Assembly: GCF_013408305.1 (NCBI RefSeq)
Contig: NZ_JACBZS010000001.1
Span: forward strand, 1 to 64,000
From: Naumannella cuiyingiana
GTDB lineage: Bacteria > Actinomycetota > Actinomycetes > Propionibacteriales > Propionibacteriaceae
DNA length: 64,000 bases
Direction of reading: 5' to 3'
In this document: piece after piece, positions 1 through 64,000 of the stretch
How the letters are laid out: the number at the start of each line of letters is the position of its first letter
How positions within the stretch are numbered: the stretch's first letter is position 1
Notes under the pieces: model-generated
What the model saw: only the letters and a program-made list of their open reading frames with translations
Told to the model about the DNA's origin: nothing
The model's database searches: none
Translations under genes and position numbers: made by a program

Positions 1-298
1 TGTCGGCATCCATCCGGGCGACGACGTCGTTGCGGCAGGCGGCCAGCCCCTCGGTGAGCGCTCCCGAGAGCCCGATATTGGTGCCGATGGACACGTGCAC
101 GAGCCGGACGGGGCAGTCCCCGCGGGCGTGCTCGATCGCGGCAGCCAGCTCGACCGACACCGGCCCGTCCTGCACCAACACCACCTCGTCGGGGGCGCGC
201 TGCTGTTCGGTGGTCACGCTGCGCAGGGCGCGGCGGAAGTGGTCGGGGCGGTCGCCGGCATAGACCGGCAACAACACGGAGAACGGTTCGACGCTCAC
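1..298 (-). CDS. Glycosyltransferase family 2, N-terminal part (runs off left edge)
   Basis: The frame opens at a GTG whose last bases overlap the TGA of the glycosyltransferase upstream of it (GTGA overlap), and it stays open to the window edge, giving about 99 residues. The start reads as a GT-A fold enzyme: a VLLPVYAGDRPDHFRRALRS beta-strand and loop, then VQDGPVS, then GTNIGLSGAL and an RMDAD motif near residue 95 that would be the DxD-type metal and nucleotide-sugar site. This resembles family 2 transferases such as rhamnosyl- or AmsE-like enzymes, acting at the inner face of the membrane in surface-glycan assembly. Donor and acceptor cannot be told. It is co-oriented and coupled with the next transferase, so the two probably serve one glycan pathway. 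Confidence 0.8.
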   Translation of the reverse strand, partial: MSVEPFSVLLPVYAGDRPDHFRRALRSVTTEQQRAPDEVVLVQDGPVSVELAAAIEHARGDCPVRLVHVSIGTNIGLSGALTEGLAACRNDVVARMDAD

Positions 299-1245
299 GG
301 GCGGCCCCCGAGCGCGCGCTGCCCGACCACCAGCGGTGCGGGCAGGTCGGCGAGCACGTCGGCATTGTGCCGCGGTCCGCGGGCCAGCCCGTCCCGCAGG
401 CCGCGGACGAGTCCGTCGGCCAGCACCCGCCGCCGACGCGAGCGCGCGATCGTCCTGGCCCACCGCCGCAGCGTGGACCCGACATAGAGCAGCCGCTCCA
501 GCGGCCCGAGCGAGCGGCCGCGCCCGAGCAGCCAGACCTTGTTGCGTACCTCCAGATAGAACCGCGGGCCGGGATCGGCGTCGGTACCGCCGAACACCTT
601 GGTCTTGTGCGTGACGGTGCTCCCCCGCACCAGATAGCCGCGGCCGTGACGCAGCAGCCGGGTGGTGAACTCGAAGTCGTCGTTCCACAAGAAGTAGTCG
701 GCGATCGGCAGCCCGGCGCGGCGCACCGCCGAGGCGCGGACCAGGGTGGAGACGAACGAGGCCGAGCGGACCGGATACGCGCCGACGCGCTCGGCGTCCC
801 CGCGATCCGCGGCGTCCGCGAACGGCCGCACCCGGGGCATGTTCATCGGGTGGTCGCGGCCGTCGGTCCAGACCACCCGCGAGGCGAGCAGCTCCGGCTC
901 TGCCAAACGATCCGCCGCGTCGAGCAGCGCGCCCAGGGCGCCCGGCCCCGGCACGGTGTCGTCGTCCATCAGCCAGACCCAGTCCGCCCCCTGCCCGGCC
1001 AGCAGCGCGCGTTCGACACCGACGGCGAACCCGCCCGCCCCGCCCGTGTTGCGCGGCAGGGTGGTCAACTCGACGGCGGGAAACCGCTCGGAGACGAGCT
1101 CGCTGGTGCCGTCGGTCGAACCGTTGTCGACGACGACGATCCGGTCGGGGACCCGCTCCTGGGCCAGTAGCGCCGTGAGGGTCTCGGTCAGCAGCTCGCG
1201 CCGGTTGTACGCGACCACGACGGCCGCGACGGACTTGCGCTGCAT
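295..1245 (-). CDS. Glycosyltransferase family 2, GlfT1-like galactofuranosyl/rhamnosyl transferase
   Basis: A 316-residue family 2 glycosyltransferase. Visible motifs are VVVDNGSTDGTS (residues 37-48, nucleotide-binding loop), WLMDDDT (91-97, DxD metal site) and WNDDFEF (187-193), followed by a histidine in VTHK near 213. The WLMDDD and WNDDxE pair is what is known from the GlfT1/galactofuranosyl-transferase group, which starts galactan or similar envelope polymers from nucleotide-activated sugars; the exact donor here is inferred. ATG start at 1245, with a purine-rich stretch just upstream on the coding strand. The stop overlaps the GTG of the next transferase, so both should be translated from one mRNA. 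The C-terminal third is rich in arginine, as expected for membrane-surface association. Confidence 0.8.
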   Translation of the reverse strand: MQRKSVAAVVVAYNRRELLTETLTALLAQERVPDRIVVVDNGSTDGTSELVSERFPAVELTTLPRNTGGAGGFAVGVERALLAGQGADWVWLMDDDTVPGPGALGALLDAADRLAEPELLASRVVWTDGRDHPMNMPRVRPFADAADRGDAERVGAYPVRSASFVSTLVRASAVRRAGLPIADYFLWNDDFEFTTRLLRHGRGYLVRGSTVTHKTKVFGGTDADPGPRFYLEVRNKVWLLGRGRSLGPLERLLYVGSTLRRWARTIARSRRRRVLADGLVRGLRDGLARGPRHNADVLADLPAPLVVGQRALGGRP

Positions 1246-1435
1246 GCATCTCCCTGGAGGTCGCTCGGCGGGCCACGGTTCGCCCGCGCGGGAACGCTAC
1301 CCGACGAGGCTGTGCGCCGCATGAGCGAACGCGGCCACGCGCCGACCAGAATCGTGGCTGCTGCGTGTTAGCGTCGGCGTCGCGTTGTGCCCGGGACGGG
1401 CGGGCGCGAAGCTTCCCGAAAGGCCGATCCGACCG

Positions 1436-3325
1436 ATGTCAGACCGATCCCCCGCCACGCGTCCTCCCGCGGCTTCCGCCGGATCGACGGCCGTGCCGTC
1501 GGCCGGCGATCTCTACACCGCCGGTCTGGCTCGCGTACGCCCGCAGTCGGGTGAGCGCGGGCCGGTGCGACAGCGGGTGGCGTCCACCGGAGCGTGGTGG
1601 GCGCTCGCGGCGCTGGCGACCACCGCCGCGATCGTCATCCGGGTCATCGTGGCGCAGTCGGCCGTGGCGCCGCGCGCCCCGTGGGACGAGATCGGGATCC
1701 TGGCGATGGCGAAGCTGATCGCGGGCGTACCGCACGTCACCTTGATGTCTGGCGCGGGCTACTACCCCGGCTATTCGTTCCTGCTCGCCCCGATCTGGTG
1801 GGTCACCGACGACCCGCGCACGGTCTACGTGGTGGCCGTCGTCGTCGGGAATGTGCTCTCGGTCGCGACGATCTGGCCGATCGCCACCGTGGCGCGGCGC
1901 CTCGGGCTCGGCCTCGCCCCGGCGATCACCGTCGGCGCGATCGTGGCCTGCCTGCCGTCGCGTACCGCCCTCGGCGATTACGTGCTCGCCGATCAGCTCC
2001 TCGGCTTCCTGCTCGCCTGGGTCGTCGCGGCCGCGTTCTGGGTCTGGGCCCGCCCGACCGTGCCGCGCACCCTGGTCTTCGTGGCGCTGGTCAGCGCCGC
2101 GCACCTGACCCACATCCGCGCGCTCGTGGCGGTTGTGGCGGCGGGAGTCTGGCTGGTCTGCCTGCTGCGCCGGCGGATCGTGCCGGCGCTGGTCGGGCTC
2201 GCCGCGCTGGTGGCCGGCTACTTCGCCGTGCGCTGGCTGGTCGGCGTCACGACCGCACGCATCCTGCTGAACGACTTCGGTCAGGAGGGCAACTTCCTGG
2301 AGAACCTGCGCACGACCTGGCCGGAGTTGTTCGCGCGGGTGACGGTCGCGCACACCTGGGCCCAGCTCGTGGCCACCTTGGGGCTTGCCCTGCTCGGCGC
2401 GCTGGTGATCATCGCCTGGAGCTGGCAGGAGTTGCGCCGCTTCCGCACGGTCGGCCCCGTCGGCTTCGTCCTCGGCCTGGTCCTGCTGGGCACCGCGGTG
2501 GGCATCCTCGGCTGGGTGGGCCCGGCCGAGACGATGTCGAAGGCGGCGGACCCGCGCTTCGACGTGTGGATCTACACCCGCTATCTCGACTCGTACGCCG
2601 CGCTCGCCGTCGCCTTCGCGCTGATCGCGTTGTTCCGGGTGACGCGGCTCGGCCTGCTCGCGCTCGCCACCGTGCTCGGGGTGACGCTCAGTCTGATCAT
2701 GATCTTCGCCGTCGCACCGATCGTGCCGACCTACGGCAGCAACTACGGGCCGGGCAACACGGCCGGTGTGCAGACCTGGTCGTGGCTGTGGCCGCGCGGC
2801 GAGAAGTTCCGCCGACCGCTCGTGCCGACCCTGGACAATCCGAATCGGTTCTTCTGGTGGGCCTCGATCGCCGTACTCGCGACCTCGCTCGTCCTGCTCG
2901 TGTTGCGCCGCTGGGCGAAGGCGGTGGCGCTGTTCCTGACGGCGCTGTTGACCACCGCCGCAATCATCGGCAATCCCGAACAGGGCCGCGACACCCCCGA
3001 CAAGATCACCGCGGCCGTGGTCCGCGCCGAGCAGCTCACCGGCCGCACGCAGAACGTCGACGTCGACGTAACCTGCCGGATCTCGGAGTACCGGCGCGCG
3101 CAGGCGTTGAACTGGGTCGGTTACTGGCTCGGGCCGCGCCAGGTCGACGTGGTGTCGAACCTGAACGGCTTCCACGACGATCTGGTGTTGGCGTGCATCC
3201 GGTGGTCCGTCGCCGACGACTTCCGCGCCGTGCCGGTCGACGGTACGCAGTTCTACGGCTATCAGTTGTATGTGATGCCCGGCGCCACCCAGGACGCGAT
3301 GCGGCGCGACGGCATGATCAAGTAG
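1436..3325 (+). CDS. Polytopic membrane protein, GT-C-type glycosyltransferase-like
   Basis: A 629-residue protein with roughly eleven to thirteen hydrophobic segments. After about 55 cytoplasmic residues and the first membrane segment there is an APWDEIG stretch, the usual place of the acidic loop-1 motif of GT-C transferases that use polyprenyl-phosphate sugars. A large C-terminal extracytoplasmic part follows the last segment. The ATG at 1436 (MSDRSPATR) is preferred to the GTG at 1385; an AAGG lies upstream but spacing is loose. The gene is divergent from the two family 2 transferases, with a gap of about 190 bp between them that shows no gene. A role in envelope polysaccharide or lipoglycan transfer is inferred from fold and neighbours; no substrate can be assigned, and a plain membrane protein of the same topology is possible. 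Confidence 0.7.
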   Translation: MSDRSPATRPPAASAGSTAVPSAGDLYTAGLARVRPQSGERGPVRQRVASTGAWWALAALATTAAIVIRVIVAQSAVAPRAPWDEIGILAMAKLIAGVPHVTLMSGAGYYPGYSFLLAPIWWVTDDPRTVYVVAVVVGNVLSVATIWPIATVARRLGLGLAPAITVGAIVACLPSRTALGDYVLADQLLGFLLAWVVAAAFWVWARPTVPRTLVFVALVSAAHLTHIRALVAVVAAGVWLVCLLRRRIVPALVGLAALVAGYFAVRWLVGVTTARILLNDFGQEGNFLENLRTTWPELFARVTVAHTWAQLVATLGLALLGALVIIAWSWQELRRFRTVGPVGFVLGLVLLGTAVGILGWVGPAETMSKAADPRFDVWIYTRYLDSYAALAVAFALIALFRVTRLGLLALATVLGVTLSLIMIFAVAPIVPTYGSNYGPGNTAGVQTWSWLWPRGEKFRRPLVPTLDNPNRFFWWASIAVLATSLVLLVLRRWAKAVALFLTALLTTAAIIGNPEQGRDTPDKITAAVVRAEQLTGRTQNVDVDVTCRISEYRRAQALNWVGYWLGPRQVDVVSNLNGFHDDLVLACIRWSVADDFRAVPVDGTQFYGYQLYVMPGATQDAMRRDGMIK

Positions 3326-3740
3326 GAGCGCCCGGCAGCCCGTCGCGGCGCATTCGGTCCACCATCGGCCGGTCGGGGTCCAGCCAGTCCAGCCGGGAGA
3401 GCTCGTCCGGCGGGAGCCAGACCAGCCGGTCGTGACCGTGGCCCGGCGTGGGCTCGGGGCTGTCCGGGCGTACCCATGCCCACCACAGGCGCAGCTCGAG
3501 GCGCTCGTCGATCGGCCAGGCGCCGCCGGCATCGGGAGCGATCTCGGGCCCCAGCTCCGCGCGCACGCCCAACTCCTCCACGAGTTCGCGGGCCAGCGCG
3601 TCCGTCGGCCGCTCCCCCGGTTCGACCTTGCCGCCGGGGAACTCCCAGCGGCCGGCCAGCGCGGGCGGATAGCGCCGCCGGGTGGCCAGCACCCGCCCGT
3701 CGCGGACGATCGCGGCCGCGACCACCAGCGTGCGCGTCAT
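3318..3740 (-). CDS. Nudix hydrolase, MutT-like
   Basis: A 140-residue protein with a complete Nudix box: G37 of GGKVEPGE, E43, then RELVEELGV, matching Gx5Ex7REUxEExGU. The RWEFPGGKVEPGE context is typical of MutT/NudG-type enzymes that clear oxidised or odd nucleoside triphosphates (8-oxo-dGTP, modified dCTP) to the monophosphate and pyrophosphate; which one is not decided by sequence. The ATG at 3740 overlaps the TGA of the DUF1206 gene (ATGA), so expression is coupled. Its 3' end overlaps the converging gene by 8 bp. Size is normal for a one-domain Nudix enzyme. Confidence 0.88.
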   Translation of the reverse strand: MTRTLVVAAAIVRDGRVLATRRRYPPALAGRWEFPGGKVEPGERPTDALARELVEELGVRAELGPEIAPDAGGAWPIDERLELRLWWAWVRPDSPEPTPGHGHDRLVWLPPDELSRLDWLDPDRPMVDRMRRDGLPGAPT

Positions 3741-4591
3741 GCCTTCTCGTGGCGGGCATTGCGCGCCCAGACGAAGCAGTAGACGCCGAAGCAGGCCAGG
3801 CCGAGCGCCAGCGCGCTGAGCAGGAACGGGCCGAACGGCTGGTCGAGCAGGGTACGCAGGGCGTCGTCCATGCCGCCGGCCGCACCCGGGTCGTAGCTGA
3901 TCCCGGCCCAGGCGAACAGCGCGCCGACGATGCCGAGCGCGACCCCCTTGGCGACGTAGCCCGCGGTGCCGAGGCGCAGCGCCCACTGCGGGACGGCGCC
4001 GTCGAGGTCGTCGCGGAAGCTGCGGCGTACCCCCTTGACGATCTGCGCGACGCCGATGCCGAGGATCACCGCCCCCGCGAGCACCACCAGCGCCTGCCCG
4101 AACGGCAGCGCCAACAACTGCGCCGAGGCGCTCTCCTGGCTGGCATTGGAATCGGACTGTGCCCCGCCCGTGGCCGCCCGCGCGGCGCTGATCCCAAGCA
4201 GCAGGTAGATGATCGCCTTGCCGACCGAGCCCGCCCGGCGGGCGTACCGCTTGGGGGTCTCGATGTGGGTGTGGCCGATGGCCGCCTCCAGCAACTGCCA
4301 CAGGGTCAGCGCGAACAGCCCGACCGCGACGATGATCAACAAGACGTTCCCGAAGGGTTGGGCCGCGAGCTGGCGCAGCGCGCCCGTGTTGGACGCGTCT
4401 CCGCTGCCGAGGCCCCAGGCGAGCTGTAGCGCGATCCAGGCGATCAGCAGGTGGACGATCCCGTAGCTGACCAGCCCGAGCGCGACGAGCGCCTGATAGG
4501 GCTTGCTCTGCTGGATCGCCTCGCCGGCCTGCTCGCCCCGGTCCGCGGCCTGTTGGCCCGCTCGTTTCGCCCGGTCACCCACGTCGCCCAT
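3737..4591 (-). CDS. DUF1206 membrane protein
   Basis: A 284-residue protein made of three similar units, each with two membrane segments, which is the DUF1206 layout. Repeat landmarks are GLVSYGIVHLLIAW, RRAGSVGKAIIYLLLG and LGTAGYVAKGVALGIVG, each followed by a QPFG-type turn (AAQPFGN, ALPFGQ, LDQPFGP). The first 30 residues are charged and cytoplasmic. Function of the family is unknown. The gene is followed by, and overlaps, the Nudix gene, and the HhH-GPD gene lies just upstream on the same strand, so they may share a transcript. Confidence 0.85.
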   Translation of the reverse strand: MGDVGDRAKRAGQQAADRGEQAGEAIQQSKPYQALVALGLVSYGIVHLLIAWIALQLAWGLGSGDASNTGALRQLAAQPFGNVLLIIVAVGLFALTLWQLLEAAIGHTHIETPKRYARRAGSVGKAIIYLLLGISAARAATGGAQSDSNASQESASAQLLALPFGQALVVLAGAVILGIGVAQIVKGVRRSFRDDLDGAVPQWALRLGTAGYVAKGVALGIVGALFAWAGISYDPGAAGGMDDALRTLLDQPFGPFLLSALALGLACFGVYCFVWARNARHEKA

Positions 4592-4624
4592 CGCACACCC
4601 CTCCCTGTGCCTACTCGTCCCGGA

Positions 4625-5206
4625 TCACGACTTGTCCGCCGCGGCGGCTTTGGCGGCCGCCTTCTGCTCCTTCTTGTACGCCCGCACCTGCTGGAGGCTG
4701 GCCTCGTCGGTGACATCGGCGACGGACCGGTGGCCCGCCGCCGCGTAGTCGCCCGCCGCCGCCTCCCAGCCGGTCGGGCGTACCCCGCGCTGCTTGGCGA
4801 TCAGGGCGAGGAAGATCCTGGCCTTCTGGTCGCCGAAGCCCGGCAGCGCCTTGAGGCGCTTGAGCACGGTCGCCGCGTCGTCGACGCCGGCCCAGATGTT
4901 GGCGGCGGCGCCCGCGTAGTCCTCGACCAGCGCGCTGGCCACCTGCTGCACCCGCTTGCCCATCGAGCCCGGGAAGCGGTGCACCGCGGGCGGGCGCGAG
5001 CACAGCGCCACGAAGGCGTCCGTGTCCATCGCCGCGATGGCCGCGACATCGAACCTGCCGCCCATCCGCTCCGCGATCACGGCCGGGCCGGAGAAGGCCT
5101 TCTCCATCGGGATCTGCTGGTCCAGCGTCATCCCGATCAGCAGCGCGTTGTCGTCGCGGTCGAGCAGGTCGTCGGCGGCAGGATCGCCGGTGATGTGCAT
5201 CGCCAT
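4625..5206 (-). CDS. HhH-GPD family base-excision repair protein (TIGR03252-like)
   Basis: A 193-residue protein of the actinobacterial HhH-GPD-like group. It begins MAMHITGDPAADDLL, has LIGMTLDQQIPMEKAF (first helices of the glycosylase fold) and LKALPGFGDQKARIFLALI, which is the helix-hairpin-helix with its GFG turn. The catalytic Asp found downstream of the hairpin in EndoIII/AlkA enzymes is not obvious, and the last 25 residues are a Lys/Ala tail that could bind DNA. An ATG at 5215 is in frame, but GAGAGG sits directly against it and is 9 bases from the ATG at 5206, so the latter is chosen. A role in DNA repair is family-based; enzymatic activity is not proven by what I see. Confidence 0.75.
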   Translation of the reverse strand: MAMHITGDPAADDLLDRDDNALLIGMTLDQQIPMEKAFSGPAVIAERMGGRFDVAAIAAMDTDAFVALCSRPPAVHRFPGSMGKRVQQVASALVEDYAGAAANIWAGVDDAATVLKRLKALPGFGDQKARIFLALIAKQRGVRPTGWEAAAGDYAAAGHRSVADVTDEASLQQVRAYKKEQKAAAKAAAADKS

Positions 5207-5264
5207 GAAGATCATCCTCTCGCACCCCCATCGTGCACCATCCCCGGCCCGCCGCGGACCGAAC

Positions 5265-5690
5265 CGCAGCCGCGGGTCGAACCGGCAGCCTCGGGTCGAA
5301 CCGGCAGCCGCGGGTCGACCCGCCAGCCGCGGGCCGAACCGGCAGCCTCGGGTCGAACCGGCAGCCGCGAGGGTTACTCCGCTCGCGTGTGCCGATTGCG
5401 TTCGCGGCTGCGGGTAGCCCAGGTCATCCGCGGGCTGAACCGGCAGCCGCGGGTCGAACCGGCAGCCGCGGGTCGGGCCGGCAGCCGCGGGTCGAACGTG
5501 CAGCCGCGGGTCGAGCCGGCAGCCGCGAGGGTTACTCGGCTCGCGTGTGCCGGTTGGGTTCGCGTCTGCGGGTAGCCCAGGGCATCCGCGGACTGAACCG
5601 GCAGCCGCGAGGGTTACTCGGCCCGCACCTGCCGGTTGGGCTCGCGGGTGCCGGTTGCGTCCGCGGCTGACGGTCGGGTACGCCGGGACC
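5265..5690. repeat. 19-bp period repeat array (array 1)
   Basis: The whole gap between the HhH-GPD gene and lpdA is filled by degenerate copies of a 19-bp unit, on the minus strand about CTGCCGGTTCGACCCGCGG. Runs of units are broken by a longer, better conserved block that starts with GCAGCCGCGAGGGTTACTC on the plus strand at about 5361, 5519 and 5601, and the first two copies continue into a segment ending GGGTAGCCCAGG near 5420 and 5580. Units contain CCGCGG or close variants, so many can pair. No start, ribosome site or coding bias supports a gene here. The same family recurs at 24863-25125 in the opposite orientation. Confidence 0.85.
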
Positions 5691-5696
5691 GCCGGC

Positions 5697-7100
5697 TCAG
5701 AGGTTGATCATGTGGCCCGCGATGCCCTCGACGCCCTCCTTGAGCACCTCGGTCAGCGTCGGGTGGGCGTGGATGTTGCGGGCGACCTCGTCGGCGGTCA
5801 GGTCCCACATCTGGGCCAGCGTCAGCTCGGGCAGCAGCTCGGTCACCTCGGGCCCGATCAGGTGCGCGCCGAGCAGCTCGTTGTGCGCCGCATCGGCCAC
5901 CACCTTGATGAAGCCGACGGTCTCGCCGAGGCCCTGGGCCTTGCCGTTGGCGCTGAACGGGAACTTGGCGACCTTCACGTCGTAGCCGCGCTCCTTGGCC
6001 TGGGCCTCGGTGTAGCCGAACGACCCGATCTGCGGCTGGCAGTAGGTGGCGCGCGGGATCATGTCGTAGTTGATCGGCATGGTGTCGGCGCCGGCGATGG
6101 TCTCCGCGGCGACGACGCCCTGCGCCTCGGCGGTGTGGGCGAGCATCAGCTTTCCGGTCACGTCGCCGATGGCGTACACCCCGTTGACATTGGTACGCAT
6201 GAAGTCGTCGATCTCGATCGCTCCGCGGTCGGTGGTGGCGACGCCGGCCTTCTCCAGGCCGTAGCCGGTCAGCCGCGGCGCGAAGCCGATGGCCTGCAGG
6301 ACCTTGTCGGCCTCCAGCACCTGGGAGTCGGATCCGTCCGCGCCGCTGACGATCACCCTCACCCCGTCGGGATGCTCCTCGATCTTGTCGACCTTGGTCG
6401 AGGTGAGCAGTTTCACGCCGAGCTTCTTGTACGCCTTGGCGAGCTCGGCGGAAATCTCCGGGTCCTCGGTCGGCACGATCCGGTCCAGGAACTCGACGAT
6501 GGTCACGTCGACGCCGTAGTTGGCCATCACGAAGGCGAACTCCACGCCGATCGCGCCGGCGCCGGCGACGATCACCGACTTCGGCAGCTCGTTGGTGAGG
6601 ATCTGCTCCTCGTAGGTGACCACTCGGTCGGACACCTCGGTGCCCGGCAGCAGCTTGGTGGTCGCCCCGGCCGCGATGATGCAGTTGTCGAAGGTCAGCG
6701 TCTCGGTGCCGCCCCCGTTCAGCTCGACCTCGATCGTCTTCGGGTCGGTGAAGGTGCCCCAGCCGTCGAACTCGGTGATCTTGTTCTTCTTCATCAGGTA
6801 GTGCACGCCCTTGACCATCCGGTCGGCGACCTGGCGGCTGCGCGAGTGCGCCACCCCGAAGTCGAAGGTCGCCTCCCCGCTGATCCCGAAGGTCTTGGCC
6901 TGGTGGTTGAAGATGTGGGCCAGCTCCGCATTGCGCAGCAGCGCCTTGGACGGGATACATCCGACATTGAGGCACACCCCGCCCCAGTACTTCTTCTCCA
7001 CGATGGCGGTCTTCAGGCCGAGCTGGGCGGCCCGGATCGCGGCGACGTAACCGCCGGGGCCGGCGCCGAGCACGACGACGTCGAAGTGTTGTGCACTCAT
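5697..7100 (-). CDS. lpdA: Dihydrolipoyl dehydrogenase (E3)
   Basis: A 467-residue flavoprotein that reoxidises dihydrolipoamide with NAD+ in pyruvate and 2-oxoglutarate dehydrogenase complexes. It shows the FAD dinucleotide fold (GAGPGG, 12-17), the redox disulfide GGVCLNVGC (Cys43, Cys48), the NAD fold [12 protein letters not shown] near 180, the second FAD motif VYAIGDVTG near 310 and the C-terminal active-site pair in HAHPTLTE near 445. Length matches the family. No lipoyl domain or E1/E2 gene is nearby, so it is a stand-alone E3. ATG start at 7100. The gene is divergent from the XRE-MurA gene, with about 98 bp between starts, and its 3' end faces the repeat array. Confidence 0.95.
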
Positions 7101-7166
7101 GGGCTCAACTCTAGGGCCCTTGATCGGCCACGTATCGTGAGGTCTGAGCGCGTCGACTGGAAATAT

Positions 7167-7178
7167 CTCGTATATGAG
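7167..7178 (+). promoter_or_regulatory. AT-rich promoter/operator-like site before XRE-MurA
   Basis: CTCGTATATGAG is a near palindrome (outer arms CTC and GAG) in an otherwise GC-rich stretch. TATATG or TATGAG inside it would serve as a -10 box about 20-30 bases before the start codon. Because the gene behind it carries an XRE HTH, self-repression at this site is possible. This is inferred from position only. Confidence 0.35.
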
Positions 7179-7198
7179 TTACGGTGGTCCGCGTGACG

Positions 7199-8728
7199 AT
7201 GACCGATACCTCACTCGACCGCATCGGCTCCCTGATCCGCGACGCGCGCAAGCATCGCGGTCTGACTCAGCATCAGCTCGCGGAGCTGTTGGGCACGAGC
7301 CAGAGCGCGATCCACCGGATCGAGGCCGGGAACCAGAACCTGAGCATCGACATGGTCGGCCGGATCGCCCGCGCGCTGGACAGCGAGTTGATCACCGTCG
7401 GCCGGACGGGCCCCGAGCACCTGCGGGTGCAGGGCGGGCGCCCGCTGTCGGGCCGGATCTCGGTGCTCACGTCCAAGAATGCCGCGGTGGCGCTGCTCTG
7501 CGCCTCGCTGATCAACCGCGGCACCACGACCCTGCGCAACATCGCACGGATCGAGGAGGTGAACCGGATCCTGGAGGTGCTGACCAGCATCGGGGTGCGG
7601 GCGACCTGGCTGCCCGGCACGAGCGACCTGGTGCTGGAGCGGCCGGACGAACTGGACCTGGACGGCATGGACGCCGAGGCGGCCCGGCGTACCCGCTCGA
7701 TCATCATGTTCCTGGGCCCGCTGCTGCACTACTACGAGGACTTCCGCCTGCCGTACGCCGGCGGATGTGATCTTGGCGCGCGGACCATCGAGCCGCACCT
7801 GCAGGTGCTGCGCCGGTTCGGGCTGCAGGTGGAGGCGACCGAGGGCTACTACCACTGCACGGTCGATCCGGACGCCGCGAGCCTGGACCGCCCGATCATC
7901 CTCACCGAGCGCGGAGACACGGTCACCGAGAATGCCCTGATGGCGGCGGCGATGACCCCCGGTACGACCGTCCTGCGCAACGCCTCGTCCAATTACATGG
8001 TCCAGGACCTGTGCTTCTTCCTGCAGCAGTTGGGGGTACGCATCGAGGGCATCGGCACCACCACGCTGACCGTGCACGGGGTGGACGAGATCCACACCGA
8101 TGTCGAGTACTCCCCCAGCGAGGACCCGATCGAGGCGATGAGCCTGCTCACCGCCGCGATCGTCACCAACTCCGAGCTGACCATCGAGCGGGTGCCGATC
8201 GAGTTCCTCGAGATCGAGCTGGCGATCCTCACCGAGATGGGTCTGGACTTCTCGCTCAGCGAGGAGTACGCGGCGCGCAACGGGTTCACCCGGCTGGTTG
8301 ACCTGACGGTACGCCCGTCCAAGCTGCGGGCGCCGATCGACAAGCTGCACCCGATGCCGTTCCCCGGGCTGAACATCGACAACCTGCCGTTCTTCGGGGT
8401 GATCGCGGCCTCGGCCGAGGGCGAAACCCTGATCAACGACTGGGTCTATGAGAACCGCGCGATCCGGATGACCGACCTGAATCGCCTCGGCGCCCAGGTC
8501 ACGCTGCTCGACCCGCACCGGGTTCAGGTCAAGGGCCCGACCCGCTGGCGCGGCCAGGAGGTCGTCTGCCCGCCCGCGCTGCGGCCGGCGGTCTGCCTGC
8601 TGCTCGGCATGCTGGCCGCCAAGGGCACCTCGATCCTGCGCGATGTCTATGTGATCAACCGCGGCTACGAGGACCTGGCCAACCGGCTGAACGCCGTCGG
8701 CGCCCAGATCGAGCGTTTCTCCGACTGA
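7199..8728 (+). CDS. UDP-GlcNAc 1-carboxyvinyltransferase (MurA) with N-terminal XRE HTH
   Basis: A 509-residue two-part protein. Residues about 10-60 form an XRE/Cro helix-turn-helix (GLTQHQLAELLGTSQSAIHR, then IEAGNQNLSID). Residues about 85-509 are a full EPSP-synthase-fold MurA, which transfers enolpyruvate from PEP to UDP-GlcNAc, the first committed step of peptidoglycan synthesis. Active-site residues are present: Lys in LTSKNAA (about 93), catalytic Cys in YAGGCDLGAR (about 190) with the following Arg, and the WVYENR motif. GTG codons at 7184 and 7193 are in frame; no good ribosome site is seen before any of the three, so a leaderless start is possible and ATG 7199 is a choice. The Cys implies fosfomycin sensitivity. 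The HTH suggests DNA binding or self-control. Confidence 0.88.
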   Translation: MTDTSLDRIGSLIRDARKHRGLTQHQLAELLGTSQSAIHRIEAGNQNLSIDMVGRIARALDSELITVGRTGPEHLRVQGGRPLSGRISVLTSKNAAVALLCASLINRGTTTLRNIARIEEVNRILEVLTSIGVRATWLPGTSDLVLERPDELDLDGMDAEAARRTRSIIMFLGPLLHYYEDFRLPYAGGCDLGARTIEPHLQVLRRFGLQVEATEGYYHCTVDPDAASLDRPIILTERGDTVTENALMAAAMTPGTTVLRNASSNYMVQDLCFFLQQLGVRIEGIGTTTLTVHGVDEIHTDVEYSPSEDPIEAMSLLTAAIVTNSELTIERVPIEFLEIELAILTEMGLDFSLSEEYAARNGFTRLVDLTVRPSKLRAPIDKLHPMPFPGLNIDNLPFFGVIAASAEGETLINDWVYENRAIRMTDLNRLGAQVTLLDPHRVQVKGPTRWRGQEVVCPPALRPAVCLLLGMLAAKGTSILRDVYVINRGYEDLANRLNAVGAQIERFSD

Positions 8729-8741
8729 GCCGGCAGCGAGA

Positions 8742-11700
8742 TCAGCTCGCCGGGCTGATCCGCAGCGTCAGCAACTGGAAGGGGCGCAGCGCCAGCGCGG
8801 TCCCGTCGCCGTCGGTGCGCACCGCTCCGGACGCCTCCGGTGGCGTGCGCTCGATCAGGTCGGTCTCGCGGATCTCGCCCGCCGGGAAGCCGGTGGTGAG
8901 CAGGCCGTCGGCCCGCCCGCCGAGCGATTCGTAGAGCCGCACGATCACGTCGCCGCTGCGGTCCTCGGCGAGCTTGATCGACTCGACCACGATCGCCGGG
9001 TTGTCGATCCTGATCAGCGGATCGACCGGCTGCGTCGCGGCGAGCCGGCGGGGCTCGAGATTGGTCCGGTAGCCGAGCTCGACGGCCTCGGCGATCCCCG
9101 CCCCCGGGCGTACCGCCACCACGTGGCGATGCTCGCCCTGATCGGCCTCGGGGTCGGGATACAGCGGCGCGCGCAACAGCGACAGCCGGACCGTGGTCGC
9201 GCGCCCGCCGCCGGCTCGCGGGGTCGCGACGACCTCGTGGCCGTAGGTGGCGTCGTTGGCGATCGCCACCCCGTAGCCGGGCTCGCCGACATGGAGGAAG
9301 CGGTGCGCGCAGAACTCGAACCGCGCCCACTCCCACGAGGTGTTCACGTGGGTCGGCCGTCGGACGTGGCCGAACTGGGTCTCGGCGCTGGAGTGCTCGG
9401 CATGCACGTCGAGGGCGAAGCCGAGCTTGAGCAGCTTCTGCCGCTCGTGCCAGTCGGTCACGGTCTCGATCTCCAGCGCGTCGGCGCCCGGGCGCAGCAC
9501 GATCCGCTGGGTGATCGTCGACCGCCCGTGATCGCGACTCACGGTGACGACCGCACTGCCGTCGGGCTCGACCGCGGCCTCGCTGGCCGAGGCGTCGGCG
9601 AGCTCGACGACATTGCGCCGGTAGTGCTCGTCGATGTCCCAGGCGTCCCACTGATTGGGAATGTCCCGGTGCAGTTCCAAGACATTGCCCGCACCGCCGG
9701 GCGCGATGGCCTCCCGTCCCGACGCGGCGTCGATCAGCGAGGTGATGCGGCCGTGCGGGTCGATCACGGCGCGCACCGATCCGTTGTCCAGCACGTGATT
9801 GTCGCCGTCGGCGACCACCGTCGCCGGCGTTGCGGTGGTCGGCGCGCCGATCGCCATCGCGGGTACGCCGTCGCGCGCGTGTGGCGCCGCATTGGCGATC
9901 ATGGTCGACCCCGCGGCGGAGTCGCCGAGCACGCTCAGTGCCTGGGCGATGATCTCCTCCAGCCGCGACTGGATCGCGGCGTAGTTGCGCTCGGCATCGG
10001 CGTGCACCCACGCGATCGAGCTGCCCGGGAGGATGTCGTGGAACTGCTGCAGCAGCACGAGCTGCCACAGTTCGGTCAGCTCGTCATAGGGGTACGCCGC
10101 GCCGCGCAGCAGCGTCGCCGTGCTCGCCCACAGCTCGGCCTCGCGCAGCAGATGCTCGCTGCGGCGGTTGCCGCGCTTGGTGCGGGCCTGCGAGGTGAGC
10201 GTCCCCCGGTGCAGTTCCAGGTACATCTCCCCGCGCCAGGTCGGCGGATTGGTGTCCAGCTCCCGGGCCTCGGTGAAGAACGCCCGGGGCGTGCTGAACC
10301 GGACCCGCGGCGAGCCCTCCAGGTCGGCGGCCCGCCGCCCGGCCGCAAGCTGCTCCCGGGTGGGACCGCCGCCCCCGTCGCCCCAGCCGAAGGGCGCCAG
10401 CGACAGGTTCGCGCGGGCTGCGTCGGCGTAGTTGCGCTCGGCATGGGCGAGTTCGTCCTGGCTGAGTTGCGCGTTGTAGGTGTCGACCGGCGGGAAGTGG
10501 GTGAAGATCTTGCTGCCGTCGATGCCCTCCCACCAGAAGGTGTGGTGCGGCATCTTGTTCGTCTGGTTCCAGGAGATCTTCTGGGTCAGGAACCAGCGGG
10601 CGCCCGCGGCTCGGGCGATCTGCGGCAGGCCGGCGGAATAGCCGAAGGAGTCCGGCAGCCAGACCTCCTCGGTGTCCACGCCGAAGTTGTCGAGGAAGAA
10701 GGTCTTGCCGGCGACGAACTGACGAGCCATCGCCTCGCCGCCGGGCATGTTGGTGTCGGATTCGACCCACATCCCGCCGACCGGCACGAAGCGGCCCTCG
10801 GCGACCTTCTCGGTGATCCGGGCGAAGACATCCGGATAGTGCTCCTTCATCCACGCGTACTGCTGGGCCGACGAGCAGGCGAAGACGAAGTCGGGATCGC
10901 GGTCCATCAGGTCGCAGACATTGGAGAAGGTACGCGCGCACTTGCGGATGGTCTCGCGGACCGGCCACAGCCACGCCGAGTCGATGTGGGCGTGCCCGAC
11001 CGCGTACACCGTGTGCGCGCTGGCGCTCGCCGGACGCGCCAGCACGTCCGCGAGTTGATCACGCCCGGCCCGGGCGGTGCCGGGCACGTCGTCGGGGTCG
11101 ACGGCGTCCACCGCGCGCTGGGTGGCCGCCAGGATCTCGGCGCGGCGCGGTGAGCTCTCGGGCAGTTCGGCCATCAGCCCGTCCAGCACGTCCAGGTCGG
11201 CCAGCAGCTCGATGATCACCTCGTCGAGCAGTGCCGCCTCCACCGTCCGCAGCCGGTACAGCGGATCGCGCGGTGCCGTGGCCTTGTCCCCCATCGGGCT
11301 CGGCCGGAAGTCGGTGTTGAGATCGGGGTTGCCGGCGGCCTCGACCAGGACGTCGATCGCGTCGCCGGTGACCGGAAGCCAGGAGTTGTAGGGCTCCAGC
11401 GCCTTGATGATCGTTCCGTCGGGCCGGTACGCCAGCGCCTCGGCCTGGAAGCCGGGACCGCCGGTCCAGCCGAGATCGACGATCAGCTCGGCTCGCGTGC
11501 CCGGCTGATCATGCCAGGCGCCGGGGATCGCCCCGGTCAGGCGGAACCAGGTGGTGCCCCACGGTCGCCCCCAGGGATCGCCGATGTCGGCCCGGGTGTA
11601 GCTCGCGGCCGCCGCTTCGTCGAACGGCACGGGCTCGCCCGGCGCGTCCCATCGGGTGATCGTCAGCGGGACGCGGTCGCGGACCACCGCGGGCTCGAGA

Positions 11701-11756
11701 TGATCACGACGGAAGCGGGCCAGCCGCTCCTGCAGCAGTGCACGTTCGGGGTACAT
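8742..11756 (-). CDS. Alpha-mannosidase, glycoside hydrolase family 38
   Basis: A 1004-residue GH38 enzyme, a retaining zinc-dependent alpha-mannosidase. The order is an N-terminal beta domain (about 1-245), catalytic domain from VGHAHIDSAWLWP (255-263, His257 and Asp259 as likely zinc ligands), the nucleophile Asp369 in WLPDSFGYS, QKISWNQTNK, then a long beta-sandwich C-terminus. No signal peptide is seen, so it should act in the cytoplasm on imported oligosaccharides. Length is usual for bacterial and vacuole-type enzymes. It follows the ROK regulator on the same strand, 61 bp away, and the ABC importer is divergent, which points to a mannoside-use locus. Confidence 0.92.
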   Translation of the reverse strand: MYPERALLQERLARFRRDHLEPAVVRDRVPLTITRWDAPGEPVPFDEAAAASYTRADIGDPWGRPWGTTWFRLTGAIPGAWHDQPGTRAELIVDLGWTGGPGFQAEALAYRPDGTIIKALEPYNSWLPVTGDAIDVLVEAAGNPDLNTDFRPSPMGDKATAPRDPLYRLRTVEAALLDEVIIELLADLDVLDGLMAELPESSPRRAEILAATQRAVDAVDPDDVPGTARAGRDQLADVLARPASASAHTVYAVGHAHIDSAWLWPVRETIRKCARTFSNVCDLMDRDPDFVFACSSAQQYAWMKEHYPDVFARITEKVAEGRFVPVGGMWVESDTNMPGGEAMARQFVAGKTFFLDNFGVDTEEVWLPDSFGYSAGLPQIARAAGARWFLTQKISWNQTNKMPHHTFWWEGIDGSKIFTHFPPVDTYNAQLSQDELAHAERNYADAARANLSLAPFGWGDGGGGPTREQLAAGRRAADLEGSPRVRFSTPRAFFTEARELDTNPPTWRGEMYLELHRGTLTSQARTKRGNRRSEHLLREAELWASTATLLRGAAYPYDELTELWQLVLLQQFHDILPGSSIAWVHADAERNYAAIQSRLEEIIAQALSVLGDSAAGSTMIANAAPHARDGVPAMAIGAPTTATPATVVADGDNHVLDNGSVRAVIDPHGRITSLIDAASGREAIAPGGAGNVLELHRDIPNQWDAWDIDEHYRRNVVELADASASEAAVEPDGSAVVTVSRDHGRSTITQRIVLRPGADALEIETVTDWHERQKLLKLGFALDVHAEHSSAETQFGHVRRPTHVNTSWEWARFEFCAHRFLHVGEPGYGVAIANDATYGHEVVATPRAGGGRATTVRLSLLRAPLYPDPEADQGEHRHVVAVRPGAGIAEAVELGYRTNLEPRRLAATQPVDPLIRIDNPAIVVESIKLAEDRSGDVIVRLYESLGGRADGLLTTGFPAGEIRETDLIERTPPEASGAVRTDGDGTALALRPFQLLTLRISPAS

Positions 11757-11773
11757 GACTCACTCTCGGTCGG

Positions 11774-11797
11774 GTCCATTCATTCAATCCGATGGAC
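11774..11797. promoter_or_regulatory. Inverted repeat before the mannosidase gene
   Basis: GTCCAT (11774-11779) and ATGGAC (11792-11797) are perfect inverted arms around a 12-bp AT-richer spacer, between the ROK stop and the mannosidase start. It could be an operator for the ROK protein. The arms are short and chance is not excluded. Confidence 0.3.
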
Positions 11798-11817
11798 TTA
11801 ATCCTGGTCAAGACGAT

Positions 11818-13020
11818 TCAGGCTCCGATCAGGCTCCCCGGCCGGGGAGCCAGGAAGCGGTTCATCACCAGGGCCGCGGCACCGTAGGCGGTCACCGTGT
11901 CACCCTGCACCGAGGGCAGCACCCGGACATCGTCCCGATCGACCAGCCGTGGCCGCATCGCCGACGCGAGGTCGGCGAGGTAGCGATCGCTGACCCGCGA
12001 CCACAGCGGCCCCCCGACGACGACATGATCGACATCGACGAGGTTGATCAACTGGGCCAGCACGGCGCCGGCCGCCGTCACCGACTCGTCGAGGACGCGG
12101 CCGGCCGCCGGGTCGCCGTCGGCCGCGAGCAGCACCAGCCGGGTGAACGCTTCGTCGACCGCGACCGGGTCGTCGGGGTCGACCTCGGGCACGTCGACCC
12201 CGAGCTCGCGTGCCTGGCAGATCAGGTCGCCCGGGATCACCCGGTCGGCGAACCGGAGCGGCGCGCCGGAGTCGTCGGTGGTCAGCACGCCACCGATCTC
12301 GCCGCTGTTCCCGCTCCGGCCGCGCCAGACCTCCCCGCCCAGCACCAACCCGGTTGCGACGCCCGTGCCGAGGTAGAGCAGCACGAAGTCCTCGTGACAC
12401 CCCTCGCGCGCCCACACCTCCGCGACGGCCGCCGCGTTCACGTCCTTCTCCATCAGCACCGGTACGCCGGCCGCCGTCGCGAGGTCGTCGCGCAGCGGGA
12501 CGTCGTGCCACTGGCTCAATTGGGGTGGCGTCAGCAACACTCCACGGCTGTCGTCGATGGGGCCGGGGACGGCCAGGCCGATGCCGAGCAGCCGGTCGGG
12601 GTCGGCGCCGCAACTCCCGGTCAGATCGGCGACGGTCTCCACCACCTGGGCCACGATGTCGGCAGGTTTCGTTCCCGGCGGGGTCCGCCTGCGCAGCCGC
12701 CCGGCCACCCCGCCGGCCAGATCGAGCAGGGTGTAGGAGACGGTCGCCGGGTCGAGGTGGACGCCGACGGCGCAGGCGCCGGCGGGATTGACCGTCAACG
12801 GGCGCGGTGGTTTGCCGCGGCCGCGCGGGACGGCCGCCCCTTCGGTCACCAACCCGCTGTCCAGCAGCCGGCCGACGATGTTGGACACCGTCTGTGGCGC
12901 GAGCCCGGAGCGGTCGCCGAGATCGATCCGGCTCACCTGACCATTTGCCCGCCGGATCAGGTCGAGCACCAGCACCTGGTTGAAATCGCCCATGGCGAGT
13001 TGTGATGCCGCCTTCGGCAT
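11818..13020 (-). CDS. ROK-family transcriptional regulator
   Basis: A 400-residue repressor-type ROK protein. An N-terminal winged HTH (about 10-75, VSRIDLGDRSGLAPQTVSNI) is followed by the sugar-kinase-like ROK fold: ATP loop region around GIGLAVPGP, EKDVNAAAVAE with the would-be catalytic Asp, and LYLGTGVATG. The usual ROK zinc site (His plus CxCGxxGC) is missing; the matching stretch reads GEIGGVLTTDDSGAPLRF. ATG at 13020 is preferred to the one at 13041 because GAGGGGG lies 8 bases before it. It sits between the mannosidase (same strand) and the divergent sugar importer, so it probably controls both in response to a sugar. Confidence 0.88.
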   Translation of the reverse strand: MPKAASQLAMGDFNQVLVLDLIRRANGQVSRIDLGDRSGLAPQTVSNIVGRLLDSGLVTEGAAVPRGRGKPPRPLTVNPAGACAVGVHLDPATVSYTLLDLAGGVAGRLRRRTPPGTKPADIVAQVVETVADLTGSCGADPDRLLGIGLAVPGPIDDSRGVLLTPPQLSQWHDVPLRDDLATAAGVPVLMEKDVNAAAVAEVWAREGCHEDFVLLYLGTGVATGLVLGGEVWRGRSGNSGEIGGVLTTDDSGAPLRFADRVIPGDLICQARELGVDVPEVDPDDPVAVDEAFTRLVLLAADGDPAAGRVLDESVTAAGAVLAQLINLVDVDHVVVGGPLWSRVSDRYLADLASAMRPRLVDRDDVRVLPSVQGDTVTAYGAAALVMNRFLAPRPGSLIGA

Positions 13021-13175
13021 GTGGCCCACCCCCTCGATCATCGCCCGCCTTCCCCGGGGCCTGTCGGCCCTTGACGGTGCGTGCGCCGCAGCCTAATGTC
13101 CGTGATTACTCCAGCGATGAGCGTAAATCAGGCGGCGCGCCTGAGATCCATCTCCGACAACGATGTTGGGAGGCG

Positions 13176-14192
13176 ATGCAGGTGGCACCATCGACGCCGA
13201 CGGGCACGCGGCACGGCGGACGAACCGACCCGGCCGGCCCCGCGAACCGGGCCAGCAATGCGACGCGGGCCGGCAATGCGACGCGGGCCGGCAATGCCAT
13301 CCGGGCCGGCAACGCGATCCGGCGCCGCAATCTGCGGCTGGGGTTGGCGTTCATCAGCCCGTGGATCATCGGCTTCCTCGCCTTCGTCGCCTATCCGCTG
13401 ATCTACTCCCTGGCCGTCTCGCTGCTCAACTACACCGGCCTGCAGCAGCCGACCTTCGCGGGAGTCGGCAACTACACCCGGATCGCCCAGGACCCGCTGG
13501 TGGTCAAGTCGACCTGGAACACCCTGTTCTACGCCGGCCTCGCGGTCCCCCTCGGCCTGGCGGTCGCGCTCGTCCTGGCGCTGTGCATGAATGCGCGGGT
13601 CCGCGAGGTCGGCCTCTATCGCACCGCGCTGTATCTCCCGTCGCTGGTGCCGGTGTTTGCGCTGAGCTTCATCTTCGTGGTCTTCGTGAATCCGCAGTAC
13701 GGCCTGTTCAACCGCATCGTCGGTTGGTTCGGCCTTCCGCCGGAGAACTATCTCGGCGACCCGACCTCGGCCAAACTGATCATCGTCTTGATGGCGCAAC
13801 TGGCGGCGGGCAATGCGGCGCTGATCTTCCTCGCCGGACTGAACAACATCCCCGACTCGCTCTACGAGGCCGCGACGGTCGACGGTGCGGGGCCGCTGCG
13901 CAGATTCTTCGTGATCACCCTGCCACTACTCTCCCCGACCATCCTGTTCAACCTGGTCACGGGGATCAGCGGCGGGCTGCAGATCTTCACCCAGGCCTAC
14001 ATCCTGACCGAGGGCGGGCCGAACAACGGAACCCTCTTCTACCTGTACTACCTGTACAAGAACGCCTTCTCCTACGCGCAGCTGGGGTACGCCTCGGCGC
14101 TGGCGGTCGTGCTCTTCCTCGTCGGACTGCTGCTGGCGGTGCTGATCTACACGCTGTCGCGGCGTTTCGTGACCTATGAGGTGAACGGATGA
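13176..14192 (+). CDS. Sugar ABC transporter permease (CUT1, MalF-type)
   Basis: A 338-residue inner-membrane permease with six membrane segments, starting with LAFISPWIIGFLAFVAYPLIYS. The EAA loop is at YEAATVDGAGPLRRFFVITLP, the site that docks the ATPase. GGGAGG five bases ahead of ATG 13176 fixes the start. The first 50 residues are unusual: a tandem repeat of NATRAG/NAIRAG units that comes from an 18-bp DNA repeat (about 13250-13325), so this tail has expanded by slippage. It overlaps the next permease gene by 4 bp (ATGA). It should pair with the downstream permease and binding protein. Confidence 0.92.
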   Translation: MQVAPSTPTGTRHGGRTDPAGPANRASNATRAGNATRAGNAIRAGNAIRRRNLRLGLAFISPWIIGFLAFVAYPLIYSLAVSLLNYTGLQQPTFAGVGNYTRIAQDPLVVKSTWNTLFYAGLAVPLGLAVALVLALCMNARVREVGLYRTALYLPSLVPVFALSFIFVVFVNPQYGLFNRIVGWFGLPPENYLGDPTSAKLIIVLMAQLAAGNAALIFLAGLNNIPDSLYEAATVDGAGPLRRFFVITLPLLSPTILFNLVTGISGGLQIFTQAYILTEGGPNNGTLFYLYYLYKNAFSYAQLGYASALAVVLFLVGLLLAVLIYTLSRRFVTYEVNG

Positions 14193-15115
14193 CGACCGAA
14201 CTCACCCGCCCCGCGGGGGCGACCGATGCGGGCCCCACGGGCACGACGGACACCCCACCGGGTCGGCCGGGCGGATGGCAGGCCCAGCAGCGACGCGGCC
14301 GCTTGATCGGAAAAGGCCTCGCCCGGCTGATCATGATCGTCATCTCGTTGCTGTTCCTGGTGCCGCTGTACTGGATGGTGATCACCGCGCTGAAGACCAG
14401 CGAGGAGCTTGCTGCCTTCCCGCCGACCTTCTGGCCGACCGACCCACAGTGGGGCGTGTTCGCCGAGACGGTGCAGGCGTTCCCGTTCTTCCGAATGTTC
14501 GCCAACACCGTGCTGGTCACCGTGGCGTCGACCGTGCTGGTCACGCTGTCCAGCTTCGTGGTCGCCTACGGCTTCGCCTGCATCGACTGGCCCGGACGCG
14601 ACAAGATCTTCTATCTGGTGCTCGCCACCTTGTTCATCCCGTTCCCGCTGGCGATCATTCCGATGTTCGACCTGTTCGCCTGGTTGGGTTGGGTGAACAC
14701 GCTGCTGCCGCTGATCGTCCCGTCGATGTTCGCCAGCGCGTTCTACATCTTCCTGCTCCGACAGTTCCTGAAACAGACCGCCCAGGACACCATCGACGCC
14801 GCCAGGATCGACGGCGCATCGGAGTGGCAGATCTGTTGGCGGGTGGTCTTCCCGATCGCCCGGCCGGCGCTCGTCGCGGTCTCCATCTTCGCCGCCGTGC
14901 TCGCGTGGAACGACTTCATGGGTCCGCTGATCTATCTGCAGGACCCGTCGGTGCAGACCCTGGCCATCGGCCTGCAGATGTTCAGCACGGAGACCGACAC
15001 GCAGTACAACCAGCTCATGGCCGCCTCGATCATGACGCTCGTCCCGTTGATCGTCTTGTTCGCGATCTTCCAGCGGTACTTCGTGCGCGGACTCAATGTG
15101 GGAGGTTTCCGGTGA
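14189..15115 (+). CDS. Sugar ABC transporter permease (CUT1, MalG-type)
   Basis: A 308-residue second permease of the importer. About 45 cytoplasmic residues rich in Thr, Gly and Pro come before six membrane segments (first: LIMIVISLLFLVPLYWMVI). The EAA loop reads TIDAARIDGASEWQICWRVV, and the C-terminus ends YFVRGLNVGGFR, typical of the MalG branch. Start and stop both overlap neighbours (ATGA at 14189; TGATG at 15115), so stoichiometric translation is likely. No ATP-binding gene is in this operon, so a shared MsiK/MsmX-like ATPase encoded elsewhere would be needed. Confidence 0.93.
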   Translation: MTTELTRPAGATDAGPTGTTDTPPGRPGGWQAQQRRGRLIGKGLARLIMIVISLLFLVPLYWMVITALKTSEELAAFPPTFWPTDPQWGVFAETVQAFPFFRMFANTVLVTVASTVLVTLSSFVVAYGFACIDWPGRDKIFYLVLATLFIPFPLAIIPMFDLFAWLGWVNTLLPLIVPSMFASAFYIFLLRQFLKQTAQDTIDAARIDGASEWQICWRVVFPIARPALVAVSIFAAVLAWNDFMGPLIYLQDPSVQTLAIGLQMFSTETDTQYNQLMAASIMTLVPLIVLFAIFQRYFVRGLNVGGFR

Positions 15116-16464
15116 TGCATTCGTTGCCAGTGAGTCGCCGGACCCTGCTGCTGGCCGCGGCAGGCGCAGCGGCTGTGCCCACCTGGGCAGCTTGCGCCCC
15201 GGCCCGCAGGCCGAACGAGATCGTGGTCTGGGTGAAGAGCGGTTCGTCGGACATGATGGAGTCGCTCGGCATACTCGCCGAGACCTACCAGCAACGCAAT
15301 CCCGGCAAACTCGTCCGGCTGGTCACGGTGCAGAGTCGCGGCGACGACGATGCGACGCTGCTGATCACCGCGATTCGCGGGAACACCGCGCCGGATGTGT
15401 TTCTCGGCGACCGGTTCACCTTCGCGCAGTTCGGCAGCCGTGGACTGTTGCAGGACCTCTCCCCGCTGCTGGCGGGCGAGGACGCCGATCTGCTGGGCGG
15501 CTTCCTACCCTTCACGGTCAACGAGGCGGCCTACAACGGGGCTGTGTACGGCATCCCGTTCGACACCGACAGCCGCGGTCTCTACTTCAACAAGGGCCTG
15601 TTACGAGACAGCGGCGTCGACCCGGCGGTGCTCGATCCGGCCCGCGGGGCGCCCACCTTCGATCAGGTGTGGGAGATCGCCGACAAGGTCAGCCGGACCG
15701 ACGCCGCCGGCAGCTACACCCACCTCGGCTTCATCCCGTGGGAGGAACAGGCCTGGCCGTTCACCTGGTGTCTGGCCAATGACGCGGTCATCTTCGACGA
15801 GGCGAGCTGTCGGATCGCCGTGGACGACCCGGGCTTTCGTCAGGTCTATGCCGACTACCGCGACTGGGCCCGGCGACTCGACTACCCCAAGGTCGACGCA
15901 TTCGTGGCCACCTACAAGCCGCCGAACGCACCGCCCAGCCAGTCCCCGTTCTTCAACGACCGGCTCGCCACCAGCGTCGTGTTCTCCAACTTCATCTTCA
16001 ACCTCAAGAAGTACGCCCCCAAGCTCGACTGGGGGGTCACCTATCTTCCGGTGCGGGCCGACGGCGACGAGCCCTACTCGTGGTCGGGTGGGTCCGGCTT
16101 CACCATCCCGACCGGCGCCGCCAATGTCGAGGACGCCTGGGAGTTCATCAAGTTCATGACATCGCCGCAGGGTCAGGCGGTCTGGGTGCAGCGGCAGAAC
16201 TACCTGCCCACCCGAACGGCGATGCTGAGCGACGAGTCACTGATCGCCGACCAGCGCTTCTTCGCCGATCTGCTGATCGGCGGCTACGGGCATTCGCGTC
16301 CGCCCCTGCCGGTCGGGCCCGCCCTGTGGGAGGCGATGAACACCGCGCGCGAGGGCGTCCTGCTCGGCCAGAGCGGGCCCGACGAGGCGATGGCCGAGAT
16401 CGCCCGCCGGGTGCAACCCGAGCTCGATCAGTACTGTCCGGTCTCGCCCGGGCTCGGGCGTTGA
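15115..16464 (+). CDS. Sugar-binding lipoprotein of ABC importer
   Basis: A 449-residue solute-binding protein. The N-terminus has an SRRTLLLAAAG twin-arginine-like signal and a lipobox ending at the Cys in WAAC, so it should be exported (perhaps by Tat) and lipidated. The mature part has the family 1 sugar-binder pattern: NEIVVWVKSGS, then GNTAPDVFLGDRF, and the hinge region near SWSGGSGFTIPTGA followed by EDAWEFIKFMTSPQGQ. Start ATG 15115 shares its A with the TGA of the permease. The ligand is not shown by sequence; next to a GH38 enzyme, mannosides or mannose-rich oligosaccharides are the natural guess. Confidence 0.92.
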   Translation: MHSLPVSRRTLLLAAAGAAAVPTWAACAPARRPNEIVVWVKSGSSDMMESLGILAETYQQRNPGKLVRLVTVQSRGDDDATLLITAIRGNTAPDVFLGDRFTFAQFGSRGLLQDLSPLLAGEDADLLGGFLPFTVNEAAYNGAVYGIPFDTDSRGLYFNKGLLRDSGVDPAVLDPARGAPTFDQVWEIADKVSRTDAAGSYTHLGFIPWEEQAWPFTWCLANDAVIFDEASCRIAVDDPGFRQVYADYRDWARRLDYPKVDAFVATYKPPNAPPSQSPFFNDRLATSVVFSNFIFNLKKYAPKLDWGVTYLPVRADGDEPYSWSGGSGFTIPTGAANVEDAWEFIKFMTSPQGQAVWVQRQNYLPTRTAMLSDESLIADQRFFADLLIGGYGHSRPPLPVGPALWEAMNTAREGVLLGQSGPDEAMAEIARRVQPELDQYCPVSPGLGR

Positions 16465-16470
16465 TCACGC

Positions 16471-17352
16471 TCAGCCGGCCGGGCGTACCTCGAAGGTCCG
16501 CGACGGCTGCGCGATCTCGTCCTGGGCGGCGACCAGGGCCAGCTCGGCGCTGTCGGCCTCGGTGGTGATCCGCAGCACGGCATGGACCACGTCCGCCGTG
16601 GTGCCGAGCGCCTCGGCGGTGCTCCGGCCGCCCAGCAGCTCGGTGAAGAATGTCGCCGCCGTCAGGTCGCCTGAGCCGGTGAAGGTCCGGTCCAGCCGCG
16701 GGGTGGTCACGCTCCAGGCGCCATCACCGTCGACGGCGACCATCGACAGCCCCTCACCCTGCAGCCCGTCCGCCTGCAGCCCCGCCTGCAGTTCGGGCAC
16801 GTCGACGCTGGTCACCAGCACCACGCGCGGCCCGCGCTCGCGCAGCTCACGGGCCCCCGCGAGCACGTCCGGCAGCGTCGGCAGGGCCCGGCCGACCAGG
16901 AACTCCAGCTCGAAATGGTTCGGGGTGACGATGTCCGCGGCCGGCACCACGGTGTCGCGCATGAACTCGGGAATGCCGGGTCGGACATACATACCGCGAC
17001 CGACATCGCCCATCACGGGATCGCAGCAGTACGCCGCGGCCGGATTGCGCCGGCGTACCTGCGCCACGACGTCGAGCACCGCCGCGCCCATCGCCTCCGC
17101 ACCCTGATACCCCGACAACACCCCGTCGACCCGGCCGAGGACGCCACGCTCATCGATGCCGGTGACCACCTCGCGGACGTCGTCCGGCGTGAGCAGCGGG
17201 CCGCGCCACTGGCCATAGCCCGTGTGGTTGGAGAAGTGGACGGTGATCACGGGCCACACCTCCACCCCGCGCCGCATCATCGGGAAAGTGGCGGCCGAGT
17301 TCCCGACGTGGCCGTAGGCGACGGTGGACTGGATCGACAAGACGGTGGTCAC
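16471..17352 (-). CDS. pdxY: Pyridoxal kinase
   Basis: A 293-residue ribokinase-fold kinase that phosphorylates pyridoxal (PLP salvage). Signature parts are VLSIQSTVAYGHVGNSAA at the N-terminus, YCCDPVMGD near the middle and TGSGDLTAATFF near 232-243, where the GxGD aspartate is the catalytic base. Length agrees with PdxY/PdxK-like enzymes. The GTG at 17352 is chosen because it sits directly before the first beta-strand; no clear ribosome site is seen. It is divergent from the GDPD gene, only 36 bp between starts, so the two promoters must lie in or close to the coding regions. Confidence 0.92.
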   Translation of the reverse strand: MTTVLSIQSTVAYGHVGNSAATFPMMRRGVEVWPVITVHFSNHTGYGQWRGPLLTPDDVREVVTGIDERGVLGRVDGVLSGYQGAEAMGAAVLDVVAQVRRRNPAAAYCCDPVMGDVGRGMYVRPGIPEFMRDTVVPAADIVTPNHFELEFLVGRALPTLPDVLAGARELRERGPRVVLVTSVDVPELQAGLQADGLQGEGLSMVAVDGDGAWSVTTPRLDRTFTGSGDLTAATFFTELLGGRSTAEALGTTADVVHAVLRITTEADSAELALVAAQDEIAQPSRTFEVRPAG

Positions 17353-17388
17353 CGCGGAATTGTGCCACTGCCGCGCCGTCGGCGGGCG

Positions 17389-18204
17389 ATGCAAGAATTC
17401 AGCGTGCCGCCCGTCCGCGACGATTCCTCGCCTCCTCCGCGTCACCCGTACTTCGACTCCCCTTTCGTCGCGCTCGCGCATCGCGGCGGCGCGCTGCTGC
17501 CGGCCAACCTCGGCAAGGAGAACACGCTGGCCGCGTTCGCCAACGCCGTCGAGCTCGGCTATCGCTACCTGGAGACCGATGTGCATGCGACCGCCGACGG
17601 CGTGCTCGTCGCCTTCCACGACAGCGTGCTGGACCGGGTCACCGACGAGACCGGCCGGATCGGCGAGCTGCCGTATGCCCGGGTACGCCGGGCGCGGATC
17701 GGCGGCAGCGAGCCGATCCCGACCCTGGCCGAGGTGCTCGACGCCTTCGACGCGCGGCTCAACATCGACCTGAAGGCGGACGCGGCCGTCGCGCCGCTGG
17801 CCGCCGCGATCCGACGGCACGGTGCGGCGGACCGGGTCTGCGTGGGGTCGTTCTCGTCATCTCGGCTGCGGGCGTTCCGTCGGCTCGCCGGACCGTCGGT
17901 CGCCACCTCCGCCGGACCCCTCGCCGTCGCGCGCAATGCCTTCGCCCCGCTTGCCCCACGCCGGGACCCGGATGCGGGGTACGCCTACCAGGTGCCCGTC
18001 AGTCACACCTGGCGGGGCATCCGAGTGCCGGTGATCACCCCGCGCTTCGTCGCCCGCGCCCACGCGGCGGGACGGCAGGTACACGCGTGGACGATCGACG
18101 ACCCCGACGAGATGGGCCGGCTGATCGATCTCGGTGTCGACGGCCTGGTCAGCGACCGGATCGATACCCTGCGCGACGTGCTGATCGAACGGGGTCTGTG
18201 GTGA
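17389..18204 (+). CDS. Glycerophosphodiester phosphodiesterase
   Basis: A 271-residue GDPD of TIM-barrel fold, hydrolysing glycerophosphodiesters to glycerol-3-phosphate and an alcohol. Catalytic residues are visible: His31-Arg32 in ALAHRGG, Glu44-Asn45 in KENT, Glu62 and Asp64 in LETDVHAT, and His77 in AFHDSVLD. The C-terminal half has HAWTIDDPDEM and DGLVSDRID, usual for bacterial cytoplasmic forms; there is no signal peptide. The start could also be GTG 17404. It overlaps the next gene by 4 bp (GTGA), which suggests a joint role with the MFS transporter. Confidence 0.92.
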   Translation: MQEFSVPPVRDDSSPPPRHPYFDSPFVALAHRGGALLPANLGKENTLAAFANAVELGYRYLETDVHATADGVLVAFHDSVLDRVTDETGRIGELPYARVRRARIGGSEPIPTLAEVLDAFDARLNIDLKADAAVAPLAAAIRRHGAADRVCVGSFSSSRLRAFRRLAGPSVATSAGPLAVARNAFAPLAPRRDPDAGYAYQVPVSHTWRGIRVPVITPRFVARAHAAGRQVHAWTIDDPDEMGRLIDLGVDGLVSDRIDTLRDVLIERGLW

Positions 18205-19535
18205 GCGTCGGCGACGCGGTGCCGCCGCGTCCGAGCCGGGTCGCCGCCGCCGCGTGGGCGCTGTGGGACTGGGGATCGGCGGCGTTCAATGCGGTGATCA
18301 CGACCTTCGTGTTCGTGCCCTACCTGGCCCGGGCGGTCGCTCCGGCCGAGGGGCCCGTCAGCGGCACCGAGTACGTCGCCCGCGCGATGGCGATCACCGG
18401 CCTGGTGATCCTGGTCTTCGCGCCGGTGATGGGCCAGCGCGCCGATGCGCGCGGCCGCCGCCGCTCCAGCCTCGGGGTGTGGTCCGCGCTGACCTGGCTG
18501 ATCATGTTCTCGCTCTTCGCGATCAAGGACTCCCCCGACTATCTGCTCGCGGGTCTGGTGCTGATCGGGCTCGGGAATGTCTGCTTCCAGTTCGCCGAGG
18601 TCAACTACTTCGCGATGCTGCCGCAGGTCTCGACGCCGGCGAATGTCGGCCGGGTCTCGGGACTCGGCTGGGGCATGGGCTATTTCGGCGGGATCGTGTT
18701 GTTGGCGCTGGTCTACTTCGGCCTGATAGCCCCCGAGGTCGGCTGGTTCGGGGTGACCGCGGACGAGGGAATGAAGTATCGGGTCGTCGCCGTCGGGGCC
18801 GCGGTGTGGTTCATGATCTTCGGCCTTCCGGTGCTGTTCGCGGTGCCGAGGAATGTCCCGCCGCCGGGGTCGCGACCGCTCGGGCCGATCGCGGCGTACC
18901 GCAAGCTGTATGCCGATGTTCGCACCCTCTGGCAGACCAGGCGGTCGGCGGTCTGGTTCCTGCTCGCCAGCGCGCTCTACCGAGACGGGCTGGCCGGCGT
19001 GTTCACCTTCGGGGCCGTGCTCGCGGTCACCGTCTACGGGCTCAGCGAGAGCCAGGTGTTGATCTTCGGCATCGCCGCGAACGTGGTCGCCGGCCTGGCC
19101 GCGGTGATCGGCGGCCGGATCGAGGACCGGGTCGGCCCGAAGCCGGTGATCATGGCCTCGCTCGCCCTGCTGGTCGGCGCCGGCACCGTGCTGCTGTTCG
19201 TCAGCGGCCCGACGATGTTCTGGATCTTCGGGCTGATCCTGTGCCTGGCGGTCGGGCCCGCGCAGGCCTCGTCGCGCAGCTACCTGGCGCGACTCGCGCC
19301 GCGGGGGCACGAGGGCGAGATGTTCGGCCTGTACGCCACGACCGGCCGCGCCGTCTCGTTCGTCGGCCCGGCGCTGTTCGCCGCGTTCGCTGCCTGGGGA
19401 GGCGACCGACTCGGCACGCTCGGCATCGTCGTCTTGCTGCTCGCCGGTGGTCTGTTGCTGTGGCGGTTGCCGAACACCCCGGCGGCGGCACCGGATCCGG
19501 CCGTCGGCGACGGCTCGCCGAGCGGGAGGGAATGA
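18201..19535 (+). CDS. MFS transporter, Atg22/UMF1-like
   Basis: A 444-residue, twelve-segment transporter. The start WALWDWGSAAFNAVITTFVF and the following YLARAV are characteristic of the Atg22/UMF1 branch of the MFS, known from fungal vacuolar amino-acid efflux and common in actinobacteria with unknown substrate. GQRADARGRRR is the loop 2-3 motif. GTG 18201 overlaps the TGA of the GDPD gene, so the pair is coupled; export or import of a phospholipid breakdown product is conceivable but is only an inference from that coupling. Confidence 0.85.
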   Translation: MSVGDAVPPRPSRVAAAAWALWDWGSAAFNAVITTFVFVPYLARAVAPAEGPVSGTEYVARAMAITGLVILVFAPVMGQRADARGRRRSSLGVWSALTWLIMFSLFAIKDSPDYLLAGLVLIGLGNVCFQFAEVNYFAMLPQVSTPANVGRVSGLGWGMGYFGGIVLLALVYFGLIAPEVGWFGVTADEGMKYRVVAVGAAVWFMIFGLPVLFAVPRNVPPPGSRPLGPIAAYRKLYADVRTLWQTRRSAVWFLLASALYRDGLAGVFTFGAVLAVTVYGLSESQVLIFGIAANVVAGLAAVIGGRIEDRVGPKPVIMASLALLVGAGTVLLFVSGPTMFWIFGLILCLAVGPAQASSRSYLARLAPRGHEGEMFGLYATTGRAVSFVGPALFAAFAAWGGDRLGTLGIVVLLLAGGLLLWRLPNTPAAAPDPAVGDGSPSGRE

Positions 19536-19620
19536 TCCCTGCGGGACAGACGTTGGACAGCGGTGACGGCTCGACACGGGCGACAGGTTGCCCCCACGCG
19601 TGCCACCATGAGAAGGCGGC

Positions 19621-19648
19621 GGGAACATTCGTGGCCGCCGCGACGTTG
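19621..19648 (+). promoter_or_regulatory. SigR/SigH-type promoter of rbpA
   Basis: GGGAAC (19621-19626), 18 bases, then GTTG (19645-19648) matches the thiol-stress sigma factor pattern GGGAAY-N18-GTT. It ends 31 bases before the rbpA ATG. In Streptomyces rbpA is known to be under SigR, so the match is expected biology. Confidence 0.65.
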
Positions 19649-19679
19649 TAGGAGCTAGTCCAAGGAAAGGCAGGGAATC

Positions 19680-20072
19680 ATGGCTGACCGTTCACTGCGT
19701 GGTACGGGCTTGGGCAGCAAGAGTTTCGAGGACGAGGCCGGAGTCGAGTTCGCCGCCCGCCAGGAGCTGGGTTTCGACTGCCCGAAGGGCCACCACTTCA
19801 CCAAGATGTTCGCCGTCGAGGCCGAGCTGCCCACCGAGTGGGAGTGCCCGCGCTGCGGCGCCGAGGCCGTCCGCTCCGACGGTGTCAAGGGCGAGGCCAA
19901 GGAGGCCAAGCCGGTACGCACCCACTGGGACATGCTGCTGGAACGGCGCTCCATCTCCGAGCTGGAGGAATTGCTGCACGAGCGCCTCGACCTGCTCCGC
20001 GCCGGCGAGCTGACTCCGATGGAGATCTCCAAGGCCGAACGGCCGCGCGCGTCCCGGCGTACCAGCCGCTGA
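19680..20072 (+). CDS. rbpA: RNA polymerase-binding protein RbpA
   Basis: A 130-residue actinobacterial RNA polymerase partner that stabilises the holoenzyme with the principal sigma factor and open complexes. The start MADRSLRGTGLGSKSFEDE is the family signature. The zinc-binding core has Cys34, His38 and CPRC (Cys56, Cys59); the sigma-interaction helices follow in THWDMLLERRSISELEELL. Size is right for RbpA. AGGAAAGG lies 10-17 bases upstream of the ATG. A SigR-type promoter precedes it. Confidence 0.97.
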   Translation: MADRSLRGTGLGSKSFEDEAGVEFAARQELGFDCPKGHHFTKMFAVEAELPTEWECPRCGAEAVRSDGVKGEAKEAKPVRTHWDMLLERRSISELEELLHERLDLLRAGELTPMEISKAERPRASRRTSR

Positions 20073-20141
20073 CGCACGATCGGCAACGCTGACCGATGGC
20101 CCGGGTCCGATGATCCGGGCCATCGGCATGTCCGGGCCCGG

Positions 20142-20678
20142 TCAGCCCTCGATCGTGCGCCGCTGCCCCGGCTCGGGATCGTCCGGCGGATCGACCACCT
20201 CGCCCTCGATCACCATGCCGGCGCCGCGTGCTCGGAAGGTGTCGACCTGGTCGCGCAGCCGGCCGAACCGGCGATTCAGGTACGCCCCGAGCGCGGCCCG
20301 GGCCACCGGGCGGGTGAACGGCAGCAGCAACAGCAGGCCGATCACGTCGGTGATCAGCCCGGGGATGATCAACGCCACCCCGCCGATCAGCACCAGCGCG
20401 CCGTCCAGCAGCGGGCGCCCCGGTTCGGCCCCGCTGCGGGCGGCGCTCTCCAGCTTGCGCCAGGCGCGGGCACCCTCCCGGCGGATCAGCCAGCCGCCGA
20501 GCAACGCTCCGGCGAGCAGCACGAGGAGGGTCCACCAGCCGATCTGTCCGGCCAGCGCGATCAGCACCCAGATCTCGGCCACCGGCAGCGCGATCAGCCC
20601 GGCCAGGATCGCCAGCGAGGCCCATCCGTTGCGGCGCCGCGGGGTGCCGGCCGGCGGCGGCTGCACGGGCGAGGTCAT
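20142..20678 (-). CDS. fxsA: FxsA family membrane protein
   Basis: A 178-residue inner-membrane protein with three to four hydrophobic segments. LPVAEIWVLIALAGQIGWWTLLVL, GGWLIRREGARAWRKL and GVALIIPGLITDVIGLLLLLPF are the FxsA core; the last one with PGxxTDxxG is very typical. E. coli FxsA limits exclusion of phage T7 when overproduced; its normal role is unclear. The C-terminal 40 residues are charged and cytoplasmic. It lies 23 bp after ppm1 on the same strand and probably belongs to the lnt-ppm1-fxsA operon. Confidence 0.92.
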   Translation of the reverse strand: MTSPVQPPPAGTPRRRNGWASLAILAGLIALPVAEIWVLIALAGQIGWWTLLVLLAGALLGGWLIRREGARAWRKLESAARSGAEPGRPLLDGALVLIGGVALIIPGLITDVIGLLLLLPFTRPVARAALGAYLNRRFGRLRDQVDTFRARGAGMVIEGEVVDPPDDPEPGQRRTIEG

Positions 20679-20701
20679 GACCCCATGGTGCCAAGCCGCC
20701 C

Positions 20702-21526
20702 CTAATGTCGGGCGCGGTGGACCTGCTTCGACCGGCCGCGCAGACGGCGGGCCCGATGCACGCCACCGGTGAGCAGCCGCTGCAACTGACCGACGCGATG
20801 CTCCAGCCCCCACAAGGCGGTGCGGATCATCGCCTCGATCACGATCGCGCGGCCCATCTTCGACGCGCCGTGCTCGCGCTCGACGAACGTGATCGGCACC
20901 TCGGCGACGCTGAACCCATTGCGCACGGCCCGCCAGGTCAACTCGACCTGGAAGCAATAGCCGGCCGACGCGATGTCGTCGAGCTCCAGCCCGCGCAGCG
21001 TGCGGGCATGGAACGCGTTGTAGCCGCCGGTGGAGTCCTTGACCCCGATGCCGAGCCACATCCGCACCCACAGGCTCGCGCCGCGCGACAGCAGCTCGCG
21101 CGAGCGGGGCCAGTTCACCAGCCGGCCGCCGCGGACCCAGCGCGAACCCTTCACCATGTCGGCACCGGACAGCGCGTGCAGCAGCCGCGGCAGCTCCTCG
21201 GGCGCGTGCGAGCCGTCGGCATCGCATTCCACGAGGATCCCGTAGCCGCGGTCCAGCCCCCAGCCGAAACCGGCGAGGTACGCGGCGCCGAGGCCTTCCT
21301 TGCCGCGCCGGTGCAGCACATGCACGTGATCATCGGCCGCCGCCAGGGTGTCGGCGATCCGGCCCGTGCCGTCCGGGGAATTGTCGTCCGCGATCAGCAC
21401 GTGCGCGGCCGGTACCGCCCGGCGCAGGCGGCCGACGAGCGACGGCACGTTGTCGGCCTCGTTGTAGGTCGGCACGATGACCAGCGGGGTCGTCGCCAGG
21501 GCCGGGTCAACTGACAAATTCGTCAC
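20702..21526 (-). CDS. ppm1: Polyprenol-monophosphomannose synthase (Ppm1/DPM1 type)
   Basis: A 274-residue GT2 enzyme that makes polyprenyl-phosphate mannose from GDP-mannose, the donor for lipoglycan and protein mannosylation. Visible are VIVPTYNEADN (17-27), IADDNSPDGT (45-54), the DADGSH metal site (102-107) and the KGSRW and VEREHGASKM stretches seen in all such synthases. There are no membrane segments. GTG start. It follows lnt by 25 bp; in mycobacteria the two activities are fused or adjacent, so this arrangement supports the call. Confidence 0.92.
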   Translation of the reverse strand: MTNLSVDPALATTPLVIVPTYNEADNVPSLVGRLRRAVPAAHVLIADDNSPDGTGRIADTLAAADDHVHVLHRRGKEGLGAAYLAGFGWGLDRGYGILVECDADGSHAPEELPRLLHALSGADMVKGSRWVRGGRLVNWPRSRELLSRGASLWVRMWLGIGVKDSTGGYNAFHARTLRGLELDDIASAGYCFQVELTWRAVRNGFSVAEVPITFVEREHGASKMGRAIVIEAMIRTALWGLEHRVGQLQRLLTGGVHRARRLRGRSKQVHRARH

Positions 21527-21551
21527 CTCGGTGATGGTGGGTCGGGGCGCG

Positions 21552-23180
21552 TCACCGGCCGGCCGCGCGGCCGGAAGCGATGCCCGTCGATGCTACCCGC
21601 CCGCGGAGCACCGTCCGTGCGATGGCCACGCCGATCGCCCCGGCACCGAGCGCCGCCAGCAGCCAGGTCAGCGGGGCGCCGATCGCCATCGCCGGGGTGG
21701 TGGCCTCGCGTACCGGCATCTCCACGACAGTGGACGCCGGCTCGCCGGGGGTGGCCTCCCACAGCACCGTGCCGTTGCGGTCGACGAAACCCGACAGCGC
21801 ATTGGTCGTGGCGATCGCCACCTCCCGCCGGGTCTCCATCGCCCGGGCCCGGGTGATCGCGAACTGCTGGTCGAGCTGGCCGGTACGCAGATAGGTCGCG
21901 TTGTTGGACTGCACCACGAACAACTGCGCCCCCGACGTCGCCTCCCGGACCGTGCTGTCCCAGGCCAGCTCGAAACAGATCACGTCGCCGATCGCCAGGG
22001 CCCGCCCGTCGCCGAGGCGTACCTGCATCAGCCCGGGTTCCGTGCCGGGCACCGACTGGGCGCCGACCAGCCGCAGCATCGGCACGAGCGGCAGCAACAC
22101 CTGGCGCAGCGGGATGTACTCGCCGAAGGGGACGAGATTGCGCTTGTTGTAGCGGGCGGTGATGCCGATGTGCGGATCCCACCACAGCGCGGCGGTCTGT
22201 CGTTCGTCGGCGCCGGGGCCGTCCATCACGGCGCCGACCAGGATCGGTACGCCGGTCAGCTCGCTGGCGGCCTGCACGATCTGGCCGGTCTGCGGATCGG
22301 TGGTGGGGTCGATGTCGGTGGAGTTCTCCGGCCACAGGACGAAGTCGGGCCGGGGCAACTCCCCCGCGTTCACCCGCGCCATCAGGCCGACGGTCTCGCT
22401 GAGGTGATTGTTCGTCACCGACCGGGCCCGGCCCATCGCGCCGATGCCCACCCCGTCGACATTGCCCTGGACGATGCCGACCCGCACCGGCGCCCCGACG
22501 CCGGCGGCGGGCTCGGGCTGCCATGCCCGCCCGCCGAGACCGGCCAGCAGAACCGCGGTCGCCACGACGATCACCTGTGCCGCGACGCGGCGCCGGGCGG
22601 CCGGGTCGGGCCAGGCCGCGACGAGGGCCGCGAGGCCCTGGCCGGCGAGCGCGACGAGGAAGCTGACCCCGCTCACCCCGACGAAGGCGAAGAGCCCGGC
22701 CAACGGGGTGTCGACGGCCACATAGGCCAGCCGCGTCCAGCCGAAGCCGTCGAACGGGACCCGGGAGTAGCTGAACTCGCACAGCGACCAGGCCGCGGCG
22801 GCCCACACCGGCCAGCCCGGCAACCGGGTGACCAGGGTCAGCGCGGCACCGAGCCCGCCGAAGAACAGAGCCTCGAAGGCGACCAGCGCCGCGGCCACCG
22901 GCACGGCGATCACATAGGTCCAGCCGACCGTGACGGCCATCAGCCCGAGCCCGAATCCGAAGCCGACGCCGAATCCGGCCCGCGGTCGCAGCCCGATGCA
23001 GGCGAGGGTCAGCGCCGCCACGCCGAACAGCGTGAGCGGCCAGGCGGCGGTGGGTTCCCAGCCGAGTCCGGCGAGCAGGCCGATCAGCGCCGCGGCGCCC
23101 ATCCTGGCCGGGCCGCGCAGCCGCGGCACCAGCACCCGGGGGGTCGTCGGCTGCGGCGCGCGTACCTGCTGAGCGGTCAC
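21552..23180 (-). CDS. lnt: Apolipoprotein N-acyltransferase
   Basis: A 542-residue integral membrane enzyme adding the third acyl chain to lipoproteins. An N-terminal part with about seven membrane segments is followed by a periplasmic nitrilase domain with the catalytic triad in place: Glu in LWPENSTD, Lys in YNKRNLVPFGEY, and Cys in IGDVICFELAWD. A final membrane segment and RR-rich tail close the protein. GTG 23180 (VTAQQV) and a TTG at 23183 are alternative starts. It is the first gene of the lnt-ppm1-fxsA operon. Confidence 0.93.
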   Translation of the reverse strand: MTAQQVRAPQPTTPRVLVPRLRGPARMGAAALIGLLAGLGWEPTAAWPLTLFGVAALTLACIGLRPRAGFGVGFGFGLGLMAVTVGWTYVIAVPVAAALVAFEALFFGGLGAALTLVTRLPGWPVWAAAAWSLCEFSYSRVPFDGFGWTRLAYVAVDTPLAGLFAFVGVSGVSFLVALAGQGLAALVAAWPDPAARRRVAAQVIVVATAVLLAGLGGRAWQPEPAAGVGAPVRVGIVQGNVDGVGIGAMGRARSVTNNHLSETVGLMARVNAGELPRPDFVLWPENSTDIDPTTDPQTGQIVQAASELTGVPILVGAVMDGPGADERQTAALWWDPHIGITARYNKRNLVPFGEYIPLRQVLLPLVPMLRLVGAQSVPGTEPGLMQVRLGDGRALAIGDVICFELAWDSTVREATSGAQLFVVQSNNATYLRTGQLDQQFAITRARAMETRREVAIATTNALSGFVDRNGTVLWEATPGEPASTVVEMPVREATTPAMAIGAPLTWLLAALGAGAIGVAIARTVLRGRVASTGIASGRAAGR

Positions 23181-23229
23181 CAAGACAGCGTAGGCGACGC
23201 CACGCAGCGCGGCCGGATGTGCGTACCCC

Positions 23230-23667
23230 CTAGACGACCGGGCGGTCCTCGAACGGTACCGACAAGACGAGCGTGGTCAGGGTGGAGACGGCGAGCTCGG
23301 TCCGGATCCGGGTCAGCAGGGCCTCCAGCGCGAGCGGGTTCTCCACCTGCACCTTGATCAAATAGCTCGGGTCTCCCGCGACCGAGTAGCAGGAGGTCAC
23401 CTCGCTCATCGGTTCCATCCGCTCGGCCAGGTCGTCGGGCTGGCTCGGGTCGAACGGGCGGAGCGCGATGAACGCGGTCAGCGTCCGGTCGAGCGCGCCG
23501 GGGTCGATCCGGGCGTGGTAGCCGGTGATCGCCCCGCGCTGCTCGAGCCGGCGTACCCGCTGTTGCGCGGCCGAGGTCGACAGGCCGGTCTCCTTGCCGA
23601 TGTCGGTGTAGGACATGCGGCCGTCGCGGGCCAGCAGCTCCAGGATCAGGCGATCGGTCTCCTCCAT
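23230..23667 (-). CDS. Lrp/AsnC family transcriptional regulator
   Basis: A 145-residue regulator. An N-terminal winged HTH (LILELLARDGRMSYTDIGK, then LSTSAAQQRVRRLEQRG) is followed by a RAM/AsnC-type ligand domain from about residue 65 (LTAFIALRPF...EVTSCYSVAGDPSYLIKVQ). Such proteins sense amino acids. ATG 23667 is preceded by AAGGATGGGGG. It reads away from the exonuclease gene, 54 bp between starts, and toward lnt. Its targets are not shown by the sequence. Confidence 0.93.
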   Translation of the reverse strand: MEETDRLILELLARDGRMSYTDIGKETGLSTSAAQQRVRRLEQRGAITGYHARIDPGALDRTLTAFIALRPFDPSQPDDLAERMEPMSEVTSCYSVAGDPSYLIKVQVENPLALEALLTRIRTELAVSTLTTLVLSVPFEDRPVV

Positions 23668-23721
23668 CCCCCCATCCTTGCAGTAGCGATCCGACCGGGG
23701 GCCGCGTGATTGAATCACCGG

Positions 23722-24681
23722 GTGAGTCACGGGCGCCTGATGTTGTTGGACACCGCTTCGTTGTACTTCCGCGCGTTCCATGGGCTGCCGTCGACATTGC
23801 GCTCCCCCGACGGCCGCCCGGTCAACGCGGTGCGAGGCCTGCTCGACTTCATCGCGCGGTTGATCACCGACTATTCCCCGGACGCGCTGGCCTGCTGCTG
23901 GGACAACGACTGGCGGCCGTCGTGGCGGGTCGAGCTGCTGCCGAGCTACAAGACGCACCGGGTCGCGCCCCGGGTGCCGGCCGGCGCGCCGGTGGGGGCC
24001 GGCGGGGTGGGCGCGGAGTCCGGCACCGCCGAGGAGGCGCCGGACGAGCTCGAGGCGCAGGTCCCGGTGATCATGGAGGTGCTCGATGCGCTCGGGCTGC
24101 CGGTGATCGGCGCGGACGGCTACGAGGCCGACGACGTGATCGGCACGTTGGCGACGACCTGGTCCGGCCCGGTCGACGTGGTGACCGGTGATCGTGACCT
24201 GTTCCAGCTCGTCGACGACAAGCATCCGGTGCGGATCGTCTACACCGCCCGCGGGATGAGTCGGTTGGCCGAGGTCGACGACGCATGGGTCCGCTCGAAG
24301 TACGGGATCGCGCCGTGGCAGTACGCCGACTTCGCCGTCCTGCGCGGCGATCCGTCCGACGGCATTCCCGGGGTGGCGGGGATCGGTGAGAAGATCGCCG
24401 CCAGCCTGCTCGGCGAGTACGACGATCTGGCCGGGCTGATGCGTGCGGCGATGGATTCCGATTCGTCGCTGACCACCGCCACCCGGCGCAAGCTTGCCGA
24501 CGCCGTGGACTATCTCGGGGTCGCCGGCGAGGTGGTACGCGTGGCCCGCGACCTGCCCCTCCCCCAGCCCGGACCGCTCCCCGGCCCGCCCGGCGCCCGG
24601 TTCGACGAGCTGGCGGAGCGTCACGGCCTCGGCAGTTCGGCCGACCGGATCCGGAAGGCCCTGGCCGCCCGGGCCGGCTGA
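23722..24681 (+). CDS. 5'-3' exonuclease (FEN/PolA N-terminal type)
   Basis: A 319-residue stand-alone 5' nuclease. It has the PIN/FEN core: LMLLDTASLYFRAFHGLPS, SYKTHRV (helical arch region), GADGYEADDVIGTLA and VVTGDRDLFQLVDD with clustered metal-binding acids, then a helix-hairpin-helix at LRGDPSDGIPGVAGIGEKIA. The arch region carries a Pro/Gly/Ala-rich insert (about residues 87-105). No polymerase domain follows, so it is not PolA. Start GTG 23722 or ATG 23740 (MLLDTAS). A role in RNA-primer removal or flap processing is known for the family. Confidence 0.9.
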   Translation: MSHGRLMLLDTASLYFRAFHGLPSTLRSPDGRPVNAVRGLLDFIARLITDYSPDALACCWDNDWRPSWRVELLPSYKTHRVAPRVPAGAPVGAGGVGAESGTAEEAPDELEAQVPVIMEVLDALGLPVIGADGYEADDVIGTLATTWSGPVDVVTGDRDLFQLVDDKHPVRIVYTARGMSRLAEVDDAWVRSKYGIAPWQYADFAVLRGDPSDGIPGVAGIGEKIAASLLGEYDDLAGLMRAAMDSDSSLTTATRRKLADAVDYLGVAGEVVRVARDLPLPQPGPLPGPPGARFDELAERHGLGSSADRIRKALAARAG

Positions 24682-24737
24682 GAACGGGTCGGGCGGTCCT
24701 TTGGTTCGGGCCGGGTCGGCGGTCGAGGTCGCGGGTG

Positions 24738-24837
24738 GCGCACCAATCTGACTCTCGTCGCGGGTGGCGCAGACCGCAACCGCGCCGCCACGCCGCGCGC
24801 GCTCCCGCTGCCGCCCCCGAGAGTCAGATCGGTGCGC
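24738..24837. repeat. 20-bp inverted repeat, 60-bp spacer
   Basis: The arms 24738-24757 and 24818-24837 pair at 19 of 20 positions (left arm GCGCACCAATCTGACTCTCG, one mismatch near the middle). The spacer is very GC rich. It lies 57 bp after the exonuclease stop. It could be a strong transcript hairpin, or the remnant of a small mobile element. Confidence 0.8.
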
Positions 24838-24862
24838 TCGGCGCCCAACGCCCACATCCCGC

Positions 24863-25125
24863 ACCCTGCCGGTCGGGTCCGCGGCTGCCGGTTGAGCCCG
24901 TGCCTGCCGGTTGAGTCCGCGGCTGCAGATTGAGCCCGCGGCACCGGCGTACCCGCGACATCCGCGAGCCCAACCGGCACCCGCGAACGGTGCAACCCTC
25001 GCGTCTGCCGGTCCAGCCCGCGCCTGCCGATTCAACCCGCGCCTGCCAGTTGAGCCCGCGTCTGCCAGTTGAGCCCGTACCTGCCGGTCCAGCCCGCGCC
25101 TGCAGGTCGAGCCCGCGGCGACCGG
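24863..25125. repeat. 19-bp period repeat array (array 2)
   Basis: About a dozen degenerate copies of CTGCCGGTTGAGCCCGCGG follow one another on the plus strand with a 19-bp period. In the middle, about 24955-25012, is a block that carries CGCGAGCCCAACCGGCAC and AACCCTCGCG, which is the same long block seen in array 1 on the minus strand. Both arrays therefore belong to one family. The array lies downstream of a plus-strand gene, as array 1 lies downstream of the minus-strand lpdA. Confidence 0.85.
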
Positions 25126-25228
25126 AGAAGTTCGGTGACAATTCCCCGGATGCTCATTACTCTGTTCCCGTCCGGCCGCTCGGGCCGGGCACCGTCGGCG
25201 ATGCGCCCGAAGCAGCGGAGGAGGCGAG

Positions 25229-25423
25229 ATGCGACAGTTCATCGGCACGCGGCCGGAGGACGGCCGCGCCGTTCTGCTGCCCCACCACCTCGCGACGCGG
25301 ATAGGCAGCCGCCCGCCGATGGGTGTGCGTGTCGTCGCACACCTCGCTGAACCGCTCGCGCCGTGCGCCGGGCGGTTTTTTGATCCCCGCGTCCCGGGCC
25401 GGCGCGAGGGCGCGGCGCGATGA
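25229..25423 (+). CDS. Possible small leader ORF, 64 aa
   Basis: The ATG at 25229 has an excellent ribosome site (GGAGGAGGCGAG directly upstream) and the frame runs to a TGA that overlaps the HNH gene start (ATGA). The protein, MRQFIGTRPEDGRAVLLPHH and so on, resembles nothing I recognise. Its 3' half coincides with two hairpins and a T-tract, so the frame may be a regulatory leader peptide, or the ribosome site may serve only to expose RNA structure. It is kept as a possible gene because of the strong ribosome site and the coupling. Confidence 0.35.
   Translation: MRQFIGTRPEDGRAVLLPHHLATRIGSRPPMGVRVVAHLAEPLAPCAGRFFDPRVPGRREGAAR
25322..25381 (+). terminator. Tandem hairpins with T-tract in the HNH leader (attenuator-like)
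   Basis: Hairpin 1: GGTGTGCG (25322-25329), six-base loop, CGCACACC (25336-25343), perfect. Hairpin 2: AACCGC (25350-25355) pairs with GCGGTT (25372-25377), with further internal GCGC pairing, and is followed by more T's to 25381. The second is a textbook intrinsic terminator, uncommon in such GC-rich DNA, and lies 40 bp before the HNH start. Confidence 0.65.
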
Positions 25424-25863
25424 GCGGGGTCCTGGTCCTCAACGCGGACAACACGGCGCTGCACACGGTCTCGGTCAAGCACGCCATCGGCATGCTCGTC
25501 CGCGAGGTCGCGATCGTCGAGGAGGCCCGCGAGGGCGCGGTGATCGGGCCCTATCCCTGGCCGCTGGTGCTGCGGCTGGTGCGCTACGTCAAGACCGCTT
25601 TCCTGTACGCCCGGGCCCCCGGCTGGACCAAGCGCGGCGTGCTCCGCCGCGACCGCCACACCTGCGCCTACTGTGCCGGCCACGCCAGCACGGTGGACCA
25701 CCTGGTGCCCGTCTCCCGGGGCGGCAGAAATACCTGGTCGAACACGGTCGCAGCCTGCGGCCCGTGCAATGCACGGAAGGCCAACCGGACCCCGGAGGAG
25801 GCGCGGATGCGGCTGGCCTGGATCCCGCGGACGCCGACCCGCGCCGCCCTCGCCGCCCGCTGA
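25420..25863 (+). CDS. HNH endonuclease
   Basis: A 147-residue protein of the actinobacterial McrA-like HNH group. The N-terminal half (VLVLNADNTALHTVSVKHAI) is a conserved lead domain of the family. The nuclease core is RRDRHTCAYCAG, then STVDHLVPVSRGGRNTWSN and CGPCNARKANRTPEEA, giving both zinc CxxC knuckles, the catalytic His in VDHLVP and the final metal ligand region. ATG 25420 overlaps the TGA of the leader frame. Host genes of this type are widespread and of unclear role; the terminator-like leader suggests controlled expression. Confidence 0.9.
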   Translation: MSGVLVLNADNTALHTVSVKHAIGMLVREVAIVEEAREGAVIGPYPWPLVLRLVRYVKTAFLYARAPGWTKRGVLRRDRHTCAYCAGHASTVDHLVPVSRGGRNTWSNTVAACGPCNARKANRTPEEARMRLAWIPRTPTRAALAAR

Positions 25864-25868
25864 CGGGG

Positions 25869-26477
25869 TCAGTCGCGGCGCAGCTCGTAGACGGCTGAGC
25901 CCGCGCGCAGGTTCGCGGCGCGGCGCGACCAGCGGCGCACTTGGCCGGACTCGTCCAGCACCACCCGGGTCCGGATCCGCAGCCCGAGGGACGCGAACAG
26001 GTCCTCCAGATCGACCAGGGTCGTGTGGTGCAGGTTCGGCGTGTCGTACCAGGCGTGCGGCAGCTCCCGCGACATCGGCATCCGCCCCCGCAGCAGCCGG
26101 AGCCGGTGCCTCCACAGCCCGAAGTTCGGCACGGAGACGATCATGGTCGGGGCGATCCGCCGCATCTCGGTGAGCACCTGTGCCGGGTGCTGGATCACCT
26201 GCAGGGTCTGGGAAAGGATCACCACGTCGTAGGAGTCGTCGGCGAAGTCGGCGACCTGGTCGTCGACATCGCGCTCGATGACGGGTACGCCCGCCCGGAT
26301 CGCGGCCAGGACGGCGTCCGGGTCGATCTCGACCCCGGTGCCGCTACAGCCCCGGTCATCGCGCAGGTACGCCAACAGCGCGCCGTCGCCGCAGCCCAGA
26401 TCGGCCACCCGGGCGCCGCGCGGCACCAACTCGACCAGTGGCAACTGGTCGCGGCGCAGGCCGCCGACGAGGCTCAC
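25869..26477 (-). CDS. metW: MetW-like methyltransferase-fold protein
   Basis: A 202-residue SAM-fold protein of the MetW family. Motif I is VADLGCGDGALLAYL, then GVEIDPDAV, and SYDVVILSQTLQVIQHPAQVLTEM; the end has the family's MSRELPHAWYDTPNLHHTT. GTG 26477 overlaps the TGA of metX (GTGA), so the pair is coupled. MetW is known as a partner of MetX in methionine synthesis and in some bacteria is needed for MetX activity. Whether it methylates anything is not known. Confidence 0.9.
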   Translation of the reverse strand: MSLVGGLRRDQLPLVELVPRGARVADLGCGDGALLAYLRDDRGCSGTGVEIDPDAVLAAIRAGVPVIERDVDDQVADFADDSYDVVILSQTLQVIQHPAQVLTEMRRIAPTMIVSVPNFGLWRHRLRLLRGRMPMSRELPHAWYDTPNLHHTTLVDLEDLFASLGLRIRTRVVLDESGQVRRWSRRAANLRAGSAVYELRRD

Positions 26478-27586
26478 GCGGCCACCGCGCGGGCGCGGGC
26501 GGGGCTGTCCAGGAAGGCGGCCACGGTGGACTGGTAGGCGGGTAGTTCCAACAGGAAGGAGTCGTGGCCCCAGGGCGAGGGAATCTCGCGGAAGGTGACC
26601 GGCGCCCCCGCCTGTTCCAGCTCCCGCACGATGCGCAGGGAGTGGCCGGAGTCGAAGCGCCAGTCGGAGTCGAAGGACATGATCAAGAAATCGGTGCCGG
26701 CGTCCACCGCGCCCGCCGCCGCTGCCGGCCCGGCGAACGGGTCGAAGTAGTCCATCACCCGGGTCAGGTAGAGATAGGACATCGCGTCGAACCGGGTCAG
26801 GAACGACTTGGCCTGGTGGGCCAGATAGGACTCCACCGCGAAGTCGACGCCGAAGCCGCCGCCGGCGCGGTCCGGGCTCTGGAACCGCCGGCCGAACTTC
26901 TCCGACATCGCCTCCTCCGACAGGTAGGTGATGTGGGCCATCATCCGGGCGATGGACAGCCCGGTCGCCGGCGTGGTGCCGCGTTCGGCGTACCGTCCGC
27001 CGGCGAAGCCGGGATCGCGCAGGATCGCCTCCCGGGCGACCGCGGAGAAGGCGATGTTCTGCGCGGTCAGCCGGCTCGAGGCGGCGATGATCACCGCGCG
27101 GTCGATCTGCCCGGGATGGGTGAGGGTCCATTCCAGTACCTGCATCCCACCCAGGGACCCGCCGACCGCGGCATGCAGCCGGTCGACGCCGAGGTGGTCC
27201 AGCAGCGCCCGGTGCACCCTGACCAGGTCGGCCATCTGCAGCAGCGGGAAGTCCAGGCCCCAGGCCTCGCCGCCGTCCGCCCGGGCGCAGGACGGACCGG
27301 TGGTGCCGCGACAGCCGCCGAGCAGATTCGGGCAGATCACGAAGTACCGATCGGTGTCCAGGGGCCGGCCGGGACCGACCATGGTGTCCCACCAGCCGCG
27401 CCGCCCGTTCTCGTCGACCCCGGCGACGTGGGAATCGCCGGTCAGGGCATGGCAGACGAAGATTGCGTTGTCGCCGGCGGCGTTCAGGGTGCCGTGCGTG
27501 GTGTAGGCGACATCGACCTGATCGATCATCGCCCCGCTCGCGAGCGTCAGGGGATGATCACGATCGAACAGGCGGACCGTCGGCAC
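26474..27586 (-). CDS. metX: Homoserine O-acyltransferase (MetX)
   Basis: A 370-residue alpha/beta hydrolase-fold enzyme that acylates homoserine in the first methionine-specific step. The nucleophile is Ser144 in VGGSLGGMQ; the Asp is in SFDSDWRF and the His in SPWGHDSFLLE. The oxyanion region reads NLLGGCRGTTGPS. Most family members use acetyl-CoA, but some MetX proteins encoded with MetW use succinyl-CoA, so the acyl donor is left open. ATG at 27586. It is the upstream gene of a two-gene operon with metW. Confidence 0.93.
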   Translation of the reverse strand: MPTVRLFDRDHPLTLASGAMIDQVDVAYTTHGTLNAAGDNAIFVCHALTGDSHVAGVDENGRRGWWDTMVGPGRPLDTDRYFVICPNLLGGCRGTTGPSCARADGGEAWGLDFPLLQMADLVRVHRALLDHLGVDRLHAAVGGSLGGMQVLEWTLTHPGQIDRAVIIAASSRLTAQNIAFSAVAREAILRDPGFAGGRYAERGTTPATGLSIARMMAHITYLSEEAMSEKFGRRFQSPDRAGGGFGVDFAVESYLAHQAKSFLTRFDAMSYLYLTRVMDYFDPFAGPAAAAGAVDAGTDFLIMSFDSDWRFDSGHSLRIVRELEQAGAPVTFREIPSPWGHDSFLLELPAYQSTVAAFLDSPARARAVAA

Positions 27587-27628
27587 CCCGGCACGCTAGG
27601 CGGGGCCCCGCGCCGAGCGCTCGGCATC

Positions 27629-28204
27629 TCAGGAGGTGGACCGGGCCAGTGGGAGCGCCGCCAGGCGTTCGTGTCGCGCGCGGCCGCGAGGTCCCTCGCC
27701 GAGGTGGGAGGCGATCAGCCAGAGTTCGTCGACCGTCCACTGCCGGCTGCGGTGGGTGTCGAGGATCTGCAGCCAGCGGCCGGCCTCGAAACGGCGGTTG
27801 GCCCGGGCGAGGGTGAGGTGTGCGGTGAAGTTGCTCCCGTCCGGTTCGGCGCCGACCCGGTTCGCCGCGCTCCGGGTACGCCGGGACAGCCGCGCGAGCT
27901 CATCGGCGCCCGGCGCCAGACCGAGCCACAGCACACGCGCGGCATCCGGCGGGCCGAAACAGCCGGCACCCGTCAGGGCCGCGGCGAAGGGCGGCACGAC
28001 GGAGGTGGCGGCCGTCAGCTCCGCGATCAACGGCTCCACGGCGCGATCGGGGACCCGCGGCAGAAACGCCGTCGTCAGGTGCCACTGCTCCGCCGGCGTC
28101 CAGCGCAGCCGCGGGTCGGCGCCGCGGCGCGGCTCGACGAAGGCGTCGAGATCGTCGATGACATCCTCGGGCGGCAGGGCGGCAACGAACATCCGGTGCG
28201 ACAT
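27629..28204 (-). CDS. thpR: RNA 2',3'-cyclic phosphodiesterase (2'-5' RNA ligase family)
   Basis: A 191-residue 2H phosphoesterase. Both catalytic HxTx motifs are present: His42-Thr44 in WHLTTAFLP and His129-Thr131 in TAHLTLARA. The MSHRMFVAALPPEDVIDDL start is usual for bacterial ThpR. It opens 2',3'-cyclic phosphate RNA ends and can ligate tRNA halves through 2'-5' bonds in vitro. It lies upstream of metX on the same strand with a 42-bp gap. Confidence 0.93.
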   Translation of the reverse strand: MSHRMFVAALPPEDVIDDLDAFVEPRRGADPRLRWTPAEQWHLTTAFLPRVPDRAVEPLIAELTAATSVVPPFAAALTGAGCFGPPDAARVLWLGLAPGADELARLSRRTRSAANRVGAEPDGSNFTAHLTLARANRRFEAGRWLQILDTHRSRQWTVDELWLIASHLGEGPRGRARHERLAALPLARSTS

Positions 28205-28279
28205 GACCCGGCGAGTCTAGGCCCCTGAGCAGAGCCAGGCCGCTGGAAGAATGCCGGTCGCGGATGATTGGCTGGGCCC

Positions 28280-28864
28280 GTGCAGGAGGTACGCCACAGC
28301 GCGGTCACGGTCGCGGTCACCCGGCTCGTCGACCCGGCCCAGGCGCGCGAGGCCGATGCCTGGGCGCGGGCGGGTCAGGATCTCGCGCGGCAGGCGCCGG
28401 GCTATCTCGGCTCGGGTTGGGTCCGCGATCCCGGTGAGCCGCGCGCCTGGCACATGCTCTACCGGTTCGCCGATCCGGAGAGCCTCGCGGCCTGGGAAGG
28501 GTCGCCGGAGCGGGCCTGGTGGATCGCGGCCGGCAGCGACCTGGTGCGTACGCATCGCGAGCAGCGACTGACCGGCATCGAGGGCTGGTTCGACGTGCCG
28601 GTCGGCGAGACCGGCGCCGGCGAACCGATGATGATCACCGCACCGCCGCGCTGGAAGCAGGCGGTCAGCATCTTCGTGGTCTTCTTCCCGTTGAGCCTGC
28701 TGGTCAACTGGCTGCTCGGTCTGGTCATCGGCGGGTGGCCGTTGCCCGTCCGGGTGCTGCTGGCGACCGTCGTCCTGACCCCCCTGATGACCTATCTTTT
28801 CCTGCCGTGGATCACGGCGCTGCTGCGCCCGTGGCTGCACGCGCGACCGAGGGGGCGGCGATGA
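28280..28864 (+). CDS. ABM-domain protein with C-terminal membrane segments
   Basis: A 194-residue protein. Residues about 1-115 are an antibiotic-biosynthesis-monooxygenase-type dimeric barrel (HSAVTVAVTRLVDPAQAREAD, then GYLGSGWVRDPGEPRAWHMLYRF and SLAAWEGSPER). Two hydrophobic segments follow (WKQAVSIFVVFFPLSLLVNWLLG and LLATVVLTPLMTYLFLPW) and a basic tail. This ABM plus two-segment layout is known from many uncharacterised bacterial proteins. GTG 28280 is chosen; a TTG at 28268 is in frame. It overlaps the next gene by 4 bp. Confidence 0.85.
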   Translation: MQEVRHSAVTVAVTRLVDPAQAREADAWARAGQDLARQAPGYLGSGWVRDPGEPRAWHMLYRFADPESLAAWEGSPERAWWIAAGSDLVRTHREQRLTGIEGWFDVPVGETGAGEPMMITAPPRWKQAVSIFVVFFPLSLLVNWLLGLVIGGWPLPVRVLLATVVLTPLMTYLFLPWITALLRPWLHARPRGRR

Positions 28865-29310
28865 GGAACGGGATTCCCGATTTCGGCACCATGGTGACGA
28901 TGATCCGGGTCGTCGCCGCCGTGGTCGGCGCGGCCTTCGTCCTGATGGGCTGGTCGGCGATGCGCCGGGCACGGGCCCTGCGCCGGGACGGGGTCCGGGC
29001 GTCGGGCCAGGTGGTGGCGCTCGACGTTGACCACGACTGGTCGATGGACCGCGGCGCGAGCGTTTCCTACCCGGTGGTCGAGTTCGCGCTGCGCGACGGC
29101 CGGATCCATCGCGCCCGCTCCGATGTCGGCTCCTCCCCGGCCCCGGCGCGCGAGGGCGATCAGGTGACCGTCTACTACGACCCCGCCGACCCCGACCGAT
29201 TCACCCTGGACGGGCCGGGCAATGCGATCGGCCCGCTGCTGGCCGCGGTCGGCGCACTGGTCCTGCTGGGTGCCGCGATCGGCCCCTGGCTGTTGACGGC
29301 CTTCGGCTGA
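28861..29310 (+). CDS. DUF3592 membrane protein
   Basis: A 149-residue protein with one N-terminal membrane segment (VVAAVVGAAFVLMGWSAM), an extracytoplasmic beta-rich part (ASGQVVALDVDH, YPVVEFALRDGR, GDQVTVYYDPADPDRF) and a C-terminal membrane segment. This is the DUF3592 pattern; function is unknown. ATG 28861 overlaps the stop of the ABM protein. Confidence 0.82.
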   Translation: MRNGIPDFGTMVTMIRVVAAVVGAAFVLMGWSAMRRARALRRDGVRASGQVVALDVDHDWSMDRGASVSYPVVEFALRDGRIHRARSDVGSSPAPAREGDQVTVYYDPADPDRFTLDGPGNAIGPLLAAVGALVLLGAAIGPWLLTAFG

Positions 29311-29410
29311 CCGGCCCGCCGGCCGAGGGCCGCCGCCGCAACCACGACCACGGTCGCGTTGGTGCCGGTTGTCGCGGTGGGCACAGTTGGGGTGTCGACC
29401 GGAGGAGAGC

Positions 29411-30562
29411 ATGACCACCTACCTGAGCCTTGCCATGCAGGCGATGCTGCTCGGCGCGCTCACCTTCGGGGTGGTCCTGATCCCGCTGATCGTGGTGCAG
29501 GCGCGGCGTTTCGGCGGGCTGAGCCTGACCCGGATGGCGGCCTTCGGGATGGTCGCGGTCTATGCGTTCGCGCTGCTGGCCTACACCATGTTGCCGATTC
29601 CCGACGGATACGGCGAGGCCTGGTGCGCCCGCTACGACGTGCGGGTCCAGCCGGAGCCGTTCGTCTTCGTCCACGACCTGGCCGCGGCCTATGCCGCGGG
29701 CGGCGCGGGTGGCCTCGCGTCATCGTTCGCGCTGCGCCAGCTCTTGCTCAATGTCGTGCTGTTCGTCCCGCTCGGCGTCTTCGGCCGGCGCCTGCTGGAA
29801 TGGCCGGCCGCGGTCACGATCCTGGCCGGCATCGGCGTCTCCGCGCTGATCGAACTGACCCAGGGCACGGCGGCGTTCGGCCTGCTTCCGTGCCGCTGGC
29901 GGATCGCCGACGCCGACGACCTGATCGCCAACACTGTCGGCGCGGCGATCGGGGTCGCCATCGCCCCGCTCGTGCTGTCCTGGGTGAGCCGGGCCCGCGC
30001 GCTGGAGGGCCGTCGGCTCGATCCGCGCCCGGTGACCCGGGCCCGCCGCTGGCTGGGCGCGGTCGTCGACGCGGCGCTGTTCGCGGTCGTGTTCGCCGCG
30101 GTCGAGCTGGGTGCGCGGGCGCTCGATGCGATCGCGGACACGCCCAGCTTCCTGCCCGAGACCGGGGTCGGCGTGGCGCGCTGGCTGCTGCCGGCACTGT
30201 TGGTCTTCGTGGTTCCTGCGCTGTCCCATCTCGGCGCGTCGGCAGGCCAGCGGCTGTTGTGGCTGGTTCCGCGCTGGACCGACGGGGCGGGTACGCCGAT
30301 GCGCCGGCTCGCCCTGGCGCTGCTCGGGCCCGCGCTCCCGGCGCTGGCGATGGCGGCGGCGCAACTGCCGGGGCTCGGTGCGCTCGGCTACACGGCGCCG
30401 GTCTGGCTGCTCGGGCTGCTGGTCGCGGGACTGCTCAGTCGCGATGGCCTGGCTGCCGCGCTGACCGGGGCGCGGTACGCCGACTCCCGCACGGCCCCGG
30501 TGCTGGCCGATCGCCCGGAGCACCACTCCGAATCCCGCGACGGAGCCGCCCGGCCACACTAG
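29411..30562 (+). CDS. VanZ-like protein with C-terminal RDD-like region
   Basis: A 383-residue polytopic protein. Residues about 1-200 have the VanZ pattern: YAFALLAYTMLPIPDG, LRQLLLNVVLFVPLGVFGRRL, a GVSALIELTQ helix and ADDLIANTVGAAIG. From about 215 a second group of membrane helices begins with RARRWLGAVVDAALFAVVF, which looks like an RDD domain (Arg-rich start, Asp in the first helix). VanZ proteins can give low-level teicoplanin resistance; the normal function is unknown. GGAGGAGAGC directly before ATG 29411 sets the start. Confidence 0.82.
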   Translation: MTTYLSLAMQAMLLGALTFGVVLIPLIVVQARRFGGLSLTRMAAFGMVAVYAFALLAYTMLPIPDGYGEAWCARYDVRVQPEPFVFVHDLAAAYAAGGAGGLASSFALRQLLLNVVLFVPLGVFGRRLLEWPAAVTILAGIGVSALIELTQGTAAFGLLPCRWRIADADDLIANTVGAAIGVAIAPLVLSWVSRARALEGRRLDPRPVTRARRWLGAVVDAALFAVVFAAVELGARALDAIADTPSFLPETGVGVARWLLPALLVFVVPALSHLGASAGQRLLWLVPRWTDGAGTPMRRLALALLGPALPALAMAAAQLPGLGALGYTAPVWLLGLLVAGLLSRDGLAAALTGARYADSRTAPVLADRPEHHSESRDGAARPH

Positions 30563-30571
30563 GGTCTCCGC

Positions 30572-31552
30572 ATGGAGCAGGCGGCAGGTGAGCGGGCCGA
30601 GGAGTCGACCCGGACGGTGGTCATTGCGTTCGCGGCGAATGCGCTGGTCGCCATCGCCAAGTCGGTCGCCGCGGCCTTCACCGGTTCGGCCTCGATGCTG
30701 GCCGAGGCGGCCCACTCCTGGGCCGACACCGGCAACGAGGTGTTTCTGCTGGTCGCCAACCGACGCAGCCGCCCCCGCCGCGATCCGAGCCACCCCCTCG
30801 GGTACGGCCGCGAGGCCTATGTCTGGTCGATGTTCGCGGGCTTCGGGCTGTTCACCGTCGGCGCCGTGGTCTCGATCCTGAACGGGGTGAACACGCTGCT
30901 CCATCCGGAACCGGCCGAGCACCTGGTGATCAACTACGTGGTGTTGGCGATCGCCTTCGTGCTGGAGGGGTTCTCCTTCCGGCAGGCGCTCAAGGAGGCT
31001 CGGCAGGAGGCGGAGCTGGCCCACATGTCGGTGCTCGGGGTGATCAACCACACCTCCGTGCCGACGCTGCGTGCGGTCTTCGTCGAAGATCTCGGCGCGC
31101 TGATCGGTCTGCTCATCGCCGCGCTGGGCATCGCGGCGCACCAGCTCACCGGCAGCCCCGTGCCCGATGCTGTCGGATCGATCATGATCGGCCTGCTGCT
31201 GGCGGCGATGGCGATCTTCCTGATCCAGCGCAATCGGGAGTTCTTGGTGGGGCAGACGGTGCCGGCGCGCTGGCGCAACCGCGTGCTGCGGATGCTGCTG
31301 GCCCGACCGGAGATCGACCGGGTCAGCTATCTCTACTGTGCCTTTGTCGGTCCGCGCCGGGTCTACATCGTGGCGGCGGTGGATCTGGTCGGCAATGACG
31401 ACGAGACGCGGCTGGCCGAGCGGCTGCGCGCGTTGGAGGCGGACCTGGAGACTCATCCGGACATCGCCGACGTGGTGCTGACGCTGGCGGCGCCGGCCGA
31501 ACCGTCGCTGCATCCGACCGACGAGGCGCCGGCCGGCAGCGGCGGTGCCTGA
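30572..31552 (+). CDS. Cation diffusion facilitator family transporter
   Basis: A 326-residue metal exporter (Zn/Mn/Fe class). Six membrane segments; the metal site residues are seen in MLAEAAHSWADTGNE (His48, Asp52) and in VEDLGALIG of segment five, where Glu-Asp replaces the more common His-Asp pair, as in the SLC30A9-like branch. The HPLGYGREAYVWSM loop is a hallmark of that branch. The cytoplasmic C-terminal domain begins near residue 225. It converges with the NRAMP gene with no base between stops, so an exporter and an importer of metals lie tail to tail. Confidence 0.9.
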   Translation: MEQAAGERAEESTRTVVIAFAANALVAIAKSVAAAFTGSASMLAEAAHSWADTGNEVFLLVANRRSRPRRDPSHPLGYGREAYVWSMFAGFGLFTVGAVVSILNGVNTLLHPEPAEHLVINYVVLAIAFVLEGFSFRQALKEARQEAELAHMSVLGVINHTSVPTLRAVFVEDLGALIGLLIAALGIAAHQLTGSPVPDAVGSIMIGLLLAAMAIFLIQRNREFLVGQTVPARWRNRVLRMLLARPEIDRVSYLYCAFVGPRRVYIVAAVDLVGNDDETRLAERLRALEADLETHPDIADVVLTLAAPAEPSLHPTDEAPAGSGGA

Positions 31553-32782
31553 TCAGCCCATCCCCGTCACGGTCAACACGATCAGCACCGCGTTCAGAGT
31601 GCAGACGATCGCCGCGATCGCCACCCCGGCGGCCCGGAGCGCCGGCGGGTCGACGAACGACCCCATTAGCGACCGGTCACCGGTCAGCCTGATCAGCGGC
31701 AGCACCGCGAACGGGATGCCGAAGCTCAGCACGACCTGACTGATCACCAGCGCCCGGGTCGGATCCGCCCCGAGGACGAGCACGGCCAGCGCGGGGGCCA
31801 GCGTGATCGCCCGGCGCGCGAGCAGCGGTATCCGGGTACGCAACAACCCGCCCATGATCGAGGCGCCAGCATAGGCCCCGACCGAGGCCGACGCGAGCCC
31901 GGAGGCGAGCAGTCCGACCGCGAAGATGGTGCCGATGCCGGCGCCGAGGCTCGCGGCGATGGCGGCATGGGCGCCGCCGATGCTGTCGGTGCCCGGCGCG
32001 CCGCGCAGGCTGGTTGCCGCGAGCAGCAGCATCGCGATGTTCACCGCCCCCGCGACGGCCAGCGACAGCCCCACATCCCAACGGGTCGCGGCGAGCAACC
32101 GGCCCAGCACCGCCGGCGGGTGGCCGCCGCCGTGCCGGTCGCGGGCCAGGGCGGAGTGCAGATAGATGACGTGGGGCATCACCGTGGCGCCGAGCATGCC
32201 CGCCGCGAGCAGCACCGTCTCGGTGCCGGCGAATCGCGGCACCAGTCCCCCGGCCGCGGCGGCCCAGTCCGGCGGGGCGACCACCAGCCCGGCGAGGAAG
32301 CCGACGACGATCACGGCGAGCAGCCCGATGATCACGAACTCGAACGGACGCTGACCGCGCCGCGACTGGACGACCAGCAGGGCCATCGAGACGACGCCAA
32401 CGATGGCGCCGCCCAGTGGCAGCGAGATCCCGAACAGCAGGTGCAGCGCGATCGCCCCGCCCACCACTTCGGCGACATCGGTCGCCGCCGCCACCAGTTC
32501 GGCCTGTGCCCAGTAGGCCAGTCGGGTACGCCGCCCCAGGCGCTCGCGCAACAACTCGGGCAGGCTCTGCCCGGTGACCAGGCCCAGCTTGGCCGACAGG
32601 TACTGCACGACCACCGCCATCGCGTTCGCCACCACCAGCACCCACAACAGCAGGTAGCCGAAGGCCGCACCGGCCGTCAGATTGGTGGCGACATTGCCCG
32701 GATCGACATAGGCCACGGCGGCGACGAAGGCCGGACCCAGCAACACCGGGGTCCGGCGCAGCGATGTCCGGACCGCTCCCAC
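31553..32782 (-). CDS. NRAMP-family divalent metal importer
   Basis: A 409-residue, eleven-segment Mn2+/Fe2+:H+ symporter. The metal-binding DPGN lies in segment 1 (YVDPGNVATN, 27-30) and the partner MPHVIYLHSA in segment 6; TDVAEVVGGAIAL in segment 3 is also conserved. GTG start at 32782 (VGAVRTSLRRTP). Close to MntH in layout. No MntR-like box could be recognised upstream, so regulation is open. Confidence 0.92.
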   Translation of the reverse strand: MGAVRTSLRRTPVLLGPAFVAAVAYVDPGNVATNLTAGAAFGYLLLWVLVVANAMAVVVQYLSAKLGLVTGQSLPELLRERLGRRTRLAYWAQAELVAAATDVAEVVGGAIALHLLFGISLPLGGAIVGVVSMALLVVQSRRGQRPFEFVIIGLLAVIVVGFLAGLVVAPPDWAAAAGGLVPRFAGTETVLLAAGMLGATVMPHVIYLHSALARDRHGGGHPPAVLGRLLAATRWDVGLSLAVAGAVNIAMLLLAATSLRGAPGTDSIGGAHAAIAASLGAGIGTIFAVGLLASGLASASVGAYAGASIMGGLLRTRIPLLARRAITLAPALAVLVLGADPTRALVISQVVLSFGIPFAVLPLIRLTGDRSLMGSFVDPPALRAAGVAIAAIVCTLNAVLIVLTVTGMG

Positions 32783-32821
32783 GAACAGAAGTCAAGCATG
32801 TCCCGCTTCCGCGGGGCGACC

Positions 32822-32926
32822 TCAGCCCCCTCGCGAGTTGCGCGCCAGCATGATCACGCTGACGATCAGGCCTCCCCAGATGGTCAGCATCGCGAGCAGC
32901 ATGAAGAAGATTGCGACGGTGGTCAT
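32822..32926 (-). CDS. metS: Small subunit of NSS amino-acid importer (MetS-like), 34 aa
   Basis: A 34-residue single-span protein: ATG at 32926, reading MTTVAIFFMLLAMLTIWGG, then LIVSVIMLARN and a short tail to TGA at 32822. AGGAGG sits 9 bases before the ATG, inside the end of the transporter gene, and the gap after that stop is only 3 bp. In Corynebacterium glutamicum MetP needs such a small partner, MetS, for methionine and alanine uptake. The WGGL and basic end match that family. Easily missed because of its size. Confidence 0.85.
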   Translation of the reverse strand: MTTVAIFFMLLAMLTIWGGLIVSVIMLARNSRGG

Positions 32927-32929
32927 GGC

Positions 32930-34486
32930 TCAGTCCTCCTTCGTCTGGCCGGTTGTCCCGCCGGCCTCGGTCGCGGCGAACTCGGCGTCCTCGTCGGGGC
33001 GACGCGGCAGTGCCGTCAGCACGCAGGCCATCACCAACATGAACAACAGCGCGCCCCAGCCGAAGACCCCGAGGAACCATCCGGCGTACCCCTCATAGCC
33101 CTCGGTGACCACGCCGTAGCCGGACCAGAGCAGCATGATCAACAGCACGGCGGGGATCAGCCACTTGATCAGCACCTCCCACCAGGACCCGATCCGTGGG
33201 CGGGACACGTCGTTCAGGTGGGCACGCAGCGCCGGCGTCTGCCGCGCGAGGTGCCCGACGATCACCACGGTGGCGATGGCCGACCCGACGATGCCGAACT
33301 CGTTGGTGAACTTGTCCACGGTGTCCAGGGTGACCAGTCCGGTGGTGGTGGAGAACAACAGGCAGGACACGATCGCGCACGGGATGCCGACCGCCAGCGC
33401 CCCGGTCCGCGCGGTCAGTCCGAACCGGTCCTGGAAGGCCGCGGAGATCACCTGGACCACCGAGATCAGCGAGGTCAGGCCGGCGACCACCAGGGAGCCG
33501 AAGAACAGGGTGCCGATCAGCGCACCGCCCGGCATCAGGCTGATGATCTGCGGGAAGGCGATGAAGGACAGGCCCACGCCGGTGATCGACATCTCGTCGA
33601 TGGGCGTCTGGGACTGCAGCGACATGAAGCCCAGCACCGCGAAGACGCCGAGCCCGGCGAGCAGCTCGAACGAGGAGTTCGCGAAGGCCGCCGTCAGTCC
33701 GGTGCCGGTCAGGTTGGAGCGGCGCTTCAGGTAGCTGGCGTAGGTGATCATGATGCCGAAGGCGATCGACAGCGAGAAGAAGATCTGGCCGAAGGCAGCG
33801 ATCCAGACGGCGGGGTCGGCGAGCGCGGCGAAGTCGGGGGTGAACAACGCGTTCAGCCCCTCGGCCGCACCCGGCAGGAACAACGCGCGCACAACCAGGA
33901 TGCCGAAGGCGAGGAAGAGCAGCGGCAAGAAGATCACGTTCGCCCGCTCCAGGCCGTTGCGTACCCCCATCGCGAGGATGCCCACCACGATCACCCAGAC
34001 CACCAGCAGCGGGACCAGAACGCCCGGCACGAACGCCAGGCTGACGCCCTCGCCGGCGGCCTGCAGGAAGTCCTCGGTGAAGAAGGTCGCGGGGTCGTCA
34101 CCCCAGGCGAGCGTCAACGAGAAGATCGTGTAGCGCAGCGCCCAGGCGATGATCACCGCATAGAACGTGGCGATCACGAACGCGATCATCACCTGGAACC
34201 AGCCGAGGGTCTCGGCTGGCCGCCACAGCCTGCGCATGGTGGTCGGCGCCGAGCCGCGATAACGGTGGCCGAGGGCGTAGTCGAGCAGCAGGATCGGGAT
34301 ACCGACCACCAGCAGCGCGACCAGGTACGGGATCAGGAACGCCCCGCCGCCGTTGCTGTAGGCCACTCCCGGGAAGCGCCAGATGTTGCCGAGGCCGATT
34401 GCGGATCCGATCGCGGCGAACAGGAATCCGGCCTGGCCGGACCACTGTTCGCGCGGGGGCCGGTCCACGGCAGGTTGGTTCGCCAT
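32930..34486 (-). CDS. metP: Sodium-dependent methionine/alanine importer (NSS family, MetP-like)
   Basis: A 518-residue neurotransmitter:sodium symporter with twelve segments. Segment 1 has the sodium and substrate site GSAIGLGNIWRFPGVAYSNG; segment 6 has FFSLSIAFGIMITYASY. An ATG further up is in frame, but AAGGAGAGCGATC precedes ATG 34486 (MANQPAVDRP), which fixes the start. The C-terminus carries an acidic tail. With metS directly behind it, this is the MetPS arrangement. Confidence 0.92.
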   Translation of the reverse strand: MANQPAVDRPPREQWSGQAGFLFAAIGSAIGLGNIWRFPGVAYSNGGGAFLIPYLVALLVVGIPILLLDYALGHRYRGSAPTTMRRLWRPAETLGWFQVMIAFVIATFYAVIIAWALRYTIFSLTLAWGDDPATFFTEDFLQAAGEGVSLAFVPGVLVPLLVVWVIVVGILAMGVRNGLERANVIFLPLLFLAFGILVVRALFLPGAAEGLNALFTPDFAALADPAVWIAAFGQIFFSLSIAFGIMITYASYLKRRSNLTGTGLTAAFANSSFELLAGLGVFAVLGFMSLQSQTPIDEMSITGVGLSFIAFPQIISLMPGGALIGTLFFGSLVVAGLTSLISVVQVISAAFQDRFGLTARTGALAVGIPCAIVSCLLFSTTTGLVTLDTVDKFTNEFGIVGSAIATVVIVGHLARQTPALRAHLNDVSRPRIGSWWEVLIKWLIPAVLLIMLLWSGYGVVTEGYEGYAGWFLGVFGWGALLFMLVMACVLTALPRRPDEDAEFAATEAGGTTGQTKED

Positions 34487-34587
34487 GATCGCTCTCCTTG
34501 TCGCCGCACCATTGGGAAAGACCCCCAGCCAATCAATCCAGCACATCTGGTGCAAGCGTGATGGCCCCGGTAGAGTGCGTGCGATTC

Positions 34588-34601
34588 TCGAAGAACTTCG
34601 A
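34588..34601 (+). promoter_or_regulatory. Palindromic operator TCGAAG-NN-CTTCGA, copy 1
   Basis: TCGAAGAACTTCGA has perfect 6-bp arms around AA. It ends 10 bases before the GTG of the first alpha/beta hydrolase. The same palindrome, with TG in the centre, lies between the LacI regulator and the second hydrolase. Confidence 0.7.
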
Positions 34602-34611
34602 TAGGAGTGCG

Positions 34612-35616
34612 GTGCCCGGCAACGACGCCACCGAGACCCGGTTGAGCGAACTCGATCTCGACCCGGCCGTCCACACCTGGCTGGCCAGGGAGACCGAGTT
34701 GCGGTCGTCCTTGCCGGACCTCACCGCACCGGATCCTGCGGTCCAGCGGGCTGCGGCGCGCCGGTTGTCGGACCGGTTGGCCGTCACCTTCACCGCCGAG
34801 GCGCCCGCCGGCGTGGCGATCGCCGACGCATGGCTGCCCGCCACGGGCGGTGCCGGCCTGCGGGTGCGCTGCTACCGCCCGGACGGCATCTCCGACCCGG
34901 CCCCCGCACAGCTCTTCCTGCACGGGGGCGGTTTCGTCCACGGCAGCCCGGACGAGCTCGTCAACGACCGGTTGCTGGCCGCCCGTGCCCTTGCGGCCGG
35001 GCTCGTGATCTTCAGCCTGGACTACCGGCTCGCACCGGAACACCCCTACCCCGCCGCGCTGTCGGACGCGGTTGCCGCCTGGCTCGAGCTGACCGAGGCC
35101 GCCGACCGGCTGCGGATCGACCCGACCCGGATCGGCGTCGGCGGATCGTCCGCGGGCGGCACGCTGGCGGCCGGGACCACGCTGGCGCTGCGCGACCGGC
35201 ACGGCCTGGTGCCGGCCCATCAGGCGCTGGAGGTACCAGCGGCGGCGTTCCGGCCGTACGGGCGCTCCGGCGAGCTCTACGGCGACGAGTTCGGGGCGGC
35301 GGCAGCACACGCGGTCGTACCGCTCTATCTGCCCGGCGGGACCGGACGGTACGCCGAACCGCTGGACGTCCCGGACCTGACCGGCCTGCCGCCGACGTTG
35401 ATCATGACCGCCGAGCACGACTTCCTGCGCGACGGCGCCGAGGAGTACGGAGCCCGACTCGCCGCGGCCGGGGCCGATGTCTGCGTGCTCCGCGGCGCCG
35501 GCCATCTGCACGGCACCCCCGCGCTCACCGCGACCATGGCGGGCGCGCGGGAGTGGCAGGAGAACTGCGCCGCCGCACTTCGCGATGCCTACCACACCGA
35601 ACGGAGTCCCAGATGA
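34612..35616 (+). CDS. Alpha/beta hydrolase, HSL-type esterase
   Basis: A 334-residue esterase of the hormone-sensitive-lipase group. Oxyanion motif LFLHGGGFVHG, then DYRLAPEHPYPAAL, the nucleophile Ser in VGGSSAGGTLAA, the Asp in MTAEHDFLRDGAE and the His in AGHLHGTP. Such enzymes cut short-chain or small aromatic esters. GTG 34612 has AGGAG nearby; the palindromic operator is just upstream. It overlaps the MFS gene by 4 bp (ATGA), so an ester or its product is probably imported by that carrier. Confidence 0.88.
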   Translation: MPGNDATETRLSELDLDPAVHTWLARETELRSSLPDLTAPDPAVQRAAARRLSDRLAVTFTAEAPAGVAIADAWLPATGGAGLRVRCYRPDGISDPAPAQLFLHGGGFVHGSPDELVNDRLLAARALAAGLVIFSLDYRLAPEHPYPAALSDAVAAWLELTEAADRLRIDPTRIGVGGSSAGGTLAAGTTLALRDRHGLVPAHQALEVPAAAFRPYGRSGELYGDEFGAAAAHAVVPLYLPGGTGRYAEPLDVPDLTGLPPTLIMTAEHDFLRDGAEEYGARLAAAGADVCVLRGAGHLHGTPALTATMAGAREWQENCAAALRDAYHTERSPR

Positions 35617-36905
35617 GCACCGATGCCATCGAACCGACCGAGGCCGCCGCACCGGCCGTCGACCCGGCGGGCGACGAGGTCCACGGCGCGCCGCAGCGGC
35701 GGGTCTTCCTGCCGATGTACGTGCTCGCCTGGTTCGGGGTGAGCCTGGCCCTGAGCACCCTCGGCGGGGCCGCCATCCCGAAGGCGCTGGCGATCCTCGA
35801 CAACCAGAACAAGGGCACCAACCTCGCCCTGGTGGCCGGCATCGGCGGCATCGTCGTGGTGATCATCACCCCGCTGTTCGGACGGCTCAGCGACCGGACC
35901 CGGTCCCGATTCGGGATGCGCAATCCATGGATGGTGGGTGGCGTCGCCGTGGGTGTGGTCGGCGTGGTCGGCCTCGCCTTCAGCACTACCGTGCCCGCCA
36001 TGGCCCTGTTCTGGTGCGTCACCCAGATCGGCTTCGGGGCGACCAATATGGCCGTGCACGCCCTGCTCGCCGACCAGATTCCTCGTCGGATCCGCGCCCG
36101 CATCGCGGCCGTCACCGGTGTGTCGGCCGGTATCGCGCTGATCGTCGGCGCGCAGACGGTCGCCATGTTGCCGAACGACCAGCAGGCCACCTGGTTCCTG
36201 GTGCCCGGGCTGATCGGTGCGGCGCTCTCGCTCGGGCTGGTCCTCGTGCTCCGCGACCGCGTGCGCACGGAGCCGGCCGAACCGTTGTCGATCAAGGAGA
36301 TCGTCTCGACCTATTGGCTGAATCCCGTGGTCTACCGCAACTTCGGGTGGGCCTGGGTGTGCCGCTTCCTGGTCACGATGTCCATTGTCTCGGTGACGCT
36401 CTACCTGCTCTATTTCATCATCGACAAGCTCGGCATCCCGATCGAGCAGGCCTCCGGCGTGCTGGCGCAGGCGATGCTCTTCTTCTTCGCGGGCAATGTG
36501 GTGACCACGCTCGTGTTCGGCTGGCTCTCCGACCACACCGGGCGCCGCAAGCCGATCGTCTTCGTTTCCTGCCTGGTCACCGTGATCGGCCTGATCATCG
36601 CGGTCTTCGCCGGTTCGACCGGCGTCTTCATGGTGGCGATCCTGATCGTCGGCGCGGGCCAGGGCGCCTACGTCGCGGTGGATGTCGCGCTGATGACGGA
36701 GGTGCTGCCCACGTTCGAGGAGGCCGGGAAGGATCTCGGCATTGTCGCCCTCGCCTACCAGCTTCCGCAGTTGCTCGCCCCCATGCTGGCGATCCCGGTG
36801 CTCGCGATCGGTGGCGGGCAGAACTACTCCGCACTCTTCGTCTGCTCGATCGTGCTCAGTCTGCTCGGTGGACTCGCGATCCTCGGGGTACGCGGGGTGC
36901 GCTGA
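35613..36905 (+). CDS. MFS transporter
   Basis: A 430-residue, twelve-segment carrier. LFGRLSDRTRSRFGMRNPWMVGG is the loop 2-3 motif, in the form seen in glycoside-pentoside-hexuronide-like and SLC45-like carriers, and FGWLSDHTGRRKP is its second-half counterpart. A 30-residue acidic N-terminus precedes segment 1. Start overlaps the esterase stop. Uptake of the esterase substrate is a reasonable inference from the shared operon and operator. Confidence 0.86.
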   Translation: MSTDAIEPTEAAAPAVDPAGDEVHGAPQRRVFLPMYVLAWFGVSLALSTLGGAAIPKALAILDNQNKGTNLALVAGIGGIVVVIITPLFGRLSDRTRSRFGMRNPWMVGGVAVGVVGVVGLAFSTTVPAMALFWCVTQIGFGATNMAVHALLADQIPRRIRARIAAVTGVSAGIALIVGAQTVAMLPNDQQATWFLVPGLIGAALSLGLVLVLRDRVRTEPAEPLSIKEIVSTYWLNPVVYRNFGWAWVCRFLVTMSIVSVTLYLLYFIIDKLGIPIEQASGVLAQAMLFFFAGNVVTTLVFGWLSDHTGRRKPIVFVSCLVTVIGLIIAVFAGSTGVFMVAILIVGAGQGAYVAVDVALMTEVLPTFEEAGKDLGIVALAYQLPQLLAPMLAIPVLAIGGGQNYSALFVCSIVLSLLGGLAILGVRGVR

Positions 36906-36917
36906 GCGCGGAGCCGA

Positions 36918-37925
36918 TCAGGCCGGTGCCGGCGCGGTGGTCGCGCGCTCGACGAGCTCGGGGTCGAGGATGATCGATTCGGACTCGCACGCGCCCTGAT
37001 CCATCAGGTCGAGCAGCATCCGGGCGCCCGCCCGGCCGGTCTCCTCCAGCGGTTGGCGTACCGTCGTCAGCCCCAGGGTCTCGGCAAGTTCGCCGTCGTC
37101 GTAGCCGACCACCGAGAACTGGTCCGGTACGCCGATGCCCCGCGCGATCAGCCCGGCGCGCAGCCGGCCGGCGATCAGATCGGTGTGCGCGAACGCCGCT
37201 GTCACCCCGGGCACGGCCAGCACTTGTTCGGCGATCGCCGCCGGGTCAGGATCGGTCACCTCGACCGGCACCACCGCCGTCGGGCCGTCGGCGCGGCCGA
37301 GCGCGCGGACCAGACCGTCGTGGCGCAGCATCCCCGCGGAGACGTAGCTGAACGATCGCTGCGGGGGGTGCACGAACGCCACCCGGCGATGTCCCAGGGC
37401 GGCGAGGTGGCTCCCGACCAGCTCACCCCCGGCAAGATCGTCGACCCGCACCCCGCCGACTTCGCTGTTCGCCACGTCGATCAGGACCACCGGCGGGCCC
37501 CACGCCGACAGCCGGGCCGCGCCCTCGGCCGAGAGCGGGATGCCGAGCACGATGATGCCGTCCACCCCCGGCCGGATCGGCAGCGTGTCGAGCAGCGGGG
37601 CGTCGACCCGTTCCGCGCTCGGCAGGTCGTAGACCGTGACGTCGATCCCGGTGCCGCGGAGCTCGGTGAGGATGCCGTTCAGGCGCCGTGCGTAGCTGGC
37701 CACCGAAGTGAAGGGGCCGGCGACCCCGACCCCGCCGCGGCGACCGCCGCGCCGCTCGCCCGACGGTGTGTCCGGTCGGTAGCCGAGCTCCGCCGCGACC
37801 TCGGCGATCCGCCGACGGGTGTTGGGCGCGACGCGTTGCGGGTGGTTGATGGCGAGCGAGACCGTGGAGATGCTGACTCCCGCTCGTTCGGCGATGGTGT
37901 AGATCGTCGGGCGGCCCCTGGCCAT
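36918..37925 (-). CDS. LacI-family transcriptional regulator
   Basis: A 335-residue repressor. HTH at TIYTIAERAGVSISTVSLAINH (the LacI signature), hinge NTRRRIAEVAAELGYRP, then a periplasmic-binding-protein-like ligand domain with GIIVLGIPLS, DDLAGGELVG, VGYDDGELAETLGLTTVRQP and a C-terminal dimer region. It is divergent from the second esterase; the palindrome TCGAAG-NN-CTTCGA lies between them and again before the first esterase, so it probably represses itself, both esterases and the MFS gene. Confidence 0.93.
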   Translation of the reverse strand: MARGRPTIYTIAERAGVSISTVSLAINHPQRVAPNTRRRIAEVAAELGYRPDTPSGERRGGRRGGVGVAGPFTSVASYARRLNGILTELRGTGIDVTVYDLPSAERVDAPLLDTLPIRPGVDGIIVLGIPLSAEGAARLSAWGPPVVLIDVANSEVGGVRVDDLAGGELVGSHLAALGHRRVAFVHPPQRSFSYVSAGMLRHDGLVRALGRADGPTAVVPVEVTDPDPAAIAEQVLAVPGVTAAFAHTDLIAGRLRAGLIARGIGVPDQFSVVGYDDGELAETLGLTTVRQPLEETGRAGARMLLDLMDQGACESESIILDPELVERATTAPAPA

Positions 37926-37980
37926 GCACGCTCCCTCCGGCCCTGGACGGTGAGCCGAACATTACACTCGCTGCAGCGAC

Positions 37981-37994
37981 TCGAAGTGCTTCGA
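37981..37994. promoter_or_regulatory. Palindromic operator TCGAAG-NN-CTTCGA, copy 2
   Basis: TCGAAGTGCTTCGA, perfect 6-bp arms, in the 95-bp gap between the LacI gene and the second esterase. Its position suits control of both divergent genes. Confidence 0.7.
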
Positions 37995-38020
37995 AGGAGC
38001 ACGAGACCCAAGGAGATGCC

Positions 38021-39082
38021 GTGCGCCTCGATCCGTTCGTAGCGGCCACCGAACGACTGCTGGCCGCGGGAGACAACCCAGCGTTCAACCCCGACCCGGC
38101 CGAGCGCCGCCGGCTCACCACCGCCGCGGATCACCGGGCCTACTCCGTGCTCGGCCGCCGCCGCATCGAGGTGGCCACTCGTGAGCAGGAGGTCGTGGTG
38201 CCGGGGTACCCGTCGGCGCGGCTGCGCGTGTACTGGCCGACCGAGAGCCCGGCCGAACCCGGGGCGGACCTGCCCGTCCTGGTCCACTTCTTCGGCGGCG
38301 CGTTCACCATCGCCGGTATCGACTGGCCCGGCTGGGACCATCAGTTCCGGACCCGGGCGCACGAGGCCGGCGTGATCGTGGTGGCCGGTGAGTACTCCCA
38401 CGCCCCGGAAGTGCGTTTTCCCGCGCAGCCCGAGCAGTGTTACGCGATCTTCGACTGGGTGGTCCGGCACGCCCGCAAGCTCGGCGCAGATCCCGCCCGG
38501 GTGGCGATCGGCGGCGCGTCGTCGGGCGCGAACCTGGCCGCTGCGGCGACGCTGATCAATGCCGAGCGGGCCGATCACCCGGTCCGGCTGCAACTGCTCG
38601 AGGCGCCGGTCGTCGACCTCACCGGTGGGCACCTGGACCCGCGGGCGGTCTCCCGATTCCTGCCGCGGATCGCGCTGCGCCCGGTGTTCGAACCGGTGGT
38701 CAAGGAGTATCTGGGGCCGGACCGGCGACTGCGCCGGCATCGGTACGCCTCCCCGCTGCGCGCGCCCACGCACCGGGGGCTGCCGCCCGCGGTGATCCTG
38801 ACCGCGGAGCTCGACCCGCTGCGCGGCGACGGCGCTGCCTACACCCGGGCCCTGTGGCGGGCCGGCGTACCCGCCACCTGCGTGCAGTACCAGGGGCAGA
38901 CGCACACCTCGGGCGGGCTGACCGGCCATGTGCCCGCCGCCGACCACCTGCACCGCGATGTCGTCACCACCCTGCGTACCCTGCACGACGACCCGCCGGA
39001 GTATGCGACGCCGGCGGCGCCCCACACGGTGGGTCCGCGGCAACTGCTGGCGGACCTGCTGCCCTGGCTGCGGCGCCGCTGA
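38021..39082 (+). CDS. Alpha/beta hydrolase, HSL-type with altered motifs
   Basis: A 353-residue esterase-like protein. The oxyanion loop is VHFFGGAFTIAG instead of HGGG, and the nucleophile motif is IGGASSGANLAA instead of GDSAG; Asp in TAELDPLRGDG and a His in GQTHTSGG complete the triad. Substrate range may therefore differ from that of the first esterase. GTG 38021 has AGGAG 6-10 bases upstream. It converges with the acyl-CoA synthetase with no gap, and operator copy 2 lies 26 bases upstream. Confidence 0.87.
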   Translation: MRLDPFVAATERLLAAGDNPAFNPDPAERRRLTTAADHRAYSVLGRRRIEVATREQEVVVPGYPSARLRVYWPTESPAEPGADLPVLVHFFGGAFTIAGIDWPGWDHQFRTRAHEAGVIVVAGEYSHAPEVRFPAQPEQCYAIFDWVVRHARKLGADPARVAIGGASSGANLAAAATLINAERADHPVRLQLLEAPVVDLTGGHLDPRAVSRFLPRIALRPVFEPVVKEYLGPDRRLRRHRYASPLRAPTHRGLPPAVILTAELDPLRGDGAAYTRALWRAGVPATCVQYQGQTHTSGGLTGHVPAADHLHRDVVTTLRTLHDDPPEYATPAAPHTVGPRQLLADLLPWLRRR

Positions 39083-40735
39083 TCAGTTCGCCGGCGGATC
39101 GACCTGCAGCTCGCCGTCGGCATAGGCCTTGCGGATCACCTTCTTGTCGAACTTCCCGACCGAGGTACGCGGCACCTGGTCGATGAAGGTGAAGGCATCG
39201 GGCAGTTGCCACTTCGCGAACCGGGTGGCCAGGTAGTCGCGCAGTTCCTCCGCGGTCGCGCTCGCGCCCTCCTTGATCACGACCGCCGCCATCGGGCGTT
39301 CCTGCCATTTCTCGTCCGGGATGCCGACGACCGCGGCCTCGGCGACCGCGTCGTGGCCCATCAGGGCGTTCTCCAGGTCGACCGAGGAGATCCATTCGCC
39401 GCCGGACTTGATCACGTCCTTGGCCCGGTCGGTGAGGGTGATGTAGCGCAGGTCGTCCAGGGTGCCCACATCGCCGGTACGCAGCCAGCCGTCATGGAAC
39501 TTGGCGCCGGTCTCGGGGTCGTCGCTGTTGTAGTACTGCGCCGTCACCCACGGCCCGCGTACCTCCAGCTCGCCGACCGATTCGCCGTCCGCGGGCAGCA
39601 CGGCGCCGTCGTCGGCGACGATCCGCGCCTCGACACCGACCAGCGGTCGGCCCTGTCCGCCCCGGTAGCGCCAGGCCTCCTCGCCCTCGACACCGACCGG
39701 CGGCGTCGCCATCGATGCCACCGGCGAGGTCTCGGTCATCCCCCAGGCCTGCCGGATCGTCAGCCCGTGCCGCTCGGCGAGCGCCTTCTGCAGGCTGACC
39801 GGCACGGCCGATCCGCCGCACAGGATCAGCTTCAGCGAATCCAGCGTGATGTCGGGATGGGCGTCGAGGTACCTCAGCACGTCGTTCCAGATCGTCGGCA
39901 CCGCGCCCGACATGGTCGGCCGGCTCTCCTGGATGAAGCGGACCAGCGGTTCTGCCTGCAGCCAGCGGTCGGGCATGCACAGCGATGCGCCGCTCATGAT
40001 CGCGGCGTAGGGCAGACCCCAGGCGTTGGCGTGGAACATCGGGACGATCGGCAGCATCCGGTCGGCCAGTGACATCCCCGACGCATTGCCGGTGCAACAG
40101 GCCTGGGAGTGCAGCCACGACGAGCGGTGGCTGTAGACGACGCCCTTGGGGTTGCCGGTGGTGCCGCTGGTGTAGCACATCGCCGCCGCGGATCGCTCGT
40201 CGACGGCCGGCCAGTCGAACTCCTCGGGCTGCTCGGCGAGCAGGGTCGCGTAGTCGAGCACCTCCTTGCCGCTGGCCCGCAGCGCGTCGAGATCGGCGCC
40301 GGCCGCGTCCGGGCCCGCGACCAGGACATGGGTCACCGTCTCCAGGGTCGGAAGCTGGCGGGCCAGCAGCGGGACCAGGGAGTCGTCGACGATCACCACC
40401 CGGTCCTGCGCGTGGTTGGCGACATAGGTCAGTTGCTCGGGGAAGAGGCGGATGTTCAGCGGATGCAGGACCGCGCCCATCGAGGGGATGGCGAGATAGG
40501 CCTCGAGATGTTCGGCGTTGTTCCACTGGAAGGTGGCGACCCGCTCGTCGCCGGAGATGCCGAGTCCGCGCAACGCGTGGGCCAGTCGGGCGGCACGGGC
40601 GCCGAGCTCGCCGTAGGACTCCCGGCGTACCCCGTCGGCGGTGGCCGTCACCACCTCCGAGTCGTGATGCACGGTCGTCCCGTGGGTCAGGATCGACCCG
40701 ATGGTCAGGGGAAAGTCCTGCATGGTGCTCTTCAT
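39083..40735 (-). CDS. Acyl-CoA synthetase (AMP-forming, fatty-acid type)
   Basis: A 550-residue ANL enzyme that activates a carboxylic acid with ATP and CoA. AMP-binding motif [37 protein letters not shown] and the A8 hinge [13 protein letters not shown]; the catalytic Lys is in [12 protein letters not shown] near the end. The sequence is closest in style to medium/long-chain FadD-like enzymes. GGAGGGG precedes ATG 40735; MQDF at 40723 is a second choice. With two esterases beside it, activation of acids released from esters is a likely but inferred role. Confidence 0.92.
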
Positions 40736-40897
40736 CGAAGCCCCTCCGGAGGATGCTGGCGCTGCCTTGGCGGCAATCCTCCCCTTCCCGGGCCGGGCCA
40801 CACAAGCACTTCGATGGATCTTCCGGGCCCGCCGGACACGCACCGATCGGCCTCGCTGGCCAACACCGCGGGCAGTGGCTAGTGTGAGGCGGACCAC

Positions 40898-40911
40898 GAT
40901 TGTAGACAATC
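40898..40911. promoter_or_regulatory. GntR-type palindrome GATTGT-AG-ACAATC
   Basis: Perfect 6-bp arms around AG, containing TTGTNNACAA, the core known for FadR/VanR-type GntR repressors. It lies between the divergent acyl-CoA synthetase and the ProP-like transporter, 25 bases before the latter. No GntR gene is in the window, so the regulator would act in trans. Confidence 0.6.
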
Positions 40912-40935
40912 CTATTTGGCGTCAGGAGTGGTGAC

Positions 40936-42333
40936 ATGACTGAACAGGCGGATTCCACAGGCGGAGGCACAGCAAGCCCCGCCGAGCACGAGGTGGACCC
41001 GAAGACCCTGAAGCGGGCGGTCGGAGCCTCGGCCATCGGAAATGCGACGGAGTGGTTCGACTACGGGCTGTACGCCTACGGCACCGCCTTCATCACCGCG
41101 AACCTCATCCCCAACGAGAATCCGCTGATCACGCTCGGCATCTTCGCCGTGTCGTTCCTGATCCGGCCGCTCGGCGGGATGGTCTGGGGCCCGCTGGGTG
41201 ATCGGCTCGGCCGCAAGCAGGTACTTGCCGCGACGATCGTGATGATGGCCGCCGCGACGTTCTGTGTCGGCCTGCTGCCGAGCTTCCAAACCATCGGCTA
41301 CTGGGCGCCTGCCCTGTTGATCCTGCTGCGGATGATCCAGGGCTTCTCGACCGGTGGCGAGTACGGCGGGGCCGCCACGTTCATGGCCGAGTACTCCCCC
41401 GACAAGCGCCGTGGCTTCTTCGGCAGCTTCCTCGAGTTCGGCACGCTCGGCGGCTTCTCCCTCGGCGCGCTGATGATGCTCGGCACGCTGCTGGTCGTCG
41501 GCAACGACGCCATGTACGAGTGGGGCTGGCGGATTCCGTTCCTGGTCGCCGGACCGTTGGGCATCGTCGGTCTGTATCTGCGGTCCAGGGTGGAGGACAC
41601 CCCCGTCTTCCGCGAGCTGGACGAGAAGGACCAGACCGAGGAGAACGTCGGCGTCGTCTTCAAGGAGATGCTGGTCACCTACTGGAAGCCGATCCTGCAA
41701 CTGTTCGGACTGGTGATCGCGCTGAACGTCGTGAACTACACCCTGATCACCTACACCCCGACCTATCTGCAGACCACCATCGGTCTGACCGAGGAGGGGG
41801 CGCTGGTCGTCCCGATCATCGGCCAGTTGGCGATGATGATCTTCCTGCCGTTCGCCGGCGCGCTGTCGGACCGGGTGGGCCGTAAACCGATGTGGTGGTT
41901 CTCGCTGGTCGGCCTGTTCGTGCTGGCGATCCCGATGTATCTGCTGATCGGCACTTCCGCGATCGGCGCAGCGGTCGGCTTTGCGGTGCTGGGGCTGCTC
42001 TACGTCCCGCAGCTCGCCACCATCTCGGCGACCTTCCCGGCGATGTTCCCCACCCAGGTGCGCTATGCCGCGCTGGCGATCTCCTACAACGTCGCGACCT
42101 CGCTGTTCGGCGGCACGGCGCCCTACGTCAACGAAGCGGCGATCGAGGCCACCGGGATCACCATCTTCCCGGCGATCTACATGATGATCGCCTGCGCGAT
42201 CGGCGCGGTGGCCCTGATCGGCGTGATCGAGACCAAGGGCGTCTCGCTGCGCGGCCGCGGCGTACCCGGGGTGATCTCCCGACCCGCGGGCCGGCGGCCC
42301 GGCAGTGGCCATCGGCCGCGGCCGGCGTCCTGA
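40936..42333 (+). CDS. MFS transporter, metabolite:H+ symporter (ProP-like)
   Basis: A 465-residue carrier of the MHS branch. ASAIGNATEWFDYGLYAYGTAF is its signature first segment; LGDRLGRKQ is the loop 2-3 motif and RMIQGFSTGGEYGGA the fourth-segment motif. The family imports proline, betaine, citrate or other organic acids. ATG 40936 has CAGGAG upstream. The palindrome 25 bp before it suggests induction by its substrate. Its divergence from an acyl-CoA synthetase would fit an organic acid. Confidence 0.9.
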   Translation: MTEQADSTGGGTASPAEHEVDPKTLKRAVGASAIGNATEWFDYGLYAYGTAFITANLIPNENPLITLGIFAVSFLIRPLGGMVWGPLGDRLGRKQVLAATIVMMAAATFCVGLLPSFQTIGYWAPALLILLRMIQGFSTGGEYGGAATFMAEYSPDKRRGFFGSFLEFGTLGGFSLGALMMLGTLLVVGNDAMYEWGWRIPFLVAGPLGIVGLYLRSRVEDTPVFRELDEKDQTEENVGVVFKEMLVTYWKPILQLFGLVIALNVVNYTLITYTPTYLQTTIGLTEEGALVVPIIGQLAMMIFLPFAGALSDRVGRKPMWWFSLVGLFVLAIPMYLLIGTSAIGAAVGFAVLGLLYVPQLATISATFPAMFPTQVRYAALAISYNVATSLFGGTAPYVNEAAIEATGITIFPAIYMMIACAIGAVALIGVIETKGVSLRGRGVPGVISRPAGRRPGSGHRPRPAS

Positions 42334-42387
42334 GCGGCAGCGCACTGCGGAAGACCGGGCGTCTGGTCGGTTGAACGGGTGGAGTCG

Positions 42388-43497
42388 TCAGGACTGCGCC
42401 CGTTCGACGGACCACTCGGGCAACTCAACGGAGGCGAGCAACCCGCCACCGGCCCGTGGTCGCAGGGCGAGGGTGCCGCCGTGTGCCGTGACGATGCTGC
42501 GGGCGATCGCCAACCCCAGCCCCACTCCGGCATGATCACCGCGCACCCGCCCGGTGCCGCGCTGAAACGGTTCGGTGAGCGTCGCCACCAACCCGGCGCC
42601 CAGGGACGGTCCGGTGTTCTCGATGATCAGCACCGCCCGCCCGGAATCTGCCGACGTGCGGATCGCGACGCGACCGTCGTCGGCCACGTTGTGCACGATC
42701 GCGTTGTGCACCAGATTGGTGATCAACTGCAGCACCAGTGCCCGGGAACCGGCGGCGACGGCGACGTCCCCGGTGAGCTCGATCGCGACGCCGCGCCGTT
42801 CCGCGAGCGGCAGCAGCGTCTCGACCGCCTCCTCGGCGAGCAGGGACAGGTCGACCGGGTCCCGGCCGAACCCGCCCCGCTCGGCGCGACCGAGCAGCAG
42901 CAGGGCCTCGGTCAGATCGATCGCGCGGCCGTTGACGCGGCGCAGGATGGCGATCAGCTCGCCGGTGTCGCGGTCCGGGTCGGCCTGGGCCACGTCCAGC
43001 AGCGTTGCGGTGATCGCCAGCGGGGTGCGCAGTTCGTGCGAGGCATTGGCCGCGAACCGTTGCTGTTCCTCGACCTGTGCCTCCAGCCGGGCGAGCATGG
43101 TGTCGAAGGCGTCGGCCAGCTCCCGGAACTCGTCGCGGCGGCCGGGTAGCCGGATCCGGTGCGCCAGCGAGCCGTCGGCCGCCAGCCGGGCCGCCTCCGT
43201 GACTCGGTCGAGCGGCGCCAGCATCCGGCCGGCGAGGAACCAGCCGCCGACCAGGCCGAAGATCAACAAGAAGGCGAAGACCAGTACGGCGGCCGGCACG
43301 AACACCGCCGGACCGTAGCCCTGCAGGAGCAACACATTGGAGAAGAGCGTGCGCAGGTCGTCGGTGCCGGCGACGAATCGGCCGCGGAGCAGGAAGACCC
43401 ACACCGCACCGAGCAGCGCGAGACTGGCGATGATCAGGAAGCCGGCATAGCTGAGCGTCAGCTTGAGGCGGACACTCGGGCCGGGTCGGCGATCCAT
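42388..43497 (-). CDS. Sensor histidine kinase (HisKA type)
   Basis: A 369-residue kinase. Two membrane segments (about 12-33 and 65-88) enclose a very short outer loop, then HAMP (GRMLAPLDRVTEAARLAADGSLA), HisKA with FAANASHELRTPL (phospho-His) and the HATPase with NLVHNAIVHN, GVGLGLAIARSI. It lies 2 bp after the OmpR-type regulator on the same strand, the usual pairing. The tiny sensor loop suggests sensing at or within the membrane. Confidence 0.92.
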   Translation of the reverse strand: MDRRPGPSVRLKLTLSYAGFLIIASLALLGAVWVFLLRGRFVAGTDDLRTLFSNVLLLQGYGPAVFVPAAVLVFAFLLIFGLVGGWFLAGRMLAPLDRVTEAARLAADGSLAHRIRLPGRRDEFRELADAFDTMLARLEAQVEEQQRFAANASHELRTPLAITATLLDVAQADPDRDTGELIAILRRVNGRAIDLTEALLLLGRAERGGFGRDPVDLSLLAEEAVETLLPLAERRGVAIELTGDVAVAAGSRALVLQLITNLVHNAIVHNVADDGRVAIRTSADSGRAVLIIENTGPSLGAGLVATLTEPFQRGTGRVRGDHAGVGLGLAIARSIVTAHGGTLALRPRAGGGLLASVELPEWSVERAQS

Positions 43498-43499
43498 GA

Positions 43500-44195
43500 T
43501 CAGCGCGCCTCGCCCGCCGGCGTACCGTCCGATGACGCGGGATCGATCCGATAGCCGACACCGGGCACGGTCGCGATCAACCACGGCTCGCCGAGGCGCT
43601 TGCGCAGGGCGGAGACCGTGATCCGCACCGCGTTGGTGAACGGGTCGGCATTCTCGTCCCAGGCGCGCTCGAGCAGCTCCTCGGCGCTGATCACTCCCCC
43701 GCCGGCGGCGACCAGCACCTCGAGCACGGCGAACTGCTTGCGGGTCAGGGCCACATAGCGGCCGTCCCGGTACACCTCCCGGCGGAACGGGTCGACCCGC
43801 AGGCCCGCGATCTCCCACACCGGCGGCCGATTGTGCGCCCGACGGCGGTCGAGCGCGCGCAGGCGGAGCACCAGTTCGCGCAGTTCGAACGGCTTGGTCA
43901 GATAGTCGTCGGCCCCCAGCTCGAAGCCCGACGCGAGGTCGTCCAGCCGATCAGCGGCGGTCAGCATCAGGATCGGGATCGGCTTCGCCGAGGCGACGAT
44001 GTGGGCCGCGATGTCGTTCCCCGACGGTCCGGGAATGTCGCGGTCCAGCACGGCCAGGTCGTAGTTGTTGACGGCGAGCATCTCCAGCGCCGTGTCGCCG
44101 TCGCCGGCCAGATCCGCCGCGATCGCCGCAAGACGCAGCCCGTCCCGGATCGCCTCCGCCAGATCGGGCTCGTCCTCGACGACCAGTACGCGCAC
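43500..44195 (-). CDS. Response regulator, OmpR/PhoB type
   Basis: A 231-residue regulator. Receiver domain with VLVVEDEPD, phospho-acceptor Asp in VLDRDIPGPSG, Thr in MLTAAD and Lys in YLTKPF; the winged HTH effector spans about 130-225 (LTRKQFAVLEVLVAAGGGVISAEEL, RKRLGEPWLIATVPGVGYR). GTG 44195 is set by the VRVLVVEDE start. It is divergent from the VanY-like gene, 86 bp between starts, which makes that peptidase a probable target. Confidence 0.93.
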   Translation of the reverse strand: MRVLVVEDEPDLAEAIRDGLRLAAIAADLAGDGDTALEMLAVNNYDLAVLDRDIPGPSGNDIAAHIVASAKPIPILMLTAADRLDDLASGFELGADDYLTKPFELRELVLRLRALDRRRAHNRPPVWEIAGLRVDPFRREVYRDGRYVALTRKQFAVLEVLVAAGGGVISAEELLERAWDENADPFTNAVRITVSALRKRLGEPWLIATVPGVGYRIDPASSDGTPAGEAR

Positions 44196-44281
44196 GCCTC
44201 GATGGTAGGAGGCCGCAGATATCGTCGGTGTAAGGAAATCGGGATACAACCGGGCAACGCGCACCTGCCTTGACTGGCCGC

Positions 44282-44851
44282 ATGAATCGCATCCTGATCG
44301 GCGCCACGGCATTCGGCGTCGCTGCCTCCGTGTTGATCCTCGCCGCGATCATTCTCGGTTCCGACCCCGCACGCTCGGCCCGATCGCCCTGGGGCGATGG
44401 CGTCCTGCCGGATGGTGTCGGGGTGTTCGCCGACTCCTATCCGGGCATCCGCCGTCTCGATCCGGCGCTGCTGAGCGCGCTCCGGCGGGCGGCCACGGAC
44501 GCCGAGGACTCCGGTGTCTCGTTCACGGTCAACAGCGGGTGGCGCTCCCGGGCGTACCAGCAACGGCTGTTGGACGAGGCCGTGCGGAAGTACGGGTCGG
44601 CGCGGGCGGCCGCGCGCTGGGTGGCCACCCCGGAGAACTCGCCGCACGTGTCGGGTGACGCGGTTGATCTTGGGCCGGCCGCGGCGACGACCTGGCTGGC
44701 CCGGCACGGCGCGGGCTACGGGCTGTGCCGGATCTACCGCAACGAGCCCTGGCACTTCGAGTTGCGGCCGGACGCGCCCCGGGTCGGCTGCCCGGACCGG
44801 TACGCCGACCCGACCCGCGATCCCCGGCTGAGGATGGCGAATGAGCGGTAG
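44282..44851 (+). CDS. D-alanyl-D-alanine carboxypeptidase, VanY-like (M15B)
   Basis: A 189-residue peptidase with an N-terminal membrane anchor (LIGATAFGVAASVLILAAII) and an external M15 domain. Zinc ligands and base are seen in SPHVSGDAVDLG (SxHxxGxAxD) and in EPWHFEL. Such enzymes trim D-Ala from peptidoglycan stems, and VanY lowers vancomycin binding. Its divergence from the two-component system points to control by cell-wall stress. ATG 44282; a TTG at 44270 is in frame. No VanHAX genes are present. Confidence 0.9.
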   Translation: MNRILIGATAFGVAASVLILAAIILGSDPARSARSPWGDGVLPDGVGVFADSYPGIRRLDPALLSALRRAATDAEDSGVSFTVNSGWRSRAYQQRLLDEAVRKYGSARAAARWVATPENSPHVSGDAVDLGPAAATTWLARHGAGYGLCRIYRNEPWHFELRPDAPRVGCPDRYADPTRDPRLRMANER

Positions 44852-44858
44852 GCCCCGG

Positions 44859-45530
44859 TCACCCCTTCAGGTAGGCCAGGACTGCGCGCACCCGGCGGTT
44901 GCCGTCGTCGGCGGTGAGCCCGAGCTTGTCGAAGACGTTGCCGAGGTGTTTCTCCACCGCTGCCGCGCCCACGACGAGCTCGGCGGCGATCTGAGCATTG
45001 GACAGCCCGCGCGCCACGCAGGCGAGCACCTCCCGTTCGCGCGGGGTGAGCCGGAGCAGCGGGGAATTGCGGCGGGCATCGGCGAGCACGGTCTGCAGCA
45101 CGTCCGGGTCGATCACCGTGCCCCCGGCGAGGACGACCGAGACGGTACGCCGGAATTCGGCCACGTCGGCGATCCGCTGCTTCAACAGGTACCCCAGCCC
45201 GGCCCGGCCCGCGCTGTCGATCAGTTGCGCGGCGTAGGCGGCCGCCACGTACTGCGACAGCACGAGGATGGGCAGGTCGGGACGGTCGCGGCGGATCTCC
45301 AGCGCGGCGGCCAGGCCGGACACCTCGGCACCGGGTGCGTCGGCGAACCCCTCCCGCACGGGCATCCGCACGTCGGTGATCAACAGATCGGGCTCGTGTT
45401 CGGCCACCGCACCGGCGATCTCGTCGGCCCGCCCGACGGCCGCGACCACCTCGTCGCCGCCGCCGCGCAGCAGTGCGACCAGTCCCTCGCGCAGCAACAC
45501 CGAGTCCTCGGCCAGCACGATCCGGCTCAT
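44859..45530 (-). CDS. Response regulator, NarL/LuxR type
   Basis: A 223-residue regulator. Receiver: IVLAEDSVLLREGL, Asp in LLITDVRMP, Lys in YLLKQR; LuxR HTH at LTPREREVLACVARGLSNAQIA and EKHLGNVFDKLGL. ATG 45530 overlaps the kinase stop by one base (TGATG). It is the last gene of the lnt-like/kinase/regulator unit and converges with the VanY-like gene. Confidence 0.92.
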   Translation of the reverse strand: MSRIVLAEDSVLLREGLVALLRGGGDEVVAAVGRADEIAGAVAEHEPDLLITDVRMPVREGFADAPGAEVSGLAAALEIRRDRPDLPILVLSQYVAAAYAAQLIDSAGRAGLGYLLKQRIADVAEFRRTVSVVLAGGTVIDPDVLQTVLADARRNSPLLRLTPREREVLACVARGLSNAQIAAELVVGAAAVEKHLGNVFDKLGLTADDGNRRVRAVLAYLKG

Positions 45531-46699
45531 CACCCCACCGCCTCGTCACTCTGCCGCAGCGCGCCCGGGATGAGCAGCGAAAGCGTCGTCGGGCCGCCGG
45601 CCGCGCTGTCGATCGCGATGCTGCCGTCGTGCACCGCCGCCCGGTCGATCAGGCCCTGCAGGCCGCCACCCGGGCGCACCACGGCGCCGCCGTGCCCGTC
45701 GTCGACGACGGTGAGGACCAGGTCCCGGTCGCGTTCGGTGATCGTGATCATCACCCGCGTGGCCCCGGCATGCCTGGTGGCATTGGTCAGCGCCTCCATG
45801 GCGACGAAGTAGGCGCAGCTCTCCGCGGCCGGATCGAACCGGACCGGCGCGATGTCCAGCGCTACCGTGCCCCCGCTCCGGCCCGCGATCTCGGCCAGGG
45901 CGGCCCCGAGGCCGTGGTCATCGAGGACCCTGGGCCGGATCCCGCGTACCAGCGTGCGGAGTTGATCACTCGCGAGCGCCGCCTCGTCCGCTGCCCGGTC
46001 GAGCAGCAGATCGCGTTCGGGGCCAGCAACCTCGCGCGCCAGCCCGATGGTCAGGCCGAGCGCCAGCAACTGCTGTTGGGCGCCGTCGTGCAGGTCGCGC
46101 TCGATCCGGATCCGTTCCGCCTCGAAGGCGGCAGCCAAGCGGGTTCGCGACTCGCGCAGCTCGCCGACCTCGGCGTCGAGGTCCCGGCCGCCGAGCAGCC
46201 GGGAGGCGAGCCAGCCCTGACCCTCGGCCACCGGCCAGGAGATCACCCCCGACAGTGTCACCAGCCCCACGGCGAGCAGCGCCCACTGCCAGGGGCCGAT
46301 CACCGCCTGTCGGGCGAAGATCACGCCGCCGACGAGCAGCGCGGGCACGGCCCAGGCGACCAGCGACGTGACCAGCCAGGCGCCCGCGTAACGGAGGTCG
46401 TCGCGGGTCGCGGCCTCCGACCAGCGCAGCCGCCACCAGCGCTCCCCCTGCCCCCGCCAGCGTCGGTGGCGGTCCCGGGCGTACCGGCCGATCAGCGGGA
46501 GCAGCGCCCGCTCGCTCGCGGCGATGGCCAGCGCGATCGGCAGCAGCAGCGGAATGGTGATCACCAACACCGTGGACGCGATCACGGCCGGCCAGGCGAC
46601 GATCGACCGGGCGGCGGTCAGCAGAGCGTAGGCCCAGCAGCCAAGCGCCCGACCGACCGCCGCCCGTGGCACGCCGGGGCGGTCCGCCTCAGCGGGCAC
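45530..46699 (-). CDS. Sensor histidine kinase (HisKA_3, NarL partner)
   Basis: A 389-residue kinase. Four membrane segments in the first 165 residues form a putative sensor (TAARSIVAWPAVIASTVLVI, ALLVGGVIFAR and others), then the HisKA_3 motif IERDLHDGAQQQLLALGL with phospho-His, and an HATPase with EALTNATRHAGA, VVDDGHGG and GGGLQGLIDRA. GTG 46699 lies 11 bases inside the Lnt-like gene, so it is coupled to it; the regulator follows directly. The sensor resembles liposome-responding kinases of cell-envelope stress, but the signal is unknown. Confidence 0.9.
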   Translation of the reverse strand: MPAEADRPGVPRAAVGRALGCWAYALLTAARSIVAWPAVIASTVLVITIPLLLPIALAIAASERALLPLIGRYARDRHRRWRGQGERWWRLRWSEAATRDDLRYAGAWLVTSLVAWAVPALLVGGVIFARQAVIGPWQWALLAVGLVTLSGVISWPVAEGQGWLASRLLGGRDLDAEVGELRESRTRLAAAFEAERIRIERDLHDGAQQQLLALGLTIGLAREVAGPERDLLLDRAADEAALASDQLRTLVRGIRPRVLDDHGLGAALAEIAGRSGGTVALDIAPVRFDPAAESCAYFVAMEALTNATRHAGATRVMITITERDRDLVLTVVDDGHGGAVVRPGGGLQGLIDRAAVHDGSIAIDSAAGGPTTLSLLIPGALRQSDEAVG

Positions 46700-48206
46700 G
46701 GCGCCGCCCGATCACGGCCGCGGCGAGCAGGCCGGCGAGGCCGAGGCCCGCGGCGGCGGGGAACCAGTCGCCGAGTACGGCGTAGACGGTCCGGACGCCG
46801 CGGGTCGAAACGTCGGCCAGCACCACGGTCTGGCCGCTGTCCCCGTCGGGAGTCACCGAACGCCAGCGCCCGTTGCCGTCGATGATCATCGACCAGCCGC
46901 CCGCAGTGGAGCGGACGAACTGCACGCCGGTCTCGACCGACCGCAGCGTCGCCGACATCGCGTGCAGGCGCTCGATGCCCGGCCAGTCGAACGTCGGGGA
47001 CAACAAGATGTCAGCCCCGCCGGCGGCGCGGGCCGTGCTCGGGAAGTCGGTGTCGTAGCAGATCATCGTGGTCAGCCGACCATACGGGGTCGCGGCGATC
47101 GGTAGCTTGCCATCCCCCGCGGTCAGGTTGTCCTCCAACCCGGGGATCGGCCGGGCCTTGTCGTAGGTCCAAACCACCGAGCCGTCGGGCCCGACCAGCA
47201 CGCTGAGGTTGCGCACCTTCGCCTCCGGCGAGGTCAGCTCGCCGTGGCCGAGGCCCAGATTGATCCAGGCGTCGTGCCTGGCGGCCAGGTCCCCGATCCG
47301 CGCCAGCAGGGCGTCGTGGTCCCGCTGGGTACGCGTCAGGCCGGCCGCCTCGGACCAGGAGACGATCTTCGCGCCGGCCTCCAGCTCGCGTTCGGTCGCG
47401 CTGACCATCGCCTCGGTCCGGGCGACTGCGCCGCTGCCGGTGTCGGTGTTGCGCAGCTCGGCGGGCACGCTGATCGAGGCGACGCGGACCCGTTCGGCCG
47501 GCACCAGGTCGGCGACCGCGAGCCGGATCGAGCCGCCGATGATCACCGCCGCCAGCGCGGCCAGGCCGATGAACCAGCGTCGCGCCGCGGCCGAGCGGAG
47601 GCCGCCGAGCAGGACGCCCGCGCCGAGCGAGCCCACCCAGCCGATCATGAACGACACGCCCCAGACCCCGGTCACGGACGCGAGCTGGATCAGCGCCGGG
47701 AACTCCGCCTGGGTGCTGCCGAGCAGCCCGAGCACGCCGCCCAGCGGCATCAGGCTGGCGAAGGCGTACTCCCCGATCACCCGCACCGTCGGGTAGCCGA
47801 GGCTGGCGAGCAGCGGGCGGTCGCGGAAGCTTCGGGCGAGCCAGCGGTCGGCGAGCATCGGGACGACGTTGAGCGGCAGGTACATGATCGACAACGCGAG
47901 AATGGTCGGGTCGAGGATCTTGACATCGGCGAGGGCGGCACTGAGGAAGGTCCAGACCGTGCTGGCTCCCCAGACCGCGCACTGGCCGGCCAGAGCGGCA
48001 CGCCACGACGACGCCGAGCGGCCCCAAACGATCATCGCCGGGATGGCGACGAAGATCAGCAGCGGGACCTGCAACGGGCCGGGCGCGGCGAGGATCGCGG
48101 CGGCCGCTCCGACGATCAGCCAGGCGGTACGCCGGGCCCGCCTCGGCGCGGCGGCCGGATCGGTGTTCGTGGGGTCGGTGGTGGACGGGGCATCGGTGAA
48201 GGGCAT
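46689..48206 (-). CDS. Apolipoprotein N-acyltransferase-like protein (second Lnt paralogue)
   Basis: A 505-residue membrane protein with about seven N-terminal segments and a nitrilase domain. Triad candidates are Glu in SWSEAAGL, Lys in YDKARPIPGLE and Cys in TMICYDTDFPS, so activity seems kept. It is shorter in the linker and differs clearly from the lnt gene at 21552-23180. It is co-oriented and overlapping with a sensor kinase, which a housekeeping Lnt is not. It could acylate a subset of lipoproteins or another amine. ATG 48206. Confidence 0.82.
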   Translation of the reverse strand: MPFTDAPSTTDPTNTDPAAAPRRARRTAWLIVGAAAAILAAPGPLQVPLLIFVAIPAMIVWGRSASSWRAALAGQCAVWGASTVWTFLSAALADVKILDPTILALSIMYLPLNVVPMLADRWLARSFRDRPLLASLGYPTVRVIGEYAFASLMPLGGVLGLLGSTQAEFPALIQLASVTGVWGVSFMIGWVGSLGAGVLLGGLRSAAARRWFIGLAALAAVIIGGSIRLAVADLVPAERVRVASISVPAELRNTDTGSGAVARTEAMVSATERELEAGAKIVSWSEAAGLTRTQRDHDALLARIGDLAARHDAWINLGLGHGELTSPEAKVRNLSVLVGPDGSVVWTYDKARPIPGLEDNLTAGDGKLPIAATPYGRLTTMICYDTDFPSTARAAGGADILLSPTFDWPGIERLHAMSATLRSVETGVQFVRSTAGGWSMIIDGNGRWRSVTPDGDSGQTVVLADVSTRGVRTVYAVLGDWFPAAAGLGLAGLLAAAVIGRRRAR

Positions 48207-48290
48207 GTGATCATTCCAGCCGCAGGGGCCCCGTTACACAGTGGCGCTGACCGACGAGCTGGCGGTCCGGTTTCCCTACCGTCGAACCAC

Positions 48291-48524
48291 TCAGCCCGCG
48301 CTGCGGTGGGTTGCCCGCCAGATCGCCGTGATGATCACGAACAGCACAACTGCCTGGCCGATGGCGATCGCCGCCGTGACGGCCAGCGGCATCGACCCGC
48401 CCGGCAGGAAGTAGCTGCGCAGGTAGTTGGTCCCCAACAGCACGATCAGATAGATCCACCACGGCGCCCACCGCCCGGATGTGGCCTGGGCGCGGGCCTC
48501 GGGTGCCTGCCTTCGCTGGGTCAT
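48291..48524 (-). CDS. Small membrane protein, 77 aa
   Basis: A 77-residue protein with two membrane segments (WWIYLIVLLGTNYLRSYFLPGG and AVTAAIAIGQAVVLFVIITAI) and charged ends. Family not recognised. ATG 48524 overlaps the TGA of the TetR gene (ATGA), so it is co-expressed with the regulator and shares its operator. It may be the membrane target or partner of the TetR-controlled process. Confidence 0.75.
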   Translation of the reverse strand: MTQRRQAPEARAQATSGRWAPWWIYLIVLLGTNYLRSYFLPGGSMPLAVTAAIAIGQAVVLFVIITAIWRATHRSAG

Positions 48525-49132
48525 GCGTTCTCCTCCTTGCGGGTCGGCTCCTCGCCGGGCAGCAGCGCGCGTCGCAGCAGCGCCGCGGCCTGATCCCTGT
48601 CGATCAGCTCCGGGACGGTCAGTAGTTCGAGGGTGAGGCCGTCGATGACGGCGTTCAGGTGGGCGACGTCGGTGCCGGTGTCGGTGCCTGGGGCCCGAAG
48701 ACCGAGGGCCACGAGATCGGACAGGAGTTTCGCGAGGAACTCCCGGATGGCGGTGGCCTGCTCGGCGACGATGCGGGCGAGTTCCGGGTCGTGTCGAGCC
48801 TTCGCGACGAACGCCATCCAGACGGACAGCTCGCGCTCGGTGTCGTCTCGCAGGGGCATCAGTTCGCTCGCCATTGCCAGGGCGCGGGCGCTGGGATCGG
48901 GCTCGGCGGTCGCGCCGCGGACTCGCTCCCGGACCCGCTCGGCAAGACTCGCCATCGCGAACTGGTGCAGCCCTGCCTGGGTCGAGAAGAAGAACCGGAT
49001 CGATCCCGACGACAGCCCGGTCTCGGCGATGACCCCGCGTACCGATGCCGACTCGACCCCGCCGTTCTCCAGTAACCGCCAGACCGCCTCCGCGATCTCG
49101 CGCCGCCGTTGCTGATGGTCCACACGTGCCAT
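48521..49132 (-). CDS. TetR/AcrR-family regulator
   Basis: A 203-residue repressor. HTH at IAEAVWRLLENGGVESASVRGVI followed by ETGLSSGSIRFFF; the sequence RVDHQQRRREIAEAV resembles the BetI-like group. The ligand domain is helical. ATG 49132 lies 10 bp from a perfect CTAGCAC-GCCT-GTGCTAG palindrome in the gap to the divergent lipoprotein gene, so it should repress both itself (with the 77-aa protein) and that gene. Confidence 0.92.
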   Translation of the reverse strand: MARVDHQQRRREIAEAVWRLLENGGVESASVRGVIAETGLSSGSIRFFFSTQAGLHQFAMASLAERVRERVRGATAEPDPSARALAMASELMPLRDDTERELSVWMAFVAKARHDPELARIVAEQATAIREFLAKLLSDLVALGLRAPGTDTGTDVAHLNAVIDGLTLELLTVPELIDRDQAAALLRRALLPGEEPTRKEENA

Positions 49133-49141
49133 GGACGAATA

Positions 49142-49159
49142 CTAGCACGCCTGTGCTAG
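49142..49159. promoter_or_regulatory. TetR operator palindrome CTAGCAC-GCCT-GTGCTAG
   Basis: Perfect 7-bp arms around a 4-bp spacer between the TetR start (49132) and the lipoprotein start (49194). Size and place are those of a TetR autoregulatory operator. Confidence 0.75.
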
Positions 49160-49193
49160 CTTGATGTTCACGAGATCACCAACAGGAGGCGGG

Positions 49194-49745
49194 ATGGGTC
49201 TTCGAATGCCGACCGGCGCGGTGCTGGCGGGATATCTCGTCGCGGTGCTCCTGACGGCGGGCTGCGCACTGCCTGAGCGCCGCGACGGTGAGAACGTGAG
49301 CGGCCCGGTCGAGGCGTGGGTCGGCAGTGCCTGCGCCGCCGTCGGCACGGTTGCCGAGACCGCCGATCGCCGAAGCGAGCTGGACTGGTCCCGGGTCTCG
49401 GATCCGGCGACGGCCGCCGAGCTCGTGTCGCATCTCAAGGCCGTCTCCACCCAGATCGGATCGGCACGAGCATCCATCGAAGCACTCGGTTCGCCGCCGG
49501 TCGAGGACGGCGAAGCGGTGCTCGCCGACCTTCGCGGGGCCTTCGACGAACGCCAGCAGGCGGTGGACAACGCCGCCGACTTCATCGAGGGCGCAGCGTC
49601 GCGCATCGATCCTCTCGCCCAGCCTCAGATCGCGCGGGCCGCACAGGCGGCGTACACCGCGGCCCCGAAACTCGCCCGCGAGATCGAGCGCAAACGCCAG
49701 CTCCGCGATCCCTTCGCGGCCAACTCGGCGTGTGCCAACCTGTAG
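49194..49745 (+). CDS. Lipoprotein of unknown function
   Basis: A 183-residue protein with a signal peptide (TGAVLAGYLVAVLLTAG) and lipobox LTAGC, so it should be lipid-anchored outside the membrane. The mature part is alpha-helical and rich in Ala, Glu and Arg, with VGTVAETADRRSELDW and AVDNAADFIEGAASRID; it looks like a helical bundle. Family not recognised. AGGAGG ends 4 bases before ATG 49194. It is divergent from the TetR gene, with the palindrome between them. Confidence 0.8.
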   Translation: MGLRMPTGAVLAGYLVAVLLTAGCALPERRDGENVSGPVEAWVGSACAAVGTVAETADRRSELDWSRVSDPATAAELVSHLKAVSTQIGSARASIEALGSPPVEDGEAVLADLRGAFDERQQAVDNAADFIEGAASRIDPLAQPQIARAAQAAYTAAPKLAREIERKRQLRDPFAANSACANL

Positions 49746-49855
49746 ACCTGTGCCCCGGGAAGCTCCGTGGCTGACCCAGGACGAGTTCGGAAGCCAGATT
49801 TTCTTGCCGGCGCGCCCGAAGCCGGACTTCATCGAATGGGCGCACAGGGACCATT

Positions 49856-50497
49856 TCAGTTGGCCGAGGGCTGGTAGCCACGCAGAAACAGGCCCACGCC
49901 GGAGGTCACGATGCGGGTGATCTCTTTGGCGTCTGGTGCGTCCCCAACATGTGTGGGGTGTACCACTGAGAGCAGCGACATCAATTGTGATGCTGCGAGT
50001 TCTGGATCAGGGACCTGCAAGAGTCCGCGGTCTTGGGCGGCGGCGAGGTGTTGCCCCAGGACGCGGCGAACGTGGCGCGGTCCCGCCTCCTGCCAGGCAG
50101 TGACGGCCTCGGCCGGGATGTGCTCTGCTTCGGCGATGACCTGGCGAACGAGTCCGAAGTGTTCGGCGTACCCCTCTGGCGGCACGGCAAGCTCCTCACC
50201 GAAGGAGATGAGGTCGGCTTCCAGGTCGAGGATCTTGGCCAGGTGCCGTTCGATGATCGCGACCTGCAGCTCGGCGGCACTCGCGGTGCTCTCGACGATG
50301 ACGACGCCGAACAGCTCCGCCTTGTCGGCGAAGTGGTTGTAGATCGTGCGTGAGGAAACGCCCGCCTCGGCAGCAATGCCGTCAATGCTGGCCCGGGTGT
50401 AGCCATCGCGAGCGAACACGCGCAGTGCACCGGCAAGTATCGCCCGACGCTTGTCGGCCTGCCCGCCGCGTGGACGCGGACTCTGCGACTCGGCCAT
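49856..50497 (-). CDS. TetR-family regulator
   Basis: A 213-residue repressor. HTH: AILAGALRVFARDGYTRASI and AEAGVSSRTIYNHFADKAELF, a very typical TetR start. The C-terminal part resembles the TetR_C_33-like group. ATG 50497 is preceded by AAGGAGTGGAG. It is divergent from the FMN reductase with 95 bp between starts, and probably regulates it. It is the last chromosomal regulator before the tRNA fragment. Confidence 0.92.
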   Translation of the reverse strand: MAESQSPRPRGGQADKRRAILAGALRVFARDGYTRASIDGIAAEAGVSSRTIYNHFADKAELFGVVIVESTASAAELQVAIIERHLAKILDLEADLISFGEELAVPPEGYAEHFGLVRQVIAEAEHIPAEAVTAWQEAGPRHVRRVLGQHLAAAQDRGLLQVPDPELAASQLMSLLSVVHPTHVGDAPDAKEITRIVTSGVGLFLRGYQPSAN

Positions 50498-50529
50498 CTC
50501 CACTCCTTGCACTCTACGTTGTACGCATT

Positions 50530-50546
50530 GCTACGTCCGTTGTAGC
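50530..50546. promoter_or_regulatory. Possible TetR operator before FMN reductase
   Basis: GCTAC and GTAGC arms with a 7-bp spacer, plus a related CTACGTTGTACG just before it. Place fits an operator for the divergent TetR gene; arms are short. Confidence 0.35.
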
Positions 50547-50592
50547 CTACGCGACAGACAACCCCCAAGGAAGACCAGAGCCAGGAGCACCC

Positions 50593-51201
50593 ATGACAAC
50601 CCGCCTCGCCGTCATCATCGGCAGCACCCGCCCCGGGCGGCGAACCACCGCCGTCGCCGACTGGGTGGCTCAGTCCGCCCGTAGCCAGCCCGCGATCGCC
50701 GCGGGCGAGGCGAGCGTCGACCTCGTAGATCTCGCCGACTACAACCTGCCACTGTTCGATGAGCGGCTGCCGCCCATGATGGGCCAGTACGAGAATGCCC
50801 ACACTCAGCGCTGGGCAGAGACGATCGGTAGCTACGACGGCTTCATCTTCGTGACCCCCGAGTACAACCACTCCATGCCCGCGGCCCTGAAGAACGCCAT
50901 CGACTACCTGTTCGGCGAATGGAGCAACAAGGCCGCCGGGTTCGTCAGCCTCGGCACGCAAGGCGGCACACGCGCAGTCGAACACCTCAGACTCACCCTG
51001 GCCGAAGTCAAGGTCGCCACCGTGCGCAGCCACGTCGCACTGCCCGTGTTCACCGAGTTCGAGTTCGCCGACCCCACAGACCCCACCGACCCAGGCGCAC
51101 TGAAGCCCAACCCCCACCAAGAGGCCGCGCTAAGCACGCTGATCGACGAGGTCATCGCTTGGACAGAAGCACTCGCTCCGCTGCGGGTAACCAGGTATTG
51201 A
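50593..51201 (+). CDS. NAD(P)H-dependent FMN reductase-like flavoprotein
   Basis: A 202-residue flavodoxin-fold protein. The FMN phosphate loop is IIGSTRPGRRTT, and TPEYNHSMPAALKNAIDYL is the signature of the ArsH/ChrR/SsuE-like reductases. It reduces FMN, quinones or xenobiotics with NAD(P)H. ATG 50593, with AGGAG 6-10 bases upstream. Divergent from a TetR gene, a common set-up for inducible detoxification. It is the last core gene before the integration scar. Confidence 0.92.
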   Translation: MTTRLAVIIGSTRPGRRTTAVADWVAQSARSQPAIAAGEASVDLVDLADYNLPLFDERLPPMMGQYENAHTQRWAETIGSYDGFIFVTPEYNHSMPAALKNAIDYLFGEWSNKAAGFVSLGTQGGTRAVEHLRLTLAEVKVATVRSHVALPVFTEFEFADPTDPTDPGALKPNPHQEAALSTLIDEVIAWTEALAPLRVTRY

Positions 51202-51344
51202 CCTGGCCTTCGCAGCGGACGAGTCACGGGCGAGCAGTCGACCCGGAAGTTCGACAGGACCGTGGGCAGAGGCAGACCAGGCGAGACGGCCCTAGACGTG
51301 ACGAAGGCCAAGCAAGAAAACCTACTCTCACCTGGGCTTTTACG

Positions 51345-51386
51345 TCGGGCTGACAGGATCTGAACCTGCGACCCCTTGACCCCCAG
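51345..51386 (-). other. 3' half of tRNA-Pro(GGG): attachment-site copy (att)
   Basis: Read on the minus strand from 51386, the 42 bases run from the anticodon loop (CTGGGGGTCAAG, anticodon GGG) through the variable loop and T-arm (GCAGG, loop TTCAGAT, CCTGT) to the acceptor 3' strand CAGCCCG and A73. The 5' half with D-arm is absent to the right. Such a lone 3' half is the footprint of tyrosine-recombinase integration into a tRNA gene. The T-loop has G where the near-invariant A58 is expected, as in a fragment no longer under selection. The tRNA polarity places the inserted element to the right of it. Confidence 0.8.
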
Positions 51387-51700
51387 GTGCCAGGAAGAAG
51401 GCTGGTGGCCCACCTGATCTGGGATTTTCTGTTTCAGAAGCGTGCTCTGCAGGTCAAGTCTTGCAGGGTTTGCAAGCTGTTGGTCACTTGATTGGTCCAC
51501 TCCTCCTAACCGCCCCGATCTAGCCCGATGTACTGGCGGAGCGCATCTACGTCTGCTCGGGGCCTCGAAATTCCTCTGTGGACCGAGCGTGACTATAGAC
51601 AACGCGCAGCAACTCGCTCGTAGGGCGGAGGTACGCGTCGTGTGACACCAGCGCCGAGAGGCAGGTCCGCCAAGAACCCATCACCTCCAGCCCAAGTTCT
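51387..51700. other. Gene-poor end of island
   Basis: About 314 bp next to the att copy, with no supported gene. It has a small perfect hairpin CTTGCA-GGGTT-TGCAAG (about 51462-51478). Recombinase arm sites could lie here, but nothing shows this directly. Confidence 0.5.
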
Positions 51701-52558
51701 TCACCTATCTCCCCACGTTGCTTTGCCATCTATACCCAGCCGCGCCTCTACGGACTCGCGCAAGCGCTCGATGGCAGGCAGTTCCTCGGCTCCATCTGCG
51801 TCCATCCACTCCATGTCGCCCCCACCCCATAGATCGCCGTATGGCGGAGGCGGATCGAGAAGCAGCGCCTTTGGGATGCCTCCGATCTCACCCACGATCT
51901 GCTGTAGCTCGCTGTACATGGATTCCACGTCGAGGGCGCAGCCGAGCGCGGGTCGACCTGCTAGGAGGTGGCTCATCCAGATGATGGCAGGCCAAGAGAC
52001 AGGACCGTGTACACCTTTGTCGTGCTCACGTCTTACCAATTCCATCAAGTCGCTCAAGACCCATGCCCGAGACTCAGGGTGGACCTCTAGAGCAGTCGCC
52101 GCCCAGACGTAGTGGAAAGGCGCGGAGATGAGAACGAACTGGTCGCAGTCGCGGTTGAGCCCGAAGGCGGCATCAATCATCCGAATATGAGGTCCGCTGC
52201 CTGTCGCCCAGCGTTCCAACAGATCGGGCCCTTCGGAGTCCAGGACATCGCCGCCGTAGATTCGCAGTGCGCTTTCAAGAAGACCCGGGATGTAGCTTCC
52301 GGGCGCATCCAGGTAACCTTCTTCGATCTCACGGGTGGCACGAGCTGGTACTAGTCTCGTTGCACCTGATTTCGCCGGATTGTGATCGATTGGGCGTAGG
52401 CGCCGAGCGTAGAGAGGAAAGAAGCGCTCATCCCTGAGCGCGAGCGTTCCATAGCCAAGAAGGTAGGGCGCAATGAAGCGTAGTTTTTCCATTCGCGATA
52501 ATGCCGCCTCGGCGATCGAGAAATCATCGAGTTCTCGACCGCGGAGAGCGTCCACCAC
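51701..52558 (-). CDS. Unknown protein, last gene of the methylase operon
   Basis: A 285-residue soluble protein that I do not recognise. It is helical, with many aromatic and acidic residues, HIRMIDAAFGLNRDCDQF, SRAWVLSDLMELVRREHDKG and a C-terminal acidic GGGDMEWMDADGAEELPA. The GTG at 52558 overlaps the preceding gene by 35 bp; an ATG at 52492 would avoid the overlap, but neither has a good ribosome site. It belongs by position to the seven-gene unit and its codon use is like its neighbours in the island. Confidence 0.65.
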   Translation of the reverse strand: MVDALRGRELDDFSIAEAALSRMEKLRFIAPYLLGYGTLALRDERFFPLYARRLRPIDHNPAKSGATRLVPARATREIEEGYLDAPGSYIPGLLESALRIYGGDVLDSEGPDLLERWATGSGPHIRMIDAAFGLNRDCDQFVLISAPFHYVWAATALEVHPESRAWVLSDLMELVRREHDKGVHGPVSWPAIIWMSHLLAGRPALGCALDVESMYSELQQIVGEIGGIPKALLLDPPPPYGDLWGGGDMEWMDADGAEELPAIERLRESVEARLGIDGKATWGDR

Positions 52559-52994
52559 TGAACGGGGGCGACACTTCTTGACGCACTCGCCGATGCTGTT
52601 CGAGCACGTCGGCGACTAGTCGTTTCCGATCGTCGGGAGCATGAAATCGATAGCCTCGGTAGTTGTATTGACCCCACAATATTCCCGCGCTTCTGATTCG
52701 CGCATTATCGGGTGTTCCCGATAGCACAAGATGGAAGAAGAACAGCGGTCGAGGAAACTCGTCGAGAGAGCTACCAAAAACCTTCGTGGCGTTATTCGCG
52801 AGACCTGCGGAGGGAGTTGACTCCACTTCGAATATTAAAGGTTGAACGTCGTTAACTTCGGCTGCGGTCCACGATAGATCGACCGCGGCACTGTGACCCA
52901 CTCGGAGCTCTCGGCGGACTTCGCAGCCCAGCGCGTCTCCGAGACGCTCTAGACCGTCTATAACGGCCTTGCCGGGAGCGAGTATGTGCTTCAT
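52524..52994 (-). CDS. Small protein with PD-(D/E)XK-like residue pattern
   Basis: A 156-residue protein, family not recognised. Asp39 in AAVDLSW, then Glu56 and Glu58 in PLIFEVES and Lys71 in NNATKVFG are spaced like the acidic and basic residues of a PD-(D/E)XK nuclease core, set between predicted strands (PLIFEVE, LFFFHLVLS). This is a pattern match by eye. ATG 52994 overlaps the stop of the gene before it (ATGA). The C-terminus, rich in Ser, Arg and Pro, may be out-of-frame tail caused by an old frameshift into the next gene. Confidence 0.6.
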   Translation of the reverse strand: MKHILAPGKAVIDGLERLGDALGCEVRRELRVGHSAAVDLSWTAAEVNDVQPLIFEVESTPSAGLANNATKVFGSSLDEFPRPLFFFHLVLSGTPDNARIRSAGILWGQYNYRGYRFHAPDDRKRLVADVLEQHRRVRQEVSPPFSGGRSPRSRTR

Positions 52995-54055
52995 GCCGAA
53001 AGGGCGCCGTCCGCAGCGTAGTCGAGCGCCTCCTGCACCCAAGCCGAGGTGAAGGCCTCGTGTGTCTGGTAATCGCCAACTTTGTAGCGGCCGTTGGCCT
53101 TCGAAGAAGCCATGAGTTCGGTCAGCCGAAGCCGGTCAATCACCACGCCGTAGTCGTTTTCGCGAAGACGGGCCTTCTCTGAAGCTACGGCGCGGAAGTC
53201 CTCCTTCTTCTCCTCAGGCTGTTCGTGGTGCTGAGGAAACGGCACAAAGAGCATCTCGATGTGCGTGTGCGACGGCGCCTTGTCGAACCAGGGAAGAAAG
53301 TGGCCGTCGATGAAGGACTTGATGGGCTTGGCGATCCAGTTCCGGCCCGAAGCCACCTGTCCGTACGCGACAATTGACGCTGCTTGCCCGTCGAGGAACG
53401 GACGCCAGGCGACGATGTCCACGGTGCCGTCCGCAGCGTTTGCAGATAGACCCAATGGCCGTTCTTCCGGCGCCACAGCGGTGCCCATCATCGACGCGAG
53501 GTCCTGGATCGCTTCGAGCATTCCCGAGCCGTCGGGCCGTGGAAAGCCGAACCAGTAGGCGCGTCCGCCCAGCACTTCGGCTGCCGTCAGATACGACTCT
53601 ACCTGTAGCGCTCTCGCGCTTGATTTGAACACCTCGTGGTCGCTCTTCGTCGGCAGCAGCTCGGAGTGGATCGCAGAGATCAGGAGGCAGCAGATGTAGC
53701 AGTCGTGTGCTGCGACCTCGGCGTCGCTCTCCGCTGCGCGACGCCGGAGGGCCCACTTGCCGTACTCCGGCACAAGCTCGAACGGATACCGAGCGCCGAG
53801 CACTCGTTCGCGGTAGGCAAGCTCCTCGTAAACGCGCTCGGAAAGCTCGTCGTTCTCGGGCTCCAGAATCTCTTTGTCGACCAGCTCAGCGTCGATGTCA
53901 GTCAGGAGGCTGCCATGGTCGGGCTCCCGTTGAACGGTCTGGCTTCGGATCAGACTCTGTTCGTTCGCGGCGGACGCGTTCAGGAGGGCGTGCAGTTCCA
54001 CCCAGTCGGCCGCGACGCTCCTCGTTGAGCGCTCCGGAGGCGCATTAACTCTCAT
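52991..54055 (-). CDS. Unknown protein, possible nuclease-type effector (DIVAW...GQxASGxNW)
   Basis: A 354-residue protein. The first 210 residues are mostly helical and unknown. From 211 comes GTVDIVAWRPF and, 20 residues on, VAYGQVASGRNWIAKP: a strand-Asp213, strand-Gln233, then Lys243 arrangement seen in divergent restriction-like nucleases of defence loci, where the Glu is often replaced by Gln. The classic ExK is not intact, so activity is uncertain. ATG 54055 overlaps the EGNRR protein by 11 bp. Place between the methylase group and the small D...ExE...K protein suggests it is the effector part. Confidence 0.6.
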   Translation of the reverse strand: MRVNAPPERSTRSVAADWVELHALLNASAANEQSLIRSQTVQREPDHGSLLTDIDAELVDKEILEPENDELSERVYEELAYRERVLGARYPFELVPEYGKWALRRRAAESDAEVAAHDCYICCLLISAIHSELLPTKSDHEVFKSSARALQVESYLTAAEVLGGRAYWFGFPRPDGSGMLEAIQDLASMMGTAVAPEERPLGLSANAADGTVDIVAWRPFLDGQAASIVAYGQVASGRNWIAKPIKSFIDGHFLPWFDKAPSHTHIEMLFVPFPQHHEQPEEKKEDFRAVASEKARLRENDYGVVIDRLRLTELMASSKANGRYKVGDYQTHEAFTSAWVQEALDYAADGALSA

Positions 54056-55112
54056 CGGAAGAGCGGCCTCCGAGGTGTGCCTCTTTCATCGCATTGACCA
54101 CGATGGTCACCACGCGAAGGGTTGCTTCCGCGTCATCGACCAGATCAGACCTCGGATCGTAACGAGCGATGATTCGGGAGACGTCTTCGGCAGAGCTGGC
54201 GAGTTGGTAGAACGCCTTTTCGAATGCCTTTGCCTTGTCTTCGACGACATCGAAGGCGCGGTCCAGGTCACGGTTGGATTCGAGCACGCGGATTGCACGC
54301 TCGCTGCCCAACACGTTGATGAGCCGTCCGAGATCGGGGTTCTGGCTCCTGATCAGCGCCGGTTCGTCTTTTTGTCCGTAGAGCCACGACAGGAGGTCAC
54401 GTAGATGCGCTCGGTGCGATGCCGGCACTGGCTGGGACGGAAGCACCGAGTTGTCGCTCTCAGGCAGCCCTAGGAACTGACGGACGTTGGCTGTCGAGAG
54501 CGCAGTGTAGAGGTGGGAGAAGTAGAAAGACGTCCTAGAACGGAGTTCGCGGTCGAAGAGCTTGGTCTTCTCCGCTTGCTCTAGCACCACAACGCCGTTG
54601 ACGAGTCTGCTGACCGTGTTGTGTCCGTCGCCCAGCCTGCGGCTGACTTCGTCGATGTCGTCTCCGTCTTGGAGCCATGAATGCGCGAATCGAGCCTTCG
54701 CATAGGAGTCCCATTTGAAGGCGCCGTTGACGTGCTTGAAGCCGATGAAGTCGCGCGCTTCTTTGCGGCTACCGACATAGTTGACCTGGATCTCGGTCGG
54801 TATCGCGTTCGCGTGTAGTGGCTGCGGCAGCGTCACTTTGAACTGCTGCTGGAGGTGGGGGCTCGCGATGATGCGCAAGGCCGCGAGGCGCCGGTTGCCC
54901 TCGACGACGGTCCGTGTTGATTCCTCGACGATGAGAGGCTCGAAGTCGAGCCACCCTGAGTTGCCGATGGACTGGATCAGCTCGCCCAGGTCGGCCTGTG
55001 CGTAGAGGTAGGCGATTGCCGCTTCTTCGTCGGTGAACTTCGCGTCGGGGATGCGCGGGTTCGCGAGGTCGAGAGAGAGCATGTCGGGTGATGCTTTGTC
55101 CAGCCGCGCCAT
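54045..55112 (-). CDS. ParB-like EGNRR protein, 355 aa
   Basis: An N-terminal ParB/Srx-type domain (about 10-85): LDLANPRIPDAKF, ELIQSIGNSGWLDFEPLIV, TVVEGNRRLAALRII (71-83). EGNRR stands where ParB has its GxRR/GERR nucleotide loop. A helical middle with a likely HTH (DEVSRRLGDGHNTVSRLVN, about 165-185) and a helical C-terminus follow. So it can probably bind DNA and perhaps a nucleotide. ATG 55112 shares a base with the methylase stop (TGATG). It is a paralogue of the 500-residue protein on the other side of the methylase. Confidence 0.75.
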   Translation of the reverse strand: MARLDKASPDMLSLDLANPRIPDAKFTDEEAAIAYLYAQADLGELIQSIGNSGWLDFEPLIVEESTRTVVEGNRRLAALRIIASPHLQQQFKVTLPQPLHANAIPTEIQVNYVGSRKEARDFIGFKHVNGAFKWDSYAKARFAHSWLQDGDDIDEVSRRLGDGHNTVSRLVNGVVVLEQAEKTKLFDRELRSRTSFYFSHLYTALSTANVRQFLGLPESDNSVLPSQPVPASHRAHLRDLLSWLYGQKDEPALIRSQNPDLGRLINVLGSERAIRVLESNRDLDRAFDVVEDKAKAFEKAFYQLASSAEDVSRIIARYDPRSDLVDDAEATLRVVTIVVNAMKEAHLGGRSSDES

Positions 55113-56032
55113 CAGCGTGCTCCTTCGGTAGTGGCGTCTGCCAGCTGCACGAGGCCGGCATGCGCAGACTGAATCTCCTCGGGAATAGACAGTTCCGTCG
55201 AGAACACCATGATTTCGCTGGCTTTCATCACGCGGCGAGCCGAGTAGTTCAGTGCGAAGAGTCTCCTGCGCAGGTCTGAGTAGAGTTCTGCGACCTGCGG
55301 CACGTTGTCGTAGGTGAGAATCCACTTTGCCCGTTGCACAGCTTTGAGGCAGTCCGCGAGAGCGCGGTGGTCGGAGTCTCGGAAGGCGTTGAGATAGAGC
55401 GATCCTGCCTTCTCGAAGTAGGGCGGATCGGCGTAGATGAAGGCGTCGTCGCGGTCCGAGTACCGCTCGATGACACGCAGACCATCCTCGTTGGTCACGG
55501 CTATGCGGTCTGCGTGCAGCGCGATTAGGCGGATGCGCTCGGCCAGACCTTCGCGGTTGAAGCGAGCGTCGATCTTGTAGTTGCCCGTCTGGTCCTTCCC
55601 GCCGATGGGTCCGCCGTTGAGGACGCCTGAGCGGTTGGTTCGATTGAGATAGAACGTTGCGAATCCGAGCGGGAGGTAGTTGTCGCGGGCGGAGGTCAGA
55701 TAGACTTCGCGCTGTCGTTCCCACTCATCGACGGAGAGCTCGACGCTATTGACTAGCGCGGTGAACTCGTCGGGCTGGGTGACGACTGCGTTCCAGAACG
55801 CGAACACGGCAGGATCAAGGTCGTTGATCGCGATCCGCTCGACCTGACCGGAGACGAGCAGCGCGAGGGCCGCGCCTGCACCTCCTGCGTAGGGTTCGAT
55901 GTACACGCTTGAGGTGAGGTTGTTCTCTCGGATAATGGTCCGCAGGCGTGAGTAGAGCAGGCCTTTGCCGCCGGGGTAACGCAGCGGTGAGATGGTCACT
56001 CGTTTACGTACAGATGTCGCTGTCTGGGTCAT
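55112..56032 (-). CDS. DNA adenine methylase, Dam/D12 class
   Basis: A 306-residue N6-adenine methyltransferase of the D12 (alpha) class. Order: RYPGGKGLL (18-26), SAM motif IEPYAGGAGAAL (45-56), NDLDPAVFAFW, the TFYLNRTNRSG stretch, and catalytic DPPY in FIYADPPYFEKAG (202-205). All D12 motifs are in the family order and length is near E. coli Dam. The recognition site cannot be read from sequence. ATG 56032 overlaps the preceding stop (ATGA). The position between two ParB-like proteins, with no typical restriction enzyme beside it, is unusual. Confidence 0.92.
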   Translation of the reverse strand: MTQTATSVRKRVTISPLRYPGGKGLLYSRLRTIIRENNLTSSVYIEPYAGGAGAALALLVSGQVERIAINDLDPAVFAFWNAVVTQPDEFTALVNSVELSVDEWERQREVYLTSARDNYLPLGFATFYLNRTNRSGVLNGGPIGGKDQTGNYKIDARFNREGLAERIRLIALHADRIAVTNEDGLRVIERYSDRDDAFIYADPPYFEKAGSLYLNAFRDSDHRALADCLKAVQRAKWILTYDNVPQVAELYSDLRRRLFALNYSARRVMKASEIMVFSTELSIPEEIQSAHAGLVQLADATTEGAR

Positions 56033-57531
56033 GGCTTGAGAACCGTCTTCATGACTCCTTCGATGGTCGCCCAGCATTCACGAACGTCGTCGGGTGTAGC
56101 AAAAATGTGATGGTTGTGGTTGGTGGCATCGAGCTGTGCTTTGGAGCCCACGAAGCCGTAACGTCCACCTCGGATCTTCTGAACAGGCTGGATGAATGCG
56201 GTCTGTCCGGTGGACTTGAAGTGCTGTTCGAGCCAAACGAGGCAGTTCGAGAGGTACACAAATCCCTGCTCGTTCGAGCTCCTCTTGATCTCCTCACCGA
56301 GCACCTCGGCGTGAGCCTTGATCGTCTTTTCCAGGAAAGTCCGGAGCAAGTCAAGTGTCGCGTTTGGGAAGCGCTGGATGTTGAGCGCCGACAATTCCTT
56401 CACGATCTCGTGTATCGAAGCGGGGAACGACGTCGGGACCGTCAGGTTGTCGGTGTTCAGATAGTTCCTCTTCCGCGGAAGCGGCTTCGGCTTGTCCCGT
56501 CCAGCGTCGTTCGATCCGCGAGAGTCGCCAACTGCGCCGTCATGAGCCTGCGATCCCTGGCCCTGACCGTCGGAGCCCGGGGGCTGACTCCCGTTCGCCG
56601 GGGAGTTCGACGCCTCGGAGTGTGTGCTGGCCGTCTCGCCGTTAGCTGGCTCGTCGTCTTTATGCTCTTCGAGCAGGTCGCGCAGGTCATCCATGTACTC
56701 GACGTATCGGTCGCTTGAGGTCTTGTTGAGGGTACGCGTGTTGATCACGCCGTCGCGGATGTCGCTCACGATCTTCGTCGCGACTCGCTTGAACAAGCCG
56801 GCGCTGGACACGAGGGAGACCTCTCCAGTGCCGTTCTGGATGTGGATTCCGACGAGGTCGAGGAATCTCTCGTTCTCGTAGAGGCGCGCGAGGGTCGACA
56901 CCGGGAAGCGGCGTTTGCGTGCGTAGTCGCCCAATGACGGGTCGTCGTAGGTGACGTTGCGGAACAGTTCGAGAATCTTGCTCCGCGTGATGAACTTCCG
57001 GACGTCGATGGTTGGGTACTGGGCGATCAGCTCCTCCGGCGATTTGCCGGCGTCGAGCTGCGCCTGGAAGAACGCGGCCTGCCTGGCGGGACCCCACGCC
57101 ACGCGTTGATTGCCGGTGTGAAGTGCTGCGACGAGTTGGTCGGCATCGTCCTGCGAAGGCGCTTTCTTGACGGTGATACGGCGGATCGCGGCACGATCGG
57201 GCACCGCCTGTGCGAGCTTTCCGATGCGCGCTTGGTGATCGGGCGCGAGGTACGGGTTCTGGATAGCCTTCAGCGCGGCGACACGTCGATTTCCCTCGAC
57301 CACGATCAGTTGACCGTCACGCTCCAGGACGATGGGAACCTCGTGTGTCAGCAGGCCGACCTTGGCGATACCTTCAACGAGGCTCAGTGCCTTCTCGTTG
57401 GTGAACACGTCCTGGACGATGTCGGATTCCGGAACGCCTTCGGGGATGTCGAGTCGGACGTTGCGCGGGTCGAGTCGGACGTCGTTGACAACGTCGACGA
57501 CCAACTCCTCCCACGTAGACATGTCGATCAT
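56029..57531 (-). CDS. ParB-like EGNRR protein, 500 aa
   Basis: Residues about 10-95 form the ParB/Srx-type domain: VRLDPRNVRLDIPEG, LVEGIAKVGLLTHEVPIV, LIVVEGNRRVAALKAI (75-90). A helical middle (about 115-290) is followed by a Ser/Gly/Asn-rich low-complexity linker (about 298-350) and a C-terminal helical domain. No nuclease motif is seen. GGAGG five bases before ATG 57531 fixes the start. It lies 12 bp after the HTH gene and overlaps the methylase gene by 4 bp. Partition ParB features such as a CTP-binding GERR motif are only partly kept. Confidence 0.75.
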   Translation of the reverse strand: MIDMSTWEELVVDVVNDVRLDPRNVRLDIPEGVPESDIVQDVFTNEKALSLVEGIAKVGLLTHEVPIVLERDGQLIVVEGNRRVAALKAIQNPYLAPDHQARIGKLAQAVPDRAAIRRITVKKAPSQDDADQLVAALHTGNQRVAWGPARQAAFFQAQLDAGKSPEELIAQYPTIDVRKFITRSKILELFRNVTYDDPSLGDYARKRRFPVSTLARLYENERFLDLVGIHIQNGTGEVSLVSSAGLFKRVATKIVSDIRDGVINTRTLNKTSSDRYVEYMDDLRDLLEEHKDDEPANGETASTHSEASNSPANGSQPPGSDGQGQGSQAHDGAVGDSRGSNDAGRDKPKPLPRKRNYLNTDNLTVPTSFPASIHEIVKELSALNIQRFPNATLDLLRTFLEKTIKAHAEVLGEEIKRSSNEQGFVYLSNCLVWLEQHFKSTGQTAFIQPVQKIRGGRYGFVGSKAQLDATNHNHHIFATPDDVRECWATIEGVMKTVLKP

Positions 57532-57543
57532 GACGTCCTCCGT

Positions 57544-57795
57544 TCAGCGAGAGCGTCTCGATTGGTAAGGGACGTGCGGACGGTATCGCGTGCTGTCACT
57601 CATTCCCCCACTCTTCGCGGTGTCCTTGCCGCCTCGGACCACTGCGAGAACGTCGCTGCGGAGGAAGCGCCAGGCCCGTCCAACTTTCTCGCCCGGCAGG
57701 GAGCCTTCGCGGGCGAGCGCGAGCACGGTCTTGGTGCTCACGCGCAGCAGCGCGGCAGCCTCCTCCGTCGTGAGAACTTCGTGTTCTTCCGCCAT
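57544..57795 (-). CDS. Excisionase-family helix-turn-helix protein
   Basis: An 83-residue DNA-binding protein. VLTTEEAAALLRVSTKTVLALAREGSLPG followed by KVGRAWRFLRSDVLAVV is the HTH_17/excisionase (MerR-like) fold. A basic 25-residue tail follows. It is the first gene of the minus-strand operon, 12 bp ahead of the 500-residue EGNRR protein. It may be the operon's regulator or the recombination directionality factor of the island. ATG 57795. Confidence 0.82.
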   Translation of the reverse strand: MAEEHEVLTTEEAAALLRVSTKTVLALAREGSLPGEKVGRAWRFLRSDVLAVVRGGKDTAKSGGMSDSTRYRPHVPYQSRRSR

Positions 57796-58048
57796 CTTCT
57801 CGCACGCTCCTCTTGCGGGGTCTAACGTCAGGCTATCAGCGACAGCCGTCAGCGACGTCGGTCCACGCGGAGTGGCGGTGCCGCCCGTGCTGCCCGCGAG
57901 GGAAAGCCGGTTCGTCGCGTTAGGGAACGAGGAAGCCCGATAGGCATCGAGAGCCTCCCGGTCGCCGCAGTGTCCCCGTGACTGACCGACCTCTTGCAGC
58001 GTGAGGCGGATCAGGGCTTCGCAGAGCTTGTGCAGGAGGGGGAGGTGC

Positions 58049-58147
58049 ATGATGGGCACGTACGTGAAGAAGACCGCCCGGCGTCGCTACGACGAACGAC
58101 AGTTCACCGTCCGCGCGGGCGCCGTGACCCGCCCGACCTGGCGGCGA
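58049..58147 (+). pseudogene. Frameshifted start of a conjugation-island small protein
   Basis: GGAGGGGGAGGTGC directly precedes ATG 58049, and the frame opens MMGTYVKKTARRRYDERQFTVR. A YDERQFTVR stretch followed by RRDPPDL is, as I recall, how a small conserved protein of actinobacterial conjugative islands begins. Here the RRDPPDLAAT part is present but in another frame, so a one-base change has broken the gene. After about 58147 the sequence is the 3' end of the membrane protein on the other strand. Recognition is from memory and not certain. Confidence 0.35.
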
Positions 58148-58490
58148 CCATGGGCCGGTGGCCGGCCCGCTGCTCGCGGCGGCGTGCGGCGTGCTCGCGG
58201 AGGCGGGCGCGGAGCAGGAGGACGAGGCTGACCGGCCCCATAATGACGAACTTCATCGCGTTGTAGATGAACAGCAGCACGATCAGGTGCAGCCACCCGA
58301 GACCGCCGCCGGCGATGAGCTGCACGCAGAGGTTCGCGGTGTACAGGTACGGGATGGCCAGCAGCATCGCCGGCAGGCCCCAGCGCAGTCCCCGGCGGGT
58401 GCGGATCGCGTCGAGCAGGATGTTGGTAGGCATGTAGCGGCGCAGGAAGTAGCGAGTGTGGACGCTGAGAGCCCAGATAAGTCGGAGCAT
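58104..58490 (-). CDS. Small membrane protein of conjugative islands
   Basis: A 128-residue protein: MLRLIWALSVHTRYFLRRYM, PTNILLDAIRTRRGLRWG, then two membrane segments (LPAMLLAIPYLYTANLCVQLIAGG and LHLIVLLFIYNAMKFVIMGPVSLV) and a basic tail. Very similar proteins, often mislabelled sulfate permease, occur beside relaxase genes in actinobacterial mobile elements; this is recalled and not searched. It has no transport-protein hallmark. ATG 58490. Codon use is like that of the GC-rich part of the island. Confidence 0.7.
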   Translation of the reverse strand: MLRLIWALSVHTRYFLRRYMPTNILLDAIRTRRGLRWGLPAMLLAIPYLYTANLCVQLIAGGGLGWLHLIVLLFIYNAMKFVIMGPVSLVLLLRARLREHAARRREQRAGHRPMVAARSGGSRRPRGR

Positions 58491-58710
58491 GGACAGACCT
58501 CTTCAAAGGTTCGGCGACAAGAACCTGAAAGGACCGCCCGTTGCCGGGAAGGTCATACCGTCGCAAGGAGCGACAGCACCACATAAGAGGCCGCCTCGGC
58601 AGCCGGTTTACGACGCCGCGCAGACACCCGGAAGAGGCAAGGCGAGCTTGCCCGCCCCAACGCTCGCGTGTGCGCTCCGCGTCTGGGCGTGTCCGTGGTG
58701 GACTTGAGGC

Positions 58711-59856
58711 ATGGATAATGCGTCGTTGCTGATTGACCAGCGCTCGGCCTCCCTGGCTGCCGCCGGGGAGGATGTGCGGGCGTGGGCGAGCGGGCGGCGG
58801 GTGTTCGTGTCCAGCCTGATCACCGACATGCCCGACGAGCGGGCCGCGGTGCGGGCAGCGATCGAGTCGGCCGGGGCGACGGCGGTGATGTTCGAGGATC
58901 TCGGAGCACAGGACGTCTCGGCCGAGCAGGCCTACCTCTCCGGGGTGCGCAGCTCCGAGGTCTACGTGGGCATGTGGGGTTCGCGCTACGGCGTGCGGAT
59001 GCCTGACGGGTACTCGGCCACGCATGCGGAGTTCTTGGAGGCCGAGCGCAACGGCCTGCGGCTGTGTCTGTTCGTGCATGGCGAGACCGGCGGGGAGATG
59101 GATGGTGCGCAGCGCGATCTGGTTCAGGGCGCCCGCAACCTGTATACGACGAGCCCGTGGAGTGACCCGGACGACCTCGGTCGGCGGGTGCGGCGTCGTC
59201 TGGAGGAGTTGGCGGCGGAGGAACTGGCGCCGTGGGTGCGGGTGGGCCGGACACTGTTTCGTGCGCGGGAGATCACCAACGACGGGAAGACGATCTCACT
59301 TACTGCGGCGGTGCGCAGCGACGCGGTCCATGCCGAGCTGGTGCGCCTGCGGGACAACCGGGCCGGCGGTGTCCCGTTCGCCTCCCCTCACACGGCGCTG
59401 TCGGTGCAGATCGTGGAGTTGTCCACCAGGACCGTCTCGACGATTGGTCATGAGGAGCGGCTGACGTTGGTCGCACAGGAGCAGCGGGGCTCGAGTATGC
59501 GCGCATCCATCAACGGAGTATCGGCCGACGAGGTCGGGCAGCGGGCGCTGTCCGACGGGCTGTTCGGCACCTCGCTGCTTGGCCAGCAGATGGGGTGGAT
59601 GGCACGCCCGATCGATCCGCTGGCATCGCTGCGGGGACTGGGCCTGGACGACAGTGTCCTGCGTCCGGTGGCGCGCCTCCTGTTCGCTGAGCGGCTGATC
59701 ACTGACCAGGCCGCGTCCAGGATCGACTCGTTCGCGCTCGGCCCCTCCCACCAAGGCGCACGCCGGCTACGGGCCACCTGGACCCCGCCGCAGGTCTATG
59801 TGAACGAACCTGACCCAGCCCCCGTCTCGATCGACGGAACCGTGATGGGCCTGTGA
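58711..59856 (+). CDS. DUF4062 domain protein
   Basis: A 381-residue protein. Residues about 28-125 are a DUF4062 domain: RRVFVSSLITDMPDERAAVR, AGATAVMFEDLGAQ, YLSGVRSSEVYVGMWGSRYG, and SATHAEFLEAERNG. It is a TIR/Rossmann-like fold, common at the N-terminus of STAND-NTPase defence and signalling proteins. No NTPase or repeat domain follows; the rest (about 160-381) is unknown and contains mixed alpha/beta sequence. Alone-standing and flanked by mobile genes, it may be a defence or signalling protein of the island. ATG 58711 with a weak TGAGG upstream. Confidence 0.75.
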   Translation: MDNASLLIDQRSASLAAAGEDVRAWASGRRVFVSSLITDMPDERAAVRAAIESAGATAVMFEDLGAQDVSAEQAYLSGVRSSEVYVGMWGSRYGVRMPDGYSATHAEFLEAERNGLRLCLFVHGETGGEMDGAQRDLVQGARNLYTTSPWSDPDDLGRRVRRRLEELAAEELAPWVRVGRTLFRAREITNDGKTISLTAAVRSDAVHAELVRLRDNRAGGVPFASPHTALSVQIVELSTRTVSTIGHEERLTLVAQEQRGSSMRASINGVSADEVGQRALSDGLFGTSLLGQQMGWMARPIDPLASLRGLGLDDSVLRPVARLLFAERLITDQAASRIDSFALGPSHQGARRLRATWTPPQVYVNEPDPAPVSIDGTVMGL

Positions 59857-59934
59857 TCGAGACGGGCGCTCAGGGGATGGACCTGCGTGGTGCGGGTCTT
59901 GTGGATCGGCCAAGCCTGCTTCAGGTTCATGTGA

Positions 59935-60564
59935 TTACAGACTGAGCGAGTCCCGCTCCTGCGTGCGACGCGTCGTGGGCTCATCCGCGCTGTTGATGAT
60001 TCGGCTGGCGTGGTCGAGGGCGGTCTTCGCGCGGGCGGCGTCGATCTTCTGCGCGGTCGATGCGGGCAGGGCACCCAGGGGTATGTCGTCGGTGATGCCC
60101 CACAACGCTGAGGCCGACTTCGGGATCGAGAAGGTGAAGTCGAACCCGGCCACCGCCCGCCGTTTGCCGCGTTCGGTCTCCTCGGCTTCGATCCGCGCGA
60201 CCGCCTCCCCCTTCGCGCCTGGGCTCAGGCCGGGGTCGAGGTCGGCGATCCGGGCGTCGATCCGCTCCGGCACCGACTTGTAGGCCGGGAACGCATGCCC
60301 GAGCGGGTCGCCGGTGATCGGGTCGCGGCCCATGCCCATCAAGAGCTGGAGCTGGGCCTCCGACACCCGATCACCGACCGCGAGCTGCCCCTTCCCGAGA
60401 CCAGTGACACCAGCGCCGAACCATTGGCCTGGCGGTGTTCCCTCCTCCACGTAATACCTCGTCAACGGCGTGGACAGCTCACGGTCGCCATCCGCAGCCG
60501 CGACCGTACGCAGGAGATATCTGTAGCCATCGCCCGCGCTCATCACCCGCATCGAGACGGTCAC
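59935..60564 (-). pseudogene. MobF/TrwC-type relaxase, truncated and fused
   Basis: The GTG at 60564 opens MTVSMRVMSAGDGYRYLLRT, followed by STPLTRYYVEEGTPPGQWFG with the Tyr pair that cuts DNA in TrwC-like enzymes, and goes on to GFDFTFSIPKSASALWG, the normal lead into the HUH histidine region. There the similarity stops: the last 60 residues (ALPASTAQKIDAARAKTALD and so on) do not belong to a relaxase, and the His cluster and helicase domains (normally many hundred residues) are gone. So a deletion has joined the relaxase head to the tail of another gene. Not able to mobilise DNA. Confidence 0.75.
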
Positions 60565-60598
60565 ACCACCCAGGTGCGCGACTCACTTCGAGGAGCTA

Positions 60599-61849
60599 TT
60601 AGATAGGGCGCTCCTCGCCAAGCAGCCCCACGACCTCATGGGGTACCGCAAAGTGAGACGACTTCACGCCAGTCTCATACACGGCGTCGAGCAAAGCGGG
60701 AACGCCGTATGGCACATCCCCCTTTGCTTGAAGTTCGGCCGTGACGCGCTTGACGGGTCGCGTGAATCCACGCAGCATCTGGCTCTCGTCACGATTATCC
60801 AGTTCATAGACGCGCGCCCGCGAGATTCTTCCGCCATTCGCAATCGCTTCTCTGATCACATCAGCCTGCGTATGACCCTGAGAATCGAGCTCCCTCAGAA
60901 CTGCTCTCGCCGCGTCAGCGCTCCACGGGACATGCTCTGGTTCCTCGTCACGCACTCGCTCGATGTCGTGGACGGACTCAAGGCTGGTTCCCACATTCAG
61001 CGCCGAAGAGTGCTTGATCAGGTCCGCTGGTTCGAGAAGAAAGAACCGACACTTAGTCGCTTGAAGGTACTCGTCGACCAGCTCGTGGCGGGCACCGATG
61101 ATCGACCCTCGATCTGCCCGGTTCCACCAATCTTCTTTCGTGTCTGCGGTCACAAGCACCAGGTCGACTCCACGCTCACCGCCCTCAAGAAGCAGTTGAT
61201 GCCAGACAAGATAGTCCCCTGACGCCCCTTCCGGGAGGTCAGACTCAAGCTTTTCTACATCCATATAGCCAGGCGGGATCGAGTTCTCTACCCGTCGTTC
61301 GCCCTCTTCGACCGCCTTCTTCCAGTCCTCTTCCGAGAGCGCGGGGCCAACAGAGTCTTCCAGCAATTGTTCCAGTCGTGCCAACAAGCTGTCTTCGGAC
61401 GTGGGCGCGTGAGCGGAGACTCTGATGGGCTCCTCACCTACTCGTTCACGCAACCCGTCGTAGAAGTCGTCCACTTCTTTGGTCAGGTTGGCCCTTTCCG
61501 CACCAGGAAGGGCAACACTCTTGGCCCAACGGGTTATCGCGTCCTTCGTTGAGGTCGAGTTCTTCGCCAGCGCTGCTTGGGCGTCCCTGGACGCGCTGCC
61601 TAGGCTCGCGATGACCGACTGGCGATTACGCCAGAACTCTCTGACCACCTGGTGCGGTACGAAGAGGCGCTCTGCGGCAGCCTCGGCCACGCGCAGCAAG
61701 TCATCGACAGTCTTCTCGTTGTACCGGTAGAGATTCAGCAACACATTGGTGTCAAGGGCAACGACGCCGTGCTGGAGCGCTCTCTTGATGTCTTCCGCTG
61801 TGAGGACGCGGTACGCCTCAAAACCTGAGTACAACCCGCCTCTGCCCAC
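60599..61849 (-). CDS. PIN-like domain protein (DUF4935 type)
   Basis: A 416-residue protein. Its N-terminal half carries a PIN-like RNase core: VVALDTNVLLNLYRY (Asp33), FVPHQVVREFWRNR (Glu71), GDYLVWHQLL (Asp about 213) and LVLVTADTKEDWW. A long helical insert with charged residues lies between the second and third. The C-terminal part (about 310-416) has HTQADVIREAIANGGRISRARVYEL, a winged-helix-like stretch. GTG 61849 has AGGAGCGAGA directly upstream. Large PIN-like proteins of this kind are common in defence islands; the target is unknown. Confidence 0.78.
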   Translation of the reverse strand: MGRGGLYSGFEAYRVLTAEDIKRALQHGVVALDTNVLLNLYRYNEKTVDDLLRVAEAAAERLFVPHQVVREFWRNRQSVIASLGSASRDAQAALAKNSTSTKDAITRWAKSVALPGAERANLTKEVDDFYDGLRERVGEEPIRVSAHAPTSEDSLLARLEQLLEDSVGPALSEEDWKKAVEEGERRVENSIPPGYMDVEKLESDLPEGASGDYLVWHQLLLEGGERGVDLVLVTADTKEDWWNRADRGSIIGARHELVDEYLQATKCRFFLLEPADLIKHSSALNVGTSLESVHDIERVRDEEPEHVPWSADAARAVLRELDSQGHTQADVIREAIANGGRISRARVYELDNRDESQMLRGFTRPVKRVTAELQAKGDVPYGVPALLDAVYETGVKSSHFAVPHEVVGLLGEERPI

Positions 61850-62001
61850 TCTCGCTCCTCAGCGCCCGTTCGTCGTTGGGTGTCAGCCTACGACCAGCGC
61901 GCCGCCTCAGTGGCGACCTTGCCTCGATCTGCAAGACGCGTGGCAGCTCTCGGTGGTGGTGGACGAAGGTGGTTGGCTCGCTGCTTGTTGTGCGCCAAGG
62001 C

Positions 62002-62940
62002 TCAGCGTGCAGTCCAGGCAGGTGTCCAGCCGTCGGAGTCGGTGGACGTCGTTCGGATCGCGGCGAGGTACGCGCGTAACTCGGCGAGCCCTGGCTGCGG
62101 GTTGGCCTGCAGCCAGATGAGCGAGTGGGGGTAGATCGGGGTCGGGTCCCGTAACGGGATACGTCGGAGGTCGTAGCGGGCCGGCCAGAGGTAGCGGTCG
62201 CGCTCACCGACCAGCGTCGCCAGATCGGCAGACTCGGCGAGCTGGTCCATGAGGGCTTCGTCGCCGAAGTGGGGGCCGAGGGCATCGATGGTCAGGTCGA
62301 AAGCGGCAGCGAGGTCGCTGTAGAAGGTCGCCCACTCGGTTCCTTCGACAATGCCGGGAATCCAAATCCGGTGGCCGGCGAGCTGCGAGGGAGCCAGCTC
62401 TCGTGCGTTCGCCAACGGATGGTGGGGGCCAAGCAGGACTTCGAGCCGGTGGTCGATGGCTCGCACAGTTGCAACCCCGTCGGGTAGTTGCGACGGGGGC
62501 ACTGTGACGACGCGGAAGGAGGCATTGATGGTGCCGTCGTGGACCGCGGCGATCGCGGCTGTGAGGTCGCTGTCGATCAGGGTGACGATGTCGAGGTCTA
62601 TCTCGGGATGAGCGCGGTGGAAGTCGTGCAGGATCACGGCCGGGGCGATCCGCCGGTTGGTCACGTCGACCCGCAACGCGCGTCTGCCGGGTTGCACTGA
62701 CTCGGTTGCGCGCGCCGCGACGCGCAACAGCTCGCGTGCGTGCGGGAGGAACGCTTGCCCGTCGATGGTGAGCTGTGCACCGCGCGCGGTCCGGGTGAAC
62801 AGGGCGACCCCGAGCTGGCGCTCCAACACGGCGATGCGCTTGGAGATCGCCTGCTGGGTGACGCCCAGGTCGATCGCCGCCTCCTGGAACTGGCCCAGGT
62901 CGGCCGCGGTCGCGAACGTCCGTACGGCCTCCACATCCAT
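62002..62940 (-). CDS. LysR-family transcriptional regulator
   Basis: A 312-residue regulator. HTH: RTFATAADLGQFQEAAIDLG and VTQQAISKRIAVLERQLGVALFTR; the ligand domain starts near 90. The end of the protein, DSDGWTPAWTAR, is short and polar. ATG 62940. It is divergent from the DnaE fragment; a small palindrome lies 17 bp upstream of its start. No metabolic partner gene is next to it, so its regulon is not in view. Confidence 0.92.
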   Translation of the reverse strand: MDVEAVRTFATAADLGQFQEAAIDLGVTQQAISKRIAVLERQLGVALFTRTARGAQLTIDGQAFLPHARELLRVAARATESVQPGRRALRVDVTNRRIAPAVILHDFHRAHPEIDLDIVTLIDSDLTAAIAAVHDGTINASFRVVTVPPSQLPDGVATVRAIDHRLEVLLGPHHPLANARELAPSQLAGHRIWIPGIVEGTEWATFYSDLAAAFDLTIDALGPHFGDEALMDQLAESADLATLVGERDRYLWPARYDLRRIPLRDPTPIYPHSLIWLQANPQPGLAELRAYLAAIRTTSTDSDGWTPAWTAR

Positions 62941-62956
62941 CCGCCATCCTACTTCA

Positions 62957-62971
62957 ACAACCTCTAGTTGT
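62957..62971. promoter_or_regulatory. Small palindrome upstream of LysR gene
   Basis: ACAAC-CTCTA-GTTGT: perfect 5-bp arms, 15 bp in total, just upstream of the LysR start. LysR proteins bind T-N11-A type dyads in the gap to the divergent gene, and this fits by size and place. Confidence 0.4.
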
Positions 62972-63107
62972 GGCTCTCCGACGGTCTGGTTGTTTGTCGC
63001 CGCCTACGTCCGATTGATCGAATCTATGTAGTCAACAGTCGGTTGTGGATGGAGGTCGTGCAGGTGGGCGGAGCGTACGAGGCCGGAGTATCAGCGGGGT
63101 GGTCAGC

Positions 63108-63992
63108 GTGACTTCGAGGGACTCGTTCGTGCATCTGCACGTTCACAGTGAGTATTCGATGCTCGACGGGGCAGCACGCGTGAACCCGCTGATCGCTGCG
63201 GCCGTCGAGCAGGGCATGCCGGCGGTCGCGATGACCGATCACGGCAACGTGTTCGGCGCGTTTGAGTTCTGGCGGGCCGCGACCGATGCCGGGATCAAGC
63301 CGATCATCGGTACAGAGGCCTACCTGACACCAGGCACCGCGCGGCAGGACCGTACCCGGGTGCGGTGGGGTGAGGGCGGCAGTTCGGGTGATGATGTCTC
63401 TGGGTCGGGCGCGTACACGCACATGACGCTCTTGGCCGAGACCACCGCGGGGATGCACAACCTGTTCCGGCTGTCCTCGCTGGCCTCGATCGAGGGCTAC
63501 TACTTCAAACCGCGGATGGACCGCGACCTGCTTAGCCAGTACGGCTCGGGACTGATTGCGACCACCGGTTGCCCCTCCAGCGAGGTCCAGACTCGTCTTC
63601 GCCTCGGCCAGTACGACCAAGCCCGCCAGGCCGCCTCGGACTTCCGCGACATCTTCGGACCGGACAACTTCTTCTGCGAGGTCATGGACCACGGCCTGGG
63701 CATCGAACGCCGCGTCATGACCGATCTACTCCGGCTCGCCAAAGAGCTGACCCTGCCGTTGGTGGCAACCAACGATCTGCACTACGTCGCCGCCGAGGAC
63801 GCCACCAGCCACGCCGCGTTGTTGTGCGTGCAGTCCGGCAGCACCCTCGATGACCCGAAGCGGTTCAAATTCGATGCCGATGAGTTCTATCTAAAGTCGG
63901 CCGCGCAGATGCGGGAGCTGTTCCGCGACTACCCCGAAGCGTGCGACAACACGCTGCGCTGGGGTTTCCGTTCAGTACCGGGGAGAAGCTGA
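63108..63992 (+). pseudogene. DNA polymerase III alpha (DnaE) N-terminal fragment
   Basis: About 294 residues that match the PHP domain and start of the palm of DnaE1: [57 protein letters not shown] and [15 protein letters not shown]. After EACDNTL the usual continuation (LIAERC and onward) is replaced by a short unrelated tail and a TGA, so at least 800 residues of the polymerase are absent. GTG 63108 or 63099 begins it. A full dnaE must exist elsewhere. It may be a captured gene piece or an insertion junction; the right edge of the window hides which. Confidence 0.7.
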
Positions 63993-64000
63993 CCAAGGCG

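What the first reader, a model, noticed from the sequence alone, without database searches (positions are those of the whole stretch)
51345..51386. Orphan tRNA-Pro(GGG) 3' half marks the island junction
The 42-bp piece from anticodon loop to A73 lacks its 5' half and carries a T-loop change (TTCAGAT). The orientation predicts that the intact tRNA and the integrase are to the right, beyond the window, and that everything from 51387 rightwards is imported. This agrees with the change in composition and gene content.
Basis: partly seen in the sequence, partly recalled or inferred. Interest (0 to 1): 0.7.

Follow-up and report, generated by a model that had tools for sequence, protein, structure and literature searches.

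The report
Decayed defence island in tRNA-Pro
The stray half tRNA gene is the scar where a 14-kb piece of foreign DNA carrying likely anti-virus genes jumped into a proline tRNA gene; the piece has lost its own insertion enzyme but still has both ends that such an enzyme would recognise.

Summary
Confirmed. 51345-51386(-) is the 3' half of tRNA-Pro(GGG). The intact gene is at 65682-65756(-), 1.7 kb beyond the window and 14,338 bp from the half. The stretch between is a foreign island: GC 0.633 against 0.707 and 0.717 outside. The intact tRNA now uses a 3' half and terminator that came with the island.

The predicted integrase is absent: no PF00589 or PF00239 match in the island, and the genome's two PF00589 matches are XerC/XerD-like. 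The trwC relaxase is internally deleted. Yet both ends keep a direct repeat (AAGTGGACCAAT) that also lies at both ends of an integrase-positive element in the same tRNA in G183. The distal end recurs in 5 of 198 family genomes, in 4 genera. By definition this is a CIME: att sites kept, integration and transfer genes lost. Its cargo includes an HTH/A1/MTase/A2/X operon related to PD-Lambda-5.

The anatomy is a new member of a known kind. The bolder, unproven reading is a family of integrase-less defence islands moved in trans. A strictly empty site was not found, so whether the left flank is native or an older occupant's end is not fully settled.

The parts
51345..51386 (-). Displaced 3' half of tRNA-Pro(GGG), distal att site (core from anticodon loop to A73), T loop TTCAGAT. 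Its partner, the intact tRNA-Pro(GGG), lies beyond the window at contig 65682-65756(-) (window = contig C1:1-64000)
51299..51344 (-). Terminator-like hairpin behind the displaced half (-15.0 kcal/mol; its counterpart behind G015's intact tRNA -22.5); resembles the flank of intact tRNA-Pro in G015, G163, G070, G039, G003
51387..51503 (-). Distal arm of the element; homology with G055, G128, G183, G051 begins at the arm repeat
51491..51502 (-). Distal copy of arm repeat (GAGTGGACCAAT, 1 mismatch to AAGTGGACCAAT). Proximal copies lie beyond the window at 65499-65510 (exact) and 65522-65533 (2 mismatches)
51701..53042 (-). Y and Z: two overlapping ORFs in different frames (53042-52524, 52558-51701) that correspond to one uninterrupted frame in Oceanitalea stevensii L087; probably a split gene here
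52991..54055 (-). X, 354 aa, no Pfam or NCBIfam match; predicted winged helix plus PD-(D/E)XK-like nuclease (tentative)
54045..55112 (-). A2, 355 aa; PADLOC PD-Lambda-5_A match (scanned as part of the longer ORF 54045-55724, residues 211-348); ParB-like by motif (name recalled)
55112..56077 (-). B, 321 aa, D12 (Dam-like) N6-adenine DNA methyltransferase, PADLOC PD-Lambda-5_B 6e-110
56029..57531 (-). A1, 500 aa, PADLOC PD-Lambda-5_A 1e-39; ParB-like by motif (name recalled)
57544..58059 (-). HTH_17 / excisionase-type DNA-binding protein upstream of the operon
58711..59856 (+). DUF4062 protein; relatives in the G128 (95%) and G051 (93%) elements
59935..60564 (-). trwC relaxase remnant: N-terminal ~157 residues and a C-terminal tail, the middle deleted at about 60099
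60599..61849 (-). PIN_8 domain protein
62002..62940 (-). LysR-type regulator
63045..64000 (+). Broken dnaE paralogue, three open pieces in at least two frames (63045-63992, then beyond the window 64280-64741 and 64763-65425)
51387..64000 (.). The island as far as the window shows it; it continues to 65681, where the proximal arm (65454-65681, terminator -28.3 kcal/mol, 91% to G128 over 227 nt) meets the intact tRNA

Best explanation
A mobile element with a tyrosine integrase integrated site-specifically into the 3' half of tRNA-Pro(GGG). Its attP carried the same 42 bp plus a terminator, so the tRNA stayed functional, while the previous 3' half with its terminator was pushed 14.3 kb away to 51345 and is now drifting (the anatomy is shown; the recombination itself is inferred). 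The element later lost its integrase and most of its trwC relaxase. What is left is a cis-mobilizable element (CIME): both att sites and the integrase arm-type repeats kept, no recombinase found, carrying a PD-Lambda-5-like defence operon (defence inferred from homology). It is probably immobile in this genome unless a G183-type integrase arrives.
For: Intact tRNA and displaced half as direct repeats. GC contrast. der lies upstream of the tRNA here and in 13 of 29 relatives' loci with 1.5 kb of flank and in G001, so the right flank is native. Joined flanks align with G015's intact tRNA plus terminator, 134/153. Distal arm in 5 of 198 family genomes, 4 genera, G000 included, each time beside a tRNA-Pro 3' half; proximal arm 91% to G128. 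Arm repeat at both ends, none within 1 mismatch in 71.6 kb outside. Integrase-positive G183 element has the same distal arm and repeat, with its integrase just inside the tRNA. No PF00589 or PF00239 match in the island. trwC internally deleted against a 1,178-residue Brevibacterium copy. PADLOC matches for A1, B, A2.
Against: Excision or movement was not observed. No strictly empty site was found: G015 itself has a second 3' half 1.1 kb downstream, and the flank behind the displaced half also resembles the flank of intact tRNAs in G163 and G070, which are occupied by integrase-positive elements; so the left flank may be the end of an older occupant instead of native DNA, though no further 3' half was found to the left. 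der was not found within 1.5 kb in 16 of 29 loci. The 23 kb from 28.2 to 51.3 kb is not aligned to G012 or G055. The G000/G051 segment is 93.4% identical over 7.0 kb, above the within-genus der identity of 84.9%: integrase loss may be very recent, or movement in trans may continue.
Confidence: 0.88

Rival explanations
1. Integrase-less element that is still mobile: a non-autonomous family with conserved arms and exchangeable defence cargo, excised and integrated in trans by integrases of the G183 type.
For: Both ends with arm repeats are kept in G000 and G128 although neither has a PF00589 match in the element. In five distal arms, one of them from the integrase-positive G183, 25 of 26 columns around the repeat are invariant against 36 of 86 in the rest up to the core (block limits chosen afterwards). 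G000 and G128 share both ends and a 2.2-kb block but not the rest. In 8 of 14 genomes with a same-contig, same-strand pair of tRNA-Pro 3' halves no PF00589 match lies between them.
Against: G055 shows ordinary decay: its proximal arm is cut beside a Mutator-type transposase gene. In G128 the match to G183's proximal arm runs about 30 nt past the stop of the G183 integrase frame, so a scrap of integrase may remain there and losses look separate. G000 itself encodes no helper. No excised circle was seen.
Confidence: 0.3
2. Prophage remnant instead of a decayed conjugative or mobilizable element.
For: tRNA 3' halves are also used by phages (recalled); PD-Lambda-5 tends to be prophage-encoded in Actinobacteria (passage read in PMC10482375).
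Against: No phage structural gene among the 14 island ORFs scanned with Pfam; PHROGs was not run. A trwC relaxase remnant is present. No exact match of the arm block in viral contigs.
Confidence: 0.08
3. The half tRNA is a local duplication or chance copy unconnected with an island.
For: tRNA-Pro fragments also occur as short tandem copies in G098.
Against: 14.3-kb spacing, element ends shared with other genera, GC contrast.
Confidence: 0.01

Closest known systems
CIME (cis-mobilizable element), as defined in PMC5704250 (passages read)
   Same: Integration and transfer genes lost, attL and attR retained, at a tRNA 3' end; tandem occupants of the same tRNA occur in relatives (G058, G070, G167).
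   Different: Cis-mobilization or accretion not shown here; cargo is defence-like; the examples in the passages read are mainly streptococcal.
Integrase-positive element at the same tRNA in G183
   Same: Distal arm 82% over 92 nt, arm repeat at both ends, same core.
   Different: About 40.7 kb, integrase just inside the tRNA. Only about 22 kb of it was compared; DNA matches were limited to the ends and tRNA copies.
PD-Lambda-5 (Vassallo et al. 2022, PMC9519451, passages read; PADLOC models)
   Same: A1 and A2 match PD-Lambda-5_A, B matches PD-Lambda-5_B.
   Different: Two A-type proteins, an HTH regulator and a conserved X gene in one operon; no activity test.
MADS (MAD1)
   Same: HTH_17 protein resembles MAD1.
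   Different: 44.7 bits against the NCBIfam cut-off of 80; no other MADS family among the matches shown for the other nine proteins (one of A1's 26 matches was not shown).

Membership tests
CIME | attL and attR retained | tested here: met
CIME | Integrase lost | tested here: met
   No PF00589 or PF00239 match in the island; relative G183 has one
CIME | Transfer genes lost | tested here: met
   trwC internally deleted; no other transfer gene among 14 island ORFs scanned with Pfam
CIME | Can be mobilized after accretion with a related element | not testable with these tools
   needs an excision or mating assay
Autonomous ICE/IME | Encodes its own integrase | tested here: not met
Autonomous ICE/IME | Intact relaxase | tested here: not met
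PD-Lambda-5 defence system | A and B proteins adjacent | tested here: met
   A1 1e-39, B 6e-110; overlapping ORFs
PD-Lambda-5 defence system | Protects against phage | not testable with these tools
   needs a plating assay
PD-(D/E)XK nuclease (protein X) | Nuclease fold and catalytic residues | tested here: inconclusive
   No Foldseek match at E<=0.001; VIA-align best row MspJI Z 7.3, rmsd 4.1, 132 aligned; model pLDDT 79
MADS | MAD1 equivalog score | tested here: not met
   44.7 against 80 bits

The most novel reading that the evidence does not exclude
A family of integrase-less, tRNA-Pro(GGG)-specific shells (proximal arm, distal arm, conserved arm repeats) spreads between actinobacterial genera with exchangeable defence cargo by borrowing the integrase of G183-type elements, comparable to satellites but of integrative islands. 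The cargo here, HTH-A1-B-A2-X, would be an enlarged PD-Lambda-5-type restriction system with X as nuclease.
Probability: 0.28. Interest if true: 0.62.

Novelty: new member of a known kind. Interest (0 to 1): 0.4.

Why it matters
It shows how a 42-bp scar leads to the exact limits of a defence-like island, to a likely parent integrase in another genus, and to repeats that this integrase probably binds. It makes a direct test possible: does an integrase from one genus still move an integrase-less island of another? It also points to a conserved five-gene module, HTH-A1-B-A2-X, present in 8 of the 28 genome loci found with B by a strict count, as a candidate defence system.

Tried and rejected
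Rfam at the gathering threshold gave nothing in the window; the five hits at E up to 10 around the half are far below their cut-offs and were rejected. Comparison of the broken dnaE with the genome's own copy used a wrong frame and is not used. A first XerC/XerD test used wrong frames for two of its three proteins; repeated. Foldseek of X gave no match at E<=0.001. No plasmid record matches the island at megablast sensitivity (window part only, to 64000); X has two distant plasmid relatives at 31% and 25%. No viral contig holds the exact arm block. A further tRNA-Pro 3' half left of 51345 was not found: best 24/42 on that strand. Paper searches for a described island family at this tRNA, for cis-mobilizable elements and defence and for PD-Lambda-5 or ParB/Dam-type defence operons gave listings, of which I read passages of three papers (PMC9519451, PMC5704250, PMC10482375); none that I recognised describes this. 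That is no proof of absence.

Limits: integrase absence in relatives rests on PF00589 alone. The place list was truncated, though its per-genome table was complete; genomes with two copies on different contigs (G112, G089, and G140) and G090, whose places were not shown, were left out of the 14. G015 and G098 have gapped or partial copies and are outside the 14. In G039 both copies are full-length tRNAs. Not every short ORF of the island was scanned. G051 is split over contigs, so its integrase status is open. A proximal-arm match in G051 (54 nt, contig C64) has no tRNA-Pro beside it. G122 shares 57 nt of the proximal arm but has no arm repeat in the 15 kb examined. G001's island has one arm-repeat-like site (1 mismatch) in its interior, so a single such site is not diagnostic.

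Full report
The observation. At 51345-51386 on the minus strand the window holds CTGGGGG...GCCCGA, the 3' half of tRNA-Pro(GGG) from the anticodon loop to A73, with T loop TTCAGAT. ARAGORN finds no tRNA in the window. In the whole genome the 42-mer, with up to 3 mismatches, occurs twice: here and at 65683-65724(-), inside an intact tRNA-Pro(GGG) at 65682-65756(-). The two are direct repeats 14,338 bp apart. The next best place in 86 kb scores 25 of 42.

The flanks. Right: der (66797-68152) lies upstream of the intact tRNA; it does so within 1.5 kb in 13 of 29 relatives' loci and, a little further off, in G001. The right flank is therefore native. Left: the 51386->51290 stretch matches, at 88.7% over 97 nt (43 of them tRNA), what follows the intact tRNA in G015 of another genus; joining the two flanks gives 134 of 153 identities with G015 across the junction. 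The displaced half of the sister species G001 has a hairpin of the same type. The hairpin here is weaker (-15.0 kcal/mol) than in G015 (-22.5), while the intact tRNA has a strong one (-28.3) that came with the island. Two cautions. G015 has a second 3' half 1.1 kb downstream, so it is not an empty site. And the same flank also resembles the flanks of intact tRNAs in G163 and G070, which hold integrase-positive elements. The stretch left of 51345 may thus be native or the end of an older occupant. Further left, genes of window 27.4->5.7 kb lie in the same order downstream of the tRNA in G012, and those of 28.2->27.4 kb downstream of the displaced half in G055. The change from the T loop TTCRAAT to TTCAGAT affects a position that is nearly always A (A58, recalled), as expected for a copy without function.

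Composition. Island 51387-65681: GC 0.633; left 0.707; right 0.717; 431 overlapping same-length windows outside: 0.691-0.723.

A shared site. Of 198 family genomes, 14 show two or more tRNA-Pro 3' halves (or whole genes) on one strand of one contig (many assemblies are fragmentary, so a lower bound). PF00589 was searched in G000 and in the other 13, with G015 and G098. A match lies between the copies in 6 of the 14 (G183, G163, G070, G097, G167 and, weakly, G071) and in none of the other 8 (G000, G001, G128, G003, G055, G058, G039, G102). In five of the six the integrase sits just inside the tRNA and points towards it. G001, the only other member of the genus held, has a 21.8-kb island in the same tRNA that shares only the att region at the thresholds used.

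Relatives of this island. The distal arm (51387-51503) matches 5 of 198 family genomes in 4 genera, G000 included, each time next to a tRNA-Pro 3' half. The proximal arm matches 4 of 198, G000 included: G128 at 91% over 227 nt, G122 over 57 nt, G051 over 54 nt on a contig without tRNA-Pro nearby. G183's proximal arm, too distant for that search, aligns pairwise at 73% over 82 nt. G000 and G128 share both ends and a 2.2-kb block at 57937-60099 (90%), not the rest at DNA level. G051 shares 60099-53091 at 93.4% over 7.0 kb. For comparison, der is 84.9% identical in G001 and 73-81% in eight genomes of other genera; 6 of the 15 loci given held no der match, among them G051 and G128. The segment therefore moved horizontally.

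Arm repeats. AAGTGGACCAAT occurs exactly at 65499-65510 and with one mismatch at 51491-51502, in the same orientation; within one mismatch there is no place in 71.6 kb outside, within two there are 2 outside and 4 inside. In L003 up to two mismatches give 4 matches against 0.51 expected, 1 of 200 shuffles reaching 4; one of the four is internal. G128 has two proximal and one distal copy, G183 one at each end, G055 and G051 a distal copy. The stretches held of G163, G070, G097 and G167 have none; G001 has one, in its interior. In 1.22 Mb of fetched loci, overlaps included, the exact motif occurs only at ends of the G000, G128, G055, G051 and G183 elements. In five distal arms 25 of 26 columns at the repeat are invariant and 36 of 86 in the remainder up to the core (limits chosen afterwards). 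That these are integrase arm-binding sites is inferred from position and repetition. The cognate integrase is probably that of G183, the only integrase-positive element seen with them.

What was lost. No PF00589 or PF00239 match lies in the island. The genome's two PF00589 matches score 307 bits with the XerC model (cut-off 335) and 304 with the XerD model (cut-off 330; 334 against 279 for the tyrosine-recombinase subfamily). Of trwC, residues 1-157 and a tail remain of 1,178; G051 and G128 are truncated differently. In G128 the 72% match to G183's proximal arm runs to 264 nt past the tRNA, about 30 nt past the stop of the G183 integrase frame at 235, so a scrap of integrase may remain. In G055 the proximal arm is cut beside a Mutator-type transposase gene. 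These point to separate losses and favour plain decay over an old integrase-less design.

Cargo. From the distal end inwards: Z/Y (split here, one frame in Oceanitalea), X, A2, B, A1 in overlapping minus-strand ORFs, then an HTH_17 protein, DUF4062 on the other strand, the trwC remnant, PIN_8, LysR and a broken dnaE. B is a D12 adenine methyltransferase; A1, B and A2 match PADLOC's PD-Lambda-5 models. Of 28 genome loci found with B, 9 hold A1-B-A2-X in this order (L084-L089, L091-L093), L090 holds A1-B-A2 up to its contig end, and L100 has matches to all four in another arrangement. Counting only those with the HTH gene and at least 60% identity in all of A1, B, A2 and X gives 8 of 28 (L084-L089, L092, L093); in L092 the B frame has a stop near the start of its match. 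In Helcobacillus (L089) and an Actinomycetaceae MAG (L093) a tRNA-Pro 3' half lies about 115-130 nt after X; the best full-length match of these genomes is on another contig. X is modelled with pLDDT 79. Foldseek finds nothing at E<=0.001. Among the best VIA-align rows are several restriction endonucleases (MspJI Z 7.3, FokI 6.5, EcoT38I 5.9, HindIII 5.2) and winged-helix proteins, all below the level that tool calls trustworthy. I infer a modification/restriction-like system. PD-Lambda-5 tends to be prophage-encoded in Actinobacteria according to PMC10482375 (passage read).

Conclusion. The integrase does not. The island fits the definition of a CIME (PMC5704250, passage read). Whether it can still be moved in trans is the open and testable question.

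Noticed in passing
L065 3761-4142 (G098:C63, tRNA-sense orientation): Behind the intact tRNA-Pro lie four tandem copies of its 3' part, 51-53 nt each and 62-92 nt apart start to start, with altered anticodon stems: scars of repeated integration, or a tRNA-derived repeat.
   Followed up: partly
L060, L061, L063, L068, L073 upstream of the intact tRNA: A second 5' half of tRNA-Pro (1-42 to 1-48) lies 81-92 bp upstream of the intact gene in G039, G163, G055, G070 and G183, as if tandem tRNAs had been trimmed.
   Followed up: no
window 28200-51300: This 23 kb lies between the displaced half and the genes that follow the site in G012 and G055; its GC is native-like. Lineage-specific insertion, or loss elsewhere, is undecided.
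   Followed up: partly
L058 10766-11669 (G167), L056 3389-11949 (G058), L069 3885-13985 (G070): Tandem occupants of the same tRNA: successive 3' halves spaced about 0.9 to 10 kb, some segments without a PF00589 match.
   Followed up: partly
63045-65425 (+), partly beyond the window: Broken dnaE paralogue with PHP, finger and HHH domains in three open pieces, 71% identical to the genome's own dnaE over the first piece; a Microbacterium plasmid has a 77% relative.
   Followed up: partly
G000:C2:8827-9234: The second, small contig (about 32 kb by difference, probably a plasmid) carries the genome's only Resolvase-family match.
   Followed up: no
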